Positions 1 to 48,086 of a stretch of 48,086 bases of DNA are shown piece after piece (the stretch's first letter is position 1; each line of letters begins with the position of its first letter). The position numbers were made by a program, and so were the translations under genes. The notes beneath the pieces were generated by a model, which was not told the DNA's origin, made no database searches, and saw only the letters and a list, made by a program, of their open reading frames with translations. The DNA is taken from the NCBI GenBank assembly GCA_018695135.1, contig JABHOV010000082.1, forward strand, positions 1 to 48,086, written 5' to 3'. The DNA comes from Candidatus Melainabacteria bacterium (GTDB lineage: Bacteria > Cyanobacteriota > Vampirovibrionia > LMEP-6097).

Positions 1-2
1 AA

Positions 3-515
3 AGTGGTGCTCCAAATGTTCTATTGGATAAGCGTGACAGCTTACTTTCGAACATAAGCCAGCTGGCTGACATTAGTGTCGAATATCATAAAAATGGTGG
101 TGTCACGGTATCGCTGGGTAAATTTGGTGAGGTCGCAACGCTTTTGGAGGGTAATTCCTTTAACGAAATTTCCTTTAAAACAGATGATCATGGGATCAAG
201 TCGTATCTAAATGGTCCGAATGGAAATCTCTCCAGCATTCATTTCTCTTCAGGGCAATTGGCTGGATTGGTGTCTGCCGATAATTTAACTGGAAAAACCA
301 TTTCTGAAGTGGATGACCTTGCTCAAAAATTTGTAGCAGAGATGAATTCAATTCATCGCATGGGTTTGGATTTAAATGGAGAACGGGGAACTGATTTGTT
401 CAGTTTAGATGCCGTATCTGTACAAAAAGCTGCTGCAAATATAGGGGCTAGTTCGTTAAGGGTAGAGGGTTTTAATGACAGTTTAGTCGGGTCAAAATTA
501 GAAATGATTTTTTAA
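3..515 (+). CDS. flgK: Flagellar hook-associated protein FlgK, fragment
   Basis: The frame is open from the window edge, so the N-terminus lies outside. Visible FlgK signatures are LLDKRDSLLSNISQLADI (the conserved LLD.RD..L..LS block), GQLAGLV, and NSIHRMGLDLNGERG followed by TDLF, which closes the first half of the D1/D2 region. FlgK caps the hook and joins it to the filament. Normally about 150-250 more residues follow, ending in a D0 coiled coil; here the frame stops soon after GSKLEMIF and the next gene, on the other strand, ends 1 bp later. The C-terminal assembly domain is therefore missing and the gene is probably a broken remnant. No other flagellar gene is in the window. Confidence 0.75.
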   Translation, partial: SGAPNVLLDKRDSLLSNISQLADISVEYHKNGGVTVSLGKFGEVATLLEGNSFNEISFKTDDHGIKSYLNGPNGNLSSIHFSSGQLAGLVSADNLTGKTISEVDDLAQKFVAEMNSIHRMGLDLNGERGTDLFSLDAVSVQKAAANIGASSLRVEGFNDSLVGSKLEMIF

Positions 516-516
516 T

Positions 517-741
517 TTAGTTGTTTAGTATTTGTTTTAGATATGTCATAAATCTATCAGCAAAACGTCCTTTCCACCCATTGTCTTTAAATGTATACCA
601 AGATACATCAAAACCAGGATGATTTATATATTCTTTGAAACTATTTAAATTATCAAACCTAAAACCGCCATTTTTTTTATCGTAACCATTTTCAGGTTTA
701 TTAAAATATGGTTCTTCAGTAGATAAGATTAATTGTTTCAT
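517..741 (-). CDS. Small hypothetical protein (74 aa)
   Basis: The start ATG is preceded by a GAGGG Shine-Dalgarno-like sequence 7 nt upstream, which supports a real gene. The protein is rich in aromatic residues and charged, with no signal peptide or membrane segment; the middle reads FKEYINHPGFDVSWYTFKDN. I do not recognise a family. It faces the flgK fragment and its stop codon lies 1 bp from the flgK stop, so it may have come in with the rearrangement that truncated flgK. Confidence 0.5.
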   Translation of the reverse strand: MKQLILSTEEPYFNKPENGYDKKNGGFRFDNLNSFKEYINHPGFDVSWYTFKDNGWKGRFADRFMTYLKQILNN

Positions 742-884
742 TTAGGTCCCTCGGCTGGACGACAGCGCCATGACGCATTCGCTTTGAATTGGATAAATGA
801 TCATAGCAAAAATAAAAACAATATATAGAGCATTTGCGTGTATACCGCAAAAATAATTCAAATTAGGTAAAAGCACTAGGTGAC

Positions 885-2222
885 TTAACTAGCGAGTAGC
901 TTGTTCAACAGTCTTGGGGTCACCAGAGAAAGCTCCTTGAGCTTAGCAATCTCATCGAGCCTTGCAAGCTGGTTACCTTTTTTAGCAGCAGTTGCTGAAG
1001 CAGAATAAACAAACTCAGTCGCTATCTTGATTAAATCATCTTGACTAATGTTGTTCAAGTCTAAATTAATTTCTTTTGCTTTGTGAATCAAACCAGCAAG
1101 TCCACTATCACCAGCACCAGAACTGCACTCGACTTGAATTAAAGGAGCAGGGATATGCAGCTGATCATTGATTGATGCAACAAGTGCACCATGCTTATCA
1201 AGCGAGACAATCGCAATCTCAGTACTAGTAAGTTTCATGAATTCAGCTGTCAATCTAGCAAGATTAGAAAAATCTCCACTTTCTAGTTCTTCTTTAACTT
1301 GTTCTCGACAATCGATCATGTCTTTAGCATCCAATAAATCAACACTAACCAAAAACTGGAAGAACTCATGGAGATTAGGTTTGATGATATCAGCATGTCC
1401 TTCTTTAAATAAATATCTATCTGCTAAGTAAGTATCAACAAACTCACATGGATTATAAATAACCATATTGCCATTTTTCTTGGCAATACGCGAAAGCTGT
1501 GCAAAATAACTTGGCTTAGCGCCTCTAGGTGGAGTATTAGTCAAAACCATAAACTCACCTGGGTTTGCTTTAGAAATCTCATCGATCTTGTTTGTAAATT
1601 GCTCCAAGACTTGATCTTGCATAGGATAGACCTGTGCAACTATCCAAAACAAATGCTCTAGTCCTTCTTTATCTTTAAAATTAAAACAAGGATGGAAATT
1701 AGTATCTTTTGAATGTCTAACGATATGTGCTTTAACACCAGTTGCTTCAAGTAATTTCTCTTGGATACTAGCAATTGGTCCTTGACCATAAAGAGCTACC
1801 AAATTAAACTCTTGCTTTCTGTAATAAAGTGCCTCAGCAGTATTTGGACCAAGTCCTCCCTTGTCGATATTGTAACTATCAATATGAAACTGTCCATCTT
1901 TGGTGCTGGCATCAATAATGATATCCAAACCGCCTTTGGTTTCAATAATTATTGATCCCTTGTGTAAAGTAGCTGGAGCATTGTCATGTTCTTGATTTAA
2001 ATCACTAGGCATTTGCTCCTTGATGATTTGCCAAAGCTCTTGTGAAAAAAGTTCGTTTTGCAATTCATGACCTTTGTCATTTGCTTCTAGTGAATAAAAC
2101 TTGCCTTGAGTCTCACCCAAGAATTGCTGGTCAACTTCACCACCCTGGTGGAATTTATTCAATAGGTCGCTAATCGCTTTACCAAATTCTTTACTTACTG
2201 TCTCTGTTAACTCATATTTCAT
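885..2222 (-). CDS. PfkB-family carbohydrate kinase
   Basis: The protein has 445 residues. The C-terminal half carries the PfkB/ribokinase signature SSGAGDSGLAGLIH (about residues 365-378), where GAGDS forms the anion hole and its Asp is the catalytic base. It is followed by SATAAKKGNQLARLDEI, the end of the ATP site. Earlier regions fit a 1-phosphofructokinase/tagatose-6-phosphate-kinase-like fold (IVRHSKDTNFHPCFNF; KPNLHEF, cf. the KPN.E motif). It is longer than typical PfkB kinases (about 310 aa) because of a N-terminal extension of about 110 residues. Its ATG overlaps the yvcK stop (ATGA-type overlap), so it is the last gene of the rapZ-yvcK operon. The substrate cannot be read from the sequence. 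Confidence 0.8.
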   Translation of the reverse strand: MKYELTETVSKEFGKAISDLLNKFHQGGEVDQQFLGETQGKFYSLEANDKGHELQNELFSQELWQIIKEQMPSDLNQEHDNAPATLHKGSIIIETKGGLDIIIDASTKDGQFHIDSYNIDKGGLGPNTAEALYYRKQEFNLVALYGQGPIASIQEKLLEATGVKAHIVRHSKDTNFHPCFNFKDKEGLEHLFWIVAQVYPMQDQVLEQFTNKIDEISKANPGEFMVLTNTPPRGAKPSYFAQLSRIAKKNGNMVIYNPCEFVDTYLADRYLFKEGHADIIKPNLHEFFQFLVSVDLLDAKDMIDCREQVKEELESGDFSNLARLTAEFMKLTSTEIAIVSLDKHGALVASINDQLHIPAPLIQVECSSGAGDSGLAGLIHKAKEINLDLNNISQDDLIKIATEFVYSASATAAKKGNQLARLDEIAKLKELSLVTPRLLNKLLAS

Positions 2223-3574
2223 CTAAAAACTCTTCCTTCTATAATTTTCTTACTCTCACGATATCTTTGCTTTAATTCAGCTTGATAAATTTGTACAATT
2301 GCCTTAGCTAGTTTATATGGATTATGACGAACAAAATCTCCATTCTGCAATAAATTAGTCGGTCTGACTTTAACGTCAAGCTCTTTAAGTTCAACACTAT
2401 CAATCTCGACTGGATGCTGTCCATCAGCACGATACTGATCAAGTTGTTTTTTGTGCGGCATCGAATCATTGACTAAAACAAAGTCGATCAATGTCTGTCC
2501 CGGTTTCACATATTTTGCTGTGTGCTTCAATAATGACTTGACGTGATCAGCACAACTATAATTGGTAGTTTCACCTGGTTGGGTCATCACATTACAAACA
2601 TAAATCTTCGGCGCAGTTGACTTAGCAATCGCCTTCACCAAATCTGGCATCAAAAGATTGGGAATGATCGAAGTATATAAACTTCCTGGACCGATGATAA
2701 TCATCTCGGCTTCATTAATAGTGTCGATTACTTCTGGCAATAATTTCGGTCTTGGTTCAGTACAACTCAAACTGGCAATTTTGCCATTGGCTTTAGGGAT
2801 ATTAGACTCACCCTGAATCACAGAACCATCTTCCATTGTGGCTAGCAAATGCATAGCTTCATTACTAACAGGAAGTACCTTGCCTCTAGCTTTGAGTATA
2901 CGACAGGCTTGCGCGACAGCATCAGCCATGTTTTTACTAGCACCAAGTTCAACAAGAGCAGTGAGGAATAAATTACCAAAACTATGTTGTCTCAAATCCT
3001 CAGGTGCATCATCATCAAAACGATACTGAAATAGCTGGGTGATTACCTCATCGTCATGGGACAAAGCTGCAATACAGTTGCGAATATCGCCAGGCGGCAC
3101 AATGTCCATTGACTTGCGCAAGCGCCCACTACTACCACCATCATCAGCAACGGTGACTATTGCAGTGATATTGCTACTATAGGACTTGAGCCCCTTGAGC
3201 ATATTAGAAAGTCCGGTACCACCACCGATACAAGCAATCTTGAATCCTTTATTTGCCATATGCGCTCTATCAAGTGTCTCAAAAAGCCCTTGATGATCTG
3301 GTGCAACAATATTCAAAACCTGTTTGTTTGATTTATAGAAACCAAAAAACAAAAGCATCGTCCCGCCAATAATTGCCACAATCCCACTAATAGTCGGTGG
3401 TACATGCTCTGCAATATAAGCGAGAAAGTTCCAAGTACCTTGAGCAATCAAAGTCACGGGGTGAGCTTTAAGAATTAAAGCCAAACCAAAAGTAATAGTG
3501 AGCAAGGCAAAAACAATAAAGAAAAGCCACTTCTTTAAACCGGGGAAGCTGTACTTGCGCAGTAACCTTTTCAT
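2219..3574 (-). CDS. yvcK: YvcK/GlmR (CofD-like) gluconeogenesis factor
   Basis: Two hydrophobic segments at about residues 14-38 and 50-78 anchor the protein. They are followed by the YvcK Rossmann core: IACIGGGTGLSNMLKGLK, VTVADDGGSSGRLR, PPGDIRNCIAALS, and later IIIGPGSLYTSIIPNLL. The family binds UDP-sugars such as UDP-GlcNAc and steers carbon into cell-wall precursors. The N-terminal membrane region is common in actinobacterial, cyanobacterial and related homologues. It sits between a RapZ-like domain gene and a PfkB kinase with overlapping start and stop codons on both sides. This echoes the rapZ(yvcJ)-yvcK operon of Firmicutes. Confidence 0.92.
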   Translation of the reverse strand: MKRLLRKYSFPGLKKWLFFIVFALLTITFGLALILKAHPVTLIAQGTWNFLAYIAEHVPPTISGIVAIIGGTMLLFFGFYKSNKQVLNIVAPDHQGLFETLDRAHMANKGFKIACIGGGTGLSNMLKGLKSYSSNITAIVTVADDGGSSGRLRKSMDIVPPGDIRNCIAALSHDDEVITQLFQYRFDDDAPEDLRQHSFGNLFLTALVELGASKNMADAVAQACRILKARGKVLPVSNEAMHLLATMEDGSVIQGESNIPKANGKIASLSCTEPRPKLLPEVIDTINEAEMIIIGPGSLYTSIIPNLLMPDLVKAIAKSTAPKIYVCNVMTQPGETTNYSCADHVKSLLKHTAKYVKPGQTLIDFVLVNDSMPHKKQLDQYRADGQHPVEIDSVELKELDVKVRPTNLLQNGDFVRHNPYKLAKAIVQIYQAELKQRYRESKKIIEGRVFR

Positions 3575-4008
3575 CTGTTAGTTAGGTACCTCTCTAAATC
3601 GACATGCTCAACTTCAAGCTCTAACTTTTCTTGCAAAGTTGAATCATTAGCAATTAATGCTTTAATAGCTTCAAAACTAGATTGAGCAAAATAGGTTGAG
3701 CGGTGCTTCCCGCCAGTACATTTAAACGCAAAAGTCAAAGAATCCTCATCTGTTCTTGATTCGTTTTTAGAGAAATCCTTAATGAAATTAAAAGCAAGTT
3801 CAGTGATTTCAGTTAATCTGTTTTGGATTGTTTCATCCTTGGCAAAGAAGGCGCGGATTGGTTCTTGCAATCCATTAAATGGTTTAAGTTCTGGCACCCA
3901 AAATGGATTAGATAAATCTCTCAAATTGAATAAGAAATCATGGTACGGCGGGGCCTTTCCCTCTGCCTCGTAGAATTTATGACCGTATGATATAAATCGA
4001 ATCTTCAT
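3571..4008 (-). CDS. Stand-alone RapZ C-terminal domain protein
   Basis: The 145 residues match only the C-terminal half of RapZ/YvcJ: ISYGHKFY, NLRDLSNPFWVPELKPFNG (cf. RFLPNPHW.PELR...G), and FAFKCTGGKHRSTYFAQ (cf. GCTGG.HRSV). The N-terminal P-loop nucleotidase domain of full-length RapZ (about 285 aa) is absent. In E. coli the C-terminal domain is the part that binds GlmZ/GlmY RNA and senses GlcN-6-P. The gene overlaps yvcK, so a role in amino-sugar or wall-precursor control is likely. I chose ATG at 4008; two TTG codons upstream (4017, 4014) are in frame but less likely. Confidence 0.8.
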   Translation of the reverse strand: MKIRFISYGHKFYEAEGKAPPYHDFLFNLRDLSNPFWVPELKPFNGLQEPIRAFFAKDETIQNRLTEITELAFNFIKDFSKNESRTDEDSLTFAFKCTGGKHRSTYFAQSSFEAIKALIANDSTLQEKLELEVEHVDLERYLTNR

Positions 4009-4035
4009 CGCCAACAACCAAGCTTAACATATTAG

Positions 4036-4386
4036 CTAAATTGAAGCTAATTTGTAACCCAAAAAGCAACAAAATATACAAATTAGTACTGAAGCCACTA
4101 TATAAAGACTGGCTTTGATGATTGCTCCCTCTTGAATATAGTTAAAGACGTCAAGACTAAATGAGCTAAAACTAGTTAAACCACCCAAAAGCCCAATATT
4201 GATAAAAGGAATTAATTGCGGGTTATGGATAGCAAGCTTGTTATATGTATAGCCAATAATAAGTGATCCAATTACATTCACTAGTAAGATCGGCAATGGC
4301 AGAAAAAGGGTCGCCCAATAGCGCAATAGAGCTCCAATAGAAGCTCCAAGCATTACCTGCATAGAATTGAGTAGAATTGCGGGCAT
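4036..4386 (-). CDS. crcB: Fluoride ion channel FluC/CrcB
   Basis: The protein has 116 residues with four hydrophobic segments. Family motifs are GASIGALLRYW (residues 14-24), NVIGSLIIGY with the conserved Asn, and GLLGGLTSFSSFS, which holds the Phe box and TSFS track of the fluoride pore. Fluc channels work as antiparallel dimers that export fluoride. ATG at 4386 is preferred over GTG at 4389 because a TACAAT -10 box (4398-4393) lies exactly 6 nt upstream, which predicts a leaderless mRNA. The gene is divergent from yraN. Confidence 0.93.
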   Translation of the reverse strand: MPAILLNSMQVMLGASIGALLRYWATLFLPLPILLVNVIGSLIIGYTYNKLAIHNPQLIPFINIGLLGGLTSFSSFSLDVFNYIQEGAIIKASLYIVASVLICIFCCFLGYKLASI

Positions 4387-4450
4387 CACTTAATTGTAAC
4401 AGTTTATTTTATAAACTAGCTAGAATCGTCATTGCGAACCGAATTCTATA

Positions 4451-4822
4451 ATGACAAACACAAATACAAAAGAACTCGGAGACCTAGAAGAATCCCGAGC
4501 CGCTAGCTACCTTGAAGAACTCGGTTATGAAATACTCGAGCGCAATTGGCGCTGGAGCAATAAAGGTGAAATCGATATCATCGCTATTGATCCAAATCGT
4601 TTCGGCAAGACCTATATTGTTTTTATTGAAGTTAAATTTCGCGAATGGTCAGTAGAGATGGCGATTCGAGCTGTCAATCAAAAGAAAATCAGTCAACTCA
4701 AAAAACTCGCTCAAATCTATCTGATGCAAAGGAAACTAAGTCTGCATAAAACCCATTTTAGTTTTGATGTGGTGGCTATTAGTGGGACTAGGCTTGAACA
4801 TATCAAGGATATAGTTAAATAG
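4451..4822 (+). CDS. yraN: UPF0102/YraN family endonuclease-like protein
   Basis: The 123-residue protein shows the YraN pattern: GDLEESRAASYLEELGYEIL, RNWRWSNKGEIDIIAID, and FIEVKFRE. The GEID, D and EVK residues form a restriction-endonuclease-like (PD-D/ExK) site. The cellular role is poorly known; the family is linked to DNA processing and is often near rnhB or lspA. The start codon overlaps a TATAAT-like sequence (4447-4452), so the true promoter is probably further upstream, perhaps TAGAAT near 4430. A 23-nt scrap of the CATTGCGA repeat family lies just before the start. Confidence 0.88.
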   Translation: MTNTNTKELGDLEESRAASYLEELGYEILERNWRWSNKGEIDIIAIDPNRFGKTYIVFIEVKFREWSVEMAIRAVNQKKISQLKKLAQIYLMQRKLSLHKTHFSFDVVAISGTRLEHIKDIVK

Positions 4823-4882
4823 AGTTCACTGACATGTAACTTCATTTTCAGCCAATCCTAAAATAAGCTACAATATTTTCTT

Positions 4883-5446
4883 ATGCTTACCCCAACCGAT
4901 TTCAAAAATGGATTAACAGTCAAATGGAAAGGACAGATCTGGCAGGTATCAGACTTCTTACACGTCAAACCCGGCAAGGGAGCAGCTTTCGTCAGAACAA
5001 AACTCAAAAACGTTGAGACTGGTGGTTCTAGAGAAGAAAGTTTTCGTATGAACGAACAATTTGAAGGTGTTTTTGTAGAGCGTAAAAGCATGCAATACCT
5101 CTACCAAGCTGGTGACAACTATACTTTTATGGATATGAAAAGCTATGAACAAATGGAAATTGATAAAGCAGCAATAGGACAAGATGTTATAGATTTTCTT
5201 AAAGAAGAAGTGCTTAGCACTGTTACTGTTTGTGAAGACAAAGTAATTGGTGTTGAATTACCTAACTCTATTGAGCTTGTAGTAACAGAAACTCCACCAA
5301 ACGAAAAAGGTAATACCTCTTCTGGTGGTGGTAAACCGGCGACACTAGAAACTGGTGCTGTCATACAAGTTCCATTTTTTGTAGAACAGGGCGAAACCAT
5401 TAGAGTTAATCCTCGAACCAAAGAATATCAAGATAGGGTCAAATAA
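4883..5446 (+). CDS. efp: Elongation factor P
   Basis: The full-length 187-residue EF-P has KOW, OB and C-terminal OB domains. The tip of domain I reads VKPGKGAAFVR, with the Lys of PGKG at the position that inserts near the ribosomal P-site and is modified in many bacteria. DMKSYEQMEI and the C-terminal VNPRTKEYQDRVK are family-typical. EF-P rescues ribosomes stalled at polyproline. A TACAAT -10 box (4869-4874) ends 8 nt before the ATG and there is no Shine-Dalgarno sequence. The next gene is accB, an adjacency characteristic of cyanobacteria. Confidence 0.97.
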   Translation: MLTPTDFKNGLTVKWKGQIWQVSDFLHVKPGKGAAFVRTKLKNVETGGSREESFRMNEQFEGVFVERKSMQYLYQAGDNYTFMDMKSYEQMEIDKAAIGQDVIDFLKEEVLSTVTVCEDKVIGVELPNSIELVVTETPPNEKGNTSSGGGKPATLETGAVIQVPFFVEQGETIRVNPRTKEYQDRVK

Positions 5447-5490
5447 TCTTTTGATTACGTAGCAAGCCTAATAATGTATAATAAACGCCG

Positions 5491-5925
5491 ATGGCAAAAG
5501 ACGACCTACCAGTAGAAAAAATTAACAAGTTATCAGAAATCCTCAAGGATCAAGGCTTAACTGAAATTGAAATTGAATCAGACGGACTCAAAATCAAAGT
5601 TCGTAAAGATGCGCAGCAAGTTGCAGTAGCGGCAAGCCCTGCAGCAGCAAGCCCAGCAGCTAGCACTCCAGCAGCAGCTGCAAATAATTATATAGAAATC
5701 AAATCACCAATGGTTGGGACATTTTATAGCTCAGCTTCCCCTGACACAGACGCTTTTGTCAAAGTAGGCGACAAAGTCAGCAAGGGAGATACTATTTGTA
5801 TTGTTGAAGCAATGAAACTGATGAATGAATTACCGTCAGAAGTAGAAGGTACTGTCAAAGAGATCTGTGTGCAAAACGCTGAAGCTATCTCTTACGGGCA
5901 GGTAATCATGAGACTTGAAGCCTAA
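5491..5925 (+). CDS. accB: Biotin carboxyl carrier protein of acetyl-CoA carboxylase
   Basis: The 144-residue protein has an N-terminal helical segment, an Ala/Pro-rich linker (about residues 47-68), and a C-terminal biotinyl domain with EAMKLMNEL; the Lys of AMKLM is biotinylated. BCCP carries the carboxyl group between biotin carboxylase (AccC) and carboxyltransferase in fatty-acid synthesis. A perfect TATAAT (5477-5482) ends 8 nt before the ATG, implying a leaderless transcript and a promoter separate from efp. The 3' end overlaps rnc by 11 nt. accC is not in the window. Confidence 0.97.
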   Translation: MAKDDLPVEKINKLSEILKDQGLTEIEIESDGLKIKVRKDAQQVAVAASPAAASPAASTPAAAANNYIEIKSPMVGTFYSSASPDTDAFVKVGDKVSKGDTICIVEAMKLMNELPSEVEGTVKEICVQNAEAISYGQVIMRLEA

Positions 5926-6583
5926 ACAAATACTCAATCTTGACTTGTCTGATACTAGTTTGCTAGAGCTTGCTTTGACACATAGTTCTTGCACTAAGGA
6001 TAATCCAGAACGTGCCAATAATGAAAGACTCGAGTTTTACGGAGATGCAATTCTCAAATTAATTTTTAGTAAGTATCTTTATTTACGGTTTCCTAAGCTC
6101 GATGAGGGGATGCTCACCAAATATCGTGCCAGATTAATTTCGGATGATTTACTTTCGGGTATCGCAGTTGCTCTTGAACTTGATAAAGCGCTCAACGTTG
6201 GTAGTTCTCTTGCAGGTAAATCCGAATTACCTAAATCAGTTATCGGTGACTCACTTGAGGCCTTGATTGGAGCTGTTTATATTGACCAAGGCTTTGAAAC
6301 AGCTGAAGCATTTGTGTTGAAGCACTGGCAGGACTATATAGAAGAAGCGATTATTGATTCTATTGAAAAGGATTACAAATCGATCTTGCAAGAAATAGTC
6401 CAAAAAGAATACAAAGAACCACCTGAATACAGGACTATCACCTGTGAGGGTCCTGATCACGCCAAGGAATTTGAGATCGGTATTTTTGTAGCAGATAATC
6501 TGGTTGGCTCAGCCAAAGGTTATTCAAAGAAAGAAGCTGGGCAAAATGCAGCTAAGGCTGCTTTAAAAAGCCTGAAGAAATAA
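5915..6583 (+). CDS. rnc: Ribonuclease III
   Basis: The 222-residue protein has an N-terminal nuclease domain with the signature NNERLEFYGDAILKLI (catalytic Glu and Asp) and the second acidic site in DSLEALIGAVYIDQG. A C-terminal dsRNA-binding domain (about 155-222) ends in KKEAGQNAAKAALKSL. It processes rRNA precursors and cleaves double-stranded RNA. The start is a TTG inside the 3' end of accB, so translation is probably coupled. The palindrome-rich intergenic elements described in this window would be natural substrates if transcribed. Confidence 0.96.
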   Translation: MKPKQILNLDLSDTSLLELALTHSSCTKDNPERANNERLEFYGDAILKLIFSKYLYLRFPKLDEGMLTKYRARLISDDLLSGIAVALELDKALNVGSSLAGKSELPKSVIGDSLEALIGAVYIDQGFETAEAFVLKHWQDYIEEAIIDSIEKDYKSILQEIVQKEYKEPPEYRTITCEGPDHAKEFEIGIFVADNLVGSAKGYSKKEAGQNAAKAALKSLKK

Positions 6584-7435
6584 ATGTCACACGAAAGAGT
6601 ACATCACCTGGCAGAAGCCCTTCCTTATATTCAAAAATATGAGAACAAGATTTTTGTAATTAAATACGGTGGCTCGGCGCTGACTAATCAAACAGTTTCA
6701 GAATCAACAATCAAGGATTTGGTTTTACTCAATAGCGTAGGAATCAAAGTGATCCTGGTTCACGGTGGTGGCCCCGAGATCAATGAGATGCTCACTAAAC
6801 TAGGCAAAGAAATAATATTTAAAAATGGACTAAGAACTACAGACAAAGAAACCATGGAAGTAGTTGAAATGGTTTTGCACGGTAAAGTACAACGCAGGCT
6901 TGTAACAATGATCAATTGCTCCGGCGCTAAAGCCATAGGGCTCAGTGGTAGAGATGGTCGTATCATGATAGCTGAGCGCCACGCTAGTGCCAAAGACGGT
7001 AACATGATTGGTGATATCAAGTCATCGAACCTAGACTTGGTTCATCAAATACTTGATCTAGGAATGATTCCGGTAATTAGTTCTATTGCACCAGATGAAG
7101 AAGGTAATGCCTACAATATTAACGCTGATACGATGTGCGCAGAGCTTGCAGTTGGTATGAAAGCCTACAAGATGATGTTAATGACTGACACTCCTGGTAT
7201 TCTCAAAGACAAAGATGATCCAGCATCTTTAATCACCGAGCTCAGTATTAAAGAAGCTCGCAAACTTATTCAAGACAAAGTCGTCAACGGTGGCATGATC
7301 CCCAAAACTGAGTGTTGTATCAAAGCGATTGACAACGGTGTCGCTGAAGCGATCATTCTTAATGGCTTAAACGAGCATAGTCTGCTATTAGAAGTTTTTA
7401 CTGATATTGGTTCAGGGACAAGAATTAAATCCTAA
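6584..7435 (+). CDS. argB: Acetylglutamate kinase
   Basis: The 283-residue amino-acid kinase shows VIKYGGSALTN, VILVHGGGPEINEML, and the sugar/NAG-site block KNGLRTTD followed by VEMVLHGKVQR. NGGMIPK and GSGTRI close the nucleotide site. It phosphorylates N-acetyl-L-glutamate in the second step of arginine synthesis. The N-terminal helix EALPYIQKYENK is of the type seen in arginine-sensitive hexameric enzymes. Its ATG begins immediately after the rnc stop, so it is the third gene of an accB-rnc-argB operon. Confidence 0.97.
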   Translation: MSHERVHHLAEALPYIQKYENKIFVIKYGGSALTNQTVSESTIKDLVLLNSVGIKVILVHGGGPEINEMLTKLGKEIIFKNGLRTTDKETMEVVEMVLHGKVQRRLVTMINCSGAKAIGLSGRDGRIMIAERHASAKDGNMIGDIKSSNLDLVHQILDLGMIPVISSIAPDEEGNAYNINADTMCAELAVGMKAYKMMLMTDTPGILKDKDDPASLITELSIKEARKLIQDKVVNGGMIPKTECCIKAIDNGVAEAIILNGLNEHSLLLEVFTDIGSGTRIKS

Positions 7436-7472
7436 AGGGAACCTTCAATAGCACAAGCAAGTCTTAAATATA

Positions 7473-8285
7473 ATGAGACTTAAATTAGGCTTGGCTTTAG
7501 TATTGTTACTCAACACGGTTGCCGCAAACGCAAGCAATACAGATCATTTCCTAAGACCAATAAACTTGGATAGTGCTTATATCAACACCACTAACAAAAA
7601 TGAAATAAGGGCAGGTTTTGATTTCTTGCGCGATGGTGATGATGGTTTTAGTAGCCAAAACACTTATAACCTAACTACAAAATACAAAAGAGCTTTTGAT
7701 ACAAAAGTTCCCACAAGAGCAAGTGTCGGCTTGGGGCTGAGCTTAATCAACTATGAATCTGTTTTTGGCTTTGATCAAAGTGAATTAGATTTCAGTAATT
7801 TGCTGATTGGGCTTGAAGCAGCCCCTCTTAATAAAGAAAGCTTGGCGATGTCATTTTACTTTGATCAATCACTACCGACAGGATCAGACATTGGCTACCT
7901 AAACCCACTAGGAGACAGTTATGCTTTTCATGTTGGTACGAGGTATCAAGTTAAATTACTTGATCACTTGAGTTTATTTGGCGACCTCTCTTTCAACAAA
8001 GCATTTTCTTTTGATGATGATTCGGAATTCAGTTATGATTATTTCTCATACATCAACGAACTAGTTTTAGACACTGGCAGCAAATTCAATCCGACAGTGG
8101 CTTTTGCTAGCAGCAATATAATCAATTCATCATATGACAGCGGCGATCCTTTCTTTGTAATCCCCGGAGCAATAATTCCTTTTGGTGAGGACAATAAATA
8201 TCAAGCCAGAATTGGAGTACCAATTGGTTTAGCTGATGCTTTTTATGACATCGGAGTTCAGGCCAGCTTCTTTACTATTTTCTAA
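7473..8285 (+). CDS. Outer-membrane beta-barrel protein, function unknown
   Basis: Residues 1-20 form a signal peptide (MRLKLGLALVLLLNTVAANA). The rest is 250 residues of alternating polar/hydrophobic strands with many Tyr, Phe and Asp and short turns. It ends in QASFFTIF, whose terminal Phe fits a BAM-recognised beta-signal. No specific family is recognised; a transporter-like or DUF-type barrel is possible. A TATAATG sequence overlaps the start codon itself, so either another -10 (TTAAAT, 7464-7469) is used or transcription starts inside the signal sequence. The stop overlaps the convergent dciA gene by 4 nt. Confidence 0.7.
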   Translation: MRLKLGLALVLLLNTVAANASNTDHFLRPINLDSAYINTTNKNEIRAGFDFLRDGDDGFSSQNTYNLTTKYKRAFDTKVPTRASVGLGLSLINYESVFGFDQSELDFSNLLIGLEAAPLNKESLAMSFYFDQSLPTGSDIGYLNPLGDSYAFHVGTRYQVKLLDHLSLFGDLSFNKAFSFDDDSEFSYDYFSYINELVLDTGSKFNPTVAFASSNIINSSYDSGDPFFVIPGAIIPFGEDNKYQARIGVPIGLADAFYDIGVQASFFTIF

Positions 8286-8629
8286 CTACGCAATTCAAAA
8301 GCAATCTCTGCAATCACGGGTAGTTCAAGTTCTACGACTAGTTCTATGAATTTTTTTTGGAGCATCGGTTTCATAAACTGAAGCTCATTTGCCATGACAG
8401 CAGAGCGCACTCCAATAACCAAACTTCGTTCTCTTGTAACGCGATGAGCAAAAGTATATTCTTTGAGTTTTTTGGCGAGTAAGGGCTTAGTAGCAGTGGT
8501 CAAGAAACCATCCCAAGCTTGCATGATTTTAAAGTCATCCATCTTGCCGTCGATCTCCAAGTTCTTGAAGACTTGGCTTAATACTCCTTTGATTCCTACT
8601 GGATCAGCTAGTTTTGCTCGTTTTGCCAT
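8282..8629 (-). CDS. dciA: DciA-like DUF721 protein
   Basis: The 115-residue protein has the DUF721/DciA core: about 20 N-terminal residues, then IMQAWDGFLTTATKPLL, ERSLVIGVRSAVMANELQFMKP and LQKKFIELV. DciA-type proteins load the replicative helicase DnaB in bacteria that lack DnaC. The gene directly follows recF with no gap (recF stop, then ATG), the arrangement seen for DUF721 genes in several phyla. Function by family is good but the symbol is an inference. Confidence 0.75.
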   Translation of the reverse strand: MAKRAKLADPVGIKGVLSQVFKNLEIDGKMDDFKIMQAWDGFLTTATKPLLAKKLKEYTFAHRVTRERSLVIGVRSAVMANELQFMKPMLQKKFIELVVELELPVIAEIAFELRS

Positions 8630-9763
8630 CTAAGCTATATCGTAACAAAGCGTAGCCTCTGAGCTTGTGCCCATGACCCTGCCTGCTTCAATCTCCATAA
8701 TCTGTGCGTTCTCACTCCACTTCTCAAGATGTTTACCAATATGAGTAGTGGTGATAATTACTTGAGTTTGTGGGTTAACACTCTCCAATAAATAGTCCTG
8801 CCTGTCTTCATCTAGTTCAGCAAGCACATCATCCAATAACAGGATCGGATACTCACCATGTTTAGTTTTGTGCAGTTCAAGCTCAGCGAGTTTAATAGCG
8901 AGAGTGATACTACGACGCTCTCCTTGCGAAGCAAAACTTGATGCCAGTGAACCATTTAATAAGAACTTAAGTTCATCACGATGAGGACCGACATTCGAAT
9001 AACCGCGAGCAAAATCTCTTGCTCTCACTTCTTCAAGCGCTTCTTGATCAATTTGCATGCCCATATAATCTAAAGCAAGCACAGTGTCGCTTCCAGAGAT
9101 TTCACTATAATAACGAGCAGCAATCGGTTCAAGTTCCATAATGAAGTTCGCTCTAAGTCCAGTCACATCATTAGCTGCAGCGATATAAAGCTCATCCCAA
9201 ACCATCAATTGATCTTGTTGACTAGTGTTCAAGTCGCGATAATAATAACTACCTGCTTCAACTAATTCCTTAAAAAATGAATTACGCTGTGCAAGTATCT
9301 TCTCAAACTTGGTTAGCTTGTCCTTATAACCAAAATCCAATTGAGCAATTACAGAATCTAACCAATCACGTCTACGCGACGGACTACCATTGATGATTTC
9401 AATATCATCCACCATAAAAGAAACAGAAAATATATGATGCAATAATTCATTGGGTTTATGACTAATCTCATTAATTTTGAGAGTTCTTTTACCACTACGA
9501 CGAATCAAAAGAGCAATCTCAAGTTCTTCTTGATTTCTTTCTGCTGTTGCATGAATAATAGCTTCACCCAAATCAAAATGTACCAAGTCAGAGTCGCGAC
9601 TAGCGCGGCGCGACTTGACATGACTCAAAATTTGAATCACTTCAAGCAAGTTGGTCTTGCCTTGAGCGTTTTTGCCAATAATGATAGTCTTGGGCTGATT
9701 GAATTCAATCGCCGCTTCTATATAGTTTCTGAATCCGAGTAATTTGAGTGATTTAACAAACAT
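8630..9763 (-). CDS. recF: DNA replication and repair protein RecF
   Basis: The 377-residue SMC-like ATPase has Walker A GKNAQGKTN (residues 30-38), preceded by KSLKLLGFRNY, the ABC signature SQGERRSITLAIKLAELEL, and Walker B ILLLDDVLAELDEDRQ with a D-loop. RecF loads RecA at gaps together with RecO and RecR. It is followed directly by the dciA-like gene, forming a replication/repair pair. dnaN and gyrB, its usual neighbours, are not here. A palindromic repeat element lies immediately upstream. Confidence 0.97.
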   Translation of the reverse strand: MFVKSLKLLGFRNYIEAAIEFNQPKTIIIGKNAQGKTNLLEVIQILSHVKSRRASRDSDLVHFDLGEAIIHATAERNQEELEIALLIRRSGKRTLKINEISHKPNELLHHIFSVSFMVDDIEIINGSPSRRRDWLDSVIAQLDFGYKDKLTKFEKILAQRNSFFKELVEAGSYYYRDLNTSQQDQLMVWDELYIAAANDVTGLRANFIMELEPIAARYYSEISGSDTVLALDYMGMQIDQEALEEVRARDFARGYSNVGPHRDELKFLLNGSLASSFASQGERRSITLAIKLAELELHKTKHGEYPILLLDDVLAELDEDRQDYLLESVNPQTQVIITTTHIGKHLEKWSENAQIMEIEAGRVMGTSSEATLCYDIA

Positions 9764-9778
9764 AATGTTCTATTAACG

Positions 9779-9890
9779 TTGTCATTGCGAGGAATGGAAT
9801 GACGAAGCAATCTAATGCATAGATTTCAGTCAAGGCCATGATCTTTGCATTAGATTGCCGCGTCGCCCCTGGCTCCTCGCAATGACGACT
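9779..9890. repeat. Palindromic repeat of the GTCATTGCGAG family, copy 1
   Basis: The element is an inverted repeat of about 110 nt. Its left arm begins GTCATTGCGAGGAA and continues GACGAAGCAATCTAATGCA. The right arm mirrors it, from TGCATTAGATTGC to CTCCTCGCAATGACGAC. It lies between the divergent recF and lptD genes. The same family occurs at 14168-14335, 14661-14764 and 33451-33525, with scraps near 4434 and 11807. This class of palindromes is widespread in bacterial genomes as a MITE-like, non-coding repeat. Confidence 0.88.
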
Positions 9891-9966
9891 AGCCTATACG
9901 TACATCATAACAAGTCAAAGCATCGCCCAGTCCGTCAAGACAGTTTATCTACGCAAGAATTACAAC

Positions 9967-9972
9967 TATAAT
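9967..9972 (+). promoter_or_regulatory. -10 box of lptD, leaderless
   Basis: Perfect TATAAT ending 6 nt before the GTG start of lptD. With the usual 6-8 nt to the transcription start, the mRNA would begin at or next to the GTG. No Shine-Dalgarno sequence is present. Confidence 0.65.
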
Positions 9973-9978
9973 AGCCAA

Positions 9979-11796
9979 GTGAGATATATCACTCTTTTAA
10001 TATGTTTGTGCATTTTCCAACAAGTCCAGGCTAGCCCAAGCAAGCTCTATTTTCCTATTGCAAAAGAAGATGTCCAAAACAACACTCAAACTGAATTAGC
10101 TTCTGAAGCAATAATTGATATTGTCGCTGATGAAGTTAGTTACGATCAAGAAAGAACCTTTTATGAAGCCAGCGGCAACGCTGAGACTTATCTCAGTTCT
10201 CGCAAAGCCAAACTTTTTGCAGACTATATTAGTTACGATACCGAAGCCAAAATACTTGAAGCCACCGGCAATGTCAAAATGATACAAGCCACTGATGCAA
10301 GTATTCTTGAAGAGCTGCGTTATGACGATGAGCTTCCCGCTGGTACGGATGCGATTTATGGTAATTATATTTCTTTCAATGTTGGCACTAGTGAATATAA
10401 ATTAGAAGAACCAAGACTTTACGCTAATGGCATCAAAATGCTAGCACGCGAGCTCAAATCAAAATACCACACAAAGCAAGAAGGTAAGAAGTCCAAAAAT
10501 ATTCTCAACTTTAATAAAGGAACCATCGCGCTTAATGAACCAATCTCGGTTTATTCTCACGCATCAAGAGTCAGAACTCTCTATGGCTTCAAACAACGTC
10601 GCCAAGGCAGACGTCGCCAAGTAGACTGGGACGATGTTTCAGACAAAAAGACTGTTCGTTATACAGCTGAAGAGGTTTACTACGACAACACTCGCAAAAC
10701 AAACAACCTCAAAATCAAAGGTGCCCGTCTATGGATCGGTGAACATCTTAGTATCCCATCACCGGTGCATATCACCACCACAGTTGGCGCGGCAGGCAAC
10801 ACTAAATTCAAAGGACCAATTATTGGTACTCGTGAAAGAATCGGTGGTTTTGCCATGGGTCCAAGATTTTTTTATGAAACAGAACCGGGTATTTTTTCAA
10901 TTGTGCCTCTAGTACAAATTGGCAATGGACCAGAAGTATCTTTTGGTGCAATCGGATCTTTCAACACGCCTGGCGACAGCACTTCCGTGATGGCTGGTTA
11001 CGGACAACTTGAAGAGCGCTTTATCCTAAACGCTCATCAAAACATTTGGCGCAAATATCTTCAAGTAGATGCTTTAGTAAACCAATTTAAACGTAATAGT
11101 GTTTTTGGAAGTAGCCAAGTAGGTCAACTTTATGATGTATCAAGTGACTTTAGGCTCAAACTTCCTTTTATGGACGATAGAGGCATGCGCATTCGCAGTG
11201 CAGCTGGCTGGGCGAGTGACAACAACGATCTCTTTAGTGAAGAGCGCAGAGATCAGCTCGCTGAAGAACGTGGCACTGGAGGTCTTGGCAAAGAGCATAG
11301 CGGTTACAGAGTAGAGTTTGAGACTGATTTTTACACCAAACCTGTTTGGCGTTATGGTAACGAAAAATACAACTTTAGTGTAAGAGGAAGATCACAAGCA
11401 GCTCTTAGATTTTATGATACTGGTGACAGCTTGCAAGTAGCTCGTTTTGGTCCGGCTTTTGAAACGAGATTTGACAATCTCAAATTTGAACTAGCTTATT
11501 TATTTGCAGCCATCGGAGGCAGCTCACCGTTTTTGTTTGATCAATTCGTTGATGGTTTCCAAGCTGTGATTCTTGATGGAGACTATGAAGTCAACAAATG
11601 GTTCACAATTGGTACCTTGCTTACCTACAGTCTAGACAAAGAGCGGTTTACTCGTAATCAGATCAGATCAGAGTTTGGACCAGAAGACTTTAAAATGCGC
11701 GTTAGTTACGATACCATCCGTAATCAAATCGGACTTGGATTCAATGTGATTTTTGGCGATACTATTGATTTTGAGAGATTAAAGGTCAAGATTTAA
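9979..11796 (+). CDS. lptD: LptD/OstA-like LPS-assembly outer membrane protein
   Basis: The 605-residue protein starts with a signal peptide (MRYITLLICLCIFQQVQA). Residues about 40-165 form an OstA/LptA-like beta-jellyroll with repeats such as ADEVSYDQERTFYEASGNAE and ADYISYDTEAKILEATGNVK. The remaining about 400 residues are a predicted beta-barrel with a Gly/Phe/Tyr-rich alternating pattern. LptD-type proteins insert lipopolysaccharide or a related lipid in the outer leaflet. It is shorter than E. coli LptD (784 aa). The only cysteines I see are in the signal peptide, so the disulphide-dependent maturation of enterobacterial LptD cannot apply. The start is GTG. Confidence 0.85.
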   Translation: MRYITLLICLCIFQQVQASPSKLYFPIAKEDVQNNTQTELASEAIIDIVADEVSYDQERTFYEASGNAETYLSSRKAKLFADYISYDTEAKILEATGNVKMIQATDASILEELRYDDELPAGTDAIYGNYISFNVGTSEYKLEEPRLYANGIKMLARELKSKYHTKQEGKKSKNILNFNKGTIALNEPISVYSHASRVRTLYGFKQRRQGRRRQVDWDDVSDKKTVRYTAEEVYYDNTRKTNNLKIKGARLWIGEHLSIPSPVHITTTVGAAGNTKFKGPIIGTRERIGGFAMGPRFFYETEPGIFSIVPLVQIGNGPEVSFGAIGSFNTPGDSTSVMAGYGQLEERFILNAHQNIWRKYLQVDALVNQFKRNSVFGSSQVGQLYDVSSDFRLKLPFMDDRGMRIRSAAGWASDNNDLFSEERRDQLAEERGTGGLGKEHSGYRVEFETDFYTKPVWRYGNEKYNFSVRGRSQAALRFYDTGDSLQVARFGPAFETRFDNLKFELAYLFAAIGGSSPFLFDQFVDGFQAVILDGDYEVNKWFTIGTLLTYSLDKERFTRNQIRSEFGPEDFKMRVSYDTIRNQIGLGFNVIFGDTIDFERLKVKI

Positions 11797-11972
11797 ATCC
11801 ACAAACTCGTTATTGCGCGCTTTAGCGAAGCAGTCCAGAGCTTATTTGTAACTGAAACCACCTAAAAATTAGCTAAATTAAAGATTTTTAAGCAAATAAT
11901 CACAAAACTTTGTCAAAAAACAATGTGTCTTTACCTTGTATGTGTATCATTCAAGGAAGTCCCCCCGAATCG

Positions 11973-12000
11973 AAAAACCAGCTCTCAGGAGCTGGTTTTT
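11973..12000 (-). terminator. Intrinsic terminator, usable in both directions
   Basis: A perfect 12-bp stem (AAAAACCAGCTC / GAGCTGGTTTTT) around a TCAG loop. On the minus strand it lies just after the stop of the ABC permease gene and ends in a T-run. The flanking A and T runs also allow termination on the plus strand after lptD. Confidence 0.88.
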
Positions 12001-12004
12001 GTTT

Positions 12005-12823
12005 TTAACTCTCTTTCAAACCACTCATTGCAATCCCCTTCACGAAATACTTTTGTGTCAGCAAGAAAAGTATCACGATAGGAATAATCATTATTAAAAC
12101 AGCAGCCATCAATGGTCCCCATTCAGCCCCGCCAAGCTTGCTTTGATATTGCTGCAGGGCAAGTGACAAAGTATATTGAGTTTCGTCGATAAGAAAAATA
12201 CTTGGTTTAAGCAGGTCGTTCCAGCTAATCAAAAACTGAAACAAGCCCACCACCATCAAAGCTGGCTTAGCTAGCGGTAAATAAATATCTTTCCAGATAG
12301 TAAATTCATTAGCACCATCGATACGCGCTGAGTCAGCAAGATCACGAGGAATGGTCAAAAAGAATTGACGCAATAAAAATATATAGAAAGGCAGCCCGCA
12401 AAAATACGGCACAATCAATGGCAGCATCGTTCCATACCAACCCATTTGCTTAAACAGGATAAACTGCGGCACCATCAAAACCATGTCTGGTAGCATGATG
12501 GTCGCTAGAGTGATTGCAAAAAACAAATCGCGCCCCTTCCATTCAAGCGCACTAAAAGCATAAGCAGCAAGTGAAGAAGCAACGACAACTCCAAAAATAT
12601 TAAAGACTGCGATATAAATCGTGTTTAATAAAGAACTTAAGAAACTGATTTTGCTAAGAGCAAGCCAAAAGTTGGACCAAACAATAGGGTCAGGAATCCA
12701 CTCAAAGCCATTACTATAGATCTGCTCAGAGCCCTTAAGGCTCGTTGAAATAATACAAATAAGTGGCAATAAAAAAATGCAAGAGACACTAATTAACAAT
12801 AGATGGCTAATTGTTTTTTTCAT
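12005..12823 (-). CDS. Carbohydrate ABC transporter permease, MalG/UgpE type
   Basis: The 272-residue inner-membrane protein has six hydrophobic segments. The EAA loop that docks on the ATPase reads DSARIDGANEFTIWKDIYLPLAKPAL, split here as DSARIDGANEF and IYLPLAKPALM. Other family features are the N-terminal PLICIISTSLK and FQFLISWNDLLKPSIFL near the C-terminus. No partner permease, binding protein or ATPase gene is adjacent, so the rest of the transporter is encoded elsewhere. Its ATG overlaps the stop of the upstream thioesterase gene (ATGA). Confidence 0.9.
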   Translation of the reverse strand: MKKTISHLLLISVSCIFLLPLICIISTSLKGSEQIYSNGFEWIPDPIVWSNFWLALSKISFLSSLLNTIYIAVFNIFGVVVASSLAAYAFSALEWKGRDLFFAITLATIMLPDMVLMVPQFILFKQMGWYGTMLPLIVPYFCGLPFYIFLLRQFFLTIPRDLADSARIDGANEFTIWKDIYLPLAKPALMVVGLFQFLISWNDLLKPSIFLIDETQYTLSLALQQYQSKLGGAEWGPLMAAVLIMIIPIVILFLLTQKYFVKGIAMSGLKES

Positions 12824-13230
12824 TTGCTTTTGACAAACCAGTCACCAGTTGCTCTTGCCAGTAGCTTACCGTCTTGGTTTTTAACTCCACCTTCAACATA
12901 GTAAATTGTTCTACCTTTCTTAACTACTTCGCCCCAAGCAGTTAATGTATCACCAGGTCTACCGGCTCTAAGAAAGTTAACATTCATTTGCATGGTAACA
13001 ACGCTCTCGGCTTTGTCCATAAAATCACAAGTCACAGCGCCAGACAGTGCAATATCACAAAGTGAATTGATAATCCCACCATGGACTGAGCGACCGATGT
13101 TTAAGTGATCGTCCCTAATATCTAGACTAATGTGACAAACACTCTCTTCATACTTAAGAAATTTGACACCCAAGAAGCTCTCAAAAGAACTTTTGTACCT
13201 ATCTCCAGTGACTTTTGCTACTTCATCCAT
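12820..13230 (-). CDS. PaaI-family hotdog thioesterase
   Basis: The 136-residue single hotdog domain has the PaaI motif HGGIINSLCDIALSGAV (His-Gly-Gly with the helix Asp) and MQMNVNFLRAGRPGDTLTAWGEV. Enzymes of this group hydrolyse acyl-CoA thioesters; the acyl group cannot be deduced. I chose ATG at 13230 rather than GTG at 13260 because TATACT (13243-13238) lies 7 nt upstream of that ATG, predicting a leaderless mRNA. The longer N-terminus would overlap the promoter. It is co-transcribed with the ABC permease gene. Confidence 0.85.
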   Translation of the reverse strand: MDEVAKVTGDRYKSSFESFLGVKFLKYEESVCHISLDIRDDHLNIGRSVHGGIINSLCDIALSGAVTCDFMDKAESVVTMQMNVNFLRAGRPGDTLTAWGEVVKKGRTIYYVEGGVKNQDGKLLARATGDWFVKSK

Positions 13231-13310
13231 GCTAACCAGTATACTGCATGTGGCAGACACCTAATTTCAGGTATTTTGCAACAGAGCTATGTATAATAAA
13301 TTAAAGCCTG

Positions 13311-14159
13311 ATGTTGAATACCAGAAAACTCAATTTAATAGACATATTTAGCCTCAAAAAAGACCTACTTTGGGAAAAGGACTACTATGGACTATTTGAA
13401 AATGGCAAGCTGATTGATAGCTTGCTCTATTCTAAGCTATACAAGAACAAAAGACTCTTTCAAATTCACGAAAGTGGCAATAGAACCAGAGAGTTTTTGA
13501 ACCAATTTACTAATTACTTCACCAGAAGAAAGAAAGTCAGATATTTCTTTGCTGAGTTTGATGAAGTTGAGCAATTTCAGGATATTGAATTTATGCACAA
13601 TTGTGGCTTCAAGAGATTTGATCGCAATTATTGTTTTGAATATGATTCCAAGCATCATGACCTTCATGACAATACCAAACCAAGTATTCATTGCCGGGTA
13701 CTAGAAAGAGAAGACATTGATCGCCTTGTTGAAATAGACAGTAGCAAACAAATTCTTGAATACCGTGATGAACTTTTTCGCTCACGCCAATTCTTTAAAG
13801 AAGAAATAGAAAACGTCATTGTCTTTGCTGATCCAGCTGACACCAGTCATATACTTGGCTTTGCCCACAAAAGAGATATCAAACATGTAGCTAGTTTTGA
13901 TTTCATACTTCAATCCAAAGAACCAGGTTTGATACAAGACTGCATTACGGCTTTTGCCGAGTATCATATTTATTTTGAAAAATACTCAGAGAGCTTTAGG
14001 TTCATATTGAGTGAAACTAACAAAGACCTATTCCAAGATATTGCTCAAGACTATAACCAAGTCTGGACTAGTCAGTGTCTCATTCTTGAAGGCGCACCGC
14101 GCATCAAAAACAAAAATCCAAAGTCTGGTTTGGCCTTTAGAAGGGCTGCTACTGGTTAA
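13311..14159 (+). CDS. Hypothetical protein (282 aa), possibly acetyltransferase-like
   Basis: I do not recognise a family with confidence. The protein is soluble and rich in Phe, Tyr, Asp and Lys, with no signal peptide. Segments such as CRVLEREDIDRLVEID and NVIVFADPADTSHILGFAHK resemble the layout of GNAT-fold domains, but the acetyl-CoA loop (Q/RxxGxG/A) is not visible. TATAAT at 13292-13297 lies 13 nt before the ATG, giving at most a very short leader. The C-terminus is basic. The gene is followed by tandem palindromic repeats. Confidence 0.6.
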   Translation: MLNTRKLNLIDIFSLKKDLLWEKDYYGLFENGKLIDSLLYSKLYKNKRLFQIHESGNRTREFLNQFTNYFTRRKKVRYFFAEFDEVEQFQDIEFMHNCGFKRFDRNYCFEYDSKHHDLHDNTKPSIHCRVLEREDIDRLVEIDSSKQILEYRDELFRSRQFFKEEIENVIVFADPADTSHILGFAHKRDIKHVASFDFILQSKEPGLIQDCITAFAEYHIYFEKYSESFRFILSETNKDLFQDIAQDYNQVWTSQCLILEGAPRIKNKNPKSGLAFRRAATG

Positions 14160-14167
14160 GGATCAAC

Positions 14168-14335
14168 TTCATTGCGAAAGCCGTCATCGCGAGAAGCGAA
14201 GCGACGAAGCAAACTAATGCAGAGACAATGCTTTAGATTACTTCATTGCGAAAGCCGTCATTGCGAGAAGCGAAGCGACGAAGCAAACTAATGCAGAGAC
14301 AATGCTTTAGATTACTTCACTGCTCTCGTAATGAC
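14168..14335. repeat. Tandem 73-bp copies of the GTCATTGCGAG palindrome family
   Basis: Two nearly identical 73-bp units begin at 14168 and 14241 (CTTCATTGCGAAAGCCGTCA, then the AGAAGCGAAGCGACGAAGC block). A third, truncated unit from 14314 ends with the inverse terminus CTCGTAATGAC. The unit duplication suggests slippage or repeated insertion. The array lies directly upstream of the GIY-YIG gene; another copy lies just downstream of it. Confidence 0.9.
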
Positions 14336-14346
14336 AAACAACACAA

Positions 14347-14634
14347 ATGAAACAACCAGTCATCTATATTATGACAAGCCAATCTCATGGCACACTCTAT
14401 ACGGGTGTTAGTTCTAACCTTATTAGAAGGGTCTATGAGCACAAGTCTTCTACTTTTAATGGATTCAGTTCTAAATACCACTGTACAATTCTTGTCTATT
14501 TTGAGTTGTGTAGCAGTATACAATTAGCCATTGAACGTGAAAAACAAATTAAAGCCGGTTCTAGATCAAAAAAAATCAAATTAATTAATTCAGTAAACCC
14601 AGAATGGAAAGATCTCTATAGAGATCTTGTTTAG
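14347..14634 (+). CDS. GIY-YIG nuclease superfamily protein (YhbQ-like)
   Basis: The 95-residue protein is a single GIY-YIG domain. YIMTSQSHGTLYTGVSSNL contains the two strand motifs (here YIM and YTG in place of GIY and YIG), followed by RRVYEHKS with the conserved Arg and then Tyr-His/Glu. The later Glu in IEREKQIKAGSR would bind the metal. Small proteins of this type are common; their role is unclear (DNA repair or mobile-element associated). The gene is bracketed within 12 nt upstream and 30 nt downstream by GTCATTGCGAG palindromes, and may travel with them. Confidence 0.9.
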   Translation: MKQPVIYIMTSQSHGTLYTGVSSNLIRRVYEHKSSTFNGFSSKYHCTILVYFELCSSIQLAIEREKQIKAGSRSKKIKLINSVNPEWKDLYRDLV

Positions 14635-14660
14635 TCATCGTCATTGCCAGCTTCACAACT

Positions 14661-14764
14661 GTCATTGCGAGAAGCGAAGCGACGAAGCAATCCAACGCAC
14701 AATCTCTATCCAAAAACCTAGACAATGCATTAGGTTGCTTCGTCGCTTCGCTTCTCGCAATGAC
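14661..14764. repeat. Palindromic repeat of the GTCATTGCGAG family
   Basis: A near-perfect hairpin: the left arm GTCATTGCGAGAAGCGAAGC and GACGAAGCAATC are mirrored by GGTTGCTTCGTC and GCTTCGCTTCTCGCAATGAC, around about 40 nt of loop. It lies between the convergent GIY-YIG and S66 peptidase genes. A partial extra copy of the left terminus begins at 14639. Confidence 0.9.
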
Positions 14765-14766
14765 AC

Positions 14767-15597
14767 TCAGCCCAAAACCAACGATAAATTAGTCTCACCG
14801 TGCCCCACCGGCACATCTTTAATTAGTTTAAAACCGTGTTTGCTAGAAAGTGACTCAAGAAAGTTATAATCATACTCAGCCTCAAAAGCAGTCCCTAGTT
14901 GAAGCTCACGAATAGAATGAAAAACCCCTGCCAGCTCAAGTTGATAAAACATCCGCTCAATTTTATATGCTAGTTCTTTGCAATCTTCAAGAAAGAGGAT
15001 CGAATCAGCAAAATCTGGTAAGTATTTTGTTCCAACTAAGCTAGCAACTAAACTCAAATTACCACCAAGTGTTTTAGTACCTTGGTTTAATTTCATTTGG
15101 TAATTCTTATAAGCCTCTGGATCAATCTGATTCAACAAAGCGATGAAGCTTGCGCTAGTTGCTTTATTCATCTCGGCAAGCTCAACAAGCATTGGCGTGT
15201 GAAACAATTCAAGCTTCTGGTCATATGCTTGTGTATAAAGAGCCATAAACAAAGCAGTCAGGTCACTGTAACCCAATACTGGTTTGGGATTCTTTGAGAG
15301 ATAAGTATAATCAAGTTGATCTAACAATTGAATAGAACCATAACCACCACGCATCGATAGCAAAATATCAACTTCAGGATCAGACCAGATTTGCATCATC
15401 GAATCAATTCTTCTTTGCTGGTCGCCAGGTAGAAAAGTACCAGCATCTTCAAACAACTCAACTTGATCTAATAAATTATTTGCTTGCTTTACTTTAAAAC
15501 CAAGTTCTTCAAGATACTTAACTCCAGACTCCAATTTCTGTTGATCGTTGAGAGCAGCAGCAGGCGCGAATATTCCAATTGTGGAGACTTTGGACAC
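14767..15597 (-). CDS. LD-carboxypeptidase, peptidase family S66
   Basis: The 277-residue protein matches LdcA/MccF: STIGIFAPAAAL at the N-terminus, LLSMRGGYGSIQLLDQLD, KPVLGYSDLTALFMAL (the Ser of GYSD is the nucleophile), SILFLEDCKELAYKIERM (catalytic Glu) and VPVGHGETNLSL (catalytic His). LD-carboxypeptidases trim the terminal D-Ala from muropeptides during wall recycling; MccF relatives cleave microcin. I chose GTG at 15597 because TATACT (15609-15604) ends 6 nt upstream. A TTG at 15615 is in frame but lies upstream of this box. Confidence 0.9.
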   Translation of the reverse strand: MSKVSTIGIFAPAAALNDQQKLESGVKYLEELGFKVKQANNLLDQVELFEDAGTFLPGDQQRRIDSMMQIWSDPEVDILLSMRGGYGSIQLLDQLDYTYLSKNPKPVLGYSDLTALFMALYTQAYDQKLELFHTPMLVELAEMNKATSASFIALLNQIDPEAYKNYQMKLNQGTKTLGGNLSLVASLVGTKYLPDFADSILFLEDCKELAYKIERMFYQLELAGVFHSIRELQLGTAFEAEYDYNFLESLSSKHGFKLIKDVPVGHGETNLSLVLG

Positions 15598-15669
15598 ATC
15601 AATAGTATATATCAAAGCTTATCTGCCTGTGGTCAGCTCCATAGAGCAAAGACCGGCTTCAAAGATTAC

Positions 15670-15807
15670 AAGGTTTTGTCAAGAGAAGCATAGCTCAAAA
15701 CAAATTTTTAAAAAAGCAATCTTCGCAAACTTGGCAGCTTCTACGAAGCTGTATTTTAGTCACTTTGCTACAAAACCTTTTTTGAGAAATTGTTTTGAGC
15801 TGTGCTT
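15670..15807. repeat. Interleaved inverted repeats in the 15.6-15.8 kb intergenic region
   Basis: Two inverted pairs alternate instead of nesting: AAGGTTTTGT (15670) pairs with ACAAAACCTT (15770), and AAGCATAGCTCAAAACAA (15686) pairs with TTGTTTTGAGCTGTGCTT (15790) with one G·U. Between them lies a perfect 7-bp hairpin, CAGCTTC-TAC-GAAGCTG (15735-15751). The order A-B-A'-B' would form a pseudoknot in RNA. No gene is apparent here. It separates the S66 peptidase promoter from the unknown gene at 15825. Confidence 0.6.
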
Positions 15808-15824
15808 CGGGTCTTCAATTCACC

Positions 15825-16148
15825 CTATCCCATTGCAATAGTAGTATTGCCATAAGGGTCTTGCTTATTAATTTCTGTTTCAGCAGAACTAGCAATCTCT
15901 CTAATTGCATACTCTGGTTTAATGTCATCAACGGAGGAAGCTCCAGGAAACTGAACAGCTTCATCGTGGTAAAAATCATGTCCTAAGCCTTGGCTTTTAG
16001 CAATAGACTCAAAGAGTCCAGATAAATCCGCAACACGGTCAAAAATAGATTTATCACCTGATTCTGAGCGTTTTTGCACAGAATTGGGCGATTTCAGCTG
16101 GTTAATCTGCTGAGAATCTCTTATTTGGATAGCTTTACTGCGTTCCAC
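15825..16148 (-). CDS. Hypothetical protein (107 aa)
   Basis: The family is unknown. The protein is hydrophilic, with an Ile/Gln/Lys-rich N-terminus and a middle segment, SIFDRVADLSGLFESIAKS, that could be an amphipathic helix. There is no signal peptide or membrane segment. The annotated start is a GTG at 16148 with TATAGT (16155-16150) almost touching it, so either transcription begins inside the frame or the real start is elsewhere. It lies upstream of rluD in the opposite order of the usual lspA-rluD unit. Confidence in its being a gene is moderate. Confidence 0.45.
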   Translation of the reverse strand: MERSKAIQIRDSQQINQLKSPNSVQKRSESGDKSIFDRVADLSGLFESIAKSQGLGHDFYHDEAVQFPGASSVDDIKPEYAIREIASSAETEINKQDPYGNTTIAMG

Positions 16149-16212
16149 GACTATACAAGGGTTTTTACAGGGGATATTTTATAAGAAATGCCTTAATCAA
16201 GTATTAACCTAT

Positions 16213-17187
16213 TTATTTCTTAACATGTCCTAAAATCCCAAGAATGGCTTCAAAATCATCAGCGAGCGGCGCTTCAAAAAACATTTTTTCTTGTGTCCTA
16301 GGATGTTCAAATGACAAACGATAAGCATGAAGCATTGGTCTTCTTACATTAAAGCCTGTCTTCTTACTGGCGTTGTAAATATAGTCACCAATAATTGGAT
16401 GATTGTACCAAGACATATGCACGCGGATTTGATGAGTGCGACCAGTTTCAAGTTCACATTCGATCAAACTATAATGCTTACTACCAAATTCAAGAGCCTC
16501 TAAGACTTTGAACCTGGTTAATGCTGATCTAGATTTGGCTCTAGAACTAATTGCAACAGCCATGCGTTTACGTTCTTTGGGATCTCTGCCAATTGGTTTA
16601 TTAATCTCACCCTTGCTTTCCTTGAACTTTCCTTGAGCAATCGCTTTATAAAAACGCTTGCAAGTTCTATCTTGAATTTGCTTAGCAAGACTTTGGTGCG
16701 CGTCATTGTTTTTGGCAACTACTATTAGACCAGAAGTATCTTTGTCGAGCCTGTGGACGATGCCCGGTCTCAATACACCATTGATATCTGACAAGCCAGG
16801 CTGGGAAGTCCCCTCTGCCAGCTTAGTAGCTTGCTGGGCATGATACAAAACAGCATTAACCAAAGTACCAGAATAAATGCCTGGAGCCGGGTGTACAATC
16901 ATATTGATTGGTTTATTAATCACCATCAAGTCATCATCTTCATAAATTATATCTAAGGGGATATTTTCAGCAGCAAGATTGAGTTCTTCAGAGTCAGGAA
17001 TAACAATATCAATCTCATCATCCAAACTCAGTTTGTAACTTGCTTTTTTCTCTTTGTCATCAATGGTGATCTGCCCTTGCTCTATTAGTTTTTTGATGTA
17101 TGAACGTGAAAGCTTAAGCTCTTCATGCTCTCCCAAAAAAGCATCCAAGCGCTTATCTACTCCAGTTTCATCAATTGTAATTTTCAT
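16213..17187 (-). CDS. rluD: 23S rRNA pseudouridine synthase, RluD type
   Basis: The 324-residue protein has an N-terminal S4 RNA-binding domain (RLDAFLGEHEELKLSRSYIKKLI, residues about 9-60) and a RluA-family catalytic domain. The catalytic motif is GIVHRLDKDTSGLIVVAK, whose Asp attacks the uridine; it is preceded by VINKPINMIVHPAPG and followed by GRTHQIRVHM. RluD makes pseudouridines in helix 69 of 23S rRNA. It follows lspA by 14 nt, a widely conserved lspA-rluD pairing. Confidence 0.95.
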   Translation of the reverse strand: MKITIDETGVDKRLDAFLGEHEELKLSRSYIKKLIEQGQITIDDKEKKASYKLSLDDEIDIVIPDSEELNLAAENIPLDIIYEDDDLMVINKPINMIVHPAPGIYSGTLVNAVLYHAQQATKLAEGTSQPGLSDINGVLRPGIVHRLDKDTSGLIVVAKNNDAHQSLAKQIQDRTCKRFYKAIAQGKFKESKGEINKPIGRDPKERKRMAVAISSRAKSRSALTRFKVLEALEFGSKHYSLIECELETGRTHQIRVHMSWYNHPIIGDYIYNASKKTGFNVRRPMLHAYRLSFEHPRTQEKMFFEAPLADDFEAILGILGHVKK

Positions 17188-17201
17188 CAGTCTTCACTTC
17201 G

Positions 17202-17633
17202 CTACGACGCGATCCCCTTCTTGTTTTTAAAGCTATCCACCAACAAAGCCACTACACCAAGATTGAGTGCGATATCACTGACATTAAAAACAGCAAAATC
17301 TACAAACAATGGATTAATGAAATCAACTACATAGCCATAGAAGAAACGATCAATCAAGTTACCAACCCCGCCAGCAATAATCAATGCAAAACCAAGATCA
17401 AGCTTTTTGTTTTTAATCACCCAAGCTATTAGACCAAGAATAATCAAGCTATTCAGCAAAGTCAAAAGCATTGGCATTTCATTGAATAGACTAAAAGCAA
17501 TCCCTGTATTTTCAGCATAGTGGAATTCAAGTATCCCGGGAAGCACTTCCATAGGAGCTTGCTCCTTCAAAGAAGCAATGGCCCAGAGCTTTGTAAGCCT
17601 GTCAGAGATCAAGACTATAAAAAGCCAAAGCAT
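17202..17633 (-). CDS. lspA: Lipoprotein signal peptidase II
   Basis: The 143-residue membrane aspartyl protease has four hydrophobic segments. Family boxes are SDRLTKLWA, FHYAENTGIAFSLF, GGVGNLIDRFFYGYVVDFI (first catalytic Asp in NLIDR) and FAVFNVSDIALNLG (second catalytic Asp). It cleaves signal peptides of diacylglyceryl-modified prolipoproteins. Its ATG shares one base with the stop of the upstream gene (TAATG), so the three genes 18289-16213 form an operon. Confidence 0.96.
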   Translation of the reverse strand: MLWLFIVLISDRLTKLWAIASLKEQAPMEVLPGILEFHYAENTGIAFSLFNEMPMLLTLLNSLIILGLIAWVIKNKKLDLGFALIIAGGVGNLIDRFFYGYVVDFINPLFVDFAVFNVSDIALNLGVVALLVDSFKNKKGIAS

Positions 17634-18289
17634 TATTTCTTAGCAGTTTTGTCCTTGGTTTTTTGCTCCATCGCTTTTGCTTTGCGGCGCATTTGACCAA
17701 GGTTTTGCATTGCTGCAATTCCACCTTTGCCCTGCATCTTAGCTGAAGCATAAGCAGAACTTGCTTGTAATAAAATATTGGTTGCAACCATATCAAGCTT
17801 GGCTTCACCACGTTTGAAATAGCCCCAAATAAACAATGGCAAAAATATCGCCGAAATAATCAAATACTTTTGGATTGTTGGATTTGAAAACTCCAGTGGT
17901 CTCGTTGCAATAGTCAAACTTATCAAAACTATCATCCCCAACATCCCAGCCAAAAATGGAATCATTTTAATCATAGTAACTTTTTGCAGGCTCTGAGCCT
18001 TGCGAGTTGTAATATCACTAATTTGCAAAGCGATTTGAGAATTGACCTTGTCTCTTTCAAATCTTTTGATTACTTCATAAATATGTTTTTCACTAGGATC
18101 AACTTTGTTCTTAGTTACAAAACGCATAATAGTAGCCCAAGTTGAAAAAGCTCCAAGCTCACCCTTAACTTGTCTAATCACTCCATTAACGAAATTGTCA
18201 TACATCTTTCCGGCTTTATCTTGGTTAGCCTTAGTAACCGTGAGATCTGGCTGTTGCATGGTCATTTTAGATTTTTTGCTAACTTGCAT
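17633..18289 (-). CDS. Hypothetical membrane protein with two TM segments
   Basis: The family is not recognised. The 218-residue protein has a soluble N-terminal part of about 110 residues (FERDKVNSQIALQISDITTRKAQ) and two hydrophobic helices, about 113-132 (MIPFLAGMLGMIVLISLTIA) and 146-163. It ends in a basic, Met/Gln/Lys-rich tail (MRRKAKAMEQKTKDKTAKK). The topology suggests both ends are cytoplasmic. It is the first gene of the lspA-rluD operon, with a 1-nt overlap to lspA. The basic tail could bind nucleic acid or acidic lipid; this is speculative. Confidence 0.65.
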   Translation of the reverse strand: MQVSKKSKMTMQQPDLTVTKANQDKAGKMYDNFVNGVIRQVKGELGAFSTWATIMRFVTKNKVDPSEKHIYEVIKRFERDKVNSQIALQISDITTRKAQSLQKVTMIKMIPFLAGMLGMIVLISLTIATRPLEFSNPTIQKYLIISAIFLPLFIWGYFKRGEAKLDMVATNILLQASSAYASAKMQGKGGIAAMQNLGQMRRKAKAMEQKTKDKTAKK

Positions 18290-18340
18290 CGAGATTAGAT
18301 TCTAGCATATTAGCCAAATTAGCTCATGTATAATCAACTA

Positions 18341-18733
18341 ATGCCCCTCATTTGCATAATCCTAATATCCTTCCTGAGCTTTCAACCAGCCATGGCAATT
18401 TATCCAACAGCCAAAATCAAAATTCATAATGCCAAACTCAAGTCAGGCAAAAAAGATTCACTGAGTAAAAAATGGCTTGATTATATCGAAGAAGAACCGG
18501 AGCTGCTTCAAGCTAAAGACAAAGACTACAAAATAGACCAATACTGCAGCTTTAGTATTGAAGCAAAAGCAGAAGGAATGCTTGACCTGGATAGTATCAA
18601 ACTACTCAAACACGACAACAATATAGCTTACAACCTTAAAGCGATCCAATTCCTTCGTGAACAAGAAATTAAAGTTAAGCAGAAAAATACTAGTAAACCG
18701 ATTGAGCTTGAGTTTGTTTATTTGAGTTTTTAG
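18341..18733 (+). CDS. Small secreted protein, possibly TonB-C-like fold
   Basis: The 130-residue protein begins with a signal peptide (MPLICIILISFLSFQPAMA). The mature part is charged, and its C-terminal 60 residues (YCSFSIEAKAEGMLDLDSI, then LKAIQFLREQEI and ELEFVYLSF) have the strand-helix-strand spacing of a TonB C-terminal-like domain. That is a weak similarity. I prefer ATG at 18341 to the upstream ATG at 18326, because TATAAT (18329-18334) ends exactly 6 nt before 18341 and would lie inside the longer frame. No neighbour explains its job. Confidence 0.65.
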   Translation: MPLICIILISFLSFQPAMAIYPTAKIKIHNAKLKSGKKDSLSKKWLDYIEEEPELLQAKDKDYKIDQYCSFSIEAKAEGMLDLDSIKLLKHDNNIAYNLKAIQFLREQEIKVKQKNTSKPIELEFVYLSF

Positions 18734-18801
18734 AATAAAGTTATTTATAAAGTAAGGCAATAAAGTCTTCTTCGTTAAAGGAAAGCTTTACTGTAATGCT
18801 T

Positions 18802-18926
18802 AGATTTGTTTCAAAATGTTCAAGAGCAAGGCTTGCGAGTTTTTATAAACCGCAGTTGACTGAGCCGTCAATGAGGATTTATAAAAATGAGCGTAACGCA
18901 GCTATTGGGCATTTGGGAGCAAATCT
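18802..18926. repeat. Variable-arm palindromic element, copy C
   Basis: The outer arms AGATTTGTTTCAAAATG... (18802) and ...CATTTGGGAGCAAATCT (to 18926) pair over about 26 nt with several G·U pairs. Inside are the fixed motifs CAAGGCTTGCGAG and GAGCGTAACGCAG. An inner copy-specific stem (TTTTTATAAA / TTTATAAAAA) encloses GTTGACTGAGCCGTCAATGA. The element ends 7 nt before the stop codon of csaB (minus strand). The rest of the 18734-18801 gap shows nothing else. Confidence 0.75.
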
Positions 18927-18933
18927 CCTTTAT

Positions 18934-19809
18934 TTAAGTAGTCTCTAGGCACTCGTGCGCTCTCTTGCTCAACTCATCAAGCTCAAAGCGATGAATCTGC
19001 AACTGCAATTGTTCAAGCTTAGGATCATAACTAATTGCCTTTAATTCAAGTCCAGCAATATGAGCCAAGATCAAGGCATGTAAACGCATTGAAACAATTG
19101 TTGTTGAAGATTTTTCCAGTAAATAAATCAGCTCTTCAGGCTTATAATCTTGGGCTTTAATTTCTATAAATTCTCTGTCACCTAGAAGTTCTTTGACCTG
19201 ATCATTGTCACCAGGTTGCATTTCCAAAAGCATCACTGGAACTTCAGTGGCACTCGCCAGTACTTGTTCAAGTAATTCCTTGTAATCTTCATAAGGTCTT
19301 AGTTGTCTCAAAGCCAAAACTAAATGATTCTTGGCTAAGGGTAAATCAATTTCGATTTTGTCTTTTTGTATTTTGTAATCTTCAACTAAGTTCCAAGCAA
19401 GATCAGAACCATAATAATGATCAAGATCAAGTCTTTGCAATAAATCAGAACTTGCGATGTCGCGCACGCTGATATTACTTGCGAGTCTTAGTGCAAAATA
19501 GCTTGAAAGTTTGGACCATGGACTAGTAAGCGGCCCTATACCTTGTGCCAAAATACTAATCTCTGTTCTAGTCAACCAAGAGTAAAACAGCACTAATGAG
19601 TAGTAAAGAGGGCTTAATGGGCTACTTAAATCTTGAAACAAACCACCGATAGCAATAATCTTCTCTGCTTTATAAATCAACTTGAGATGCTGCCAAAGAG
19701 AGTTCTCTTTACTTAGCCTAACAGAGTCAGGGTACTGTTTCTCAACGATAGAAGCTAGTATCTCATCGCCATAATTATCACCGCACAAATATCCAAAAAC
19801 TAAAATCAT
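18934..19809 (-). CDS. csaB: Polysaccharide pyruvyl transferase family protein (CsaB-like)
   Basis: The 291-residue protein opens with FGYLCGDNYGDEILA, the CsaB/AmsJ GD.N.GDE loop, followed by IIAIGGLFQDLSSPLS, ILAQGIGPL, ISVRDIASSDLL and YGSDLAWNL. TTIVSMRLHALILAHIAGL holds the conserved Arg-His of the substrate site. These enzymes add pyruvate ketals from phosphoenolpyruvate to wall or surface polysaccharides, often to anchor S-layer (SLH-domain) proteins; SLH-type outer-membrane anchoring is typical of the cyanobacterial lineage. The gene diverges from lepA. Confidence 0.9.
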   Translation of the reverse strand: MILVFGYLCGDNYGDEILASIVEKQYPDSVRLSKENSLWQHLKLIYKAEKIIAIGGLFQDLSSPLSPLYYSLVLFYSWLTRTEISILAQGIGPLTSPWSKLSSYFALRLASNISVRDIASSDLLQRLDLDHYYGSDLAWNLVEDYKIQKDKIEIDLPLAKNHLVLALRQLRPYEDYKELLEQVLASATEVPVMLLEMQPGDNDQVKELLGDREFIEIKAQDYKPEELIYLLEKSSTTIVSMRLHALILAHIAGLELKAISYDPKLEQLQLQIHRFELDELSKRAHECLETT

Positions 19810-19866
19810 AGTAACAATGCTTACAGGTGCTAGTAGTTTACTAGAGCCTGGTAGCTGAGATTATTA

Positions 19867-19872
19867 TATACT
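19867..19872 (+). promoter_or_regulatory. Probable -10 box of lepA
   Basis: TATACT 40 nt before the lepA ATG, so lepA would have a leader of about 33 nt. I see no clear Shine-Dalgarno sequence in that leader. Confidence 0.4.
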
Positions 19873-19912
19873 AAACTGGTTAGCTCAGATAACTAAGCAA
19901 AATAGCAATTAA

Positions 19913-21706
19913 ATGTCCATACAAAGCAAAACCAGGGTATTTTCAATCATTGCCCATATAGACCACGGTAAATCGACACTCGCTGATCGTTTACTAGAAT
20001 TTACTGGCACGATTTCCAAGCGCGATATGCAAGCACAACTCATGGACACCATGGATATTGAGCGAGAGCGCGGCATCACCATCAAGCTCAACATGGCAAG
20101 GATGGAATACAAAGGCTATATTCTTAATTTAATTGACACACCTGGTCACGTTGATTTCACTTACGAGGTCTCTCGCTCACTGGCTGCTTGCGAAGGTGCG
20201 TTATTAGTGGTTGACGCCAGTCAAGGAGTAGAAGCACAAACACTCGCCAATGTCTACTTGGCATTAGAGCATGATCTTGAGATTATTCCAGTACTTAACA
20301 AAGTAGACCTTCCGAGTGCGGACGTTGAAAGAGTCAAACAAGAAATCGAAGAAATAATTGGACTTGATTGTTCTAACGCCATTGAAGTTAGTGCCAAAAG
20401 CGGCTTGAATATCGATCTACTGCTGGATGCAATCATAGAAAGGATCCCAGCTCCCAAGGGAGATATCAACAAACCACTTAAAGCGCTTGTATTTGATAGT
20501 TACTATGATTCTTACTTAGGCATCGTTGCTTACGCTCGTATCATAGAAGGTCAAGTCAAACGACTTGAAGATATCAAATTTATACAAAGCGGCAAGAAAT
20601 ATCAAGTCACAGAACTTGGCTACCGCAATCCAGGTAAAGTAGAAACACAATCTCTTCAAGCCGGCGACGTTGGTTATATCGCTTGTTCAATCAAAGAGAT
20701 TCTCAGCATCGTCGGAGATACTATTACCACTGTCGAGAATCCAACTCAAGAAGCGATACCTGGTTACAAGGCAGTATCGCCTGTAGTCTTTTGTGGTCTT
20801 TATCCTGTGGATAATAAAGAATATGAAGATCTTAGAGATGCATTAGAAAAACTCAAACTCAATGACAGTTCTATAAGTTTTGAACCAGAAAGTTCAAAAG
20901 CCTTAGGTTCAGGTTATCGTTGTGGTTTCCTTGGCTTGCTTCATATGGAAGTCGCTCAGGAAAGGCTAGAGAGAGAATATAATCTCAATTTGATTACCAC
21001 AGCACCAAGTGTAATTTACAAAGTACACAAGATCAAAGGTGAAATTATCGACATTGATAATCCAAGTAATTTACCTGATCCAACTCAAATAGATTTTATT
21101 GAAGAGCCTTACGTTACCTTAAATATAATGCTACCGCAAGAGTATGTTGGTGCCATCATGGAGCTTTGCCAAGATCGTCGTGGCATCTACAAAGACATGG
21201 CACACCTCAATGTCGGCAGCGTCGCTTCGCGTACCAAGTTGCATTATGAGATTCCACTTTCTGAAATCGTAACTGATTTCTTTGATCACCTTAAATCAAG
21301 ATCAAAAGGTTACGCAACGATGGACTATGAAGTTTGCGGCTACAAAAGAAACAAGCTCGTCAAAATGGATATTTTACTTAATGCCGAAAAAGTTGATGCA
21401 CTTTCAATTATTGTTTTTAACGAAAGCGCTCATGGTATCGGTTCTAAATTAGCCAAAAAACTCAAAGAGGTAATCCCACCTCATTTGTTTGAAGTGCCAA
21501 TTCAAGCTGCTATTGGTGGCAAGATAGTCGCCCGCGAAACAGTAAGAGCCCAACGCAAGGATGTAACTGCCAAGTGTTACGGTGGTGATATCAGTCGTAA
21601 GAAAAAATTACTTGATAAGCAGAAAAAGGGTAAAAAACGCATGAAGAACGTTGGCTCAGTTGAATTGCCGCAAGAAGCCTTTATGGCGATTTTAAAATTA
21701 GATTGA
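19913..21706 (+). CDS. lepA: Elongation factor 4 (LepA) GTPase
   Basis: The full-length 597-residue translational GTPase has G1 AHIDHGKST (residues 14-22), the switch I region RERGITIK, G3 DTPGHVDF, G4 NKVD and G5 SAKSG. The LepA-specific C-terminal domain ends in [20 protein letters not shown] and GKKRMKNVG, the Lys-rich CTD that contacts the P-site tRNA. LepA assists ribosome assembly or recovery of stalled ribosomes. The stop codon TGA is directly abutted by the arm of palindromic element E. Confidence 0.98.
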
Positions 21707-21969
21707 GAGTCTGTCCTAAAAGTCCCATCTGCTGCGTTACGCTTGAAATATGAATTACTTACTGGGCTTCCGTATCTCCATTATCAACTATGCGTATTCA
21801 ACAACCCTGAACATCTCCGGCTCAGTCAACTCAGCCATCACTTGCGTCGCAAGCCTTTCAGGGGACGGAGCCAGCCCTGGTTTCAACGAAGACACAGTGT
21901 CCCCCGACACATCTCCTAAAATCGCATCGCAATTTTGGAGATCTTCTGGAAGCTTTTTGAACAGACTCT
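21706..21969. repeat. Palindromic element, copy E (reverse orientation, enlarged)
   Basis: Terminal inverted arms AGAGTCTGTCCTAAAAG (21706) and CTTTTTGAACAGACTCT (to 21969) enclose about 260 nt. Read on the minus strand, it holds the motifs shared with copies A-D: GGCTTGCGA, GTTGACTGAGCCG and AAGCGTAACGCAG. A further hairpin CTCCTAAAAT / AATTTTGGAG lies at 21913-21939. The left arm starts on the last base of the lepA stop codon. Copies A-D are 121-127 nt, so this one is roughly twice as long and may be a composite. Confidence 0.65.
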
Positions 21970-21980
21970 ATAATGAAGAC

Positions 21981-22000
21981 TCACAAATTTGTGATATAAT
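21981..22000 (+). promoter_or_regulatory. Palindromic operator and -10 box of the RHH gene
   Basis: A perfect 14-bp palindrome TCACAAATTTGTGA (21981-21994) directly joins TATAAT (21995-22000). A palindrome touching the -10 box is what an autoregulating ribbon-helix-helix protein would bind. The downstream gene encodes such a protein. Confidence 0.65.
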
Positions 22001-22006
22001 TAAAGT

Positions 22007-22060
22007 ATGTACATCGTAAGTACGAATGTCTCCAAGGCAGACCTTGTTGATAGGAAATGA
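22007..22060 (+). CDS. Leaderless 17-codon upstream ORF coupled to the RHH gene
   Basis: The ATG at 22007 lies 6 nt after the TATAAT, the leaderless distance seen at many genes here. It encodes MYIVSTNVSKADLVDRK and its TGA overlaps the ATG at 22057 (ATGA). The layout would let ribosomes load on the leaderless mini-ORF and restart at the RHH gene. It could instead be the remnant of a lost partner gene. Too short to assign a family. Confidence 0.4.
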   Translation: MYIVSTNVSKADLVDRK

Positions 22061-22290
22061 GAAAAATGCGCAAAGAATACAACTTAAAAGACATGAAATT
22101 CAAATCAAACCCATACGTCAGCAAACTCAAAAAAAGCGTAACTATTAGACTTGATCTTGATGTCATTGAGTACTTCAAAAATCTATCCACTGAGCTGGAC
22201 ACTCCATATCAAACATTGGTCAATGATTACCTCAAAAACTGTAAAGATCAGAAGCTTATACCAAAGACAATATGGAAAAAGATGGCTTAA
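22057..22290 (+). CDS. Ribbon-helix-helix (BrnA/CopG-like) antitoxin-type regulator
   Basis: The 77-residue protein has NPYVSKLKKSVTIRLDLDVIEYFKNLSTE, where SVTIRLD is the DNA-contacting strand, and TPYQTLVNDYLKNC as the second helix. This is the pattern of CopG/BrnA antitoxins. A possible alternative start is the ATG at 22066. No toxin gene of the expected size lies beside it: upstream is a palindromic element and the 17-codon ORF, downstream is the giant ATP-grasp gene 33 nt away. It may be an orphan antitoxin or a specific repressor; the adjacent palindrome suggests self-regulation. Confidence 0.8.
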   Translation: MRKMRKEYNLKDMKFKSNPYVSKLKKSVTIRLDLDVIEYFKNLSTELDTPYQTLVNDYLKNCKDQKLIPKTIWKKMA

Positions 22291-22323
22291 TAGCCAGCCT
22301 TGCTATAGAATGAAGCTAGCGAT

Positions 22324-25300
22324 ATGCTTGAGCTATACATATTTAACAAAGAGAACCAAACAAAAAACGGCTTAAGTCGTTGGGATGAAAACGATTCTGC
22401 GGCAACGACCAATCTAGTTAGTTTCAACCTTGATAAATTCAAAGTTAAAGATGGCTCGGACAATCTCTGCACTGAATTAATCGGCGAACTTAACAGACTC
22501 TATAAAGAAAGTGACGAGTTTCAAAACTATTTCAACAAAGTCAACAGTAAACAAATTGATGTTGAATTTAGAGATGACTATCATCACTTATTAATTTATG
22601 ACTCGATCAACAACAAACTAATCCTTGACTCCAAGATAGTCAACCAATTTACTCCTATTTATTTCTGGGCTTTTTATTACGCGCTCGCAAGACAGAACCA
22701 AACTGAAGACTTGATTTATCAAGAGATGTTTGAATTTTTCTCTTGTTTTGATTTCAGGTTAATTGATTCAGCTATCAAGTTCCTAGAAAGGGATAGAGAA
22801 GGGACCAAGAGCTTTGATGCTGGTTCATATTTATTGAATTACCTTAAGACGGTCTTTGAAAAAATCACCAAGGGCACTGAGGCAGATGGCTATTTAGCCA
22901 CGCAACTACTGCGCAATAGAGCTCTTGCCGGCAGATTGCCATACAAACTAAGTGAGTTTGAAGCAATCTTGAATAAATACGCCAATGACGACCCTTTCTC
23001 TGGTGAAGCCTGCCAAGAATATTTTGACAGCTTCAATACTAACTACGATCAAAACCATGCCAAGATTTATTACAAACACTTACTGTCTTCTCTCAAAAAG
23101 ATTGGACTCAAAACCATTGCCCAGCGCGGTTCTCGCGTTGCTCATGAACAAGGACCAATCCTCGTCAACGCTACTAGTATAATAATTGATCAAGACTTTG
23201 AATTGAGCCTGCGCAAAGCACGATCTTCAACCATAGAGGCAATCTCCAAACTTGAAGATGCTGCAAACAAATTCTTCAAACTAAGTGCTGACTTTGAATT
23301 AGACAAAGACAAACAAGAACTCAAATCACTATTTGCCGCCAAGCTACTTAATATCAATCTAGACTTAGACAACCTACTCTATCTATCCAAGTCCAACTCA
23401 CCGAAGGCTCGCTTTCTCAAGTCAGTCAACGAGTTTCGTGACAATATATCAAGTTACAGCACAAGCTTACTGCAACATGCCAGAAATAATCCAAACAAAG
23501 AAGCTTGCATCAATTTTCATGACGCAGTAAGAATCCAAGAAAAGAACTTACTCTCAATAATTTTTGACTTAAATCAATTACTAGAAGCAAGCACTCAAGA
23601 AAAAGCCAACTCAGTAGTCTACATTCAAAGACCAAGCTCAAGATCAGGTCACTTTATTGCAAGACTCTTGCTGGGACAAAAACTCTATATCGAAACGGAC
23701 AAAGAATCAGAGAAGCACAGACTTAATGGTATTCCTTACAACTTTGTCAGTCCTGATTTTGATCTAGTAGCTAGTGGTCTTGATTCATTCTTTGAAAACG
23801 CCTCCATCTCAGTTGTTACAGATAGACAAAGCGGCAAGCCTGATATCAAGTGGGAAAACGCTGAGGATCTAGCTATTAGTCTTGCACCTGGAATGTACGA
23901 GGCTATCAAAGCGGCTCAAAGCCAAGGCAAAAACTTCCACTATCAACTTGAAACTACTTTACTTGGTCCATTGATTGAGATCTTCTTAGCGATCCTGGAA
24001 AATGAAATCAGCAATGTCGCCAGCATAGAAACAGACAATCAATACAAACATGGTCTTAGTCTGGATAATTTATTTTCTGCAAGTGAAACCAAAGCCAAAA
24101 ACCCTGAGCTAGAAAAAATCATCCTTGGCTACCAGAAAGAAATTAATGGAGCTGCTGATTTTTGTTTCAAGTACTACCTGCTTGAGGACGAGGTACAGAG
24201 CTATATGCTGCAAGAAGGCTTAGATCGCCAGCAAGCTAGCCAAGAACTACTACTCAATCTATACGACGTGCAACGAGACGTTGCCAAGTATTGCTTACTC
24301 AAAAAATCACCTGAGCATGCTTCTGAGCTTTTCACTCAATTCAAGACTTGGTCAGAGGCAATAATGTCAGACGAGAAGCTCTCAGCGAAAGACAAAGCTG
24401 ATCAAATCAGCCAAAGACTCAATGAATATATCGAGAATTCAGCAGCCAAGATCTTTGTCAAAAAATATATTAGATACCCAGAATCAACAGCCCGCAAGGA
24501 ATACCTTGAAGCCAACCCTCAAATCAACAGAATCAATATCACCAGCAACAAATCCATCAAAGATGCAGATTTCTATTTTGATCTAAGTGTTGCTCCTAGT
24601 CGTATTGATTTTGGTAAACACGTAGTAGCTTCGATCACGACCATTATGGGCAGGATGATTGGCGCCAACGACCCAGAAGCACTTATCAAAGCCAAAGAAT
24701 ACATTGACTTTGTTTCACAAACTCAAAACAGCATTTTTGAATCTGCTGCTGAAGCTGGTTCAGTCAAAGTGATTGAAAACACTTGCAGGGCAATTCAATA
24801 CTCCAAAGCGATTTCTTTTCAAGGTGTTTTTCAGTCCTTTGCAATTGACGGGGCGCTAGCAAGATCTACCATCAACTCCCGTAACGACAAAGCCTCTGGC
24901 TTGCATGTCATGGAATACGGCACTATGGCTTCTACCGGTTATTGCATCACCAAAGAGCCGCTATTTATTTTACTAGGACTTGCAATTAAGTCAGATACTC
25001 TTTTTGATTACCTTGGAGTAGAAACTGAAGAAGCCAGAAACGAATTACGGTCAATCATGGCAGAACTAATGGAGCTACGCACCAGTTTCAGCTCGGACCT
25101 TGATTGGCAAATGCATATCTACCAAGAGATGGCAGAATCCAAAACCATCCAGAAATACCTGGCAAATCCAGACTATAAATGGCTTCCCAACCTCAAGTCT
25201 ATCTTTGCATTATTTAAATATCTAGCGGATTACGGCACTGAAGACCAAATGATGTCTCGTACTTATGCTCAGCTCTCTGCCAAGCTTATCGAATACTCAA

Positions 25301-28300
25301 GAATCATCAACGAAACCGGAATCATTCAACGTATTCAATTAATGAACTCTGCAATCAAAAGAGCCAAAAACAATAATCCTCAGTGTAAGGATTATAAGGA
25401 CCTGGTTATTGCACTTAACGCTTCTTACAAGGGTAATGTCTCTGACGAAAGAGAAAATGCCAATCAATACTTAATAGCGTTTATTCTTCAACAAAAACAA
25501 TATATCAAAAATACTTCTTTGCCTGAAATCGACATGCTCATAGAGCACCAAATCAAAAACTATCCTCTACCCAAAGAGATTAGAATTTATGATCCACTTG
25601 TCGATCCGCAAACCTTTATGGGCGGGGAGCTTGAGGCAAGAGCAGAATCAGCAATCCAAAAAATTGTAACACTTGAATTAGACCCTCCTTTGACAAGAGA
25701 AGTCATAGAAGCCTCAATTATTAGTTATGGTTCAGATTACAAAAGCTGGCGCCTCTTAAGCAAGCTACTCAAAACAGCCAAAGATCCTGCAGCAATCAAA
25801 GCCACTCTCGATGCAATGCAAGCAGACTTGAAATACCTTGAGACTTATAGCAAAGGCTTTTACAAGGATCCACTGATCGCTTATCAAGGAGTCGATGTCA
25901 TTCAACTCAACTCTGATCATGATCGATTAATTGAATTAATGGAAGAATTAGTTACAGTCAAAACCTTGATGCAAACAAACAATCCAGAATCAAGCCTGGT
26001 ATTACTAGACAACCCTCAACAAGCCAAAAGACCTCTATTAGACTACGACAAATCACTTGAATGGATGGCACTTGGCGGTACCGTTAGCTCGCATTTGATC
26101 TCTGAAGAAGTTTACGAGAGATGGAAAAATGAATTAAACGAATCGCAGTCCTGGGCCAAGCTTTATATCCAAAAACTACTTTATCAAGGACAACTCAAAC
26201 CTGAAGAACGCTCGCAAGATGATGCTTACCTTGAGATTAAGGCAAAGTGCTCTAGCAGTCTAGAGAAAATGAGAAGGGAAGCTGACCTCAAGCGCGACTT
26301 AATCATTCAAAAATATAAAGAAGCTCAAGAGATTGGTGTTAGTCACAAAACTCTCAAACGTTATAGCGAATGGATACTCACACTTTCCAAGCTCAATTCC
26401 CTGATTGAAGATGATGAACTTAACTTCAATGACTGGTTAGTCTTAGGTGGTAGATGGATTCTCAACGGGCAAAGCAAAGCTGATATTTATTTCATAGTAC
26501 AACTTTTTGATAAATCTCAAGAACTCAAAAACCTTGGCAAACATAGTTTCCAATTACTAGAGCTCTTTACTACTGAAGCTAAAGCTCTAGACATAGAAGT
26601 CAAAGCTCGCTCCATTGAAAATGCAGGCTCTACTAAAGAAGCTGATCTATTGGTCAGTTCAGCAGCTGACAGTCTTGAATATAGAGCTCAGTTAAGCAAG
26701 TCAAATCATTGCATCGTACTGCGCATGCATGAATTTAGCAATTACCAAATCCCCACAAATACAAACATCGAAAGGTCTTGGGACAACCTCGTGCTTGACT
26801 ACCTAGAAAAACTCAAGGAGGATTCAAGCCCAGACCAGCTCAATTTGATTTTTGCAAGAATGCTCAAGACACTGGTAGCCTACAGTGAGAGTCTCAGCAA
26901 ATTAGAACCACTACTAAAACAAGCAACAGATGATTTTTGTAGAATCAAAGAAGCAGACCACTTAAGCCTGACTCCAATATTTGGTGATCACCGTAAACAC
27001 AAAGGCGTCATTGGCAACCTGGCAGCGGCAAGTGAAGACCTTGCTCCTGTTTCTAAACTCTCAGAGATGTTTATTGTCTCGTATTTAATTATGCTGACAG
27101 CTGGGGTTGAAGATGAAAATGAAATCATTAACAAGCTAGCTATTTTCTTCGATCAATACCTCAATGTTCACGAAGAGGATTACCCACCTTATATTTTCCA
27201 TAGTCTTTGTGCTGGAGCCAGTTATGGCTTCAATCAAGACTACTACCTTGAACCAAACTTGCGAGCCAAGATGTTCAAGCTGGCTGCCAAGTCAGGAATG
27301 GATTGCTATAAAATACTTCAACATTTAATTGCTCGCAAATCAGTCTTAAAACATAGTTCGCAAGAATATCGCGATTCTATAATTGGTGATTATGACAATG
27401 GCATGATTGCAATTTGCTACCAGCAAGGCAATATTTGTATTGAAGAGCGTTTCTGGAGCTGCATGAGAGCCCTGCGTAATTTCATCCGCAATTACCACGA
27501 TAGACACCCGCTACCAATTGTAATCAAAGGAGCTGATGCCACGGTCTCCAAATTATTCCGTTACAAACTTGATGATAATTGCAAACTCAATTGGATTGCT
27601 GGTCTTTCTAATATCGGCAAACATTCTTGGGATCTCAATTGCGTTTTCAGATCACCACTCTTGCGTGACAGAATCAAAATCAATCCGAGCACTGCAACTC
27701 AATACATCAATATCTCAGTCTTTACTCCATTTTTGACAGAGAAAGGTGAGATCAAACAAATCTATACTTCATTTAGACCTGAAGTGATTGAAGAACAAAA
27801 ACTCGATTATTTATCAGCAACTGAAGGCTACCAAGTAAACGATGAAGGTTTTGTCCATGCAGTGATTAACCTAGAACCAGACATTGACATGGAAGCCAAA
27901 CATGAAGAGATGACCAAGTTACCACTGCGCCTACCTAAGCCAAACATCATCATGTCTGCGCACACTCACCCACAATATATCAACGGCTTTACCTTAGAAC
28001 TAGGTATCCCTGAAGTATGGTCTATGCTGAGCATGCAGCAGATGTATGCCAAAACCGAACTACCCAAGATTCTCAAACAAGTCTCACTAGAGGGTTTGGT
28101 GCAAATTGATTTTATGCACAAAGAGTTTGAATCAAAAAGCGACTTGGCAATAGCTTTGGTCGATAAACTCAAAGCTGCCAACTGTGACCATATTGATTCA
28201 TGGTTACTGAAAGCCAGTAGAGATTCTGGTGGAAGAGGTATTAGTGGTCAGGTAAGTATCCACAAAGACAGAGCTGATATTCTTGATTTCATTTTTGAAA

Positions 28301-29121
28301 AAACCAGAACTGATGATTTGGTAATGCAAGAATTCGTTCCCAATAATGCAAGAGCCTTTATTTTGCCAGAGTTTTTGACTAAGCTCGAAGATAGTTTCAT
28401 TGAAGCAGGCATAGCGATTACTAGAACAACTCCTTACGAGCAAATATTTTTTGCAATGAGAAGCTTCCAAAGTATCAGTGGTATCAAGGGTTATCTTTTC
28501 TCTGCCAATATTGGCGCTGTTACAGTTAATGCCGGTCAGGGAGCGAAGATGTTTTATGGTGAGCCTAGCTATATCATGCCACTTTATATCGCGGGCAAAA
28601 TCCAAAAACTCATGGATGAACAAGGTGAAGCAATACTCAAAGAAGCTATCCCAAAACATGCTCTTGAATTTGCCAAAACAAACAATATCCCCGTTGTCCA
28701 AAATCAACTTGGCAGCAGCAACTGTGTGATGCTCAATGGTTTATTTGATTATATTCCTTATGTCTACGCAATCCGCGACTCAAGACGCTATATCCTTAAC
28801 TGCAAAGACAATAGCAAAGGCGGCATTGACTACTCCTATAATTATCAAGGCGAAGAAACAATCCTACTTAGTGGTGACTGCCAAAAAGACTCCCTCGACC
28901 AACTTGAAAACCTACTTAAAGCCAGTGCCAATAATGAACACCAAGGTCCAGAAGAAATTATTGACATTGACCTTGCCAAAATTGAACTTAATAGTGGACT
29001 CGGTCAAGCCAACCTCTTACAGAAAGCAATCGAAGATATGGCTCCTGAGAATAGAGATGTGTTTCTTGAGTGGACTGAGGATCTTGGGGATATCAGCTCT
29101 TCGCTTATTGTGAAGAACTAG
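22324..29121 (+). CDS. Giant 2265-aa protein with C-terminal ATP-grasp-like domain, function unknown
   Basis: This is one uninterrupted frame of 6.8 kb. There is no signal peptide, membrane segment or obvious repeat; the first about 1850 residues look helical and acidic-basic, as in a scaffold. The C-terminal part resembles ATP-grasp ligases. W1960-K1963 (WLLK) would supply the ATP-binding Lys, SGGRGISG (1968-1975) the Gly-rich loop, and VMQEFVP (2000-2006) the hinge Glu. Then comes a candidate metal/substrate region, NCVMLNGLFDYIPYVYAIRD. A SAHTHP segment (about 1878-1883) precedes it. ATP-grasp enzymes join a carboxylate to an amine, thiol or hydroxyl through an acyl phosphate. A probable -10 (TAGAAT, 22306-22311) lies 12 nt before the ATG. 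The upstream RHH gene may regulate it. Substrate unknown. Confidence 0.8.
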   Translation: MLELYIFNKENQTKNGLSRWDENDSAATTNLVSFNLDKFKVKDGSDNLCTELIGELNRLYKESDEFQNYFNKVNSKQIDVEFRDDYHHLLIYDSINNKLILDSKIVNQFTPIYFWAFYYALARQNQTEDLIYQEMFEFFSCFDFRLIDSAIKFLERDREGTKSFDAGSYLLNYLKTVFEKITKGTEADGYLATQLLRNRALAGRLPYKLSEFEAILNKYANDDPFSGEACQEYFDSFNTNYDQNHAKIYYKHLLSSLKKIGLKTIAQRGSRVAHEQGPILVNATSIIIDQDFELSLRKARSSTIEAISKLEDAANKFFKLSADFELDKDKQELKSLFAAKLLNINLDLDNLLYLSKSNSPKARFLKSVNEFRDNISSYSTSLLQHARNNPNKEACINFHDAVRIQEKNLLSIIFDLNQLLEASTQEKANSVVYIQRPSSRSGHFIARLLLGQKLYIETDKESEKHRLNGIPYNFVSPDFDLVASGLDSFFENASISVVTDRQSGKPDIKWENAEDLAISLAPGMYEAIKAAQSQGKNFHYQLETTLLGPLIEIFLAILENEISNVASIETDNQYKHGLSLDNLFSASETKAKNPELEKIILGYQKEINGAADFCFKYYLLEDEVQSYMLQEGLDRQQASQELLLNLYDVQRDVAKYCLLKKSPEHASELFTQFKTWSEAIMSDEKLSAKDKADQISQRLNEYIENSAAKIFVKKYIRYPESTARKEYLEANPQINRINITSNKSIKDADFYFDLSVAPSRIDFGKHVVASITTIMGRMIGANDPEALIKAKEYIDFVSQTQNSIFESAAEAGSVKVIENTCRAIQYSKAISFQGVFQSFAIDGALARSTINSRNDKASGLHVMEYGTMASTGYCITKEPLFILLGLAIKSDTLFDYLGVETEEARNELRSIMAELMELRTSFSSDLDWQMHIYQEMAESKTIQKYLANPDYKWLPNLKSIFALFKYLADYGTEDQMMSRTYAQLSAKLIEYSRIINETGIIQRIQLMNSAIKRAKNNNPQCKDYKDLVIALNASYKGNVSDERENANQYLIAFILQQKQYIKNTSLPEIDMLIEHQIKNYPLPKEIRIYDPLVDPQTFMGGELEARAESAIQKIVTLELDPPLTREVIEASIISYGSDYKSWRLLSKLLKTAKDPAAIKATLDAMQADLKYLETYSKGFYKDPLIAYQGVDVIQLNSDHDRLIELMEELVTVKTLMQTNNPESSLVLLDNPQQAKRPLLDYDKSLEWMALGGTVSSHLISEEVYERWKNELNESQSWAKLYIQKLLYQGQLKPEERSQDDAYLEIKAKCSSSLEKMRREADLKRDLIIQKYKEAQEIGVSHKTLKRYSEWILTLSKLNSLIEDDELNFNDWLVLGGRWILNGQSKADIYFIVQLFDKSQELKNLGKHSFQLLELFTTEAKALDIEVKARSIENAGSTKEADLLVSSAADSLEYRAQLSKSNHCIVLRMHEFSNYQIPTNTNIERSWDNLVLDYLEKLKEDSSPDQLNLIFARMLKTLVAYSESLSKLEPLLKQATDDFCRIKEADHLSLTPIFGDHRKHKGVIGNLAAASEDLAPVSKLSEMFIVSYLIMLTAGVEDENEIINKLAIFFDQYLNVHEEDYPPYIFHSLCAGASYGFNQDYYLEPNLRAKMFKLAAKSGMDCYKILQHLIARKSVLKHSSQEYRDSIIGDYDNGMIAICYQQGNICIEERFWSCMRALRNFIRNYHDRHPLPIVIKGADATVSKLFRYKLDDNCKLNWIAGLSNIGKHSWDLNCVFRSPLLRDRIKINPSTATQYINISVFTPFLTEKGEIKQIYTSFRPEVIEEQKLDYLSATEGYQVNDEGFVHAVINLEPDIDMEAKHEEMTKLPLRLPKPNIIMSAHTHPQYINGFTLELGIPEVWSMLSMQQMYAKTELPKILKQVSLEGLVQIDFMHKEFESKSDLAIALVDKLKAANCDHIDSWLLKASRDSGGRGISGQVSIHKDRADILDFIFEKTRTDDLVMQEFVPNNARAFILPEFLTKLEDSFIEAGIAITRTTPYEQIFFAMRSFQSISGIKGYLFSANIGAVTVNAGQGAKMFYGEPSYIMPLYIAGKIQKLMDEQGEAILKEAIPKHALEFAKTNNIPVVQNQLGSSNCVMLNGLFDYIPYVYAIRDSRRYILNCKDNSKGGIDYSYNYQGEETILLSGDCQKDSLDQLENLLKASANNEHQGPEEIIDIDLAKIELNSGLGQANLLQKAIEDMAPENRDVFLEWTEDLGDISSSLIVKN

Positions 29122-29199
29122 CTTCAGTTCTGTTTGAATTTCATTAGGTTTATAGCCAAGGATTAGGTCTAAACCTAATAAGGGGGGGACTAGTCTAAA

Positions 29200-29214
29200 T
29201 CCGCCTCCACCATT
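29200..29214. repeat. Left 15-bp direct repeat resembling a tRNA/tmRNA 3' end
   Basis: TCCGCCTCCACCATT occurs here and at 31558-31572. The CCTCCACCA part looks like an acceptor stem strand plus CCA. It marks the left edge of the segment holding the Fic and toxin-antitoxin genes. A short hairpin ATTAGGT / ACCTAAT (29163-29180) and a G7 run lie just before it. No complete tRNA can be folded here. Confidence 0.6.
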
Positions 29215-29357
29215 CTCCCGCCCGGGCGACGCAAAAACAATGAAGCGCCACCGATAACGGGTATTGCCGACAAAGTCGTCAGTCCGTGTGTTTGATTAGT
29301 GAAACGAAGCTTATAGAGTAGCTTCGTACGGATATAACGCAAATCGAGACATTTTCA

Positions 29358-29437
29358 GTCCCATTACAGCCTTAATCGGGACATCGATGTCCCGATTAAG
29401 GGTATAATAGAGGAATTAATGTCCCAATTGGGATTTT
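29358..29437 (+). promoter_or_regulatory. Operator-promoter of the Fic/HTH gene
   Basis: A perfect 30-bp palindrome occupies 29371-29400, centred on GGGACATCGATGTCCC. Only 2 nt separate it from a TATAAT -10 box (29403-29408), so it covers the -35 region. A second, related palindrome (GTCCCAATTGGGA, 29421-29433) covers the expected start of transcription, and a single GTCCC half-site lies at 29358. This arrangement predicts tight repression, probably by the winged-helix domain of the gene itself. The 29122-29357 stretch holds no gene that I can see. Confidence 0.8.
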
Positions 29438-29452
29438 AAAGAGAAAAACCAT

Positions 29453-30508
29453 ATGTCCAAACGAGAACTTAATCAACGTCAAAAAATCATACTAGAGATT
29501 CTTGCTAAGGAAGGAAGTGCTAATACTGCAAGCATAGTAGCGGCTGTAGAGGAAGTAGCTTCAAAAACCATTGTAAGGGATCTAAATCTTTTACAAGATT
29601 TAGGACTAATCAAAAAAAGTGGTCAAGCAAAAGCAACAAGTTATTCTCTCTTACCACTTTATAAATTAACTAATGACATTGATAAAGAAGAATACTTTCA
29701 ATTAGAGCCTGATGATAGAGAAATAGAAAATAAATTCAATCTATCAATCTTCTCTGATCTAGAAGTTAGTTCTGACAATATATTTACCAAGAGTGAATTA
29801 GACCAAATTAAAAGTCTAACAAAAACTTATCAGGCGAACAGATCTGAACTCAGTCGAGCAACTATCAAGAAAGAATTTGAAAGGTTAACCATTGAACTTG
29901 CATGGAAGTCATCTAAGATTGAAGGAAATACTTACTCTTTGCTTGACACTGAAACGCTGTTGAAATCTGGGATAGTAAGTCCTGGTCATAGTGAAGAAGA
30001 GAGATTGATGCTGCTCAATCATAAACATTCTTTGAATTATATTTTTGATAATCCTAAGTACTATAAGGATTTAAGTCTGAATAATTTGACTGAGCTGCAT
30101 AGTTTGATTGTAGATCAACTGGAGATAGGTAAACAAATACGTACAAGATTAGTTGGCATTACTGGTACTAATTATCAACCCCTGGATAATGAATTTCAGA
30201 TTAAAGAAGCTTTGTTAAAGACTTGTAAATTAATTAATCAGTGCTCTGACCCAATGGTTAAGTCATTATACGCTTCAGCATTACTTGCTTATATTCAAGC
30301 CTTTGAGGATGGTAATAAACGAACAAGCAGAATTGTGACTAATGCACTTTTAATAGCTTATGATTATTGTCCACTTTCTTATAGAAGTATAGATATCGGT
30401 GAGTATAAAAAAGCAGTCTTGCTTTTTTATGAACAGAACAATATTCGATATCTTAAAGAGCTTTTGATTGAGCAATATGAATTTGCAGTTGATCATTATT
30501 TTTGTTAA
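29453..30508 (+). CDS. Fic-domain protein with N-terminal winged helix
   Basis: Residues 1-70 form a DeoR-like winged helix (QRQKIILEILAKEGSANTASI, then VRDLNLLQDLGLIKKSG, split here). Residues about 130-345 are a Fic domain. The inhibitory motif [S/T]xxxE[G/N] is present as SSKIEG. The active-site loop reads QAFEDGNKRTSR, so Gln stands where the catalytic His of HPFx(D/E)GNGR belongs. AMP transfer by the usual mechanism would be impaired, unless this subfamily works otherwise. Fic enzymes modify proteins with AMP or other phosphoryl groups. A possible mini-ORF (ATG at 29419, six codons) lies in the leader. The base composition is more A+T-rich than in the neighbours, which fits acquisition. 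Confidence 0.88.
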   Translation: MSKRELNQRQKIILEILAKEGSANTASIVAAVEEVASKTIVRDLNLLQDLGLIKKSGQAKATSYSLLPLYKLTNDIDKEEYFQLEPDDREIENKFNLSIFSDLEVSSDNIFTKSELDQIKSLTKTYQANRSELSRATIKKEFERLTIELAWKSSKIEGNTYSLLDTETLLKSGIVSPGHSEEERLMLLNHKHSLNYIFDNPKYYKDLSLNNLTELHSLIVDQLEIGKQIRTRLVGITGTNYQPLDNEFQIKEALLKTCKLINQCSDPMVKSLYASALLAYIQAFEDGNKRTSRIVTNALLIAYDYCPLSYRSIDIGEYKKAVLLFYEQNNIRYLKELLIEQYEFAVDHYFC

Positions 30509-30748
30509 GGACACGCTGAAAAACGAAGTTTTTCTAGTCGGGTCCATGAAAAAAGGTTCTGTCAGTGCTTAACATGGTTGTGAAAAAAAGCAGAGATGAT
30601 AACGAAGAAAGTATGACCCATGTTGGGTCTGTAAAGACCCCCACGTGACAGATAAGGGATGAGACTTTGCATTTTTCAATGCATCCTTAATAGTAATAGA
30701 TTAAGTAGAGAACTTCTCCAACTAGGTTTCCACCATTTATTACCCTTT
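30509..30748. other. Gene-free stretch with several hairpins, possible non-coding RNA
   Basis: The stretch lies between the fic gene and a T-rich terminator and contains no plausible ORF. Visible hairpins are AAAAACGAAGTTTTT (30520-30534), GACCCATGTTGGGTC (around 30615) and TGCATTTTTCAATGCA (around 30670). It may be the long 3' tail of the fic mRNA or a separate small RNA. It lacks the signatures of tmRNA, SRP RNA and RNase P RNA that I looked for. Confidence 0.3.
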
Positions 30749-30781
30749 AAACCTGGCTCTATAGCTGGTTTTTTTCTTTTT
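30749..30781 (+). terminator. Intrinsic terminator downstream of fic
   Basis: An imperfect stem (AACC-GGCT / AGCT-GGTT, with one bulge) around CTAT is followed by T7CT5. It separates the fic region from the toxin-antitoxin promoter. Confidence 0.7.
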
Positions 30782-30851
30782 GGGAACTAGACCATCATTG
30801 AAGCTTGTCCTCTCTATGTTTAGTTAACGTGTTTTTAACCATGGAGTGGCA

Positions 30852-30876
30852 TATTATACCCATAGTATGTTATACT
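30852..30876 (+). promoter_or_regulatory. Promoter and probable operator of the toxin-antitoxin operon
   Basis: TATACT (30871-30876) is the -10 box, 8 nt from the ATG. It is half of an inverted pair AGTAT-GTT-ATACT (30864-30876) and part of a direct repeat TATTATACC / TGTTATACT. Such short palindromes over the -10 box are typical sites for autoregulation by the antitoxin. Confidence 0.55.
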
Positions 30877-30884
30877 AGTTATTG

Positions 30885-31232
30885 ATGGCAAAGGTGGTAG
30901 TTAAAGTTACGGCAAAGTTTGTAAAAGACACCAAAAAACTTTTAACTGCTGAGGATTTAGAAGAGCTATATGACTATCTCTCTGAAAATCCAACAGTTGG
31001 ACCAATAATTAGAGTAACTGGAGGTGTTCGGAAATTACGTTGGAGTCCTCAAAAATCAAATAAGGGCAAGAGTGGAAGCTTAAGGATCCTTTATCACTAC
31101 TCCAATAATATTTTAGTCATCATGCTTGGCGCTTTTTCTAAGTCTGATATCGAAAATATATCAGAAGCAGAGAAAAATACGTTAAGAAAAATTCTACCGA
31201 AACTGGTTGAACAACTTATGGAGGATCTATGA
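30885..31232 (+). CDS. higB: RelE/HigB-type toxin
   Basis: The 115-residue protein has the RelE/HigB layout: an N-terminal helix pair (KFVKDTKKLLTAEDLEELYDYL), then GGVRKLRWSP, GKSGSLRILYHYSNN and ILVIMLGAFSKSDIENIS, with the basic residues that would contact mRNA. These toxins cut mRNA on the ribosome. The downstream gene overlaps by 4 nt and encodes an HTH antitoxin, the toxin-first order characteristic of higBA. I chose ATG at 30885; the TTG one codon earlier is unlikely. Confidence 0.85.
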   Translation: MAKVVVKVTAKFVKDTKKLLTAEDLEELYDYLSENPTVGPIIRVTGGVRKLRWSPQKSNKGKSGSLRILYHYSNNILVIMLGAFSKSDIENISEAEKNTLRKILPKLVEQLMEDL

Positions 31233-31525
31233 AAAAGAAATCACTAGGACTTGAATTAATTGAATCTATTGAAGAGGCTCTGAGTAAGCCCTCTACTATT
31301 AGAACGGTACGGTCTGGAATCGATGTTAAGCAAGTTAGGAAGCAGCTCAATATGACTCAAAAAGTTTTTGCTGATACTTTTGGTTTTGGTTTAGAGACTG
31401 TGAGGAAGTGGGAGCAAGGAATAAATTCACCAGACAAGAGCGTGATTTCGTACTTGCTTTGTATCCAAAAGGCGCCGAAAGTTATTAGTAAGTTGTTATT
31501 GCCTGAACTCAAAAAACAAAGCTAG
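31229..31525 (+). CDS. higA: HigA-type XRE-family antitoxin
   Basis: The 98-residue protein has an N-terminal arm (LELIESIEEALSKPSTIRT) that would contact the toxin and a C-terminal helix-turn-helix: DVKQVRKQLNMTQKVFADTFG, then LETVRKWEQGINSPD. It overlaps the toxin stop (ATGA). The protein should neutralise the toxin and repress the operon from the palindrome at 30864-30876. The pair lies inside the segment bounded by the 15-bp direct repeats. Confidence 0.87.
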   Translation: MKKKSLGLELIESIEEALSKPSTIRTVRSGIDVKQVRKQLNMTQKVFADTFGFGLETVRKWEQGINSPDKSVISYLLCIQKAPKVISKLLLPELKKQS

Positions 31526-31557
31526 ATTTTAACCATAAGGTGGGAAATCATTGTAAC

Positions 31558-31572
31558 TCCGCCTCCACCATT
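31558..31572. repeat. Right 15-bp direct repeat resembling a tRNA/tmRNA 3' end
   Basis: Identical over 15 bp to 29200-29214 and in the same orientation, 2358 bp apart. The pair brackets fic and higBA. Its position directly after the antitoxin gene suits a right-hand junction of a small integrated cassette, though no integrase gene is present. Confidence 0.6.
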
Positions 31573-31691
31573 TTTTGATAAATCATCGAAAAAGCAAAGA
31601 AAGCCGGACGTGGGCATATTCTCCTAAGGTAAATTGATAAGGCGTGGCATCAGCTGGGTACAAAATAACTGTATTAATTAAGAAGAAGACA

Positions 31692-32477
31692 ATGAAACAC
31701 TTAGGGCAAATTCATTTAAATATCAGCAAGTCTCAATTTATTGAAAAGCTCAAGTCCGTCACCATACCAGTTTTAATTGAAGAACTAAATCAATCAAATA
31801 AAGAACGAGAAAGCAATTGGTTTGTAAATCTTATTAAACAGGACTATAAAGCAATAAATAAATCCTATAACGTTTTGTGGGAGCAAGACGTATTTGTTGA
31901 TTCAAATAGACCTTCTAATACCTATTTCGCAGGTGAGGTAACTGAAAACTCAGTTAGGATTTACGTACCTAAAACGAATAAGGATAACTCATTTGATTAC
32001 AAGCACATTAAAGCTATTGATGATAAAGCACAAGGCTTGCTCAAAAAGCTTGAGGAAGCAACAATAGTAGCAGCAGAATACTCTTATGACAATTATTGTG
32101 GAGTTACAACAGATGGTGAAAGGTTGTTTTACTATGAGCTAATTTTTGATGAGTTAAACAATATTGATGTAATTAAACATAAATTCAAACACGAACAAGA
32201 TGGTAGACAATGGTTTAATTTTTTGCGGCTACCAAGAGGATGTATTGGAGACATCACAATACCGCTATATACAGGTCTAATACTCACTCTCATTTATATA
32301 CTAGGTGACTCTCCTAATATTGGCAACCTTGATTTTAAATCGTTTACCGTGTTAACGATGTTCACAAGTGTAATATTCATGCTCATTGGAAGGATATTAA
32401 TCTCTATCAAATACATAAATTATCAACGGAAAATTGCTGATGAGATTTTCATGCACGTCATAGAAAAAATCATATAG
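31692..32477 (+). CDS. Hypothetical protein with two C-terminal membrane helices
   Basis: The 261-residue protein has a soluble N-terminal domain of about 190 residues, mixed alpha/beta with VFVDSNRPSNTYFAGEVTEN and EATIVAAEYSYDNYCGV. Two hydrophobic helices follow: ITIPLYTGLILTLIYILG and FTVLTMFTSVIFMLIGRILI. I do not recognise the family. ATG at 31692 has an AAGAAGA purine-rich stretch just upstream and is preferred over the start at 31644. It is outside the direct-repeat pair but still in the A+T-rich accessory zone. Confidence 0.6.
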   Translation: MKHLGQIHLNISKSQFIEKLKSVTIPVLIEELNQSNKERESNWFVNLIKQDYKAINKSYNVLWEQDVFVDSNRPSNTYFAGEVTENSVRIYVPKTNKDNSFDYKHIKAIDDKAQGLLKKLEEATIVAAEYSYDNYCGVTTDGERLFYYELIFDELNNIDVIKHKFKHEQDGRQWFNFLRLPRGCIGDITIPLYTGLILTLIYILGDSPNIGNLDFKSFTVLTMFTSVIFMLIGRILISIKYINYQRKIADEIFMHVIEKII

Positions 32478-32668
32478 GCACAACACGTATCTCGCATTGG
32501 GAATTTTGGGGCGCGTTGTTCAGCATCCCTTTCTTTGAACAGTTCAAAAGACTCTTTTTAAAATTACTTTTTATTCTTCATTACCTGTCTCGTATAATGG
32601 GTGCACTCCAACGCGGACCCTCTTGCTTAAACTTCCAAACTTCCACAATCAAAAATACATCACCACAA

Positions 32669-32794
32669 ATCTGATTCTGTTTTTGAAGCTTCAGAGACAA
32701 GGCTTGCGAGCCCGTAGGGTTTATCCGAAGTTTACTTTCGTAAATGAGGACGAGTATAACGCAGTATGTGAAGTTTTAAGAGCAGAATCTAGAT
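32669..32794. repeat. Variable-arm palindromic element, copy B
   Basis: The outer arms ATCTGATTCTGTTTTTG... (32669) and ...AAGAGCAGAATCTAGAT (to 32794) pair over about 30 nt with one bulge. The fixed motifs are CAAGGCTTGCGAGCCCGTAG and GAGGACGAGTATAACGCAG. The inner stem TTTAC / GTAAA is copy-specific. In one plus-strand frame it reads ARRVYPKF and NEDEYNAV, nearly the peptide inserted in MurT by copy A. The right arm contains the stop codon of the gene at 32789-33100. The remaining 32478-32668 stretch shows only a possible TATAAT (32593-32598). Confidence 0.8.
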
Positions 32795-33100
32795 GTCTTG
32801 GAGTAGTTCTAGCGCCACTTCCGCCAATTCTGGCTCAGTGAGCTTATCAAATTCATACCAAAGCTCAACGATATCTGTTTTACAATCAGTCAGCTCAGGG
32901 TTCATTGCCAAAAATTCATTTAAATTATCATACATTCTATAACAAGTGATTGCTCTATAAAGATCTACAACCATTGACTTGTAGTAGCCAACCTCTTTGT
33001 CGTTAACAAAATGGCTAAAGAAAGTTGTAACCAGCTCAACTTGCGAATCATATGCTGTTGATGTCTTTGAGCTATCTCTACTATCGTCGAATAATTCCAT
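32789..33100 (-). CDS. Small acidic hypothetical protein (103 aa)
   Basis: The family is unknown. The protein is acidic and mostly helical (KSMVVDLYRAITCYRMYDNL; then LTDCKTDIVELWYEFDKL) with a Ser/Thr-rich N-terminus. There is no signal peptide or membrane segment. A TTAAAT sequence lies 6 nt before the ATG and could be its -10 box. Its last codons (LQDI, stop) fall in the arm of palindromic element B, so the C-terminus may have been altered by that insertion. Confidence 0.5.
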   Translation of the reverse strand: MELFDDSRDSSKTSTAYDSQVELVTTFFSHFVNDKEVGYYKSMVVDLYRAITCYRMYDNLNEFLAMNPELTDCKTDIVELWYEFDKLTEPELAEVALELLQDI

Positions 33101-33150
33101 GATTTGATTTAAACAGTTTTGTATTAAGCCTCGGTTAAGCTTGGTAAAAT

Positions 33151-33369
33151 TTATGCATCCGCTGTATTAAATTTTTGACCATTTGCATTTACTGGCTTTC
33201 CAAATTTAGGTTCAGCTGTTTTGGCTTTGGCAGTAGCAGCTGAACTAGTATCTTTTTTGTATTTTTGTAATGATGTTTCTAATGCAGCTAATGGTTTAAC
33301 TACTTGTCCGATTGGGCATGGTTTAACTACTTGTCCGATTGGGCTTTGATTATTTATTGTTCCTGACAT
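33151..33369 (-). CDS. Small hypothetical protein with a duplicated 9-residue unit
   Basis: The 72-residue protein is low in complexity: PIGQVVKPC and PIGQVVKPL stand in tandem (a 27-bp DNA duplication, 33291-33344), followed by a helical stretch and an Ala/Lys/Thr-rich tail. No family is recognised. It may be disordered. It is probably in one unit with the gene at 32789-33100, 50 nt downstream. Confidence 0.4.
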   Translation of the reverse strand: MSGTINNQSPIGQVVKPCPIGQVVKPLAALETSLQKYKKDTSSAATAKAKTAEPKFGKPVNANGQKFNTADA

Positions 33370-33450
33370 AATTGCACTCTATTCTTGTCATTAATAGAGC
33401 AAATTCAGGTTAAATACTGGTTAAATCAGTATGCTAATATTATGTCCAGA

Positions 33451-33525
33451 CGTCATTGTGAGGCTTTTGCCGAAGCAATCCACTCAAATGCATTAGATTG
33501 CTACGCCTTATGGGCTCGCAATGAC
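33451..33525. repeat. Palindromic repeat of the GTCATTGCGAG family, in the ribBA leader
   Basis: A short, decayed copy: CGTCATTGTGAGGC and CGAAGCAATC on the left, GATTGCTACGCC and GGCTCGCAATGAC on the right. It ends 10 nt before the ribBA ATG at 33536, so it is likely to lie in the leader or over the promoter of that gene. Confidence 0.85.
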
Positions 33526-33535
33526 AAGAAACAAG

Positions 33536-34756
33536 ATGAGCCAAGAAATACAATTTAACACTATAGAAGAAGCGATTGCTGATATCAAAGCCGGTAAAAT
33601 GGTAGTGGTGGCTGATGACAGTGATAGAGAAAACGAGGGTGATTTGATCTGTGCTGCTGAATCTGTTAGCCCTGAGATCATCAATTTTATGGCAAAAGAA
33701 GGTAGAGGACTTATTTGCCTAGCTTTAGAGAAAAAAATAGTTGAGAAACTAGAACTTGGAGAAATGGTTGATGTCAGTAGCGACACCATGCAGACGGCTT
33801 TTACTATCAGTATTGATGCTGATCCAAAATACGGAGTAACAACAGGAATTAGTGCTTCTGATAGAGCCAAAACTATTCAAGTTGCAATTCAAGACGATGC
33901 CAAACCTAGTGACCTTAGAAGACCGGGACATATTTTTCCACTAAGAGCAATTGATGGTGGTGTACTCAAGCGCGTGGGTCACACTGAAGCAGCTGTTGAT
34001 CTTGCAAGATTAGCTGGTTTCAAAAATGCTGGAGTGATTTGTGAGATCCTTAAAGAAGACGGAGAGATGGCTCGTAGAGATGATCTTGTAACTTTTGCAA
34101 AAAAACATGATCTCAAATTTATTACTATCGCGGACCTTGTTGCCTATAGACTAAAAAACGAACGTTTTGTTCATAGGGTTACCGAAGCAGCTCTGCCAAC
34201 TAAATACGATGAAGATTTTAGGATTATTGGTTATAAGGATTTTCTTTCTAACAAAGAGCATGTAGCTCTAGTCTTGGGCGACGTCGAACACTCACAAGAC
34301 AAATCAGTATTAGTAAGAATGCATAGTGAGTGTCTTACTGGTGACCTGTTTGCCAGCCTAAGATGTGACTGCGGCGATCAGCTCAGTAGCTCCATTGAAC
34401 AAATTCGCGATGAGGGACTTGGTGTCTTAGTTTATTTAAGACAGGAAGGCCGTGGAATTGGTTTACTCAATAAAATCAAAGCATATAACTTACAAGACCA
34501 AGGTGATGACACGGTAGAAGCCAATCACAAACTTGGTTTCCCGACTGACCTAAGGTCATTTGGAGTTGGCGCGCAGATACTTACAGATCTTGGTTTAAAG
34601 AAAATCAGACTACTGACAAACAACCCTAAAAAAATCCATGGTATTGATGGTTATGGTTTAGAGATTGTAGATAGAGTAAGTATTCAAATCAAAAGTCAAA
34701 AGCATAATGAGAAGTATCTTGATACCAAGAAAGACAAGATGGGACATTTACTTTAA
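33536..34756 (+). CDS. ribBA: RibBA: DHBP synthase / GTP cyclohydrolase II
   Basis: The 406-residue fusion makes both entry steps of riboflavin synthesis. The N-terminal DHBP synthase domain has DDSDRENEGDLICAAE, RRPGHIFPLRA and GHTEAAVDLARLAG. The C-terminal cyclohydrolase II domain has the zinc-site HSECLTGDLFASLRCDCGDQ and the loop LRQEGRGIGLLNKIKAY. It ends in KMGHLL, the usual terminus. I chose ATG at 33536; the upstream in-frame ATG at 33521 lies in the palindromic repeat. The last 32 nt are mirrored in the DNA just after the stop codon. Confidence 0.97.
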   Translation: MSQEIQFNTIEEAIADIKAGKMVVVADDSDRENEGDLICAAESVSPEIINFMAKEGRGLICLALEKKIVEKLELGEMVDVSSDTMQTAFTISIDADPKYGVTTGISASDRAKTIQVAIQDDAKPSDLRRPGHIFPLRAIDGGVLKRVGHTEAAVDLARLAGFKNAGVICEILKEDGEMARRDDLVTFAKKHDLKFITIADLVAYRLKNERFVHRVTEAALPTKYDEDFRIIGYKDFLSNKEHVALVLGDVEHSQDKSVLVRMHSECLTGDLFASLRCDCGDQLSSSIEQIRDEGLGVLVYLRQEGRGIGLLNKIKAYNLQDQGDDTVEANHKLGFPTDLRSFGVGAQILTDLGLKKIRLLTNNPKKIHGIDGYGLEIVDRVSIQIKSQKHNEKYLDTKKDKMGHLL

Positions 34757-34803
34757 ACTCACTCCGTGAGCTTAAAGTAAATGTCCCATCTTGTCTTTCT
34801 TGG
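34725..34803. repeat. 38-bp-arm inverted repeat copying the ribBA 3' end
   Basis: The left arm (34725-34762) is the final coding stretch of ribBA, its stop codon and 6 nt more. After a TCC loop, the right arm (34766-34803) is its reverse complement with a single difference (one G·U in RNA). Because the left arm encodes the conserved C-terminus, the right arm must be the copy. The RNA hairpin would be extremely stable and probably ends or protects the ribBA mRNA. Confidence 0.92.
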
Positions 34804-35036
34804 CTCACTTCGTTCGCGGTTGCGGCATCAAAGATGCCTGGTTGCGCTTATTTCATTCGCTGCTTGCGCTTCGCTGCCTCTTTTAGTTTTTCATTTCTAA
34901 ACTACGCATAGAAGATAGCAACCCAAAGTAGCTTGTAGTCTTGCATACTTGCTTAGAATCATCCATCAACAGAGGCAGCGAAGCGCAAGCAGGCATCTTT
35001 GATGCCGCAACCAGGGAGCCGAAGGCGACCACAACC
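34804..35036. repeat. GGTTGCGG hairpin array between ribBA and the HIT gene
   Basis: No gene is seen in this 318-bp gap. Small hairpins with 3-nt loops (GGCATC-AAA-GATGCC at 34824-34838, and its mirror at 34992-35006) are joined by GGTTGCGG or CCGCAACC spacers. A perfect 21-bp inverted repeat (34861-34881 / 34971-34991, with GCGCTTCGCTGCCTCT) makes the two halves mirror images around about 90 nt of centre. Confidence 0.85.
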
Positions 35037-35080
35037 GCCCATATTTAAATTTCAGCTCATGCTAAAATTTAAATATGGGC
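35037..35080. repeat. 16-bp-arm inverted repeat copying the HIT gene start
   Basis: GCCCATATTTAAATTT (35037-35052) is the exact reverse complement of 35065-35080, which includes the -10 box and start codon of the HIT gene. This is the counterpart, at the other end of the inserted array, of the mirrored ribBA end. Confidence 0.88.
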
Positions 35081-35425
35081 TTAGATGATTGTATATTCTG
35101 TAAGATTATCAAGGGCGAAATCCCTTCTGAGAAGCTATATGAAACAGAGCAGGTAATTGCTTTTAAAGACATCAGCCCTGCAAGTCCGCATCATTATCTA
35201 ATCATCCCCAAAATACACAAGGCAAGTCTTAATGAATTTGATCAAGAGCACAAGTTGATACTTGGAGAGATACTGTTAGCTGCAAAAGAAATCGCAGTCA
35301 AACAAGGATTTGCCGAAAGTGGTTATAGAACGGTGATCAACACTGGCAAAGACGGCGGGCAAACAGTGCATCACTTGCATATGCATCTACTGGCTGGAAG
35401 GGAGCATAAATGGCCCCCTGGTTAG
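35075..35425 (+). CDS. HIT-family (HINT-like) nucleotide hydrolase
   Basis: The 116-residue protein has CIFCKIIKGEIPSEKLYE with two Cys near the N-terminus, FKDISPASPHHYLIIPKIH, and the histidine triad HHLHMHLLAG (HxHxHxx). HINT-type proteins hydrolyse nucleoside phosphoramidates. TAAAAT (35063-35068) ends 6 nt before the ATG, again leaderless. The 3' end overlaps murT by 16 nt, so the two are co-transcribed. Confidence 0.93.
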   Translation: MGLDDCIFCKIIKGEIPSEKLYETEQVIAFKDISPASPHHYLIIPKIHKASLNEFDQEHKLILGEILLAAKEIAVKQGFAESGYRTVINTGKDGGQTVHHLHMHLLAGREHKWPPG

Positions 35426-36768
35426 ATTTAGTCGCAATCAACACTGCTAAGTTAGCTAAAGTGTTGATCAGATTATTAAGGCTGGGTGAGGGCACAGCCC
35501 TGCCTGGAAGAGTTGCTCTTGCAATAAGTCCCAAACTACTCCATTATTTTTCACGCGAGTTGAGCCTGTCTAGAAAGGCTCATATGCAAGGCTTAGGAGC
35601 CCGTAGGGCTTGTCCGAAGTTTGTTCAAACAAATGAGGACGAGTATAACGCAGCAGATGAGTCTTTCCAGGCAGGCTCAATGGTTACTGGCACTAATGGT
35701 AAGACAACCACTAGCGGTATTCTCAAAGAGATTTATAAAGCAGCCACCAAGCAAGATCCTATCTCTAATGAAATGGGTGCCAATCTATATTATGGTATCG
35801 TCGCTGAATTAATCAACTCGAGTAATTTGGGCGGCAAACTCAAATCCAATAATTATGTACTAGAAGTCGACGAAGCTGCGTTCCCCGAGATCAGCAAAGA
35901 GCTTGTGCCAAGCTCCATTCTCGTCACCAATCTTTTTAGAGATCAACTTGATAGATTTGGAGAGATAGATACCACTCAAAAGCTTATTGTCAAAGGGATA
36001 AAGCACTGTGTTGGTTCAACAATCGTTCTCAATGCTGATGATACAAAAGTATTTGAGATCAAAGGATTACTCAATAAACAAGACTTCAAGTTTTTTAGTT
36101 TTAGAGTTGAGTCCGCTAGCAAAATTAGTAATTTAGACTCTCTAACAACAGAACAACACGAAACAGATTTAGTGACTGAATTAATCAAAAACAAGATTGG
36201 TAGTTCTCGTATCAAACTAAACTATCAAGGTCAATCGATAGAACTTGAACTTAAATTACCAGGACTTTATAATGTCTACAACGCCAGTGCCGCTGCAGCG
36301 ACAGCTATTGTTGCTGGCATTGACTTAGAAACTATCAAACAAGGCATTGCAAACTATCATGGCAATTTCGGGCGAGCAGAACTAAAAGAATTCAACGGTG
36401 TTCAATTTACTAGTTTCCTTATTAAAAATCCCACTGGTGCAACTGAAGTGCTTAAAGACCTTGCTCAAGATCCGCAAGCCAAATACTTAATAGCAATTAA
36501 TGATAATTATGCTGATGGTCGAGATGTTTCTTGGCTCTGGGATGCTGAGTTTGAAAGACTCAAAACTGAATCAACTATAGTTTGTAGTGGTAGCCGAGCA
36601 GCTGACATGGCACTGCGACTAAAGTATGCTGGAATAAATCCACAACAAATCTCAATAGAAAATAATTTAAAGAAAGCAGTCAAGCTTGCAACTAGCTCAA
36701 AAAAAGCAAATGAGAAGCTATATTTGCTTCCCACTTATACTGCTCTGTTAGAATTGAATAAAATTTAG
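35410..36768 (+). CDS. murT: MurT-like lipid II isoglutaminyl synthase subunit
   Basis: The 452-residue Mur-ligase-like protein has P-loop TGTNGKTTTSG (residues 93-103), LEVDEAAFPEI, ILVTNLFRDQLDRFGEID and the DUF1727 C-terminal domain (FLIKNPTGATEVLKDL; INDNYADGRDVSWLWDAEFE). MurT with GatD amidates the D-Glu of lipid II. The zinc ribbon of staphylococcal MurT is absent. Residues about 51-90 have no counterpart in homologues I know and are encoded by palindromic element A; the insertion of about 35-40 residues keeps the frame and sits just before the P-loop. gatD is not adjacent. Confidence 0.9.
   Translation: MAPWLDLVAINTAKLAKVLIRLLRLGEGTALPGRVALAISPKLLHYFSRELSLSRKAHMQGLGARRACPKFVQTNEDEYNAADESFQAGSMVTGTNGKTTTSGILKEIYKAATKQDPISNEMGANLYYGIVAELINSSNLGGKLKSNNYVLEVDEAAFPEISKELVPSSILVTNLFRDQLDRFGEIDTTQKLIVKGIKHCVGSTIVLNADDTKVFEIKGLLNKQDFKFFSFRVESASKISNLDSLTTEQHETDLVTELIKNKIGSSRIKLNYQGQSIELELKLPGLYNVYNASAAAATAIVAGIDLETIKQGIANYHGNFGRAELKEFNGVQFTSFLIKNPTGATEVLKDLAQDPQAKYLIAINDNYADGRDVSWLWDAEFERLKTESTIVCSGSRAADMALRLKYAGINPQQISIENNLKKAVKLATSSKKANEKLYLLPTYTALLELNKI
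35560..35680. repeat. Variable-arm palindromic element, copy A, in frame inside murT
   Basis: The outer arms TTGAGCCTGTCTAGAAAGG... (35560) and ...CTTTCCAGGCAGGCTCAA (to 35680) pair over 28 nt with four differences. The core has CAAGGCTTAGGAGCCCGTAG and GAGGACGAGTATAACGCAG, almost the same as in copy B. The inner stem TTTGTTCAAACAAA differs from that of copy B. It encodes ARRACPKFVQTNEDEYNAAD in murT. In-frame palindromic insertions of this kind are known from Rickettsia (RPE elements); no relation in sequence is claimed. Confidence 0.85.
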
Positions 36769-36779
36769 TTCTAAGGCTT

Positions 36780-37130
36780 TTATACTGCTGCTTTAGCGAT
36801 AGTAACAATACCTTCAAACGCCGCTTTGTCCTGAACTGCAAGTTCAGCAAGCATTTTACGATTAAGTCCAATGTTTGATTTTGTTAAACTGTTAATGAAT
36901 CTACTATAAGATAGACCAAATGGAGTTACAGCTGCACCAATACGTTGAATCCAAAGACCTCTGAAATCTCTTTTCTTAAGACGTCTATCTTTGAATGCTC
37001 TTTTAAGTGCATGCATCATTCCTTGCATTGCTGCTTTAAATATTTTGCTACGTCCACCTTTGAAACCCTTGGTTAATTTCAAGATTTTCTTGTGTTTCGT
37101 TTTTCTAGCTGTTCCTCTTGTTACTCTCAT
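36780..37130 (-). CDS. rplT: 50S ribosomal protein L20
   Basis: The 116-residue protein matches L20: a basic N-terminal extension (MRVTRGTARKTKHKKILKLT), KGFKGGRSKIFKAAMQ, and the C-terminal globular part with FGLSYSRFINSLTKSNIGLNRKMLAELA. L20 is an early assembly protein of the large subunit. It follows rpmI by 18 nt. infC, which usually precedes rpmI-rplT, is about 8 kb away at 45585. Confidence 0.97.
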   Translation of the reverse strand: MRVTRGTARKTKHKKILKLTKGFKGGRSKIFKAAMQGMMHALKRAFKDRRLKKRDFRGLWIQRIGAAVTPFGLSYSRFINSLTKSNIGLNRKMLAELAVQDKAAFEGIVTIAKAAV

Positions 37131-37148
37131 TATTTTTCCTGTTTAAAC

Positions 37149-37361
37149 TTAACGTGCATATTTTGGGTATGGGAACATCCCCATTGCATTGTCCATTTGT
37201 GAAGCATCCATGGTAGATTCTGGTCTTCTTAGTCTCAGCTTATGTCTTGCTGACATATGTGAATTCAAGTGTTTAATACCAGATCTCTTAAAAGTTATTT
37301 TACCGGTGCCAGTAATTTTGAATCTTTTCTTGGCTGATTTATTGGTCTTTCTTTTGCACAT
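37149..37361 (-). CDS. rpmI: 50S ribosomal protein L35
   Basis: The 70-residue protein shows the L35 pattern CKRKTNKSAKKRFKITGTGK and SGIKHLNSHMSARHKLRLRR. The start at 37361 gives the family's N-terminus (M-C-K-R-K); an upstream TTG-type extension to 37379 is unlikely. TACAAT (37375-37370) ends 8 nt before the ATG, so the rpmI-rplT mRNA is predicted leaderless. This leaves no room for the classic L20 leader structure upstream. Confidence 0.95.
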   Translation of the reverse strand: MCKRKTNKSAKKRFKITGTGKITFKRSGIKHLNSHMSARHKLRLRRPESTMDASQMDNAMGMFPYPKYAR

Positions 37362-37422
37362 AAGATTGGATTGTATCATAAGCTAAGCTGTAATTTGTAT
37401 TAAGAAAGTATTTGAAAGCTGT

Positions 37423-37501
37423 AGGCTAAGAAGGCTCTATGGCTGTAAGGGGAGAGGTTTATATCTTCAGATTGCCTTACAGCCTTAGAGCCCTTCAGCC
37501 T
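37423..37501. repeat. 79-nt imperfect palindrome upstream of rpmI
   Basis: Arms of about 27-28 nt (left contains GGCTCTATGGCTGTAAGG, right CCTTACAGCCTTAGAGCC) enclose 24 nt. No T-run follows and the core motifs of the other families are absent. It lies between the divergent rpmI and the gene at 37578. A G6 run (37515-37520) and a tandem CGCTATA repeat follow it. Confidence 0.8.
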
Positions 37502-37577
37502 TTGTGCCTCAATTAGGGGGGAATACCTAATCCATAAATACGCTATACGCTATACTTGGTACGGAGATATTTATATT

Positions 37578-39218
37578 TTGTATAGATATCTTAAAAACAA
37601 AGGAAACAAGACTATTAGCCAAGAGCTGAACAATTCAGTTATTGTTGGCCGTGCCACTGCCCAGTCCACCAGCAGTCCAGTTAATCACGTCCAAGCAATA
37701 GCAGAAACACAGACCCCAGAGCTCCGCGACGCAGCTCCAGCCAAATCAATTTGGGAGAAATATGCTGACCCGACTAATTATCAGATTCAAGCATCCGATT
37801 CAAGGAAACTATTAAACAAAAAACCTACTGAAGATCAGCCTCTGATTAAACAAATCCATCTTGATTTGAGCTTCGCAAGAATTGGTAGCCTGGCAATGTT
37901 CGCACGCTCAATTCTATCTGGCTTGTTTGATTCTAGTAGAGAAAATGATCCTGAGACCAGTAAAACGAAAACACTAGATATTGTAGATGATTATTTACAC
38001 AAGCTTAGGCAACAGTCTCAATATTCAATTCACGCACAACCAGGAAGTGACAGACGTAAACCTGATGATATTGCTTCCGATGGGGTTGAGAATATGGTTG
38101 CAGCGAGCCTCGGAAATAATGTCTATAAAGTAAATGCCTTTGTTGCTCCCTGGCTTAGTTTATTCAAAACATTTTTTCCTTATAACGACAATCCTGTATG
38201 GGGACTTATTCCTAGGATGGTTGACTTTGTTGATAATAGTTCCGGCAAGTTGACCAATATATTTTGGAATATTAGAAGGCTCGGTAAAGCATTTGTTGCA
38301 TATGATGGTGGTATCGACTCTACTGCATTCCGACATAAGCAAAACGAAGTCCGTGAAGTTATTAATTATTATACCAATCGTATACTCTTTAAAAATAATT
38401 CGAAATTGTTCAAGCCTTTGATAAATCTCTGGCATAAACTATTTAGTACCGACCAACATCATTCGAATACCAGTCCTCTTACTTCTGGTAATGATCACAA
38501 CATCCAAACTATAAAAGAAGAGATGGCTCAAAATTTCTGGAACAACATTAAAGCCGTTGGTTCAGCAACTTATAATTGTGCACATCAAGGTGGTATCCCC
38601 AAGGTAGTAGGTAGTGAAGAGCCAGAAAATCAAACCTGGTATGTAAGACTCAAGATTGCAAGTAAATGTCTTGGATTTCCAGCTGGTGCAATAGGTGCTC
38701 TTTTGAACACTGCTGGTATTGGTTTAAATTTCTTAGGTTCTTTCTTTAATATCGAACCTTTAAGGGTGCTCTCGGATAAATCCACTGACATTGCAAACGG
38801 TTTAATGTCACTAGTCTATTTAACAGGTGAAGTTCCAGCGAACTTGAATGAGTTCATCAAAAAAGGCAAAGAAAAAACTGATCTAAATAGACATAGAAAC
38901 CTAGCTGTATTTGCGATTGGTGCGTTAGGTATGTTAAACAGAATCAAAGTATTGCCTGGAATAAAGACAATGATGAATTTAGTCAAAGTCAAACCATTAC
39001 TCGATAGATTCGACAAAACTCTTCGTCACTTCTTCTTATTCTTCTTCTCATACAATAGATTAGTACTTCATAGTGATGAAAAAGCCATTGAAGCTCAAAC
39101 CGCTCCAATTGAAGAGCTACAAGAAGCCGAAATGCATAATAATTTACGTGCACATCTATTGTTACCATTCAGAGTATTAATGAATGATAAGCAAGTAAGT
39201 CATAGCAAGACAGCCTAG
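37578..39218 (+). CDS. Lineage-specific hypothetical protein (546 aa)
   Basis: The family is not recognised. The first about 90 residues are Ser/Thr/Gln-rich and probably disordered. Hydrophobic, membrane-like stretches follow: ARIGSLAMFARSILSGLF, CLGFPAGAIGALLNTAGIGL, ANGLMSLVYLTGEVP and NLAVFAIGALGML. In style and in Gly/Ala/Leu-rich helices it resembles the proteins at 42762-43424 and 46593-47594. The start is TTG with GGAG 11 nt upstream; TATACT (37551-37556) is a likely -10. It may be an envelope or membrane-associated protein, which is an inference from hydrophobicity only. Confidence 0.65.
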   Translation: MYRYLKNKGNKTISQELNNSVIVGRATAQSTSSPVNHVQAIAETQTPELRDAAPAKSIWEKYADPTNYQIQASDSRKLLNKKPTEDQPLIKQIHLDLSFARIGSLAMFARSILSGLFDSSRENDPETSKTKTLDIVDDYLHKLRQQSQYSIHAQPGSDRRKPDDIASDGVENMVAASLGNNVYKVNAFVAPWLSLFKTFFPYNDNPVWGLIPRMVDFVDNSSGKLTNIFWNIRRLGKAFVAYDGGIDSTAFRHKQNEVREVINYYTNRILFKNNSKLFKPLINLWHKLFSTDQHHSNTSPLTSGNDHNIQTIKEEMAQNFWNNIKAVGSATYNCAHQGGIPKVVGSEEPENQTWYVRLKIASKCLGFPAGAIGALLNTAGIGLNFLGSFFNIEPLRVLSDKSTDIANGLMSLVYLTGEVPANLNEFIKKGKEKTDLNRHRNLAVFAIGALGMLNRIKVLPGIKTMMNLVKVKPLLDRFDKTLRHFFLFFFSYNRLVLHSDEKAIEAQTAPIEELQEAEMHNNLRAHLLLPFRVLMNDKQVSHSKTA

Positions 39219-39230
39219 GAGCCTCCTAGA

Positions 39231-40163
39231 TCAAAGCATCGTCGAGACTTGTTGAGCTAAATCACAAGCTACATAGGAGCCGACTACGTCTTTATTACTA
39301 TTAAGAATATTGTTGTCAAGAATAAAATCTTGCTCTAACCAATTTAAATGCTCAGTCATTGCCTTAGAGACAATAGCCTTGACCCTGTGACTACCATCAA
39401 TAATTTTAATTAGAACAACTTCTTTAGTTTCCAAATTTGCAATCATCATCAATCCCTCAGCCCCGCCCTTGGCAATTAAGTTCTTGGAATTCTTCATCAA
39501 GAGAGAGTCAATTTGAGACTTACCTCCAATAATCAGAGGATAGTCTCTCATTGCCTGAAGAATCTCACCATAAGCAGGATTAACAATCATGGCTGCAAAG
39601 ATCTTAGTCATTTTAGAGAGACTCATATGAAAGCTCGGCAGTCCACAACCATCAATTCCAAAAGCCCCCAAGCTCTCAGCTAACAAGTCTTCTAGTTCTT
39701 TTAGAATTAATTTTTGTATAGGGTGATCAATCTGCGTATAATCATTAAGTGACCAACCTTGTTTTTTGCAGGCCGCAATTAATGCAGTATGTTTAGCAGA
39801 GCAATTATGTTCGATCTTTGATTTCAAACTATAGCTTGACGTCTTGTAAGTTCCACAACGCAAATCATTTTCTTGAACTTCAAATTTGGACATTAATTTA
39901 TTAACCAAGGCAAGTTGTTCGGGCTCTGAATTATGAGAAGCTATCGAAATTGCTAATAATTCACCATTTAGCTCATCACCGAGAATATCTTTTGCGACTT
40001 TGGCTTGAATTGGTTTAATTAAAGATCGAGTAAAACAAGTAAAATCTGAATCACCGGCGCTGATTAATTCTCCGACAGAATTCACCAGGGTCACAATTCC
40101 ATAATGCTCACTCTCGAGTAGATTATCTCTAAAAACTTGGGCTAATTTAATTGTATTAATCAT
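39231..40163 (-). CDS. L-asparaginase, AsnA/Rhizobium-etli type (asparaginase II family)
   Basis: The 310-residue protein belongs to the family unrelated to E. coli AnsA/AnsB. Motifs are DFTCFTRSLIKPIQA (Ser-Lys of the active site), IASHNSEPEQL, EHNCSAKHTALIAACKK (conserved Cys and Lys), GIDGCGLPSFHMSL, AKGGAEGLM and IIDGSHRVKAI. It hydrolyses asparagine to aspartate and ammonia. TATAGA (40176-40171) lies 7 nt before its ATG and overlaps the -10 box of the divergent gene, so the two promoters should exclude each other. Confidence 0.9.
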   Translation of the reverse strand: MINTIKLAQVFRDNLLESEHYGIVTLVNSVGELISAGDSDFTCFTRSLIKPIQAKVAKDILGDELNGELLAISIASHNSEPEQLALVNKLMSKFEVQENDLRCGTYKTSSYSLKSKIEHNCSAKHTALIAACKKQGWSLNDYTQIDHPIQKLILKELEDLLAESLGAFGIDGCGLPSFHMSLSKMTKIFAAMIVNPAYGEILQAMRDYPLIIGGKSQIDSLLMKNSKNLIAKGGAEGLMMIANLETKEVVLIKIIDGSHRVKAIVSKAMTEHLNWLEQDFILDNNILNSNKDVVGSYVACDLAQQVSTML

Positions 40164-40170
40164 CTTTTAG

Positions 40171-40178
40171 TCTATAAT
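40171..40178. promoter_or_regulatory. Overlapping divergent -10 boxes
   Basis: On the plus strand TATAAT (40173-40178) ends 6 nt before the ATG at 40185. On the minus strand TATAGA (40176-40171) ends 7 nt before the asparaginase ATG at 40163. Only 21 bp separate the two start codons, so both mRNAs are predicted leaderless. Confidence 0.65.
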
Positions 40179-40184
40179 AACCTT

Positions 40185-41060
40185 ATGATCAGAACTTTTC
40201 TTTCTGTTTTCCTATCTATTTTATTACTTTGTGCTCCGGCACAAGCAACAGACAGTGAAACTGTCGAAAAAATATACCAGGAAATATATCACGCATGGAA
40301 TAACCATAACGCCGATAAATTATTTGCATACTACAGCAAGAGTTTTATCACAGGCGATGGTATTAGCAAAGATGAGTATCGCGAATTAACAGAAAAACTC
40401 TGGGAGACTTACCCAGATATCAAAATTGAAAACCAAAAGAAAACCATCAGAAGTCAAGACAGCTACGCTACGATTTCGGGAATTGATTTTTTCTATGGAA
40501 CTAGTGCAGAAGAGAACAATGATCTTAAAAAATCTGGAATACTCAATGCAATTTCCCAAGGTCAAACTTTCTTGCAAAAATATGGCAAGAACTGGAAAAT
40601 CGAATCAGACCATATCAACTTTGAATTAGTTACTGTTTATTACGGTAACGCCAAACAATACCTTGATGAACACCAAATCTACTTTAGTAGCCCAGAACAA
40701 GTCAAAGCTGATGATCAATATTCTGCAACACTTTACTTTATACTCCCAGAGAACATTAAAGCAACAGCAACTATCAATAAAGAGCTTATCCAAAAACCTG
40801 GTGACGCTAGCCCAGAAGAATCCTTTCAAATCATCAAAGATCATAAGCTCGAAAGACTGTTTCAAGCGAACACCAATAATCACAATGAGCTTGTTAGCGC
40901 TACAATCATTTTGTCGAAGGGAATCATTGAACCGAAGCTAGACGGCATACTTTATATCTCAAAAAGAGTTAACGTACTTGCAGCGATAACTAAAGAAGAA
41001 CCAGGGCAAATAGTCACAAAATCATTTGCAGCTAGCTCTGAAACTAAAGAAAAGAAATAA
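40185..41060 (+). CDS. Secreted protein with N-terminal NTF2/SnoaL-like domain
   Basis: Residues 1-21 form a signal peptide (MIRTFLSVFLSILLLCAPAQA). Residues about 25-145 look like an NTF2-like domain (IYQEIYHAWNNHNADKLFAYY, then ISKDEYRELTEKLWETYPDI and FLQKYGKNWKIESDHI), commonly a binding or scaffold fold. The C-terminal half is beta-rich (QYSATLYFILPENIKATATI) and ends in a charged tail. Export to the periplasm or beyond is likely. The stop shares a base with the tilS ATG, so it is the first gene of a unit with tilS and hpt. Confidence 0.7.
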   Translation: MIRTFLSVFLSILLLCAPAQATDSETVEKIYQEIYHAWNNHNADKLFAYYSKSFITGDGISKDEYRELTEKLWETYPDIKIENQKKTIRSQDSYATISGIDFFYGTSAEENNDLKKSGILNAISQGQTFLQKYGKNWKIESDHINFELVTVYYGNAKQYLDEHQIYFSSPEQVKADDQYSATLYFILPENIKATATINKELIQKPGDASPEESFQIIKDHKLERLFQANTNNHNELVSATIILSKGIIEPKLDGILYISKRVNVLAAITKEEPGQIVTKSFAASSETKEKK

Positions 41061-41983
41061 TGGACCTTGTTGGAAGCAAACTCAAAGAATATTTGAGCCA
41101 AGCTCAGATCAAAGAAGCAGTTGCTATAGCCTGTTCTGCTGGCATTGATTCAATGGTACTACTTGAAAGCTGCCGTCTCAACTATAATAATGCTCAAATC
41201 TATTGTCTACATCTTGATCATAACCTGAGAGAGGATTCTCAAATAGCAGCTAATTTCTTAGAAAGATACTGCAAAGAACACAAGATTAAATATATTAGCA
41301 AAACTCTTAAGCCTGGGGAAATCAAAGGTTGCGAGCAAAGTGCACGAGAAGCACGCTATCAATTCTTTGAAGAGAGCTGCCAAGAATACAGCATTAAAGA
41401 CCTATTACTTGGTCATAACCTCAATGATCAAGCAGAGACTATATTGTTCAGAATATTTAGAGGCACCAATACTAGTGGACTGCAAGGTATCGCACAATCA
41501 AGGCAACATGGCAGTATCACTATCCATAGACCCTTTTTAGAGCTTCGCAGAGACACTATTGCAGAATATGCCCAAGCTCAGGGTTTGGAGTTTGTCGAAG
41601 ACCTCAGCAATAACAATCTTGCTTTTGCCAGAAATAGAATTCGCAAAAATATTCTTCCAGAAGCTCTTGAAATCAATCCTAAAGCACTTGAAAACATTGC
41701 TCAACTCGCACAGCTAATGACAATTGAACAAGATTATATAAAAGAAGGCTTAAGTCAATCTCAGCATCGTGAACCAGCATGGAACTTAGAAGACTTCCGT
41801 AAACTAGAACCAATCATTCAGCGCAAATTACTAGAACAATATTTCACACCCAATATTGCTTTTGTAAATGATTTTATGGCAGCAATAGCCCAAGGGGGCT
41901 TCCATAGGATCAATTTCAGCAAAAATAAATTCTTTACAATCAAACAGAAAGAGATCCATTTAGAGCTACAATTGAAAACATGA
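41060..41983 (+). CDS. tilS: tRNA(Ile)-lysidine synthase
   Basis: The 307-residue N-type PP-loop ATPase has the P-loop CSAGIDSMVLL (SGGxDS with Ala for the second Gly), followed by YCLHLDHNLREDS, EQSAREARYQFFEE, LLGHNLNDQAETILFRIFRG and RNRIRKNILP. TilS converts C34 of tRNA-Ile(CAU) to lysidine. The enzyme is shorter than E. coli TilS (432 aa) and lacks most of its C-terminal domains. It overlaps hpt by 4 nt, the widely conserved tilS-hpt order; ftsH, often next, is absent. Confidence 0.94.
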   Translation: MDLVGSKLKEYLSQAQIKEAVAIACSAGIDSMVLLESCRLNYNNAQIYCLHLDHNLREDSQIAANFLERYCKEHKIKYISKTLKPGEIKGCEQSAREARYQFFEESCQEYSIKDLLLGHNLNDQAETILFRIFRGTNTSGLQGIAQSRQHGSITIHRPFLELRRDTIAEYAQAQGLEFVEDLSNNNLAFARNRIRKNILPEALEINPKALENIAQLAQLMTIEQDYIKEGLSQSQHREPAWNLEDFRKLEPIIQRKLLEQYFTPNIAFVNDFMAAIAQGGFHRINFSKNKFFTIKQKEIHLELQLKT

Positions 41984-42516
41984 TTGCAAAATCAGATATT
42001 CAGATTTTATATTCAGAACAAGAGCTAGCTCTGCGAGTCAAAGAATTGGCTTCACAAATCTCGACGGACTATAAAGACAGTAAGGATTTGATTCTTATTG
42101 GTGTACTCAAGGGCGCTTTTGTCTTCCTCTCTGACTTGATGAGAGAAATCAGCGTTGACTGTCAGATAGAATTTATTCGTCTCTCTAGTTACGAGCAAGG
42201 GACGACAAGCTCAGGCAAGGTTAAATCGATGGACCTGACTTTACCAGATCTTACTGGCAAAGATGTCATCATAGTTGAAGACATAATCGACTCTGGAAGA
42301 ACAGCCAAGTTTTTGGTTGACTTTTTTAAAACACAAAATGCAAGAACCATCAAGCTTGCAACTCTCTTTGATAAACCTTCCAGGAGAATAGATGAACTGA
42401 AAGAAATCAAAGCAGACTACACTTGTTTTGAAATTGAAGACAAATTTATTTTGGGCTATGGATTAGATTTTGAACAAAAGCATAGGGATCTACCTTATGT
42501 AGGATACATTGAATAA
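41980..42516 (+). CDS. hpt: Hypoxanthine phosphoribosyltransferase
   Basis: The 178-residue type I phosphoribosyltransferase has ILIGVLKGAFVFLSDLMR, IRLSSYEQGTTSSGKVK, the PRPP loop VIIVEDIIDSGRTAKFL, and the purine-site FILGYGLDFEQKHRDLPYVG. It salvages hypoxanthine and guanine. The last codons and stop are mirrored directly downstream (GAATAATCTCAC / GTGAGATTATTC). Confidence 0.95.
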   Translation: MIAKSDIQILYSEQELALRVKELASQISTDYKDSKDLILIGVLKGAFVFLSDLMREISVDCQIEFIRLSSYEQGTTSSGKVKSMDLTLPDLTGKDVIIVEDIIDSGRTAKFLVDFFKTQNARTIKLATLFDKPSRRIDELKEIKADYTCFEIEDKFILGYGLDFEQKHRDLPYVGYIE

Positions 42517-42775
42517 TCTCACAAAGTGAGATTATTCGGTTGCGGAGCTTCGCTCCTGGTTGTGGTCGGCTCTTAGCCTCCCTGGTTGCGGGGACCTTTC
42601 AGGTCCAGAACGGGATTTGACTTCTTCTATGTATTCTTAATTCTGCTACAACCGTTCTATGCTGCTCCATGTGATCTATATTCAAAGAAGCAGCGAAGCG
42701 TAACCAGGAACAGTTTTGCTGTGACACAACCAGGCATCTTTGATGCCGCAACCGTAGTAAATCAGCTTCGCTGGT
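42511..42775. repeat. GGTTGCGG hairpin array downstream of hpt
   Basis: It begins with a perfect 12-bp inverted repeat over the hpt stop codon (42511-42522 / 42526-42537). Hairpins separated by GGTTGCGG-type spacers follow: AGC-TTC-GCT, GGCT-CTT-AGCC and GGACCT-TTC-AGGTCC (42591-42605). After about 80 nt the same design runs in inverse orientation (GGCATC-TTT-GATGCC, CCGCAACC). It ends in a hairpin GTAAATCAGC / GCTGGTTAAC (42756-42778) built from the next gene's 3' end. Confidence 0.82.
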
Positions 42776-43424
42776 TAACTTCTTTGTGATGATCTTCACT
42801 ATAACCCGTCAACTTAGCACTCAACTTCTTAGCCGGTTCATCAAGTGCACCAATTAAGAAATAACAAGAACCAATATTAATTGCACTTCTAACAACATCA
42901 GCAAGAGCAGATGGTAATTTAATTGCTTTGTATATTTTTTCCTGAACCGGATCTGCAATTAATCTAATCCAAGCAGTCGGCAAACCTATTGCGGCAATAC
43001 CATCGTGCAAAAGCATCTTGAAACCTGCTTTGGACTTGTCTTCTGGCTTTGGAGCATATTTAGCATTGGCTGCAACTCTGCCACCAGTTGAAACGATCGC
43101 AAGTGACCAAAGTGCACCGTAAAGTGCTGATGCAAGAGGTTTTGGTAACCAATTAAACATTAACTTACGCAAACCTTCAGCGGTTTCATTTCCTAAAGCA
43201 AAAGTTTTACGCAAAGGCCATTCGTCCTTAAGGAATTTCTCTAAGAACTTCCACATAGCGGATTTCTTTTCAGGTGCTGATTTTTTTACTGGAATAGTTT
43301 GCGCAAGAGGAGCACTCAATTCTTGTAATTTCTTAGTTTGATCATTAGCTGTCTCTTTTTTAGGCACAAGTGCATTGGGAGCATTAGCATCCAATAGACG
43401 CTCTTGCCCAAGACCAGTATTCAC
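42762..43424 (-). CDS. Lineage-specific hypothetical protein (220 aa)
   Basis: The family is not recognised. The N-terminal 60 residues are Ala/Lys/Pro-rich and probably flexible. Hydrophobic stretches LPKPLASALYGALWSLAIVS and VVRSAINIGSCYFLIGAL, plus PLRKTFALGNETAEGLRKLM, suggest membrane association; the style matches the 546-aa and 333-aa proteins in this window. The start is a GTG with AAGGA 4 nt upstream. The frame stays open about 54 nt further upstream without a usual start codon. The last residues (NQRS) are encoded by sequence that belongs to the hairpin array. Confidence 0.6.
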   Translation of the reverse strand: MNTGLGQERLLDANAPNALVPKKETANDQTKKLQELSAPLAQTIPVKKSAPEKKSAMWKFLEKFLKDEWPLRKTFALGNETAEGLRKLMFNWLPKPLASALYGALWSLAIVSTGGRVAANAKYAPKPEDKSKAGFKMLLHDGIAAIGLPTAWIRLIADPVQEKIYKAIKLPSALADVVRSAINIGSCYFLIGALDEPAKKLSAKLTGYSEDHHKEVNQRS

Positions 43425-43567
43425 TGATCCTTGATTTGCTATAGCAGTATCGAGGCCTGTATCTATAGGCGCACTTCCTTATTGATTAGTACTTACAAAT
43501 TCAACAACCCGAAGAATACGTAAGACACATTAATCCTAGCATAACAGAAGGGTATTTTAGATTAAAG

Positions 43568-43586
43568 ATTGAGAATAATTCTCAAT
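43568..43586. terminator. Perfect small hairpin upstream of element D
   Basis: ATTGAGAA-TAA-TTCTCAAT, an 8-bp perfect stem. A G6 run follows 4 nt later. There is no T-run, so a terminator role is doubtful. The 43425-43567 stretch before it holds only the promoter region of the gene at 43424. Confidence 0.35.
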
Positions 43587-43616
43587 AATAGGGGGGTTCA
43601 CCCTTGCCGAATGGGA

Positions 43617-43743
43617 CTAGCCATTATCAGAGTTTTCAGATACAAGGCAGGCGATGAACGAACAAGGCTGAGTTGGCTGAGCCGCCAATGATGACTTGTC
43701 GTTCAAGCATAACGCAGTAGCTGGAAACACTGGTATTGGCTAG
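43617..43743. repeat. Variable-arm palindromic element, copy D
   Basis: The outer arms CTAGCCATTATCAGAGTTTT... (43617) and ...GGAAACACTGGTATTGGCTAG (to 43743) pair over about 27 nt with five differences, two of them G·U. The fixed motifs are CAAGGC and CATAACGCAG. The inner copy-specific stem GAACGAACAAG / CTTGTCGTTC encloses GTTGGCTGAGCCGCCAATGA, as in copy C. The right arm contains the hpf stop codon. Confidence 0.78.
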
Positions 43744-44354
43744 TTGTTGACTTGGAGGAATTCCGGTTCGATGAGTCCATAACCATTGTCCTCTCTCTTA
43801 TAAACAGCAGCAATCCTATTTGAAAAAATATTCAAGAACATATAGAAGTTGTGACCACAGTCATCCAACATTTCGACTGCTTGTTCTGGCTCCATTGCTT
43901 TCATACGAAAGCGTTTGACTTTAATAATCTCAGGCTCTATGTAGTCCTGAATATGACTAGCAAAATCTTCTGGTAGTTCATCTCTTTCAAAATTCTCAAG
44001 ACCATATTCTTTAACACTCTTGCCGTTGTGAATCTTACTGTAGATCTTGGTTTTATATTTTCTCAACTGACCATCAATCTTGTCTATAACAGTGTCAATA
44101 CCTGCATAGACATTGGCTTCTGAAGACTGGCATCTGATAACGTGTCCACCTTTGAGGTTGATAGTGATTTCAGCTTTTTGGCTTTTGTCTCTGTTCTTTT
44201 TAAGAACTGAAAGAACCATTCTTATATCGTGGTTCTGAATTAATGAATCAAAGTGTTTATGTATTCTCGTTAATTTAGAGTTAGCATATTCCCTGATCGC
44301 TTCGGTAATTTCTATATTCTTACCTTCTATAATAGTTTGAGATCCGACAGTCAT
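43740..44354 (-). CDS. hpf: Ribosome hibernation promoting factor, long form
   Basis: The 204-residue protein has the YfiA/HPF N-terminal domain (GKNIEITEAIREYANSKLTRI, split as IEITEAIREYANSKL, and VLSVLKKN...KAEITINLKGG). The C-terminal dimerisation domain is KVKRFRMKAMEPEQAVEML, then GHNFYMFLNIFSNRIAAVYKREDNGYGLI. Long HPF pairs two 70S ribosomes into 100S dimers in stationary phase. I chose ATG at 44354 because a strong GAGGAG Shine-Dalgarno lies 9 nt upstream; a frame reading through from 44558 is spurious. It is one of few genes here with a clear SD. Confidence 0.92.
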   Translation of the reverse strand: MTVGSQTIIEGKNIEITEAIREYANSKLTRIHKHFDSLIQNHDIRMVLSVLKKNRDKSQKAEITINLKGGHVIRCQSSEANVYAGIDTVIDKIDGQLRKYKTKIYSKIHNGKSVKEYGLENFERDELPEDFASHIQDYIEPEIIKVKRFRMKAMEPEQAVEMLDDCGHNFYMFLNIFSNRIAAVYKREDNGYGLIEPEFLQVNN

Positions 44355-44389
44355 AATTTGTAACTCCTCTTTGTTATTCTGCATTAGTC

Positions 44390-44413
44390 TTAAAACTCTA
44401 AGACATAGGACAT
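44390..44413 (-). CDS. Possible 7-codon mini-ORF in the hpf leader
   Basis: ATG at 44413 lies 10 nt after the hpf -10 box and encodes MSYVLEF before a TAA. Two such ORFs at near-leaderless distance occur upstream of infC and the RHH gene. Here hpf also has its own Shine-Dalgarno, so the mini-ORF may be accidental. Confidence 0.2.
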   Translation of the reverse strand: MSYVLEF

Positions 44414-44423
44414 TATGATAGCA

Positions 44424-44432
44424 ATTATAGCA
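44424..44432 (-). promoter_or_regulatory. Extended -10 promoter of hpf
   Basis: TGCTATAAT read on the minus strand, an extended -10. It gives a leader of about 60 nt with the GAGGAG ribosome-binding site. Confidence 0.6.
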
Positions 44433-44493
44433 TTTGAGGACACAAACATGAATACTTAAGGACCTCATTAACATGCTAATATCAATTCCCAAG

Positions 44494-45507
44494 ATGGCTA
44501 ATCTATCTAACAATAAGCGCTCAGTGGTCACCAACAGGACTCGCTCAGTCAAAAACAAACTCAGGATTGCCTATACCCTTGGCGACCTTGCTGGCATCGG
44601 CGAGGAAATATTTTTTAAATTCCAAAAACAATATCAAGCTAGAGAAGATCTAGAGATTAGTTTACTTGATAACAATTTTGCTTATGAAGATCTAACAAAG
44701 AAACTAAAGCCAGGTCAATGTTCTGCTGCAGCTGGTGAGCATAGTTATAAAGTTCTTGAATCTGCCAATAAAAAACTAAATGATGGTGACTATGACTATT
44801 TAGTAACCGGACCTGTAGCAAAAGAGTCTCTCTGGCGTGGCGGCATACAATGCTCTGGTCAAACTGAATTATTGGCACAACTTAATGGTTTATCCCGTGA
44901 AGATATCGAAATGTTTTTTGTACTTGACCAAATCAAAGTAGTACTTGCAACAAGGCATGTACCAATTACCCATGTGCCAGAACTTCTTGAACAAAGACTA
45001 ACAAAAGTCATTAGTAATAGTTTGCTTGCACTTAAAAACATTTGGTCAATTAATAAACCCAAACTCGCCGTTGCAGCCCTCAATCCACACGCTGGAGAAA
45101 ATGGGATCATCGGATTAGAGGAAAATGACTTCATGAACCAGATGATTCAAGAAGCTAGAGACCTCTATAAACTTGAGATAGAGGGTCCTTCGCCAGCTGA
45201 CTCCTTATTTGCAAGAATGGCGCAGAATTATTTAAGGGAAACGGAAGAAAATCCCATCTCGTCATTCCCTAATCCCAATCCAGACCTTTATATTGCTGCA
45301 TACCACGATCAAGTCCTACCTTTAATCAAAGGGCTTGGCGGTCTTAGAGCCATCAATCTCACTGCTGGATTACCATTCATCAGGCTCAGCGTTGACCATG
45401 GTACAGGCTTTGATATTGTAGGTAAAGGAATTGCCAATCCACAAGGCTTGTTTGCTTGCACAGATTATTGCTTCGAGCTAGCTCAGTTAGCTGCCCAAAA
45501 AGGATAA
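44494..45507 (+). CDS. pdxA: 4-hydroxythreonine-4-phosphate dehydrogenase
   Basis: The 337-residue protein has RIAYTLGDLAGIGEEI (the GDPAGIGPE motif with Leu for Pro), TGPVAKESLW, ATRHVPITHVPELL (metal His), AALNPHAGENG, YHDQVLPLIKGLGG (metal His) and LPFIRLSVDHGTGFDIVGKG. PdxA oxidises 4-phosphohydroxy-threonine in pyridoxal-phosphate synthesis. The start at 44494 is 11 nt after TAATAT (44477-44482); an in-frame ATG at 44473 would add 7 residues. Even so the N-terminus carries about 20 extra residues. In many cyanobacteria pdxA sits near efp-accB; here it is 39 kb away. Confidence 0.92.
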   Translation: MANLSNNKRSVVTNRTRSVKNKLRIAYTLGDLAGIGEEIFFKFQKQYQAREDLEISLLDNNFAYEDLTKKLKPGQCSAAAGEHSYKVLESANKKLNDGDYDYLVTGPVAKESLWRGGIQCSGQTELLAQLNGLSREDIEMFFVLDQIKVVLATRHVPITHVPELLEQRLTKVISNSLLALKNIWSINKPKLAVAALNPHAGENGIIGLEENDFMNQMIQEARDLYKLEIEGPSPADSLFARMAQNYLRETEENPISSFPNPNPDLYIAAYHDQVLPLIKGLGGLRAINLTAGLPFIRLSVDHGTGFDIVGKGIANPQGLFACTDYCFELAQLAAQKG

Positions 45508-45543
45508 AATTCAGGAAAAACGATAATAAGTCTTGATTCAGGG

Positions 45544-45549
45544 TAAAAT
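45544..45549 (+). promoter_or_regulatory. -10 box of the infC-panD unit
   Basis: TAAAAT, 8 nt before the ATG of a 7-codon ORF and 35 nt before infC. Confidence 0.5.
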
Positions 45550-45557
45550 CTGTAGTT

Positions 45558-45581
45558 ATGGAGACACATTTAAGAATCTAA
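45558..45581 (+). CDS. Leaderless 7-codon ORF directly upstream of infC
   Basis: ATG at 45558 lies 8 nt after TAAAAT and encodes METHLRI, then TAA; the infC ATG follows 3 nt later. The spacing equals that of leaderless genes in the window. It could feed ribosomes to infC by re-initiation. IF-3 controls start-codon choice and its own synthesis in other bacteria, so a regulatory role is plausible but unproven. Confidence 0.4.
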   Translation: METHLRI

Positions 45582-45584
45582 ATT

Positions 45585-46226
45585 ATGGCAGGCAAAGGTA
45601 ATTACCGCGGCAAAAGGCCGAGAATATATATTCCACTAAACGAGAATATAAGAGCGAGAAGATTAAGAGTAATTGATGAAGGGGGAGAGAACCTCGGAGA
45701 GTTATCCAAAGAAGATGCTTTAGAAAAAGCGAGAGCTGTTGACTTAGATTTATTTGTTGTATCCGACAAGACTGACGTGCCAATTGCCAAGATTGCAGAT
45801 TATGGCAAGTACAAGTTTGAACAAAACAAACGTGAGAAAGGTCAAAAGAAAAAACAAACCGGTGGTGACTCAAAAGAAATCAAAATGCGTTACAACATTG
45901 ACGTTGGTGATTACAACACACGTGTCTCACATGCAAGAACATTTTTAGAAAAACAAAAAAGAGTTAAACTCAACATTACCTTAAGAGGTAGAGAGATTCA
46001 ACACACATCTTTAGCTAAGGGCTTAGCCCATAGATTCTTAGATGACCTAATGGATGTCGGGGTCGCCGATGGTGTACCTGACAAAATGACAGGTCGTTCA
46101 ATAATCGTGTATATTATACCTGGACCTGATAAAGTGAGAATCAGAAAGAGAGATGCTTTATTAGCAAAAGAAGAAATGGGAGAAGAGCAAAATGTTGAAG
46201 ACAATGCTGAGCTCCAAAATTCATAG
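45585..46226 (+). CDS. infC: Translation initiation factor IF-3
   Basis: The 213-residue protein has the N-domain signature [22 protein letters not shown], then [23 protein letters not shown] with the linker KKKQ, and the C-domain [18 protein letters not shown] and [16 protein letters not shown]-3 keeps subunits apart and proofreads initiation; in E. coli it discriminates against leaderless mRNAs, which is notable given their apparent abundance here. The C-terminus has an acidic extension ([14 protein letters not shown]). It uses ATG and lies apart from rpmI-rplT. Confidence 0.96.
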
Positions 46227-46575
46227 AGCAACAGTAACAGAATGCGACCTTGACTATGTTGGCAGTATAACTATCGACAGGGATTTAATGGACGCCGTTG
46301 GACTTCTAGAAAACGAACAAGTTCAAGTTCTTGATATTACAAATGGTAACCGCTTAACTACTTACGCTATAGAAGGTGCTAGAGGCAGTGGTGTTATTGG
46401 CATCAACGGTGCAGCAGCTCACTTGGTAAACAAGAGAGACCTAGTCATCATTTGTTCATATGTTCAAGTTAACGAAACTGAGCTTGCTGATTATCAACCG
46501 AGAATAGTTTTGGTTGATGAGAACAATAAAGCTAGCCAACACCTAAATAAAGAGCTTGCTTTTACTAAAACCTAG
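46192..46575 (+). CDS. panD: Aspartate 1-decarboxylase
   Basis: The 127-residue proenzyme has [21 protein letters not shown]; cleavage at Gly-Ser makes the pyruvoyl cofactor on the Ser. [19 protein letters not shown] and [21 protein letters not shown] complete the double-psi barrel. It produces beta-alanine for pantothenate and CoA. The start at 46192 (M-L-K-T-M) matches family N-termini and overlaps infC by 35 nt, so it is coupled to infC. Confidence 0.95.
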
Positions 46576-46592
46576 GAGCTAGCAACAAGCCA

Positions 46593-47594
46593 CTAGACAG
46601 CCATTGGCTTGTGTAATTTTGGATTATTTCTGTTTAACTCTTGCTCAGGTTTAAATCTAGAAATTGGCGCATGTTGAAGACTGTTTTCGTTTTCTTGATT
46701 ATATCTCAAGAAAAAATATTGCCCAATTTTATCAAAAGCAATAGCCGCCTCTAAGAATGCTGCTTTGATTTTATCAAAGGCATTAGTATTATCGACATTG
46801 AGAAGTTTTGCAATACCCTTGTTAAATATTCTTGCTGAATAATCCAAAATACTTCCCGCCAAATAAAAGTATCCTGATTTACTTGCGTTTTGACTATCCA
46901 TTCTAGCAAGACCATAATCACCACCGACCCCGGCAAGATCTCTAACTGTCGCTCCTATTTTCTCATGCACAGTCATTCCAAAGACACCACCAAGAGAAGC
47001 AATTCCAGAAGCAAAAATCGCAAGGTCATCGCCATCCATTTTTCTAAGTTCCAATGGTTTTGTAATCAGTTGCCCCAAAGTTGTTTGGAATACGTCCTTA
47101 ATCAATCCCCAAGAGTGATTCCAGCCTTCAGCATAGGATTCATAATGACTTCTCTTAGCTTTGTCCTTGATTCCGGCAACCATGCCATCTATTCCAGTTG
47201 CAATCCCTCTAAACAAATAAATATTACCCAACTTGAATACTGCTGCCAAACCTTCTGTTAAATATGAAAAAACCAACAGTGGATTTTTTTGTTCTGTTGC
47301 TGAAAACAAACCTGCTGCTGAATATGCCAGCAAATGTAATTTAGTAGAGAGCATACTTACATGATTAATAATTTTTTTCAATGGATTGTCATCACTAAAT
47401 AATCTAACTGGTGCACTGAGTAAATTAAGAGCCACCGAACCAATAGTCGTAAATTTAACAAGTGGTTTTTCAACAAAAGTTCTAAGTTCAGATTTATTAA
47501 TGGCGTCATTTTGAACAGGCATCGAGGCCTGCTTCTCTATATTTTGCTGTTGCAAAATTGGCTTAGCTATATAGCTATGCGTTTGAAGGGCCAT
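46593..47594 (-). CDS. Lineage-specific hypothetical protein (333 aa)
   Basis: The family is not recognised. A flexible N-terminus of about 40 residues is followed by Gly/Ala/Leu-rich hydrophobic helices (TTIGSVALNLLSAPVRLFSD; LLVFSYLTEGLAAVFKLGNI; DDLAIFASGIASLGGVFGM; FYLAGSILDYSARIF) and a polar tail. The pattern of short hydrophobic helices rather than clean TM spans suggests membrane-associated bundles, like the proteins at 37578 and 42762. TATAGC lies 8 nt before the ATG, consistent with a leaderless start. Confidence 0.65.
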   Translation of the reverse strand: MALQTHSYIAKPILQQQNIEKQASMPVQNDAINKSELRTFVEKPLVKFTTIGSVALNLLSAPVRLFSDDNPLKKIINHVSMLSTKLHLLAYSAAGLFSATEQKNPLLVFSYLTEGLAAVFKLGNIYLFRGIATGIDGMVAGIKDKAKRSHYESYAEGWNHSWGLIKDVFQTTLGQLITKPLELRKMDGDDLAIFASGIASLGGVFGMTVHEKIGATVRDLAGVGGDYGLARMDSQNASKSGYFYLAGSILDYSARIFNKGIAKLLNVDNTNAFDKIKAAFLEAAIAFDKIGQYFFLRYNQENENSLQHAPISRFKPEQELNRNNPKLHKPMAV

Positions 47595-47779
47595 GATTTT
47601 TAGCTATACACAAATATGAGCTTGGATCGCCCAAGCCCTGAATATGTATAGATGCTTTAAATAATACAATAATACAAGTTAATATGTAAAGCTTGGCGGC
47701 GAAAATCTTAGAAAATACTAGGTTTTTAGGGTATTTTAAGCTAATTATTGATATTATAAAACTAGCTGTCATGTCTTAA

Positions 47780-47871
47780 AGAGACAGCGAAGCGCATGCA
47801 GGGAATGAAACGACCGCAAACAGGCACTTTGTGCCGCATGCGCAAGAAAGCAATTAATTGCTTTCTTGCTT
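47780..47871. repeat. Hairpin array related to the GGTTGCGG family, beside tRNA-Val
   Basis: It contains GACAGCGAAGCGCATGCAG, GACCGCAAACA, the hairpin GGCAC-TTT-GTGCC (47823-47835), GCATGCG, and a perfect 12-bp stem CAAGAAAGCAAT / ATTGCTTTCTTG (47843-47868). It ends 5 nt before the tRNA. The motifs match the inverse-orientation halves of the arrays after ribBA and hpt. The 47595-47779 stretch holds nothing else I can support. Confidence 0.7.
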
Positions 47872-47875
47872 AGAA

Positions 47876-47951
47876 GGACGATTGGCTCAGTTGGTAGAGC
47901 ACCTGCTCGACATGCAGGGGGTCACTGGTTCAAGTCCAGTATCGTCCACCA
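47876..47951 (+). tRNA. tRNA-Val (anticodon GAC)
   Basis: A 76-nt cloverleaf with the CCA end encoded. The acceptor stem is GGACGAT/ATCGTCC with discriminator A; the D arm is GGCTC...GAGC; the anticodon stem CCTGC/GCAGG has loop TCGACAT, so the anticodon is GAC; the T arm is ACTGG-TTCAAGT-CCAGT. GAC reads GUC and GUU valine codons. The 48-kb edge beyond it (47952-48086) shows no gene. Confidence 0.96.
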
Positions 47952-48086
47952 TTTCACACTAGTCAGCTCATCACCTGCACAACTAGGTTTTGCAGGATAT
48001 CTACTAACCCAAATAACCTAGATAAATTAGTGGAAACAACCCATCCCCGCAAAAGTGGCATATATAAACTATGTCCCTTGATAAAA

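Follow-up and report, generated by a model that had tools for sequence, protein, structure and literature searches.

An orphan BrnA antitoxin gene that probably retains the control region of a lost BrnT toxin gene

The segment at 21981-22290 probably (we put the probability at roughly 0.8) derives from a BrnT-BrnA type II toxin-antitoxin operon that has lost the body of its toxin gene, with a 17-codon ORF left in its place. It lies in a 48,086-nt stretch of DNA that was analysed as a whole and is referred to here as the window. What appears to have been kept is a candidate BrnA operator in the form of a palindrome, an adjoining -10 element, a start codon 6 nt downstream and the antitoxin gene (Table 1). 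We favour a lost toxin because the RHH protein encoded here belongs to the BrnA family, no BrnT was found in the genome, the promoter-to-start geometry is shared with many intact relatives and parallel deletions of the toxin gene are seen elsewhere.

Table 1. Features of the putative brnTA remnant and of its immediate surroundings (window coordinates; a dot marks features given without strand).
Feature	Position	Strand	Basis and remarks
MITE-like interspersed repeat	21706-21969	.	Repeat search; 17-bp imperfect terminal inverted repeats AGAGTCTGTCCTAAAAG / CTTTTTGAACAGACTCT; adjacent to the unit but outside it
Perfect 14-bp palindrome TCACAAATTTGTGA	21981-21994	.	Sequence reading; candidate BrnA operator
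Putative extended -10 promoter TGTGATATAAT	21990-22000	+	Sequence
TATAAT	21995-22000		Adjoins the palindrome; followed by 6 nt to ATG 22007
17-codon ORF MYIVSTNVSKADLVDRK	22007-22060	+	At the place of brnT; stop TGA 22058-22060
SD-like AGGA for brnA	22052-22055	+	Fits ATG 22066, not ATG 22057
brnA (RHH antitoxin)	22066-22290	+	74 aa; start predicted by homology; alternative start 22057 gives 77 aa
Giant gene leader with TAGAAT box (22306-22311)	22303-22323	+	Read against G001 (L071, TAGACT) and G002 (L072, TAGAAT)

The palindrome, the TATAAT, the 6-nt gap, the 17-codon ORF and its TGA were all found on reading the sequence as the initial annotation had described them, and so was the distance of 33 nt between the end of the RHH gene (22290) and the giant ORF at 22324. 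The annotation had further placed the RHH start in an ATGA overlap with this TGA. An in-frame ATG at 22057 does overlap the stop codon, but neither the relatives nor the spacing of the AGGA supports it as the gene start: most rows of the alignment to relatives of the window BrnA begin at Met4, which corresponds to 22066, and the AGGA lies 10 nt from ATG 22066 and only 1 nt from ATG 22057. The predicted start of brnA is thus probably 22066, which makes the ATGA overlap doubtful and turns it, in all probability, into a 5-nt gap.

Neither the palindrome alone nor the 17-codon ORF alone is beyond chance. The window holds 7 perfect palindromes of at least 14 bp as compared with 3.98 +/- 1.99 (largest count 8) in 60 shuffles, and 34% of the ATGs in the shuffled window open at least 17 codons. 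The weight is carried by the arrangement of these features when compared with relatives. A consensus scan of 21900-22400 returned no sigma-70 promoter with both hexamers. Within the same interval no terminator-like site was found on the plus strand and one was found on the minus strand (22283-22296). The TATAAT of the window lacks a -35 box (best match 3/6 at spacers of 15-19), and no SD precedes the 17-codon ORF. The consensus of extended -10 promoters is TRTGnTATAAT, and the TGTG of the putative window promoter is supplied by the right arm of the palindrome. As this arm forms part of the promoter, repressor and polymerase would compete for the site. The window promoter may be weak or decayed.

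The RHH protein matches Pfam PF14384 (BrnA_antitoxin) with 38.9 bits (cut-off 26.1) and Pfam CopG_antitoxin with 29.3 (cut-off 28). Comparison of P0001 with solved structures gave no meaningful match. BrnA matches at E<=0.001 were obtained in 9 of the 97 relatives searched, the own genome included. Identity to the window protein is 74-77% for the copies of G003 and G007, with 76% for both in this search, 56-58% for G036, G022 and G012, and 48% for G017; the matches in G008 and G040 are weak (E about 5e-4). Intact brnT is located directly upstream of brnA in G003, G036, G022 and G012, G007 carries a brnT with an internal deletion, and G017, which has brnA, gave no BrnT match. A search of the window's own genome, which is 93.9% complete, yielded no BrnT (PF04365) match at E<=0.01. 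The longer upstream partner gene that had been suggested as something to look for in relatives is brnT, found directly 5' of brnA in most near relatives, and the earlier description of an apparently orphan antitoxin-type protein agrees with the BrnA family assignment, with brnT upstream in these relatives and with a genome in which no BrnT was found.

The conservation of brnA fits a gene that is still under constraint, as judged from pN/pS and N-terminal identity averaged over both branches. Between the window and G003, pN is 0.126 and pS 0.81, values that are averages over both branches and not only over the time since toxin loss. Comparison of loci with a deleted brnT to their relatives gave a pN of 0.0 and a pS of 0.111 for L086 versus the intact L088, and a pN of 0.071 and a pS of 0.556 for L090 versus L089. 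The N-terminal segment of BrnA, the presumed toxin contact, is 70% identical between the window and G003 at 83% RHH identity, which is average for intact pairs (mean 70%, 199 pairs). In some other orphans the N-terminal segment is less similar to that of the closest intact relative (identity 0.35 in L119 and 0.52 in L130); L132 and L146 also score low, at least in part because their match starts were trimmed.

A scan of genome contigs yielded 140 relatives, and the best 80 of these loci were retained. Intact brnT was defined as at least 80 of the 94 model positions covered in one frame, using a BrnT profile made from nine seed sequences, most of which come from these same 80 loci. By this definition 57 of the 80 loci carry intact brnT, 16 of them overlapping brnA by stop-start according to match coordinates. 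No start could be assigned for four of the 57, and the comparison continued with the remaining 53 genes. We defined a -10-like hexamer as a match of at least 5/6 with A at position 2 and T at position 6, located 2-14 nt before the ATG. Such a hexamer precedes 40 of these 53 brnT genes from the best 80 of 140 loci, as compared with 8/53 for a control scan placed 25 nt further up, and it is found at exactly 6 nt, the spacing also seen in the window, in 22/53. Only 2/53 brnT genes are preceded by an SD of at least 4 nt, as against 35/53 for brnA. Palindrome centres in 52 promoters (one containing Ns was dropped) are concentrated at -18.5 (13 promoters), -13 (11), -7.5 (24) and -6 (7) relative to the brnT ATG, with 0.7 expected per centre from shuffles.

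The window palindrome is centred at -19.0 from ATG 22007, next to the family peak at -18.5, and a weaker palindrome is centred at -4.5; there is none at -7.5, the commonest centre in the family. A -35 of 5/6 or better is present in 18 of the 39 relatives with a -10 and absent from the window, and the TG of an extended -10 is found in only 2 of these 39, making the extended -10 of the window unusual for the family. An intact brnTA from the same class (L052/L174) displays the order TAGCTACAAATTGTAGC-TATAAT-6 nt-ATG. In the two closest relatives, G003 and G007, the TATAAT is located 32 nt before the brnT ATG instead of 6, and the ATG of the window could therefore stem from a deletion junction and not represent the old brnT start. 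When the window promoter segment was compared jointly with the brnT upstream regions of six relatives, the summed score was reached by 12 of 1000 shuffles. None of the comparisons with single relatives is decisive, the best being L089 (18/1000 shuffles), with G003 at 51/1000.

The geometry extends to loci collected around BrnT and does not cover the whole family. Of 14 starts assigned in BrnT-centred loci (L040-L069), 8 have a -10-like hexamer (5/6 or better) within 14 nt and 5 have it at exactly 6 nt, 3 of these 5 being also part of the 80-locus set. Four BrnT matches in these loci lacked BrnA according to a narrow profile built on one subfamily, which for this reason provides no fair test for orphan toxins. 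Among 30 more distant cyanobacterial brnA loci, 5 gave no BrnT match and 4 no assignable start; only 2 of the remaining 21 brnT starts showed near-leaderless geometry, and a TACAAT was often located further upstream, which limits the near-leaderless rule to part of the family. The pattern palindrome-TATAAT-6 nt-ATG has 9 matches, in 9 genomes, among 382 genomes of the class. Two are at brnTA-type loci, namely the window itself and G079, and at the other 7 the ORF that follows gave no BrnT match (four of these ORFs have at most 10 codons), showing that the pattern is not specific by itself.

Loss of the toxin gene is a recurrent event in these loci. Intact brnT is missing in 23 of the best 80 loci from 140 relatives, and 17 of those 23 miss at least 30 of the 94 BrnT model positions upstream of brnA (L086, L090, L094, L098, L119, L126, L127, L130, L132, L136, L144, L145, L146, L147, L154, L156 and L160). 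L094 is near a contig end, the brnA of L132 is itself frameshifted, and no brnT pieces were seen upstream of brnA in L098, L132 and L144. The other six non-intact loci (L087, L109, L121, L129, L133 and L152) contain stops, frameshifts or smaller truncations, defects that could in part be assembly errors given that metagenome assemblies make up most of the 80 records. L158 was counted as intact, with brnT about 550 nt from brnA. Relatives with toxin losses come from several bacterial groups. Two loci whose brnA is closely related to that of the window carry internally deleted brnT copies with different breakpoints (L086, 2838-3000; L090, 2901-3017). Of seven deleted or broken brnT copies in which the start was checked, four (L127, L136, L147 and L154) keep the -10 at 6 nt. 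Stubs with this spacing comprise 12 codons in L136 (Marinobacter sp. ELB17), 17 in L147 and 15 in L154; the L147 stub runs into brnA, and the TGA of the L154 stub overlaps the brnA ATG as ATGA.

By its letters the mini-ORF of the window is not demonstrably brnT, and the claim that it occupies the place of the toxin gene is based on its position and on the control geometry. Peptide and DNA comparison with BrnT revealed no recognisable toxin residues in the 17-codon remnant. The F-x-W-D of the BrnT N-terminus, present in the stubs of L136, L147 and L154, is absent from the window stub. We also considered that the mini-ORF might be the C-terminal tail of BrnT, as suggested by eye from IVST-NVSKAD and IISARKASLRE of G003. 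This assignment was discarded as unproven because shuffles score alike: against the BrnT C-terminal profile, the score of the mini-ORF is reached by 515 of 3000 peptide shuffles and by 259 of 1593 17-mers of the window that end at a stop, and at the DNA level the mini-ORF is not unusually similar to brnT 3' ends. An origin from the former 5' leader or operator of brnT, for which TACATCGTAA resembles TACATTGTAA of G003, gave no joint signal either (397/1000 for the sum), the best comparison with brnT upstream regions being L093 at 3/1000 alone and 42/1000 for the maximum over six. The idea that the mini-protein is the last trace of a lost toxin gene is supported by its position, by the promoter-to-start geometry and by the parallel deletions. 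Since the letters of the mini-ORF have no significant BrnT similarity, "trace" here refers to position and promoter-to-start geometry and not to the peptide.

The mini-protein had also been proposed to be a leader peptide, that is, a functional 17-codon ORF whose leaderless translation controls brnA by coupling or attenuation. We consider this very unlikely. Where the upstream DNA of relatives was read, it contained brnT, fragments of brnT or no identifiable feature, and of 204 loci examined only four have the initial 22 bases of the mini-ORF, all four being the window itself. Although the ORF starts 6 nt past a perfect TATAAT and ends beside brnA, and coupling is usual in the family as judged from the 16/57 stop-start overlaps, it has no SD, the interval 21900-22400 has no terminator-like site on the plus strand, an ORF of such length opens at about a third of shuffled ATGs, and the predicted brnA start has an SD of its own. 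The initial annotation had named absence of the palindrome and the mini-ORF where the RHH gene is conserved as a point against its proposal; as exact sequences, both were indeed absent from the relatives read, and this absence argues against a leader peptide and not against a lost toxin.

An unlikely alternative of a different kind is that the mini-ORF is a chance frame and that brnA was acquired without brnT and stands behind a promoter from a different source, in which case no toxin relic would be present. The -10-to-ATG spacing and the operator position, which match many intact brnT control regions, speak against this, with weaker support from alignment, as do the four other brnA loci that keep the -10 at 6 nt after deletion of brnT. 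A chance frame would nevertheless explain why neither the stub peptide nor its DNA matches brnT significantly, and it is compatible with a palindrome that alone is within chance, with the lack of a -35 and with the 7 places in 382 genomes where palindrome-TATAAT-6 nt-ATG occurs without brnT. Further, the control region might be part of the upstream interspersed repeat, which would then have given brnA a promoter. Even though the palindrome follows the repeat at a distance of 11 bp and another TATAAT is located at the edge of the repeat (21969-21974), we regard this as highly improbable. Outside the window, no match in the own genome extends past query position 274 (window 21973). Past this point a single 18-nt match, at chance level (E 1.2), lies within the window itself, the palindrome is matched in the genome by its own reverse alone, and two other TIR-bounded copies have different flanks.

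The first base of the MITE-like repeat completes the lepA stop codon, and the repeat shows no obvious target duplication. Searched against the own genome, 21700-22060 has 65 matches, complete or partial, at E<=10, of which 32 reach E<=1e-5, counting the window itself. Among the 30 loci scanned, TIR-bounded copies measure 264 bp (window), 176 bp and 127 bp. In G001, a genome of the same genus, the gap between lepA and the giant gene is 76 nt, with neither repeat nor brnA, and the giant gene is 90% identical over the first 500 residues. G002, also of the same genus, has an unrelated ORF between lepA and the giant gene (L072, about 885-1469), by eye a presumably thioesterase-like gene, which makes the lepA/giant-gene junction a site of gene turnover. 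In G003, G004, G006 and G007, lepA and the giant gene lie on separate contigs. No intact brnTA was found at the lepA/giant-gene site, G001 and G002 having neither brnT nor brnA there. The repeat and the brnA remnant would represent an insertion, or would have been lost in the sister genomes.

On its right side the extra DNA is bounded by the leader of the giant gene; this leader resembles that of G002 and, to a lesser degree, that of G001. As both G001 and G002 have the giant gene without brnA and with its own similar leader, the giant gene would not depend on the unit and is probably not part of it. The coupling of the control region to the giant ATP-grasp gene implied by the initial annotation is therefore not upheld. 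The giant gene itself (22324-29121) encodes 2265 aa and has no Pfam match above cut-off; the first 500 residues of its product were found in 9 of 9 family genomes searched, the own genome included, with identities of 39-90% for the remaining genomes. Between the giant gene and a Fic/DOC gene with a DeoR-like HTH match (29453), a 32-bp perfect palindrome at 29370-29401 is a candidate operator or terminator. Other perfect palindromes in the window are one of 28 bp just before tRNA-Val (47842-47869; tRNA at 47876-47951) and one of 20 bp at 14609-14628.

In the proposed brnTA remnant, transcription would start at ATG 22007 or a few nt from it, the stub would be read by ribosomes poorly or not at all, and BrnA would be translated from 22066 by means of the AGGA. 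The palindrome is the probable operator, where BrnA dimers would bind, cover the promoter and repress their own gene. Without a toxin to adjust repression, this would leave a plain negative-feedback loop holding the antitoxin low. Such a low level of BrnA might serve to neutralise BrnT arriving on mobile DNA (anti-addiction); otherwise the unit may be on its way to decay.

The unit is an orphan antitoxin of a familiar kind, most likely a brnTA operon that lost its toxin and retained the promoter region, and its interest lies in the wider pattern of repeated stubs and near-leaderless brnT. Orphan antitoxins are common and their origin is seldom visible, while the loci compared here form a series leading from intact brnTA through internally deleted brnT to stubs of 12-17 codons with the promoter kept. 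With such a series one can ask directly whether orphan antitoxins persist because they act as antidotes (anti-addiction) or are simply in decay. A further prediction from the spacing data is that in the subfamily brnT is often leaderless and brnA is not, which would be a simple way to hold toxin below antitoxin in a toxin-first operon. As a tentative and rather doubtful generalization, one broad subfamily might combine near-leaderless brnT with a normal ribosome site for brnA, and selection might repeatedly remove the toxin body from it and keep operator, promoter and antitoxin, yielding compact self-repressing antidote-only units with 12-17-codon stubs that are kept to neutralise incoming BrnT.

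Among the open-licence matches listed, no title concerned brnT stubs or leaderless brnT, which is no proof of novelty. The brnTA system and its autorepression are described in the parts consulted of PMC11980606 and PMC5086665; according to the latter, the BrnT-BrnA complex of Brucella binds its own promoter and lowers its own expression. As in Brucella abortus brnTA (PF04365/PF14384), the window has a BrnA-family RHH antitoxin in second position of the operon and a palindrome at the -10. It differs in having no toxin gene, a 17-codon stub and a short BrnA (74-77 aa). The leaderless passage seen in PMC5086665 deals with MazF, not BrnT. Leaderless mRNAs are reported to be predominant among Mycobacterium tuberculosis toxin-antitoxin pairs in the portion consulted of PMC3898074, where they were mapped by experiment, whereas leaderless transcription is predicted here from the -10 spacing; the family considered here is unrelated to those pairs, and its first gene is the toxin. 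Orphan antitoxins have been viewed as remnants of degraded toxin-antitoxin systems, as regulators or as anti-addiction modules (PMC7354431 and PMC12654330, in the sections consulted). The unit at 21981-22290 resembles the orphan antitoxins and anti-addiction modules of those sections in carrying an antitoxin without its partner, and differs from such orphans in that the probable promoter and start of the toxin gene remain and that parallel stubs show repeated loss within one family.

Follow-up and report, generated by a model that had tools for sequence, protein, structure and literature searches.

Nucleotide-sugar dehydrogenases are otherwise very well conserved enzymes, and a survey of 229 of them found 18 invariant residues (PMC4794789). 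Cys260, for example, is the catalytic cysteine of the Streptococcus pyogenes UDP-glucose dehydrogenase (UDPGDH), and Arg327 touches the NAD pyrophosphate in known dehydrogenases (PMC4794789). Members of this group, which include UDPGDH, UDP-ManNAc dehydrogenase (WecC) and GDP-mannose dehydrogenase (TIGR03026, PF00984), have chains of about 425 residues. ATP-grasp ligases, such as those of the ATP-grasp_4 (PF13535) and GSH-S_ATP (PF02955) families, carry a Lys, a Gly-rich loop, a hinge, an Arg, an Asn and, near the end, an E-x-N motif. Here we describe a protein of 2265 residues that appears to contain diverged relatives of both. It is encoded in a 48,086-nucleotide stretch of a Candidatus Melainabacteria contig, which we call the window (Table 1).

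Table 1. Coordinates of the giant gene and its parts in the window.
Feature	Residues	Position	Strand	Basis
Whole ORF, one gene	2265 aa	22324..29121	+	ATG to stop; orthologs; dN/dS 0.051
N-terminal region, invariant AQRGSRVAHEQGPIL at 266-280	1-425	22324..23598	+	no Pfam/NCBIfam/PDB match
Candidate remodelled Rossmann (NAD) domain: VVYxQRxSxRSGH, VETD, TDxxxGxPxIKW, ETTLxGPL	428-574	23605..24045	+	anchored global HMM alignment
Insertion within dehydrogenase, poorly conserved	575-738	24046..24537	+	ortholog alignment; length differs among genera
Diverged NDP-sugar dehydrogenase, NAD-domain end and central domain: K815, E818, N819, R822, C874, E878	739-886	24538..24981	+	TIGR03026, hhalign, scan
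C874 codon, counterpart of catalytic Cys260	874	24943..24945	+	invariant in 9/9
Insertion, missing in genera g2 and g5	887-984	24982..25275	+	ortholog alignment
Dehydrogenase C-terminal (nucleotide-binding) domain, start: INE (995-997), SYKGNVSDERENA (1034-1046)	985-1110	25276..25653	+	scan; TIGR03026 in orthologs
Dehydrogenase C-terminal domain, end: KDPxxAxxGxDVIQLNSDHD	1178-1257	25855..26094	+	hhalign; template 386-455
Region with conserved GSTKEADLL, HEEDYPPY, ERxWDCMRALRNF, HDRHPLP, GKHSWDL	1258-1860	26095..27903	+	no profile match
ATP-grasp-like domain: K1963, SGGRGIS 1968-1974, QEF 2002-2004, R2046, N2069, ELN 2221-2223	1930-2235	28111..29028	+	motif invariance; hhalign

A conserved giant gene confined to one family

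The first-pass annotation had described a single protein of 2265 residues, and indeed 2265 codons lie between the ATG at 22324 and the stop at 29121 with no internal stop. Complete orthologs of 2144-2265 residues are present in 7 other genomes, a further genome has an ortholog split over contig ends, and identities among orthologs range from 45 to 93%. The reading frame is real and not a chance ORF, because it has orthologs in relatives and a dN/dS of 0.051 against the nearest of them (range among orthologs, 0.05-0.08). The source genome is a draft in 124 contigs and the gene is broken at contig ends in one relative, as might be expected if the assembly or the gene call were at fault or the gene were a fusion in decay; however, the gene is complete and collinear in 7 other genomes at dN/dS values of 0.05-0.08, and we regard this exceedingly improbable explanation as ruled out by the orthologs and their dN/dS. 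Purifying selection peaks over the dehydrogenase domain, where dN/dS falls to 0.021.

Phylogenetic spread and gene neighbourhood had been proposed as checks across Vampirovibrionia. An ortholog was found in all nine sampled genomes of the source's taxonomic family, a small group of non-photosynthetic relatives of the Cyanobacteria, with no credible match among 280 further genomes from the class, in the remainder of a 386-genome phylum sample, in phage sequences or in plasmids, and no match in IMG/VR contigs or PHROGs. Matches to residues 1-425 were likewise confined to this family among the genomes sampled. No neighbouring gene is conserved across the family genomes.

A diverged nucleotide-sugar dehydrogenase core

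It had also been stated that over 1800 residues upstream of the C-terminal domain match nothing, a view that TIGR03026 overturns by matching residues 739-883 of the window protein at 2.3e-6. This model matches 9 of the 10 member sequences, the tenth being a fragment without that region; its best hmmscan match is at 7.7e-14, and it reaches 2.9e-15 over model positions 133-348 in an ortholog in the genome search, although none of these matches attains the curated cut-off, 189.8 bits. A profile built independently from 51 dehydrogenases picks out the same stretch. With hhalign, residues 739-1110 score 42.6 against 17.3 for shuffled columns (sd 3.6), and residues 1178-1257 score 34.7 against 14.0 (sd 2.7). 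When the comparison set held only 30 close UDP-glucose dehydrogenases the scores were weak, and adding enzymes of the UDP-ManNAc type raised them.

Three blocks, at residues 749-879, 984-1046 and 1178-1256, are collinear with template positions 160-287, 299-352 and 386-455, so that the homologous blocks shared with NDP-sugar dehydrogenases come in the same order. In a chain-wide scan, the peaks were 37.9 (739-886 region), 24.4 (984-1046) and 35.0 (template 386-455), and no other part of the chain scored as high. Neither sequence nor profile searches of the PDB gave a significant match; in the profile search with residues 426-1110, the NDP-sugar dehydrogenase 3g79 ranked second, in the right place, at a non-significant E of 2.8. 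The KDPxxAxxGxDVIQLNSDHD stretch resembles motif 8 of the published survey (PMC4794789). Prediction with AlphaFold from the single window sequence was uninformative on fold, both for residues 739-1260 (pLDDT 37) and for residues 1790-2265 (pLDDT 31). Taken on profiles and alignments, residues of about 739-1257 are identifiable as a diverged nucleotide-sugar 6-dehydrogenase and are the best-supported part of the chain.

The residues that are kept add to this picture. Compared with the 18 published invariant residues (PMC4794789), every ortholog keeps P758, K815, N819, G872, C874, N996 and K1036. The substrate-side Lys204, Asn208 and Lys320 correspond to K815, N819 and K1036 in 9/9, and the equivalents of the catalytic Cys, K204, N208, G258, N287, K320 and R327 (the last being R1043) are all invariant, as in NDP-sugar dehydrogenases. 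In addition, E818 and R822 are present, matching the Glu (index 355) and Arg (index 359) that are specific to the UDP-ManNAc dehydrogenase group. Unlike NDP-sugar dehydrogenases, it has no GxGxxG; E141, E201, N219 and G257 are replaced in all orthologs, by S759, G812, I830 and T871; and the general base Asp264 is E878 in 9/9, a conservative change. Three insertions of about 70-170 residues are also added.

A candidate NAD-binding part and a possible pseudo-enzyme

In an anchored global HMM alignment, residues 428-574 scored 35.5 on the NAD domain against 25.4 for shuffles (sd 5.5, about 1.8 SD); aligned alone to that domain, they did not score above shuffles. The GxGxxG position reads QRxSxRSGH in all orthologs, and the NAD glycine motif therefore appears lost as far as this weak alignment of the NAD domain allows it to be read. 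Since the motif and E141, E201, N219 and G257 are replaced throughout the orthologs, NAD-dependent oxidation may be lost as well.

Perhaps, then, the dehydrogenase part is a pseudo-enzyme that has kept its NDP-sugar pocket and does not use NAD, holding or sensing the sugar while the ATP-grasp-like or other regions do the chemistry. We consider this a serious possibility, held at less than even confidence. Replacement of GxGxxG, E141, E201 and N219 in every ortholog, with K815, N819, K1036 and R1043 kept, is consistent with it, as is an N-terminal Rossmann part that is unrecognisable by itself. However, the catalytic Cys and E878 are invariant within the most constrained block, which would be unusual in a pure binding module, and R1043 is the counterpart of Arg327, an NAD-pyrophosphate contact in the known family (PMC4794789).

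An ATP-grasp-like C terminus

K1963, SGGRGISG (1968-1975) and QEF (2002-2004), the residues on which an ATP-grasp-like C-terminal domain had been proposed, lie exactly where the first-pass annotation placed them. K1963, SGGRGIS and QEF are identical in each of the nine sequences that cover them, R2046, N2069 and ELN are likewise invariant, and all follow the same order as the Lys, Gly-rich SGGRG loop, QEF hinge, Arg, Asn and E-x-N of ATP-grasp ligases. The hinge lies about 215 residues from E-x-N, a spacing that is shorter in GshB. Against ATP-grasp_4 proteins, residues 1940-2100 scored 24.7 in hhalign, compared with 12.6 for shuffled controls (sd 2.1, z about 5.8), and residues 1959-2007 were the best-scoring place in a chain-wide scan.

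The domain differs from ATP-grasp ligases in that it falls below every curated profile cut-off. No ATP-grasp profile from the Pfam or PDB libraries was significant, the best library score for the C terminus being an E of 0.031 for GSH-S_ATP in one ortholog, and with rimK and ddl templates hhalign scored no higher than the null. These results would fit a new fold in which K, SGGRGIS, QEF and ELN resemble ATP-grasp by chance. We think this unlikely, as the ATP-grasp_4 score is far above shuffles and higher here than anywhere else in the chain, GshB lines up on the same motif, and separated residues of ATP-grasp type are invariant in the correct order. The proposed assignment stands on motif order, invariance and best-in-chain score, and residues 1930-2235 are moderately supported as an ATP-grasp ligase-like domain.

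Regions without profile matches

About 1,000 residues match no profile and yet hold many invariant positions, and the main activity of the protein could sit there. It might then reside in residues 1-425 and 1258-1860, where polar stretches (AQRGSRVAHEQGPIL, HEEDYPPY, ERxWDCMRALRNF, HDRHPLP and GKHSWDL) are invariant, with the dehydrogenase and ATP-grasp relatives being remnants or accessory parts that do not act sequentially on one substrate. Constraint is greatest in the dehydrogenase block, however, and not in either of these regions, and we hold this arrangement to be improbable. As noted in the first-pass annotation, NRPS, PKS, helicase and adhesin features are absent, and these candidates were rejected for want of any profile match.

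Possible joint action on a nucleotide sugar

The combination of a dehydrogenase and an ATP-grasp-like ligase, and most of the chain, have no match among described families, in line with the earlier view of the protein as undescribed; literature searches found nothing on this domain pair or on ATP-grasp in Melainabacteria. A peptide, tRNA or polymer had been suggested as the substrate. Nothing supports these, a peptide or tRNA ligase was rejected accordingly, and a nucleotide sugar seems the more plausible substrate.

Our best explanation as a whole, offered tentatively and well short of conviction, is a lineage-specific cytoplasmic multidomain enzyme in which a dehydrogenase-like middle and an ATP-grasp-like end work jointly on an NDP-sugar. 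Residues of about 428-1257 would be a strongly diverged dehydrogenase of the UDP-glucose/UDP-ManNAc/GDP-mannose family, lengthened by insertions, whose central and C-terminal domains would bind the NDP-sugar, perhaps UDP-HexNAc. C874, with K815, N819 and E878, would act on C6 by the thiohemiacetal/thioester route of known dehydrogenases to give a uronic acid. The ATP-grasp domain would then turn the uronate carboxylate into an acyl-phosphate and join it to an amine, and the product would be either a uronamide or a nucleotide sugar linked to an amino acid, made entirely within one chain. We infer that the dehydrogenase is still an oxidoreductase, and likewise which sugar it uses, how the two domains are coupled and what they make; a carboxylate-making dehydrogenase and a carboxylate-using ligase would be chemically complementary. 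Against this explanation, the NAD domain is without statistical recognition, the genome encodes an ordinary full-length UDP-glucose dehydrogenase at another locus, and no polysaccharide operon is conserved around the gene. It is tempting to speculate further, if doubtfully, that a single polypeptide both makes and uses a sugar carboxylate, with Cys-dependent uronyl formation that dispenses with the canonical NAD glycine motif and ATP-grasp ligation to an amine yielding new, family-specific nucleotide-sugar amides.

If active, the giant protein would reveal a new way in which uronic-acid sugars are made or modified, and it would represent a trait that has become fixed in a single Vampirovibrionia family. 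If inactive, its dehydrogenase would be an unusual example of an enzyme core put to new use, under very strong selection, as a module for binding nucleotide sugars. In this one lineage, the Cys and the residues on the substrate side stay unchanged, whereas the cofactor side and several otherwise invariant positions carry replacements, and the dehydrogenase core sits in a chain five times longer than usual, with an ATP-grasp-like ligase at its end. The genome's ordinary UDP-glucose dehydrogenase (G000:C98:3876-5207), which shares a superfamily with residues 739-1257, is full-length and canonical, and scores 416 bits against TIGR03026, compared with 28 for the giant protein.

A conserved, lineage-restricted giant protein

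The giant protein is real, strongly conserved and lineage-restricted, with an undescribed architecture. Its gene is single copy in its own genome and, as the first-pass annotation had proposed, is one long ORF, stop-free across 2265 codons. Across the five genera sampled in its taxonomic family, 8/8 relatives have an ortholog; seven of these orthologs are complete (2144-2265 residues, 45-93% identity) and one is split across contig ends. Synonymous differences greatly exceed replacements, with dN/dS at 0.051 in comparison with the nearest ortholog and at 0.07-0.08 between members of a second genus. Two ORFs overlapping the gene (see table) are frame shadows, and nothing supports either as a gene.

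Among the genomes of the class Vampirovibrionia, a profile of residues 1541-2265 matched all nine from the family, and the 280 others gave no credible hit (two stray matches, E about 0.007); in the phylum sample, only two family members matched. A profile of residues 1-425 was likewise confined to the family among 194 class genomes, and viral contigs, phages and plasmids contained no match to the protein. Phyla beyond its own were covered by a pattern scan reaching close relatives only. The sole named relative comes from a Candidatus Melainabacteria genome, consistent with the Vampirovibrionia placement in the first-pass annotation.

An expanded dehydrogenase in the middle of the chain

The region upstream of the C-terminus, thought at first to match nothing, does not bear out that description, as residues 739-883 match TIGR03026 (nucleotide-sugar dehydrogenase; 2.3e-6). 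This model matches 9/10 member sequences (best 7.7e-14), orthologs align to its positions 133-348 with E down to 2.9e-15, and our own profile of 51 dehydrogenases, E. coli WecC among them, picks out the same stretch. When an HMM-HMM comparison was slid over the full chain, three peaks appeared in order, at 749-879, 984-1046 and 1178-1256 (template 160-287, 299-352 and 386-455), scoring 38, 24 and 35 where background scores ran at about 11-19 and reached 22. Against shuffled-column controls, the first block (42.6 vs 17.3, sd 3.6) and the third (34.7 vs 14.0, sd 2.7) were far over chance, and the second (24.1 vs 14.4, sd 2.7) was just over the control maximum. The ordered peaks and shuffle controls therefore indicate that a dehydrogenase is present, expanded by insertions; the insertion at 887-984 is absent in two genera.

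A survey of 229 NDP-sugar dehydrogenases listed 18 invariant residues with their roles (PMC4794789). In that numbering, Pro140 (P758), Lys204 (K815), Asn208 (N819), Gly258 (G872), Cys260 (C874), Asn287 (N996), Lys320 (K1036) and Arg327 (R1043) are kept in every ortholog covering them. Asp264 is E878 in the giant protein, and Glu141, Glu201, Asn219 and Gly257 are replaced by S759, G812, I830 and T871 in all giant-protein sequences. T544, T545 and T499 are possible equivalents of Ser117, Thr118 and Thr83, but only through a weak alignment. The group-specific positions are of UDP-ManNAc-dehydrogenase type at index 355 (E818) and 359 (R822), and of UDP-glucose-dehydrogenase type at 410 (Y873) and 414 (K877).

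Compared by itself, the N-terminal NAD domain was not recognized. When the alignment was anchored on the central domain, residues 428-574 fell where the NAD domain should lie, scoring about 1.8 SD higher than shuffled controls, and in this alignment GxGxxG is replaced by QRxSxRSGH. By these tests the giant protein is a relative of the NDP-sugar dehydrogenase family rather than an ordinary member. The main rival to the mechanism proposed below is a dehydrogenase core that would have lost NAD use and serve sugar binding only.

In another family of the class, an NDP-sugar dehydrogenase (G046:C14:258470-259684) lies within an 828-residue open frame, where another dehydrogenase fusion may exist.

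A probable ATP-grasp-like C-terminus and a proposed mechanism

The motifs that had suggested a C-terminal ATP-grasp domain (K1963, SGGRGISG and QEF) are where the first-pass annotation placed them. Among orthologs K1963, SGGRGIS and QEF are invariant, as are R2046, N2069 and ELN (2221-2223), all in ATP-grasp order. Library profiles did not recover the domain, the best being GSH-S_ATP at 0.031 in one ortholog. In alignments made here, residues 1940-2100 scored 24.7 against ATP-grasp_4 proteins (shuffles 12.6, sd 2.1, maximum 17.9), and the alignment falls on the K1963/SGGRGIS/QEF motifs. With this template the C-terminal region tops the chain (next region 18); the GshB template aligns to the same motif, and RimK and Ddl templates gave nothing. 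An ATP-grasp-like domain is probable rather than proven. The assigned domains leave about a thousand residues outside any explanation.

In the best-supported reading, the giant protein would bind an NDP-sugar, possibly oxidize its C6 to a carboxylate via the Cys chemistry of the known dehydrogenase family, and then ligate this carboxylate to an amine through the ATP-grasp domain. Homology and residue conservation have been demonstrated; the oxidation, the identity of the sugar, the coupling and the product are our inference. AlphaFold models from single sequence were unusable.

Genomic surroundings

Within the genus, the giant gene comes after lepA (76 bases apart in one relative), and in other genera its neighbors differ from those in the window. 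Because no neighbor common to the whole family was found, it is effectively a lone gene. The sole sugar-related gene nearby lies on the opposite strand. In genus g3 (L021 7324-9231), the ORFs after the giant gene have starts that look like queF, queC and queE (7-deazaguanine/queuosine pathway); these were not seen adjoining it in other genera.

Features in and around the giant gene
Positions	Strand	Feature
18934-19809	-	polysaccharide pyruvyl transferase homolog
21707-22323		segment between lepA and giant gene
22324-29121	+	giant gene
28204-28707	-	frame shadow
28736-29113	+	frame shadow
29122-32780		~3.6 kb extra segment
29453-30508		HTH plus Fic-domain protein, in extra segment
30882-31232, 31229-31525		HigB/HigA-like toxin-antitoxin pair (by appearance), in extra segment
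31644-32477		small protein with hydrophobic C-terminal stretches, in extra segment
32789-33100		ORF with homolog in G001

The ~3.6 kb segment is extra relative to the sibling genome G001 (locus L017), where the homolog of 32789-33100 begins about 65 bases past the giant gene. On the lepA side, about 540 bases lack a counterpart in G001 and contain a small ORF similar to BrnA-type antitoxins. Homologs of the HigB/HigA-like pair sit at the same site in another sampled genome, G002.
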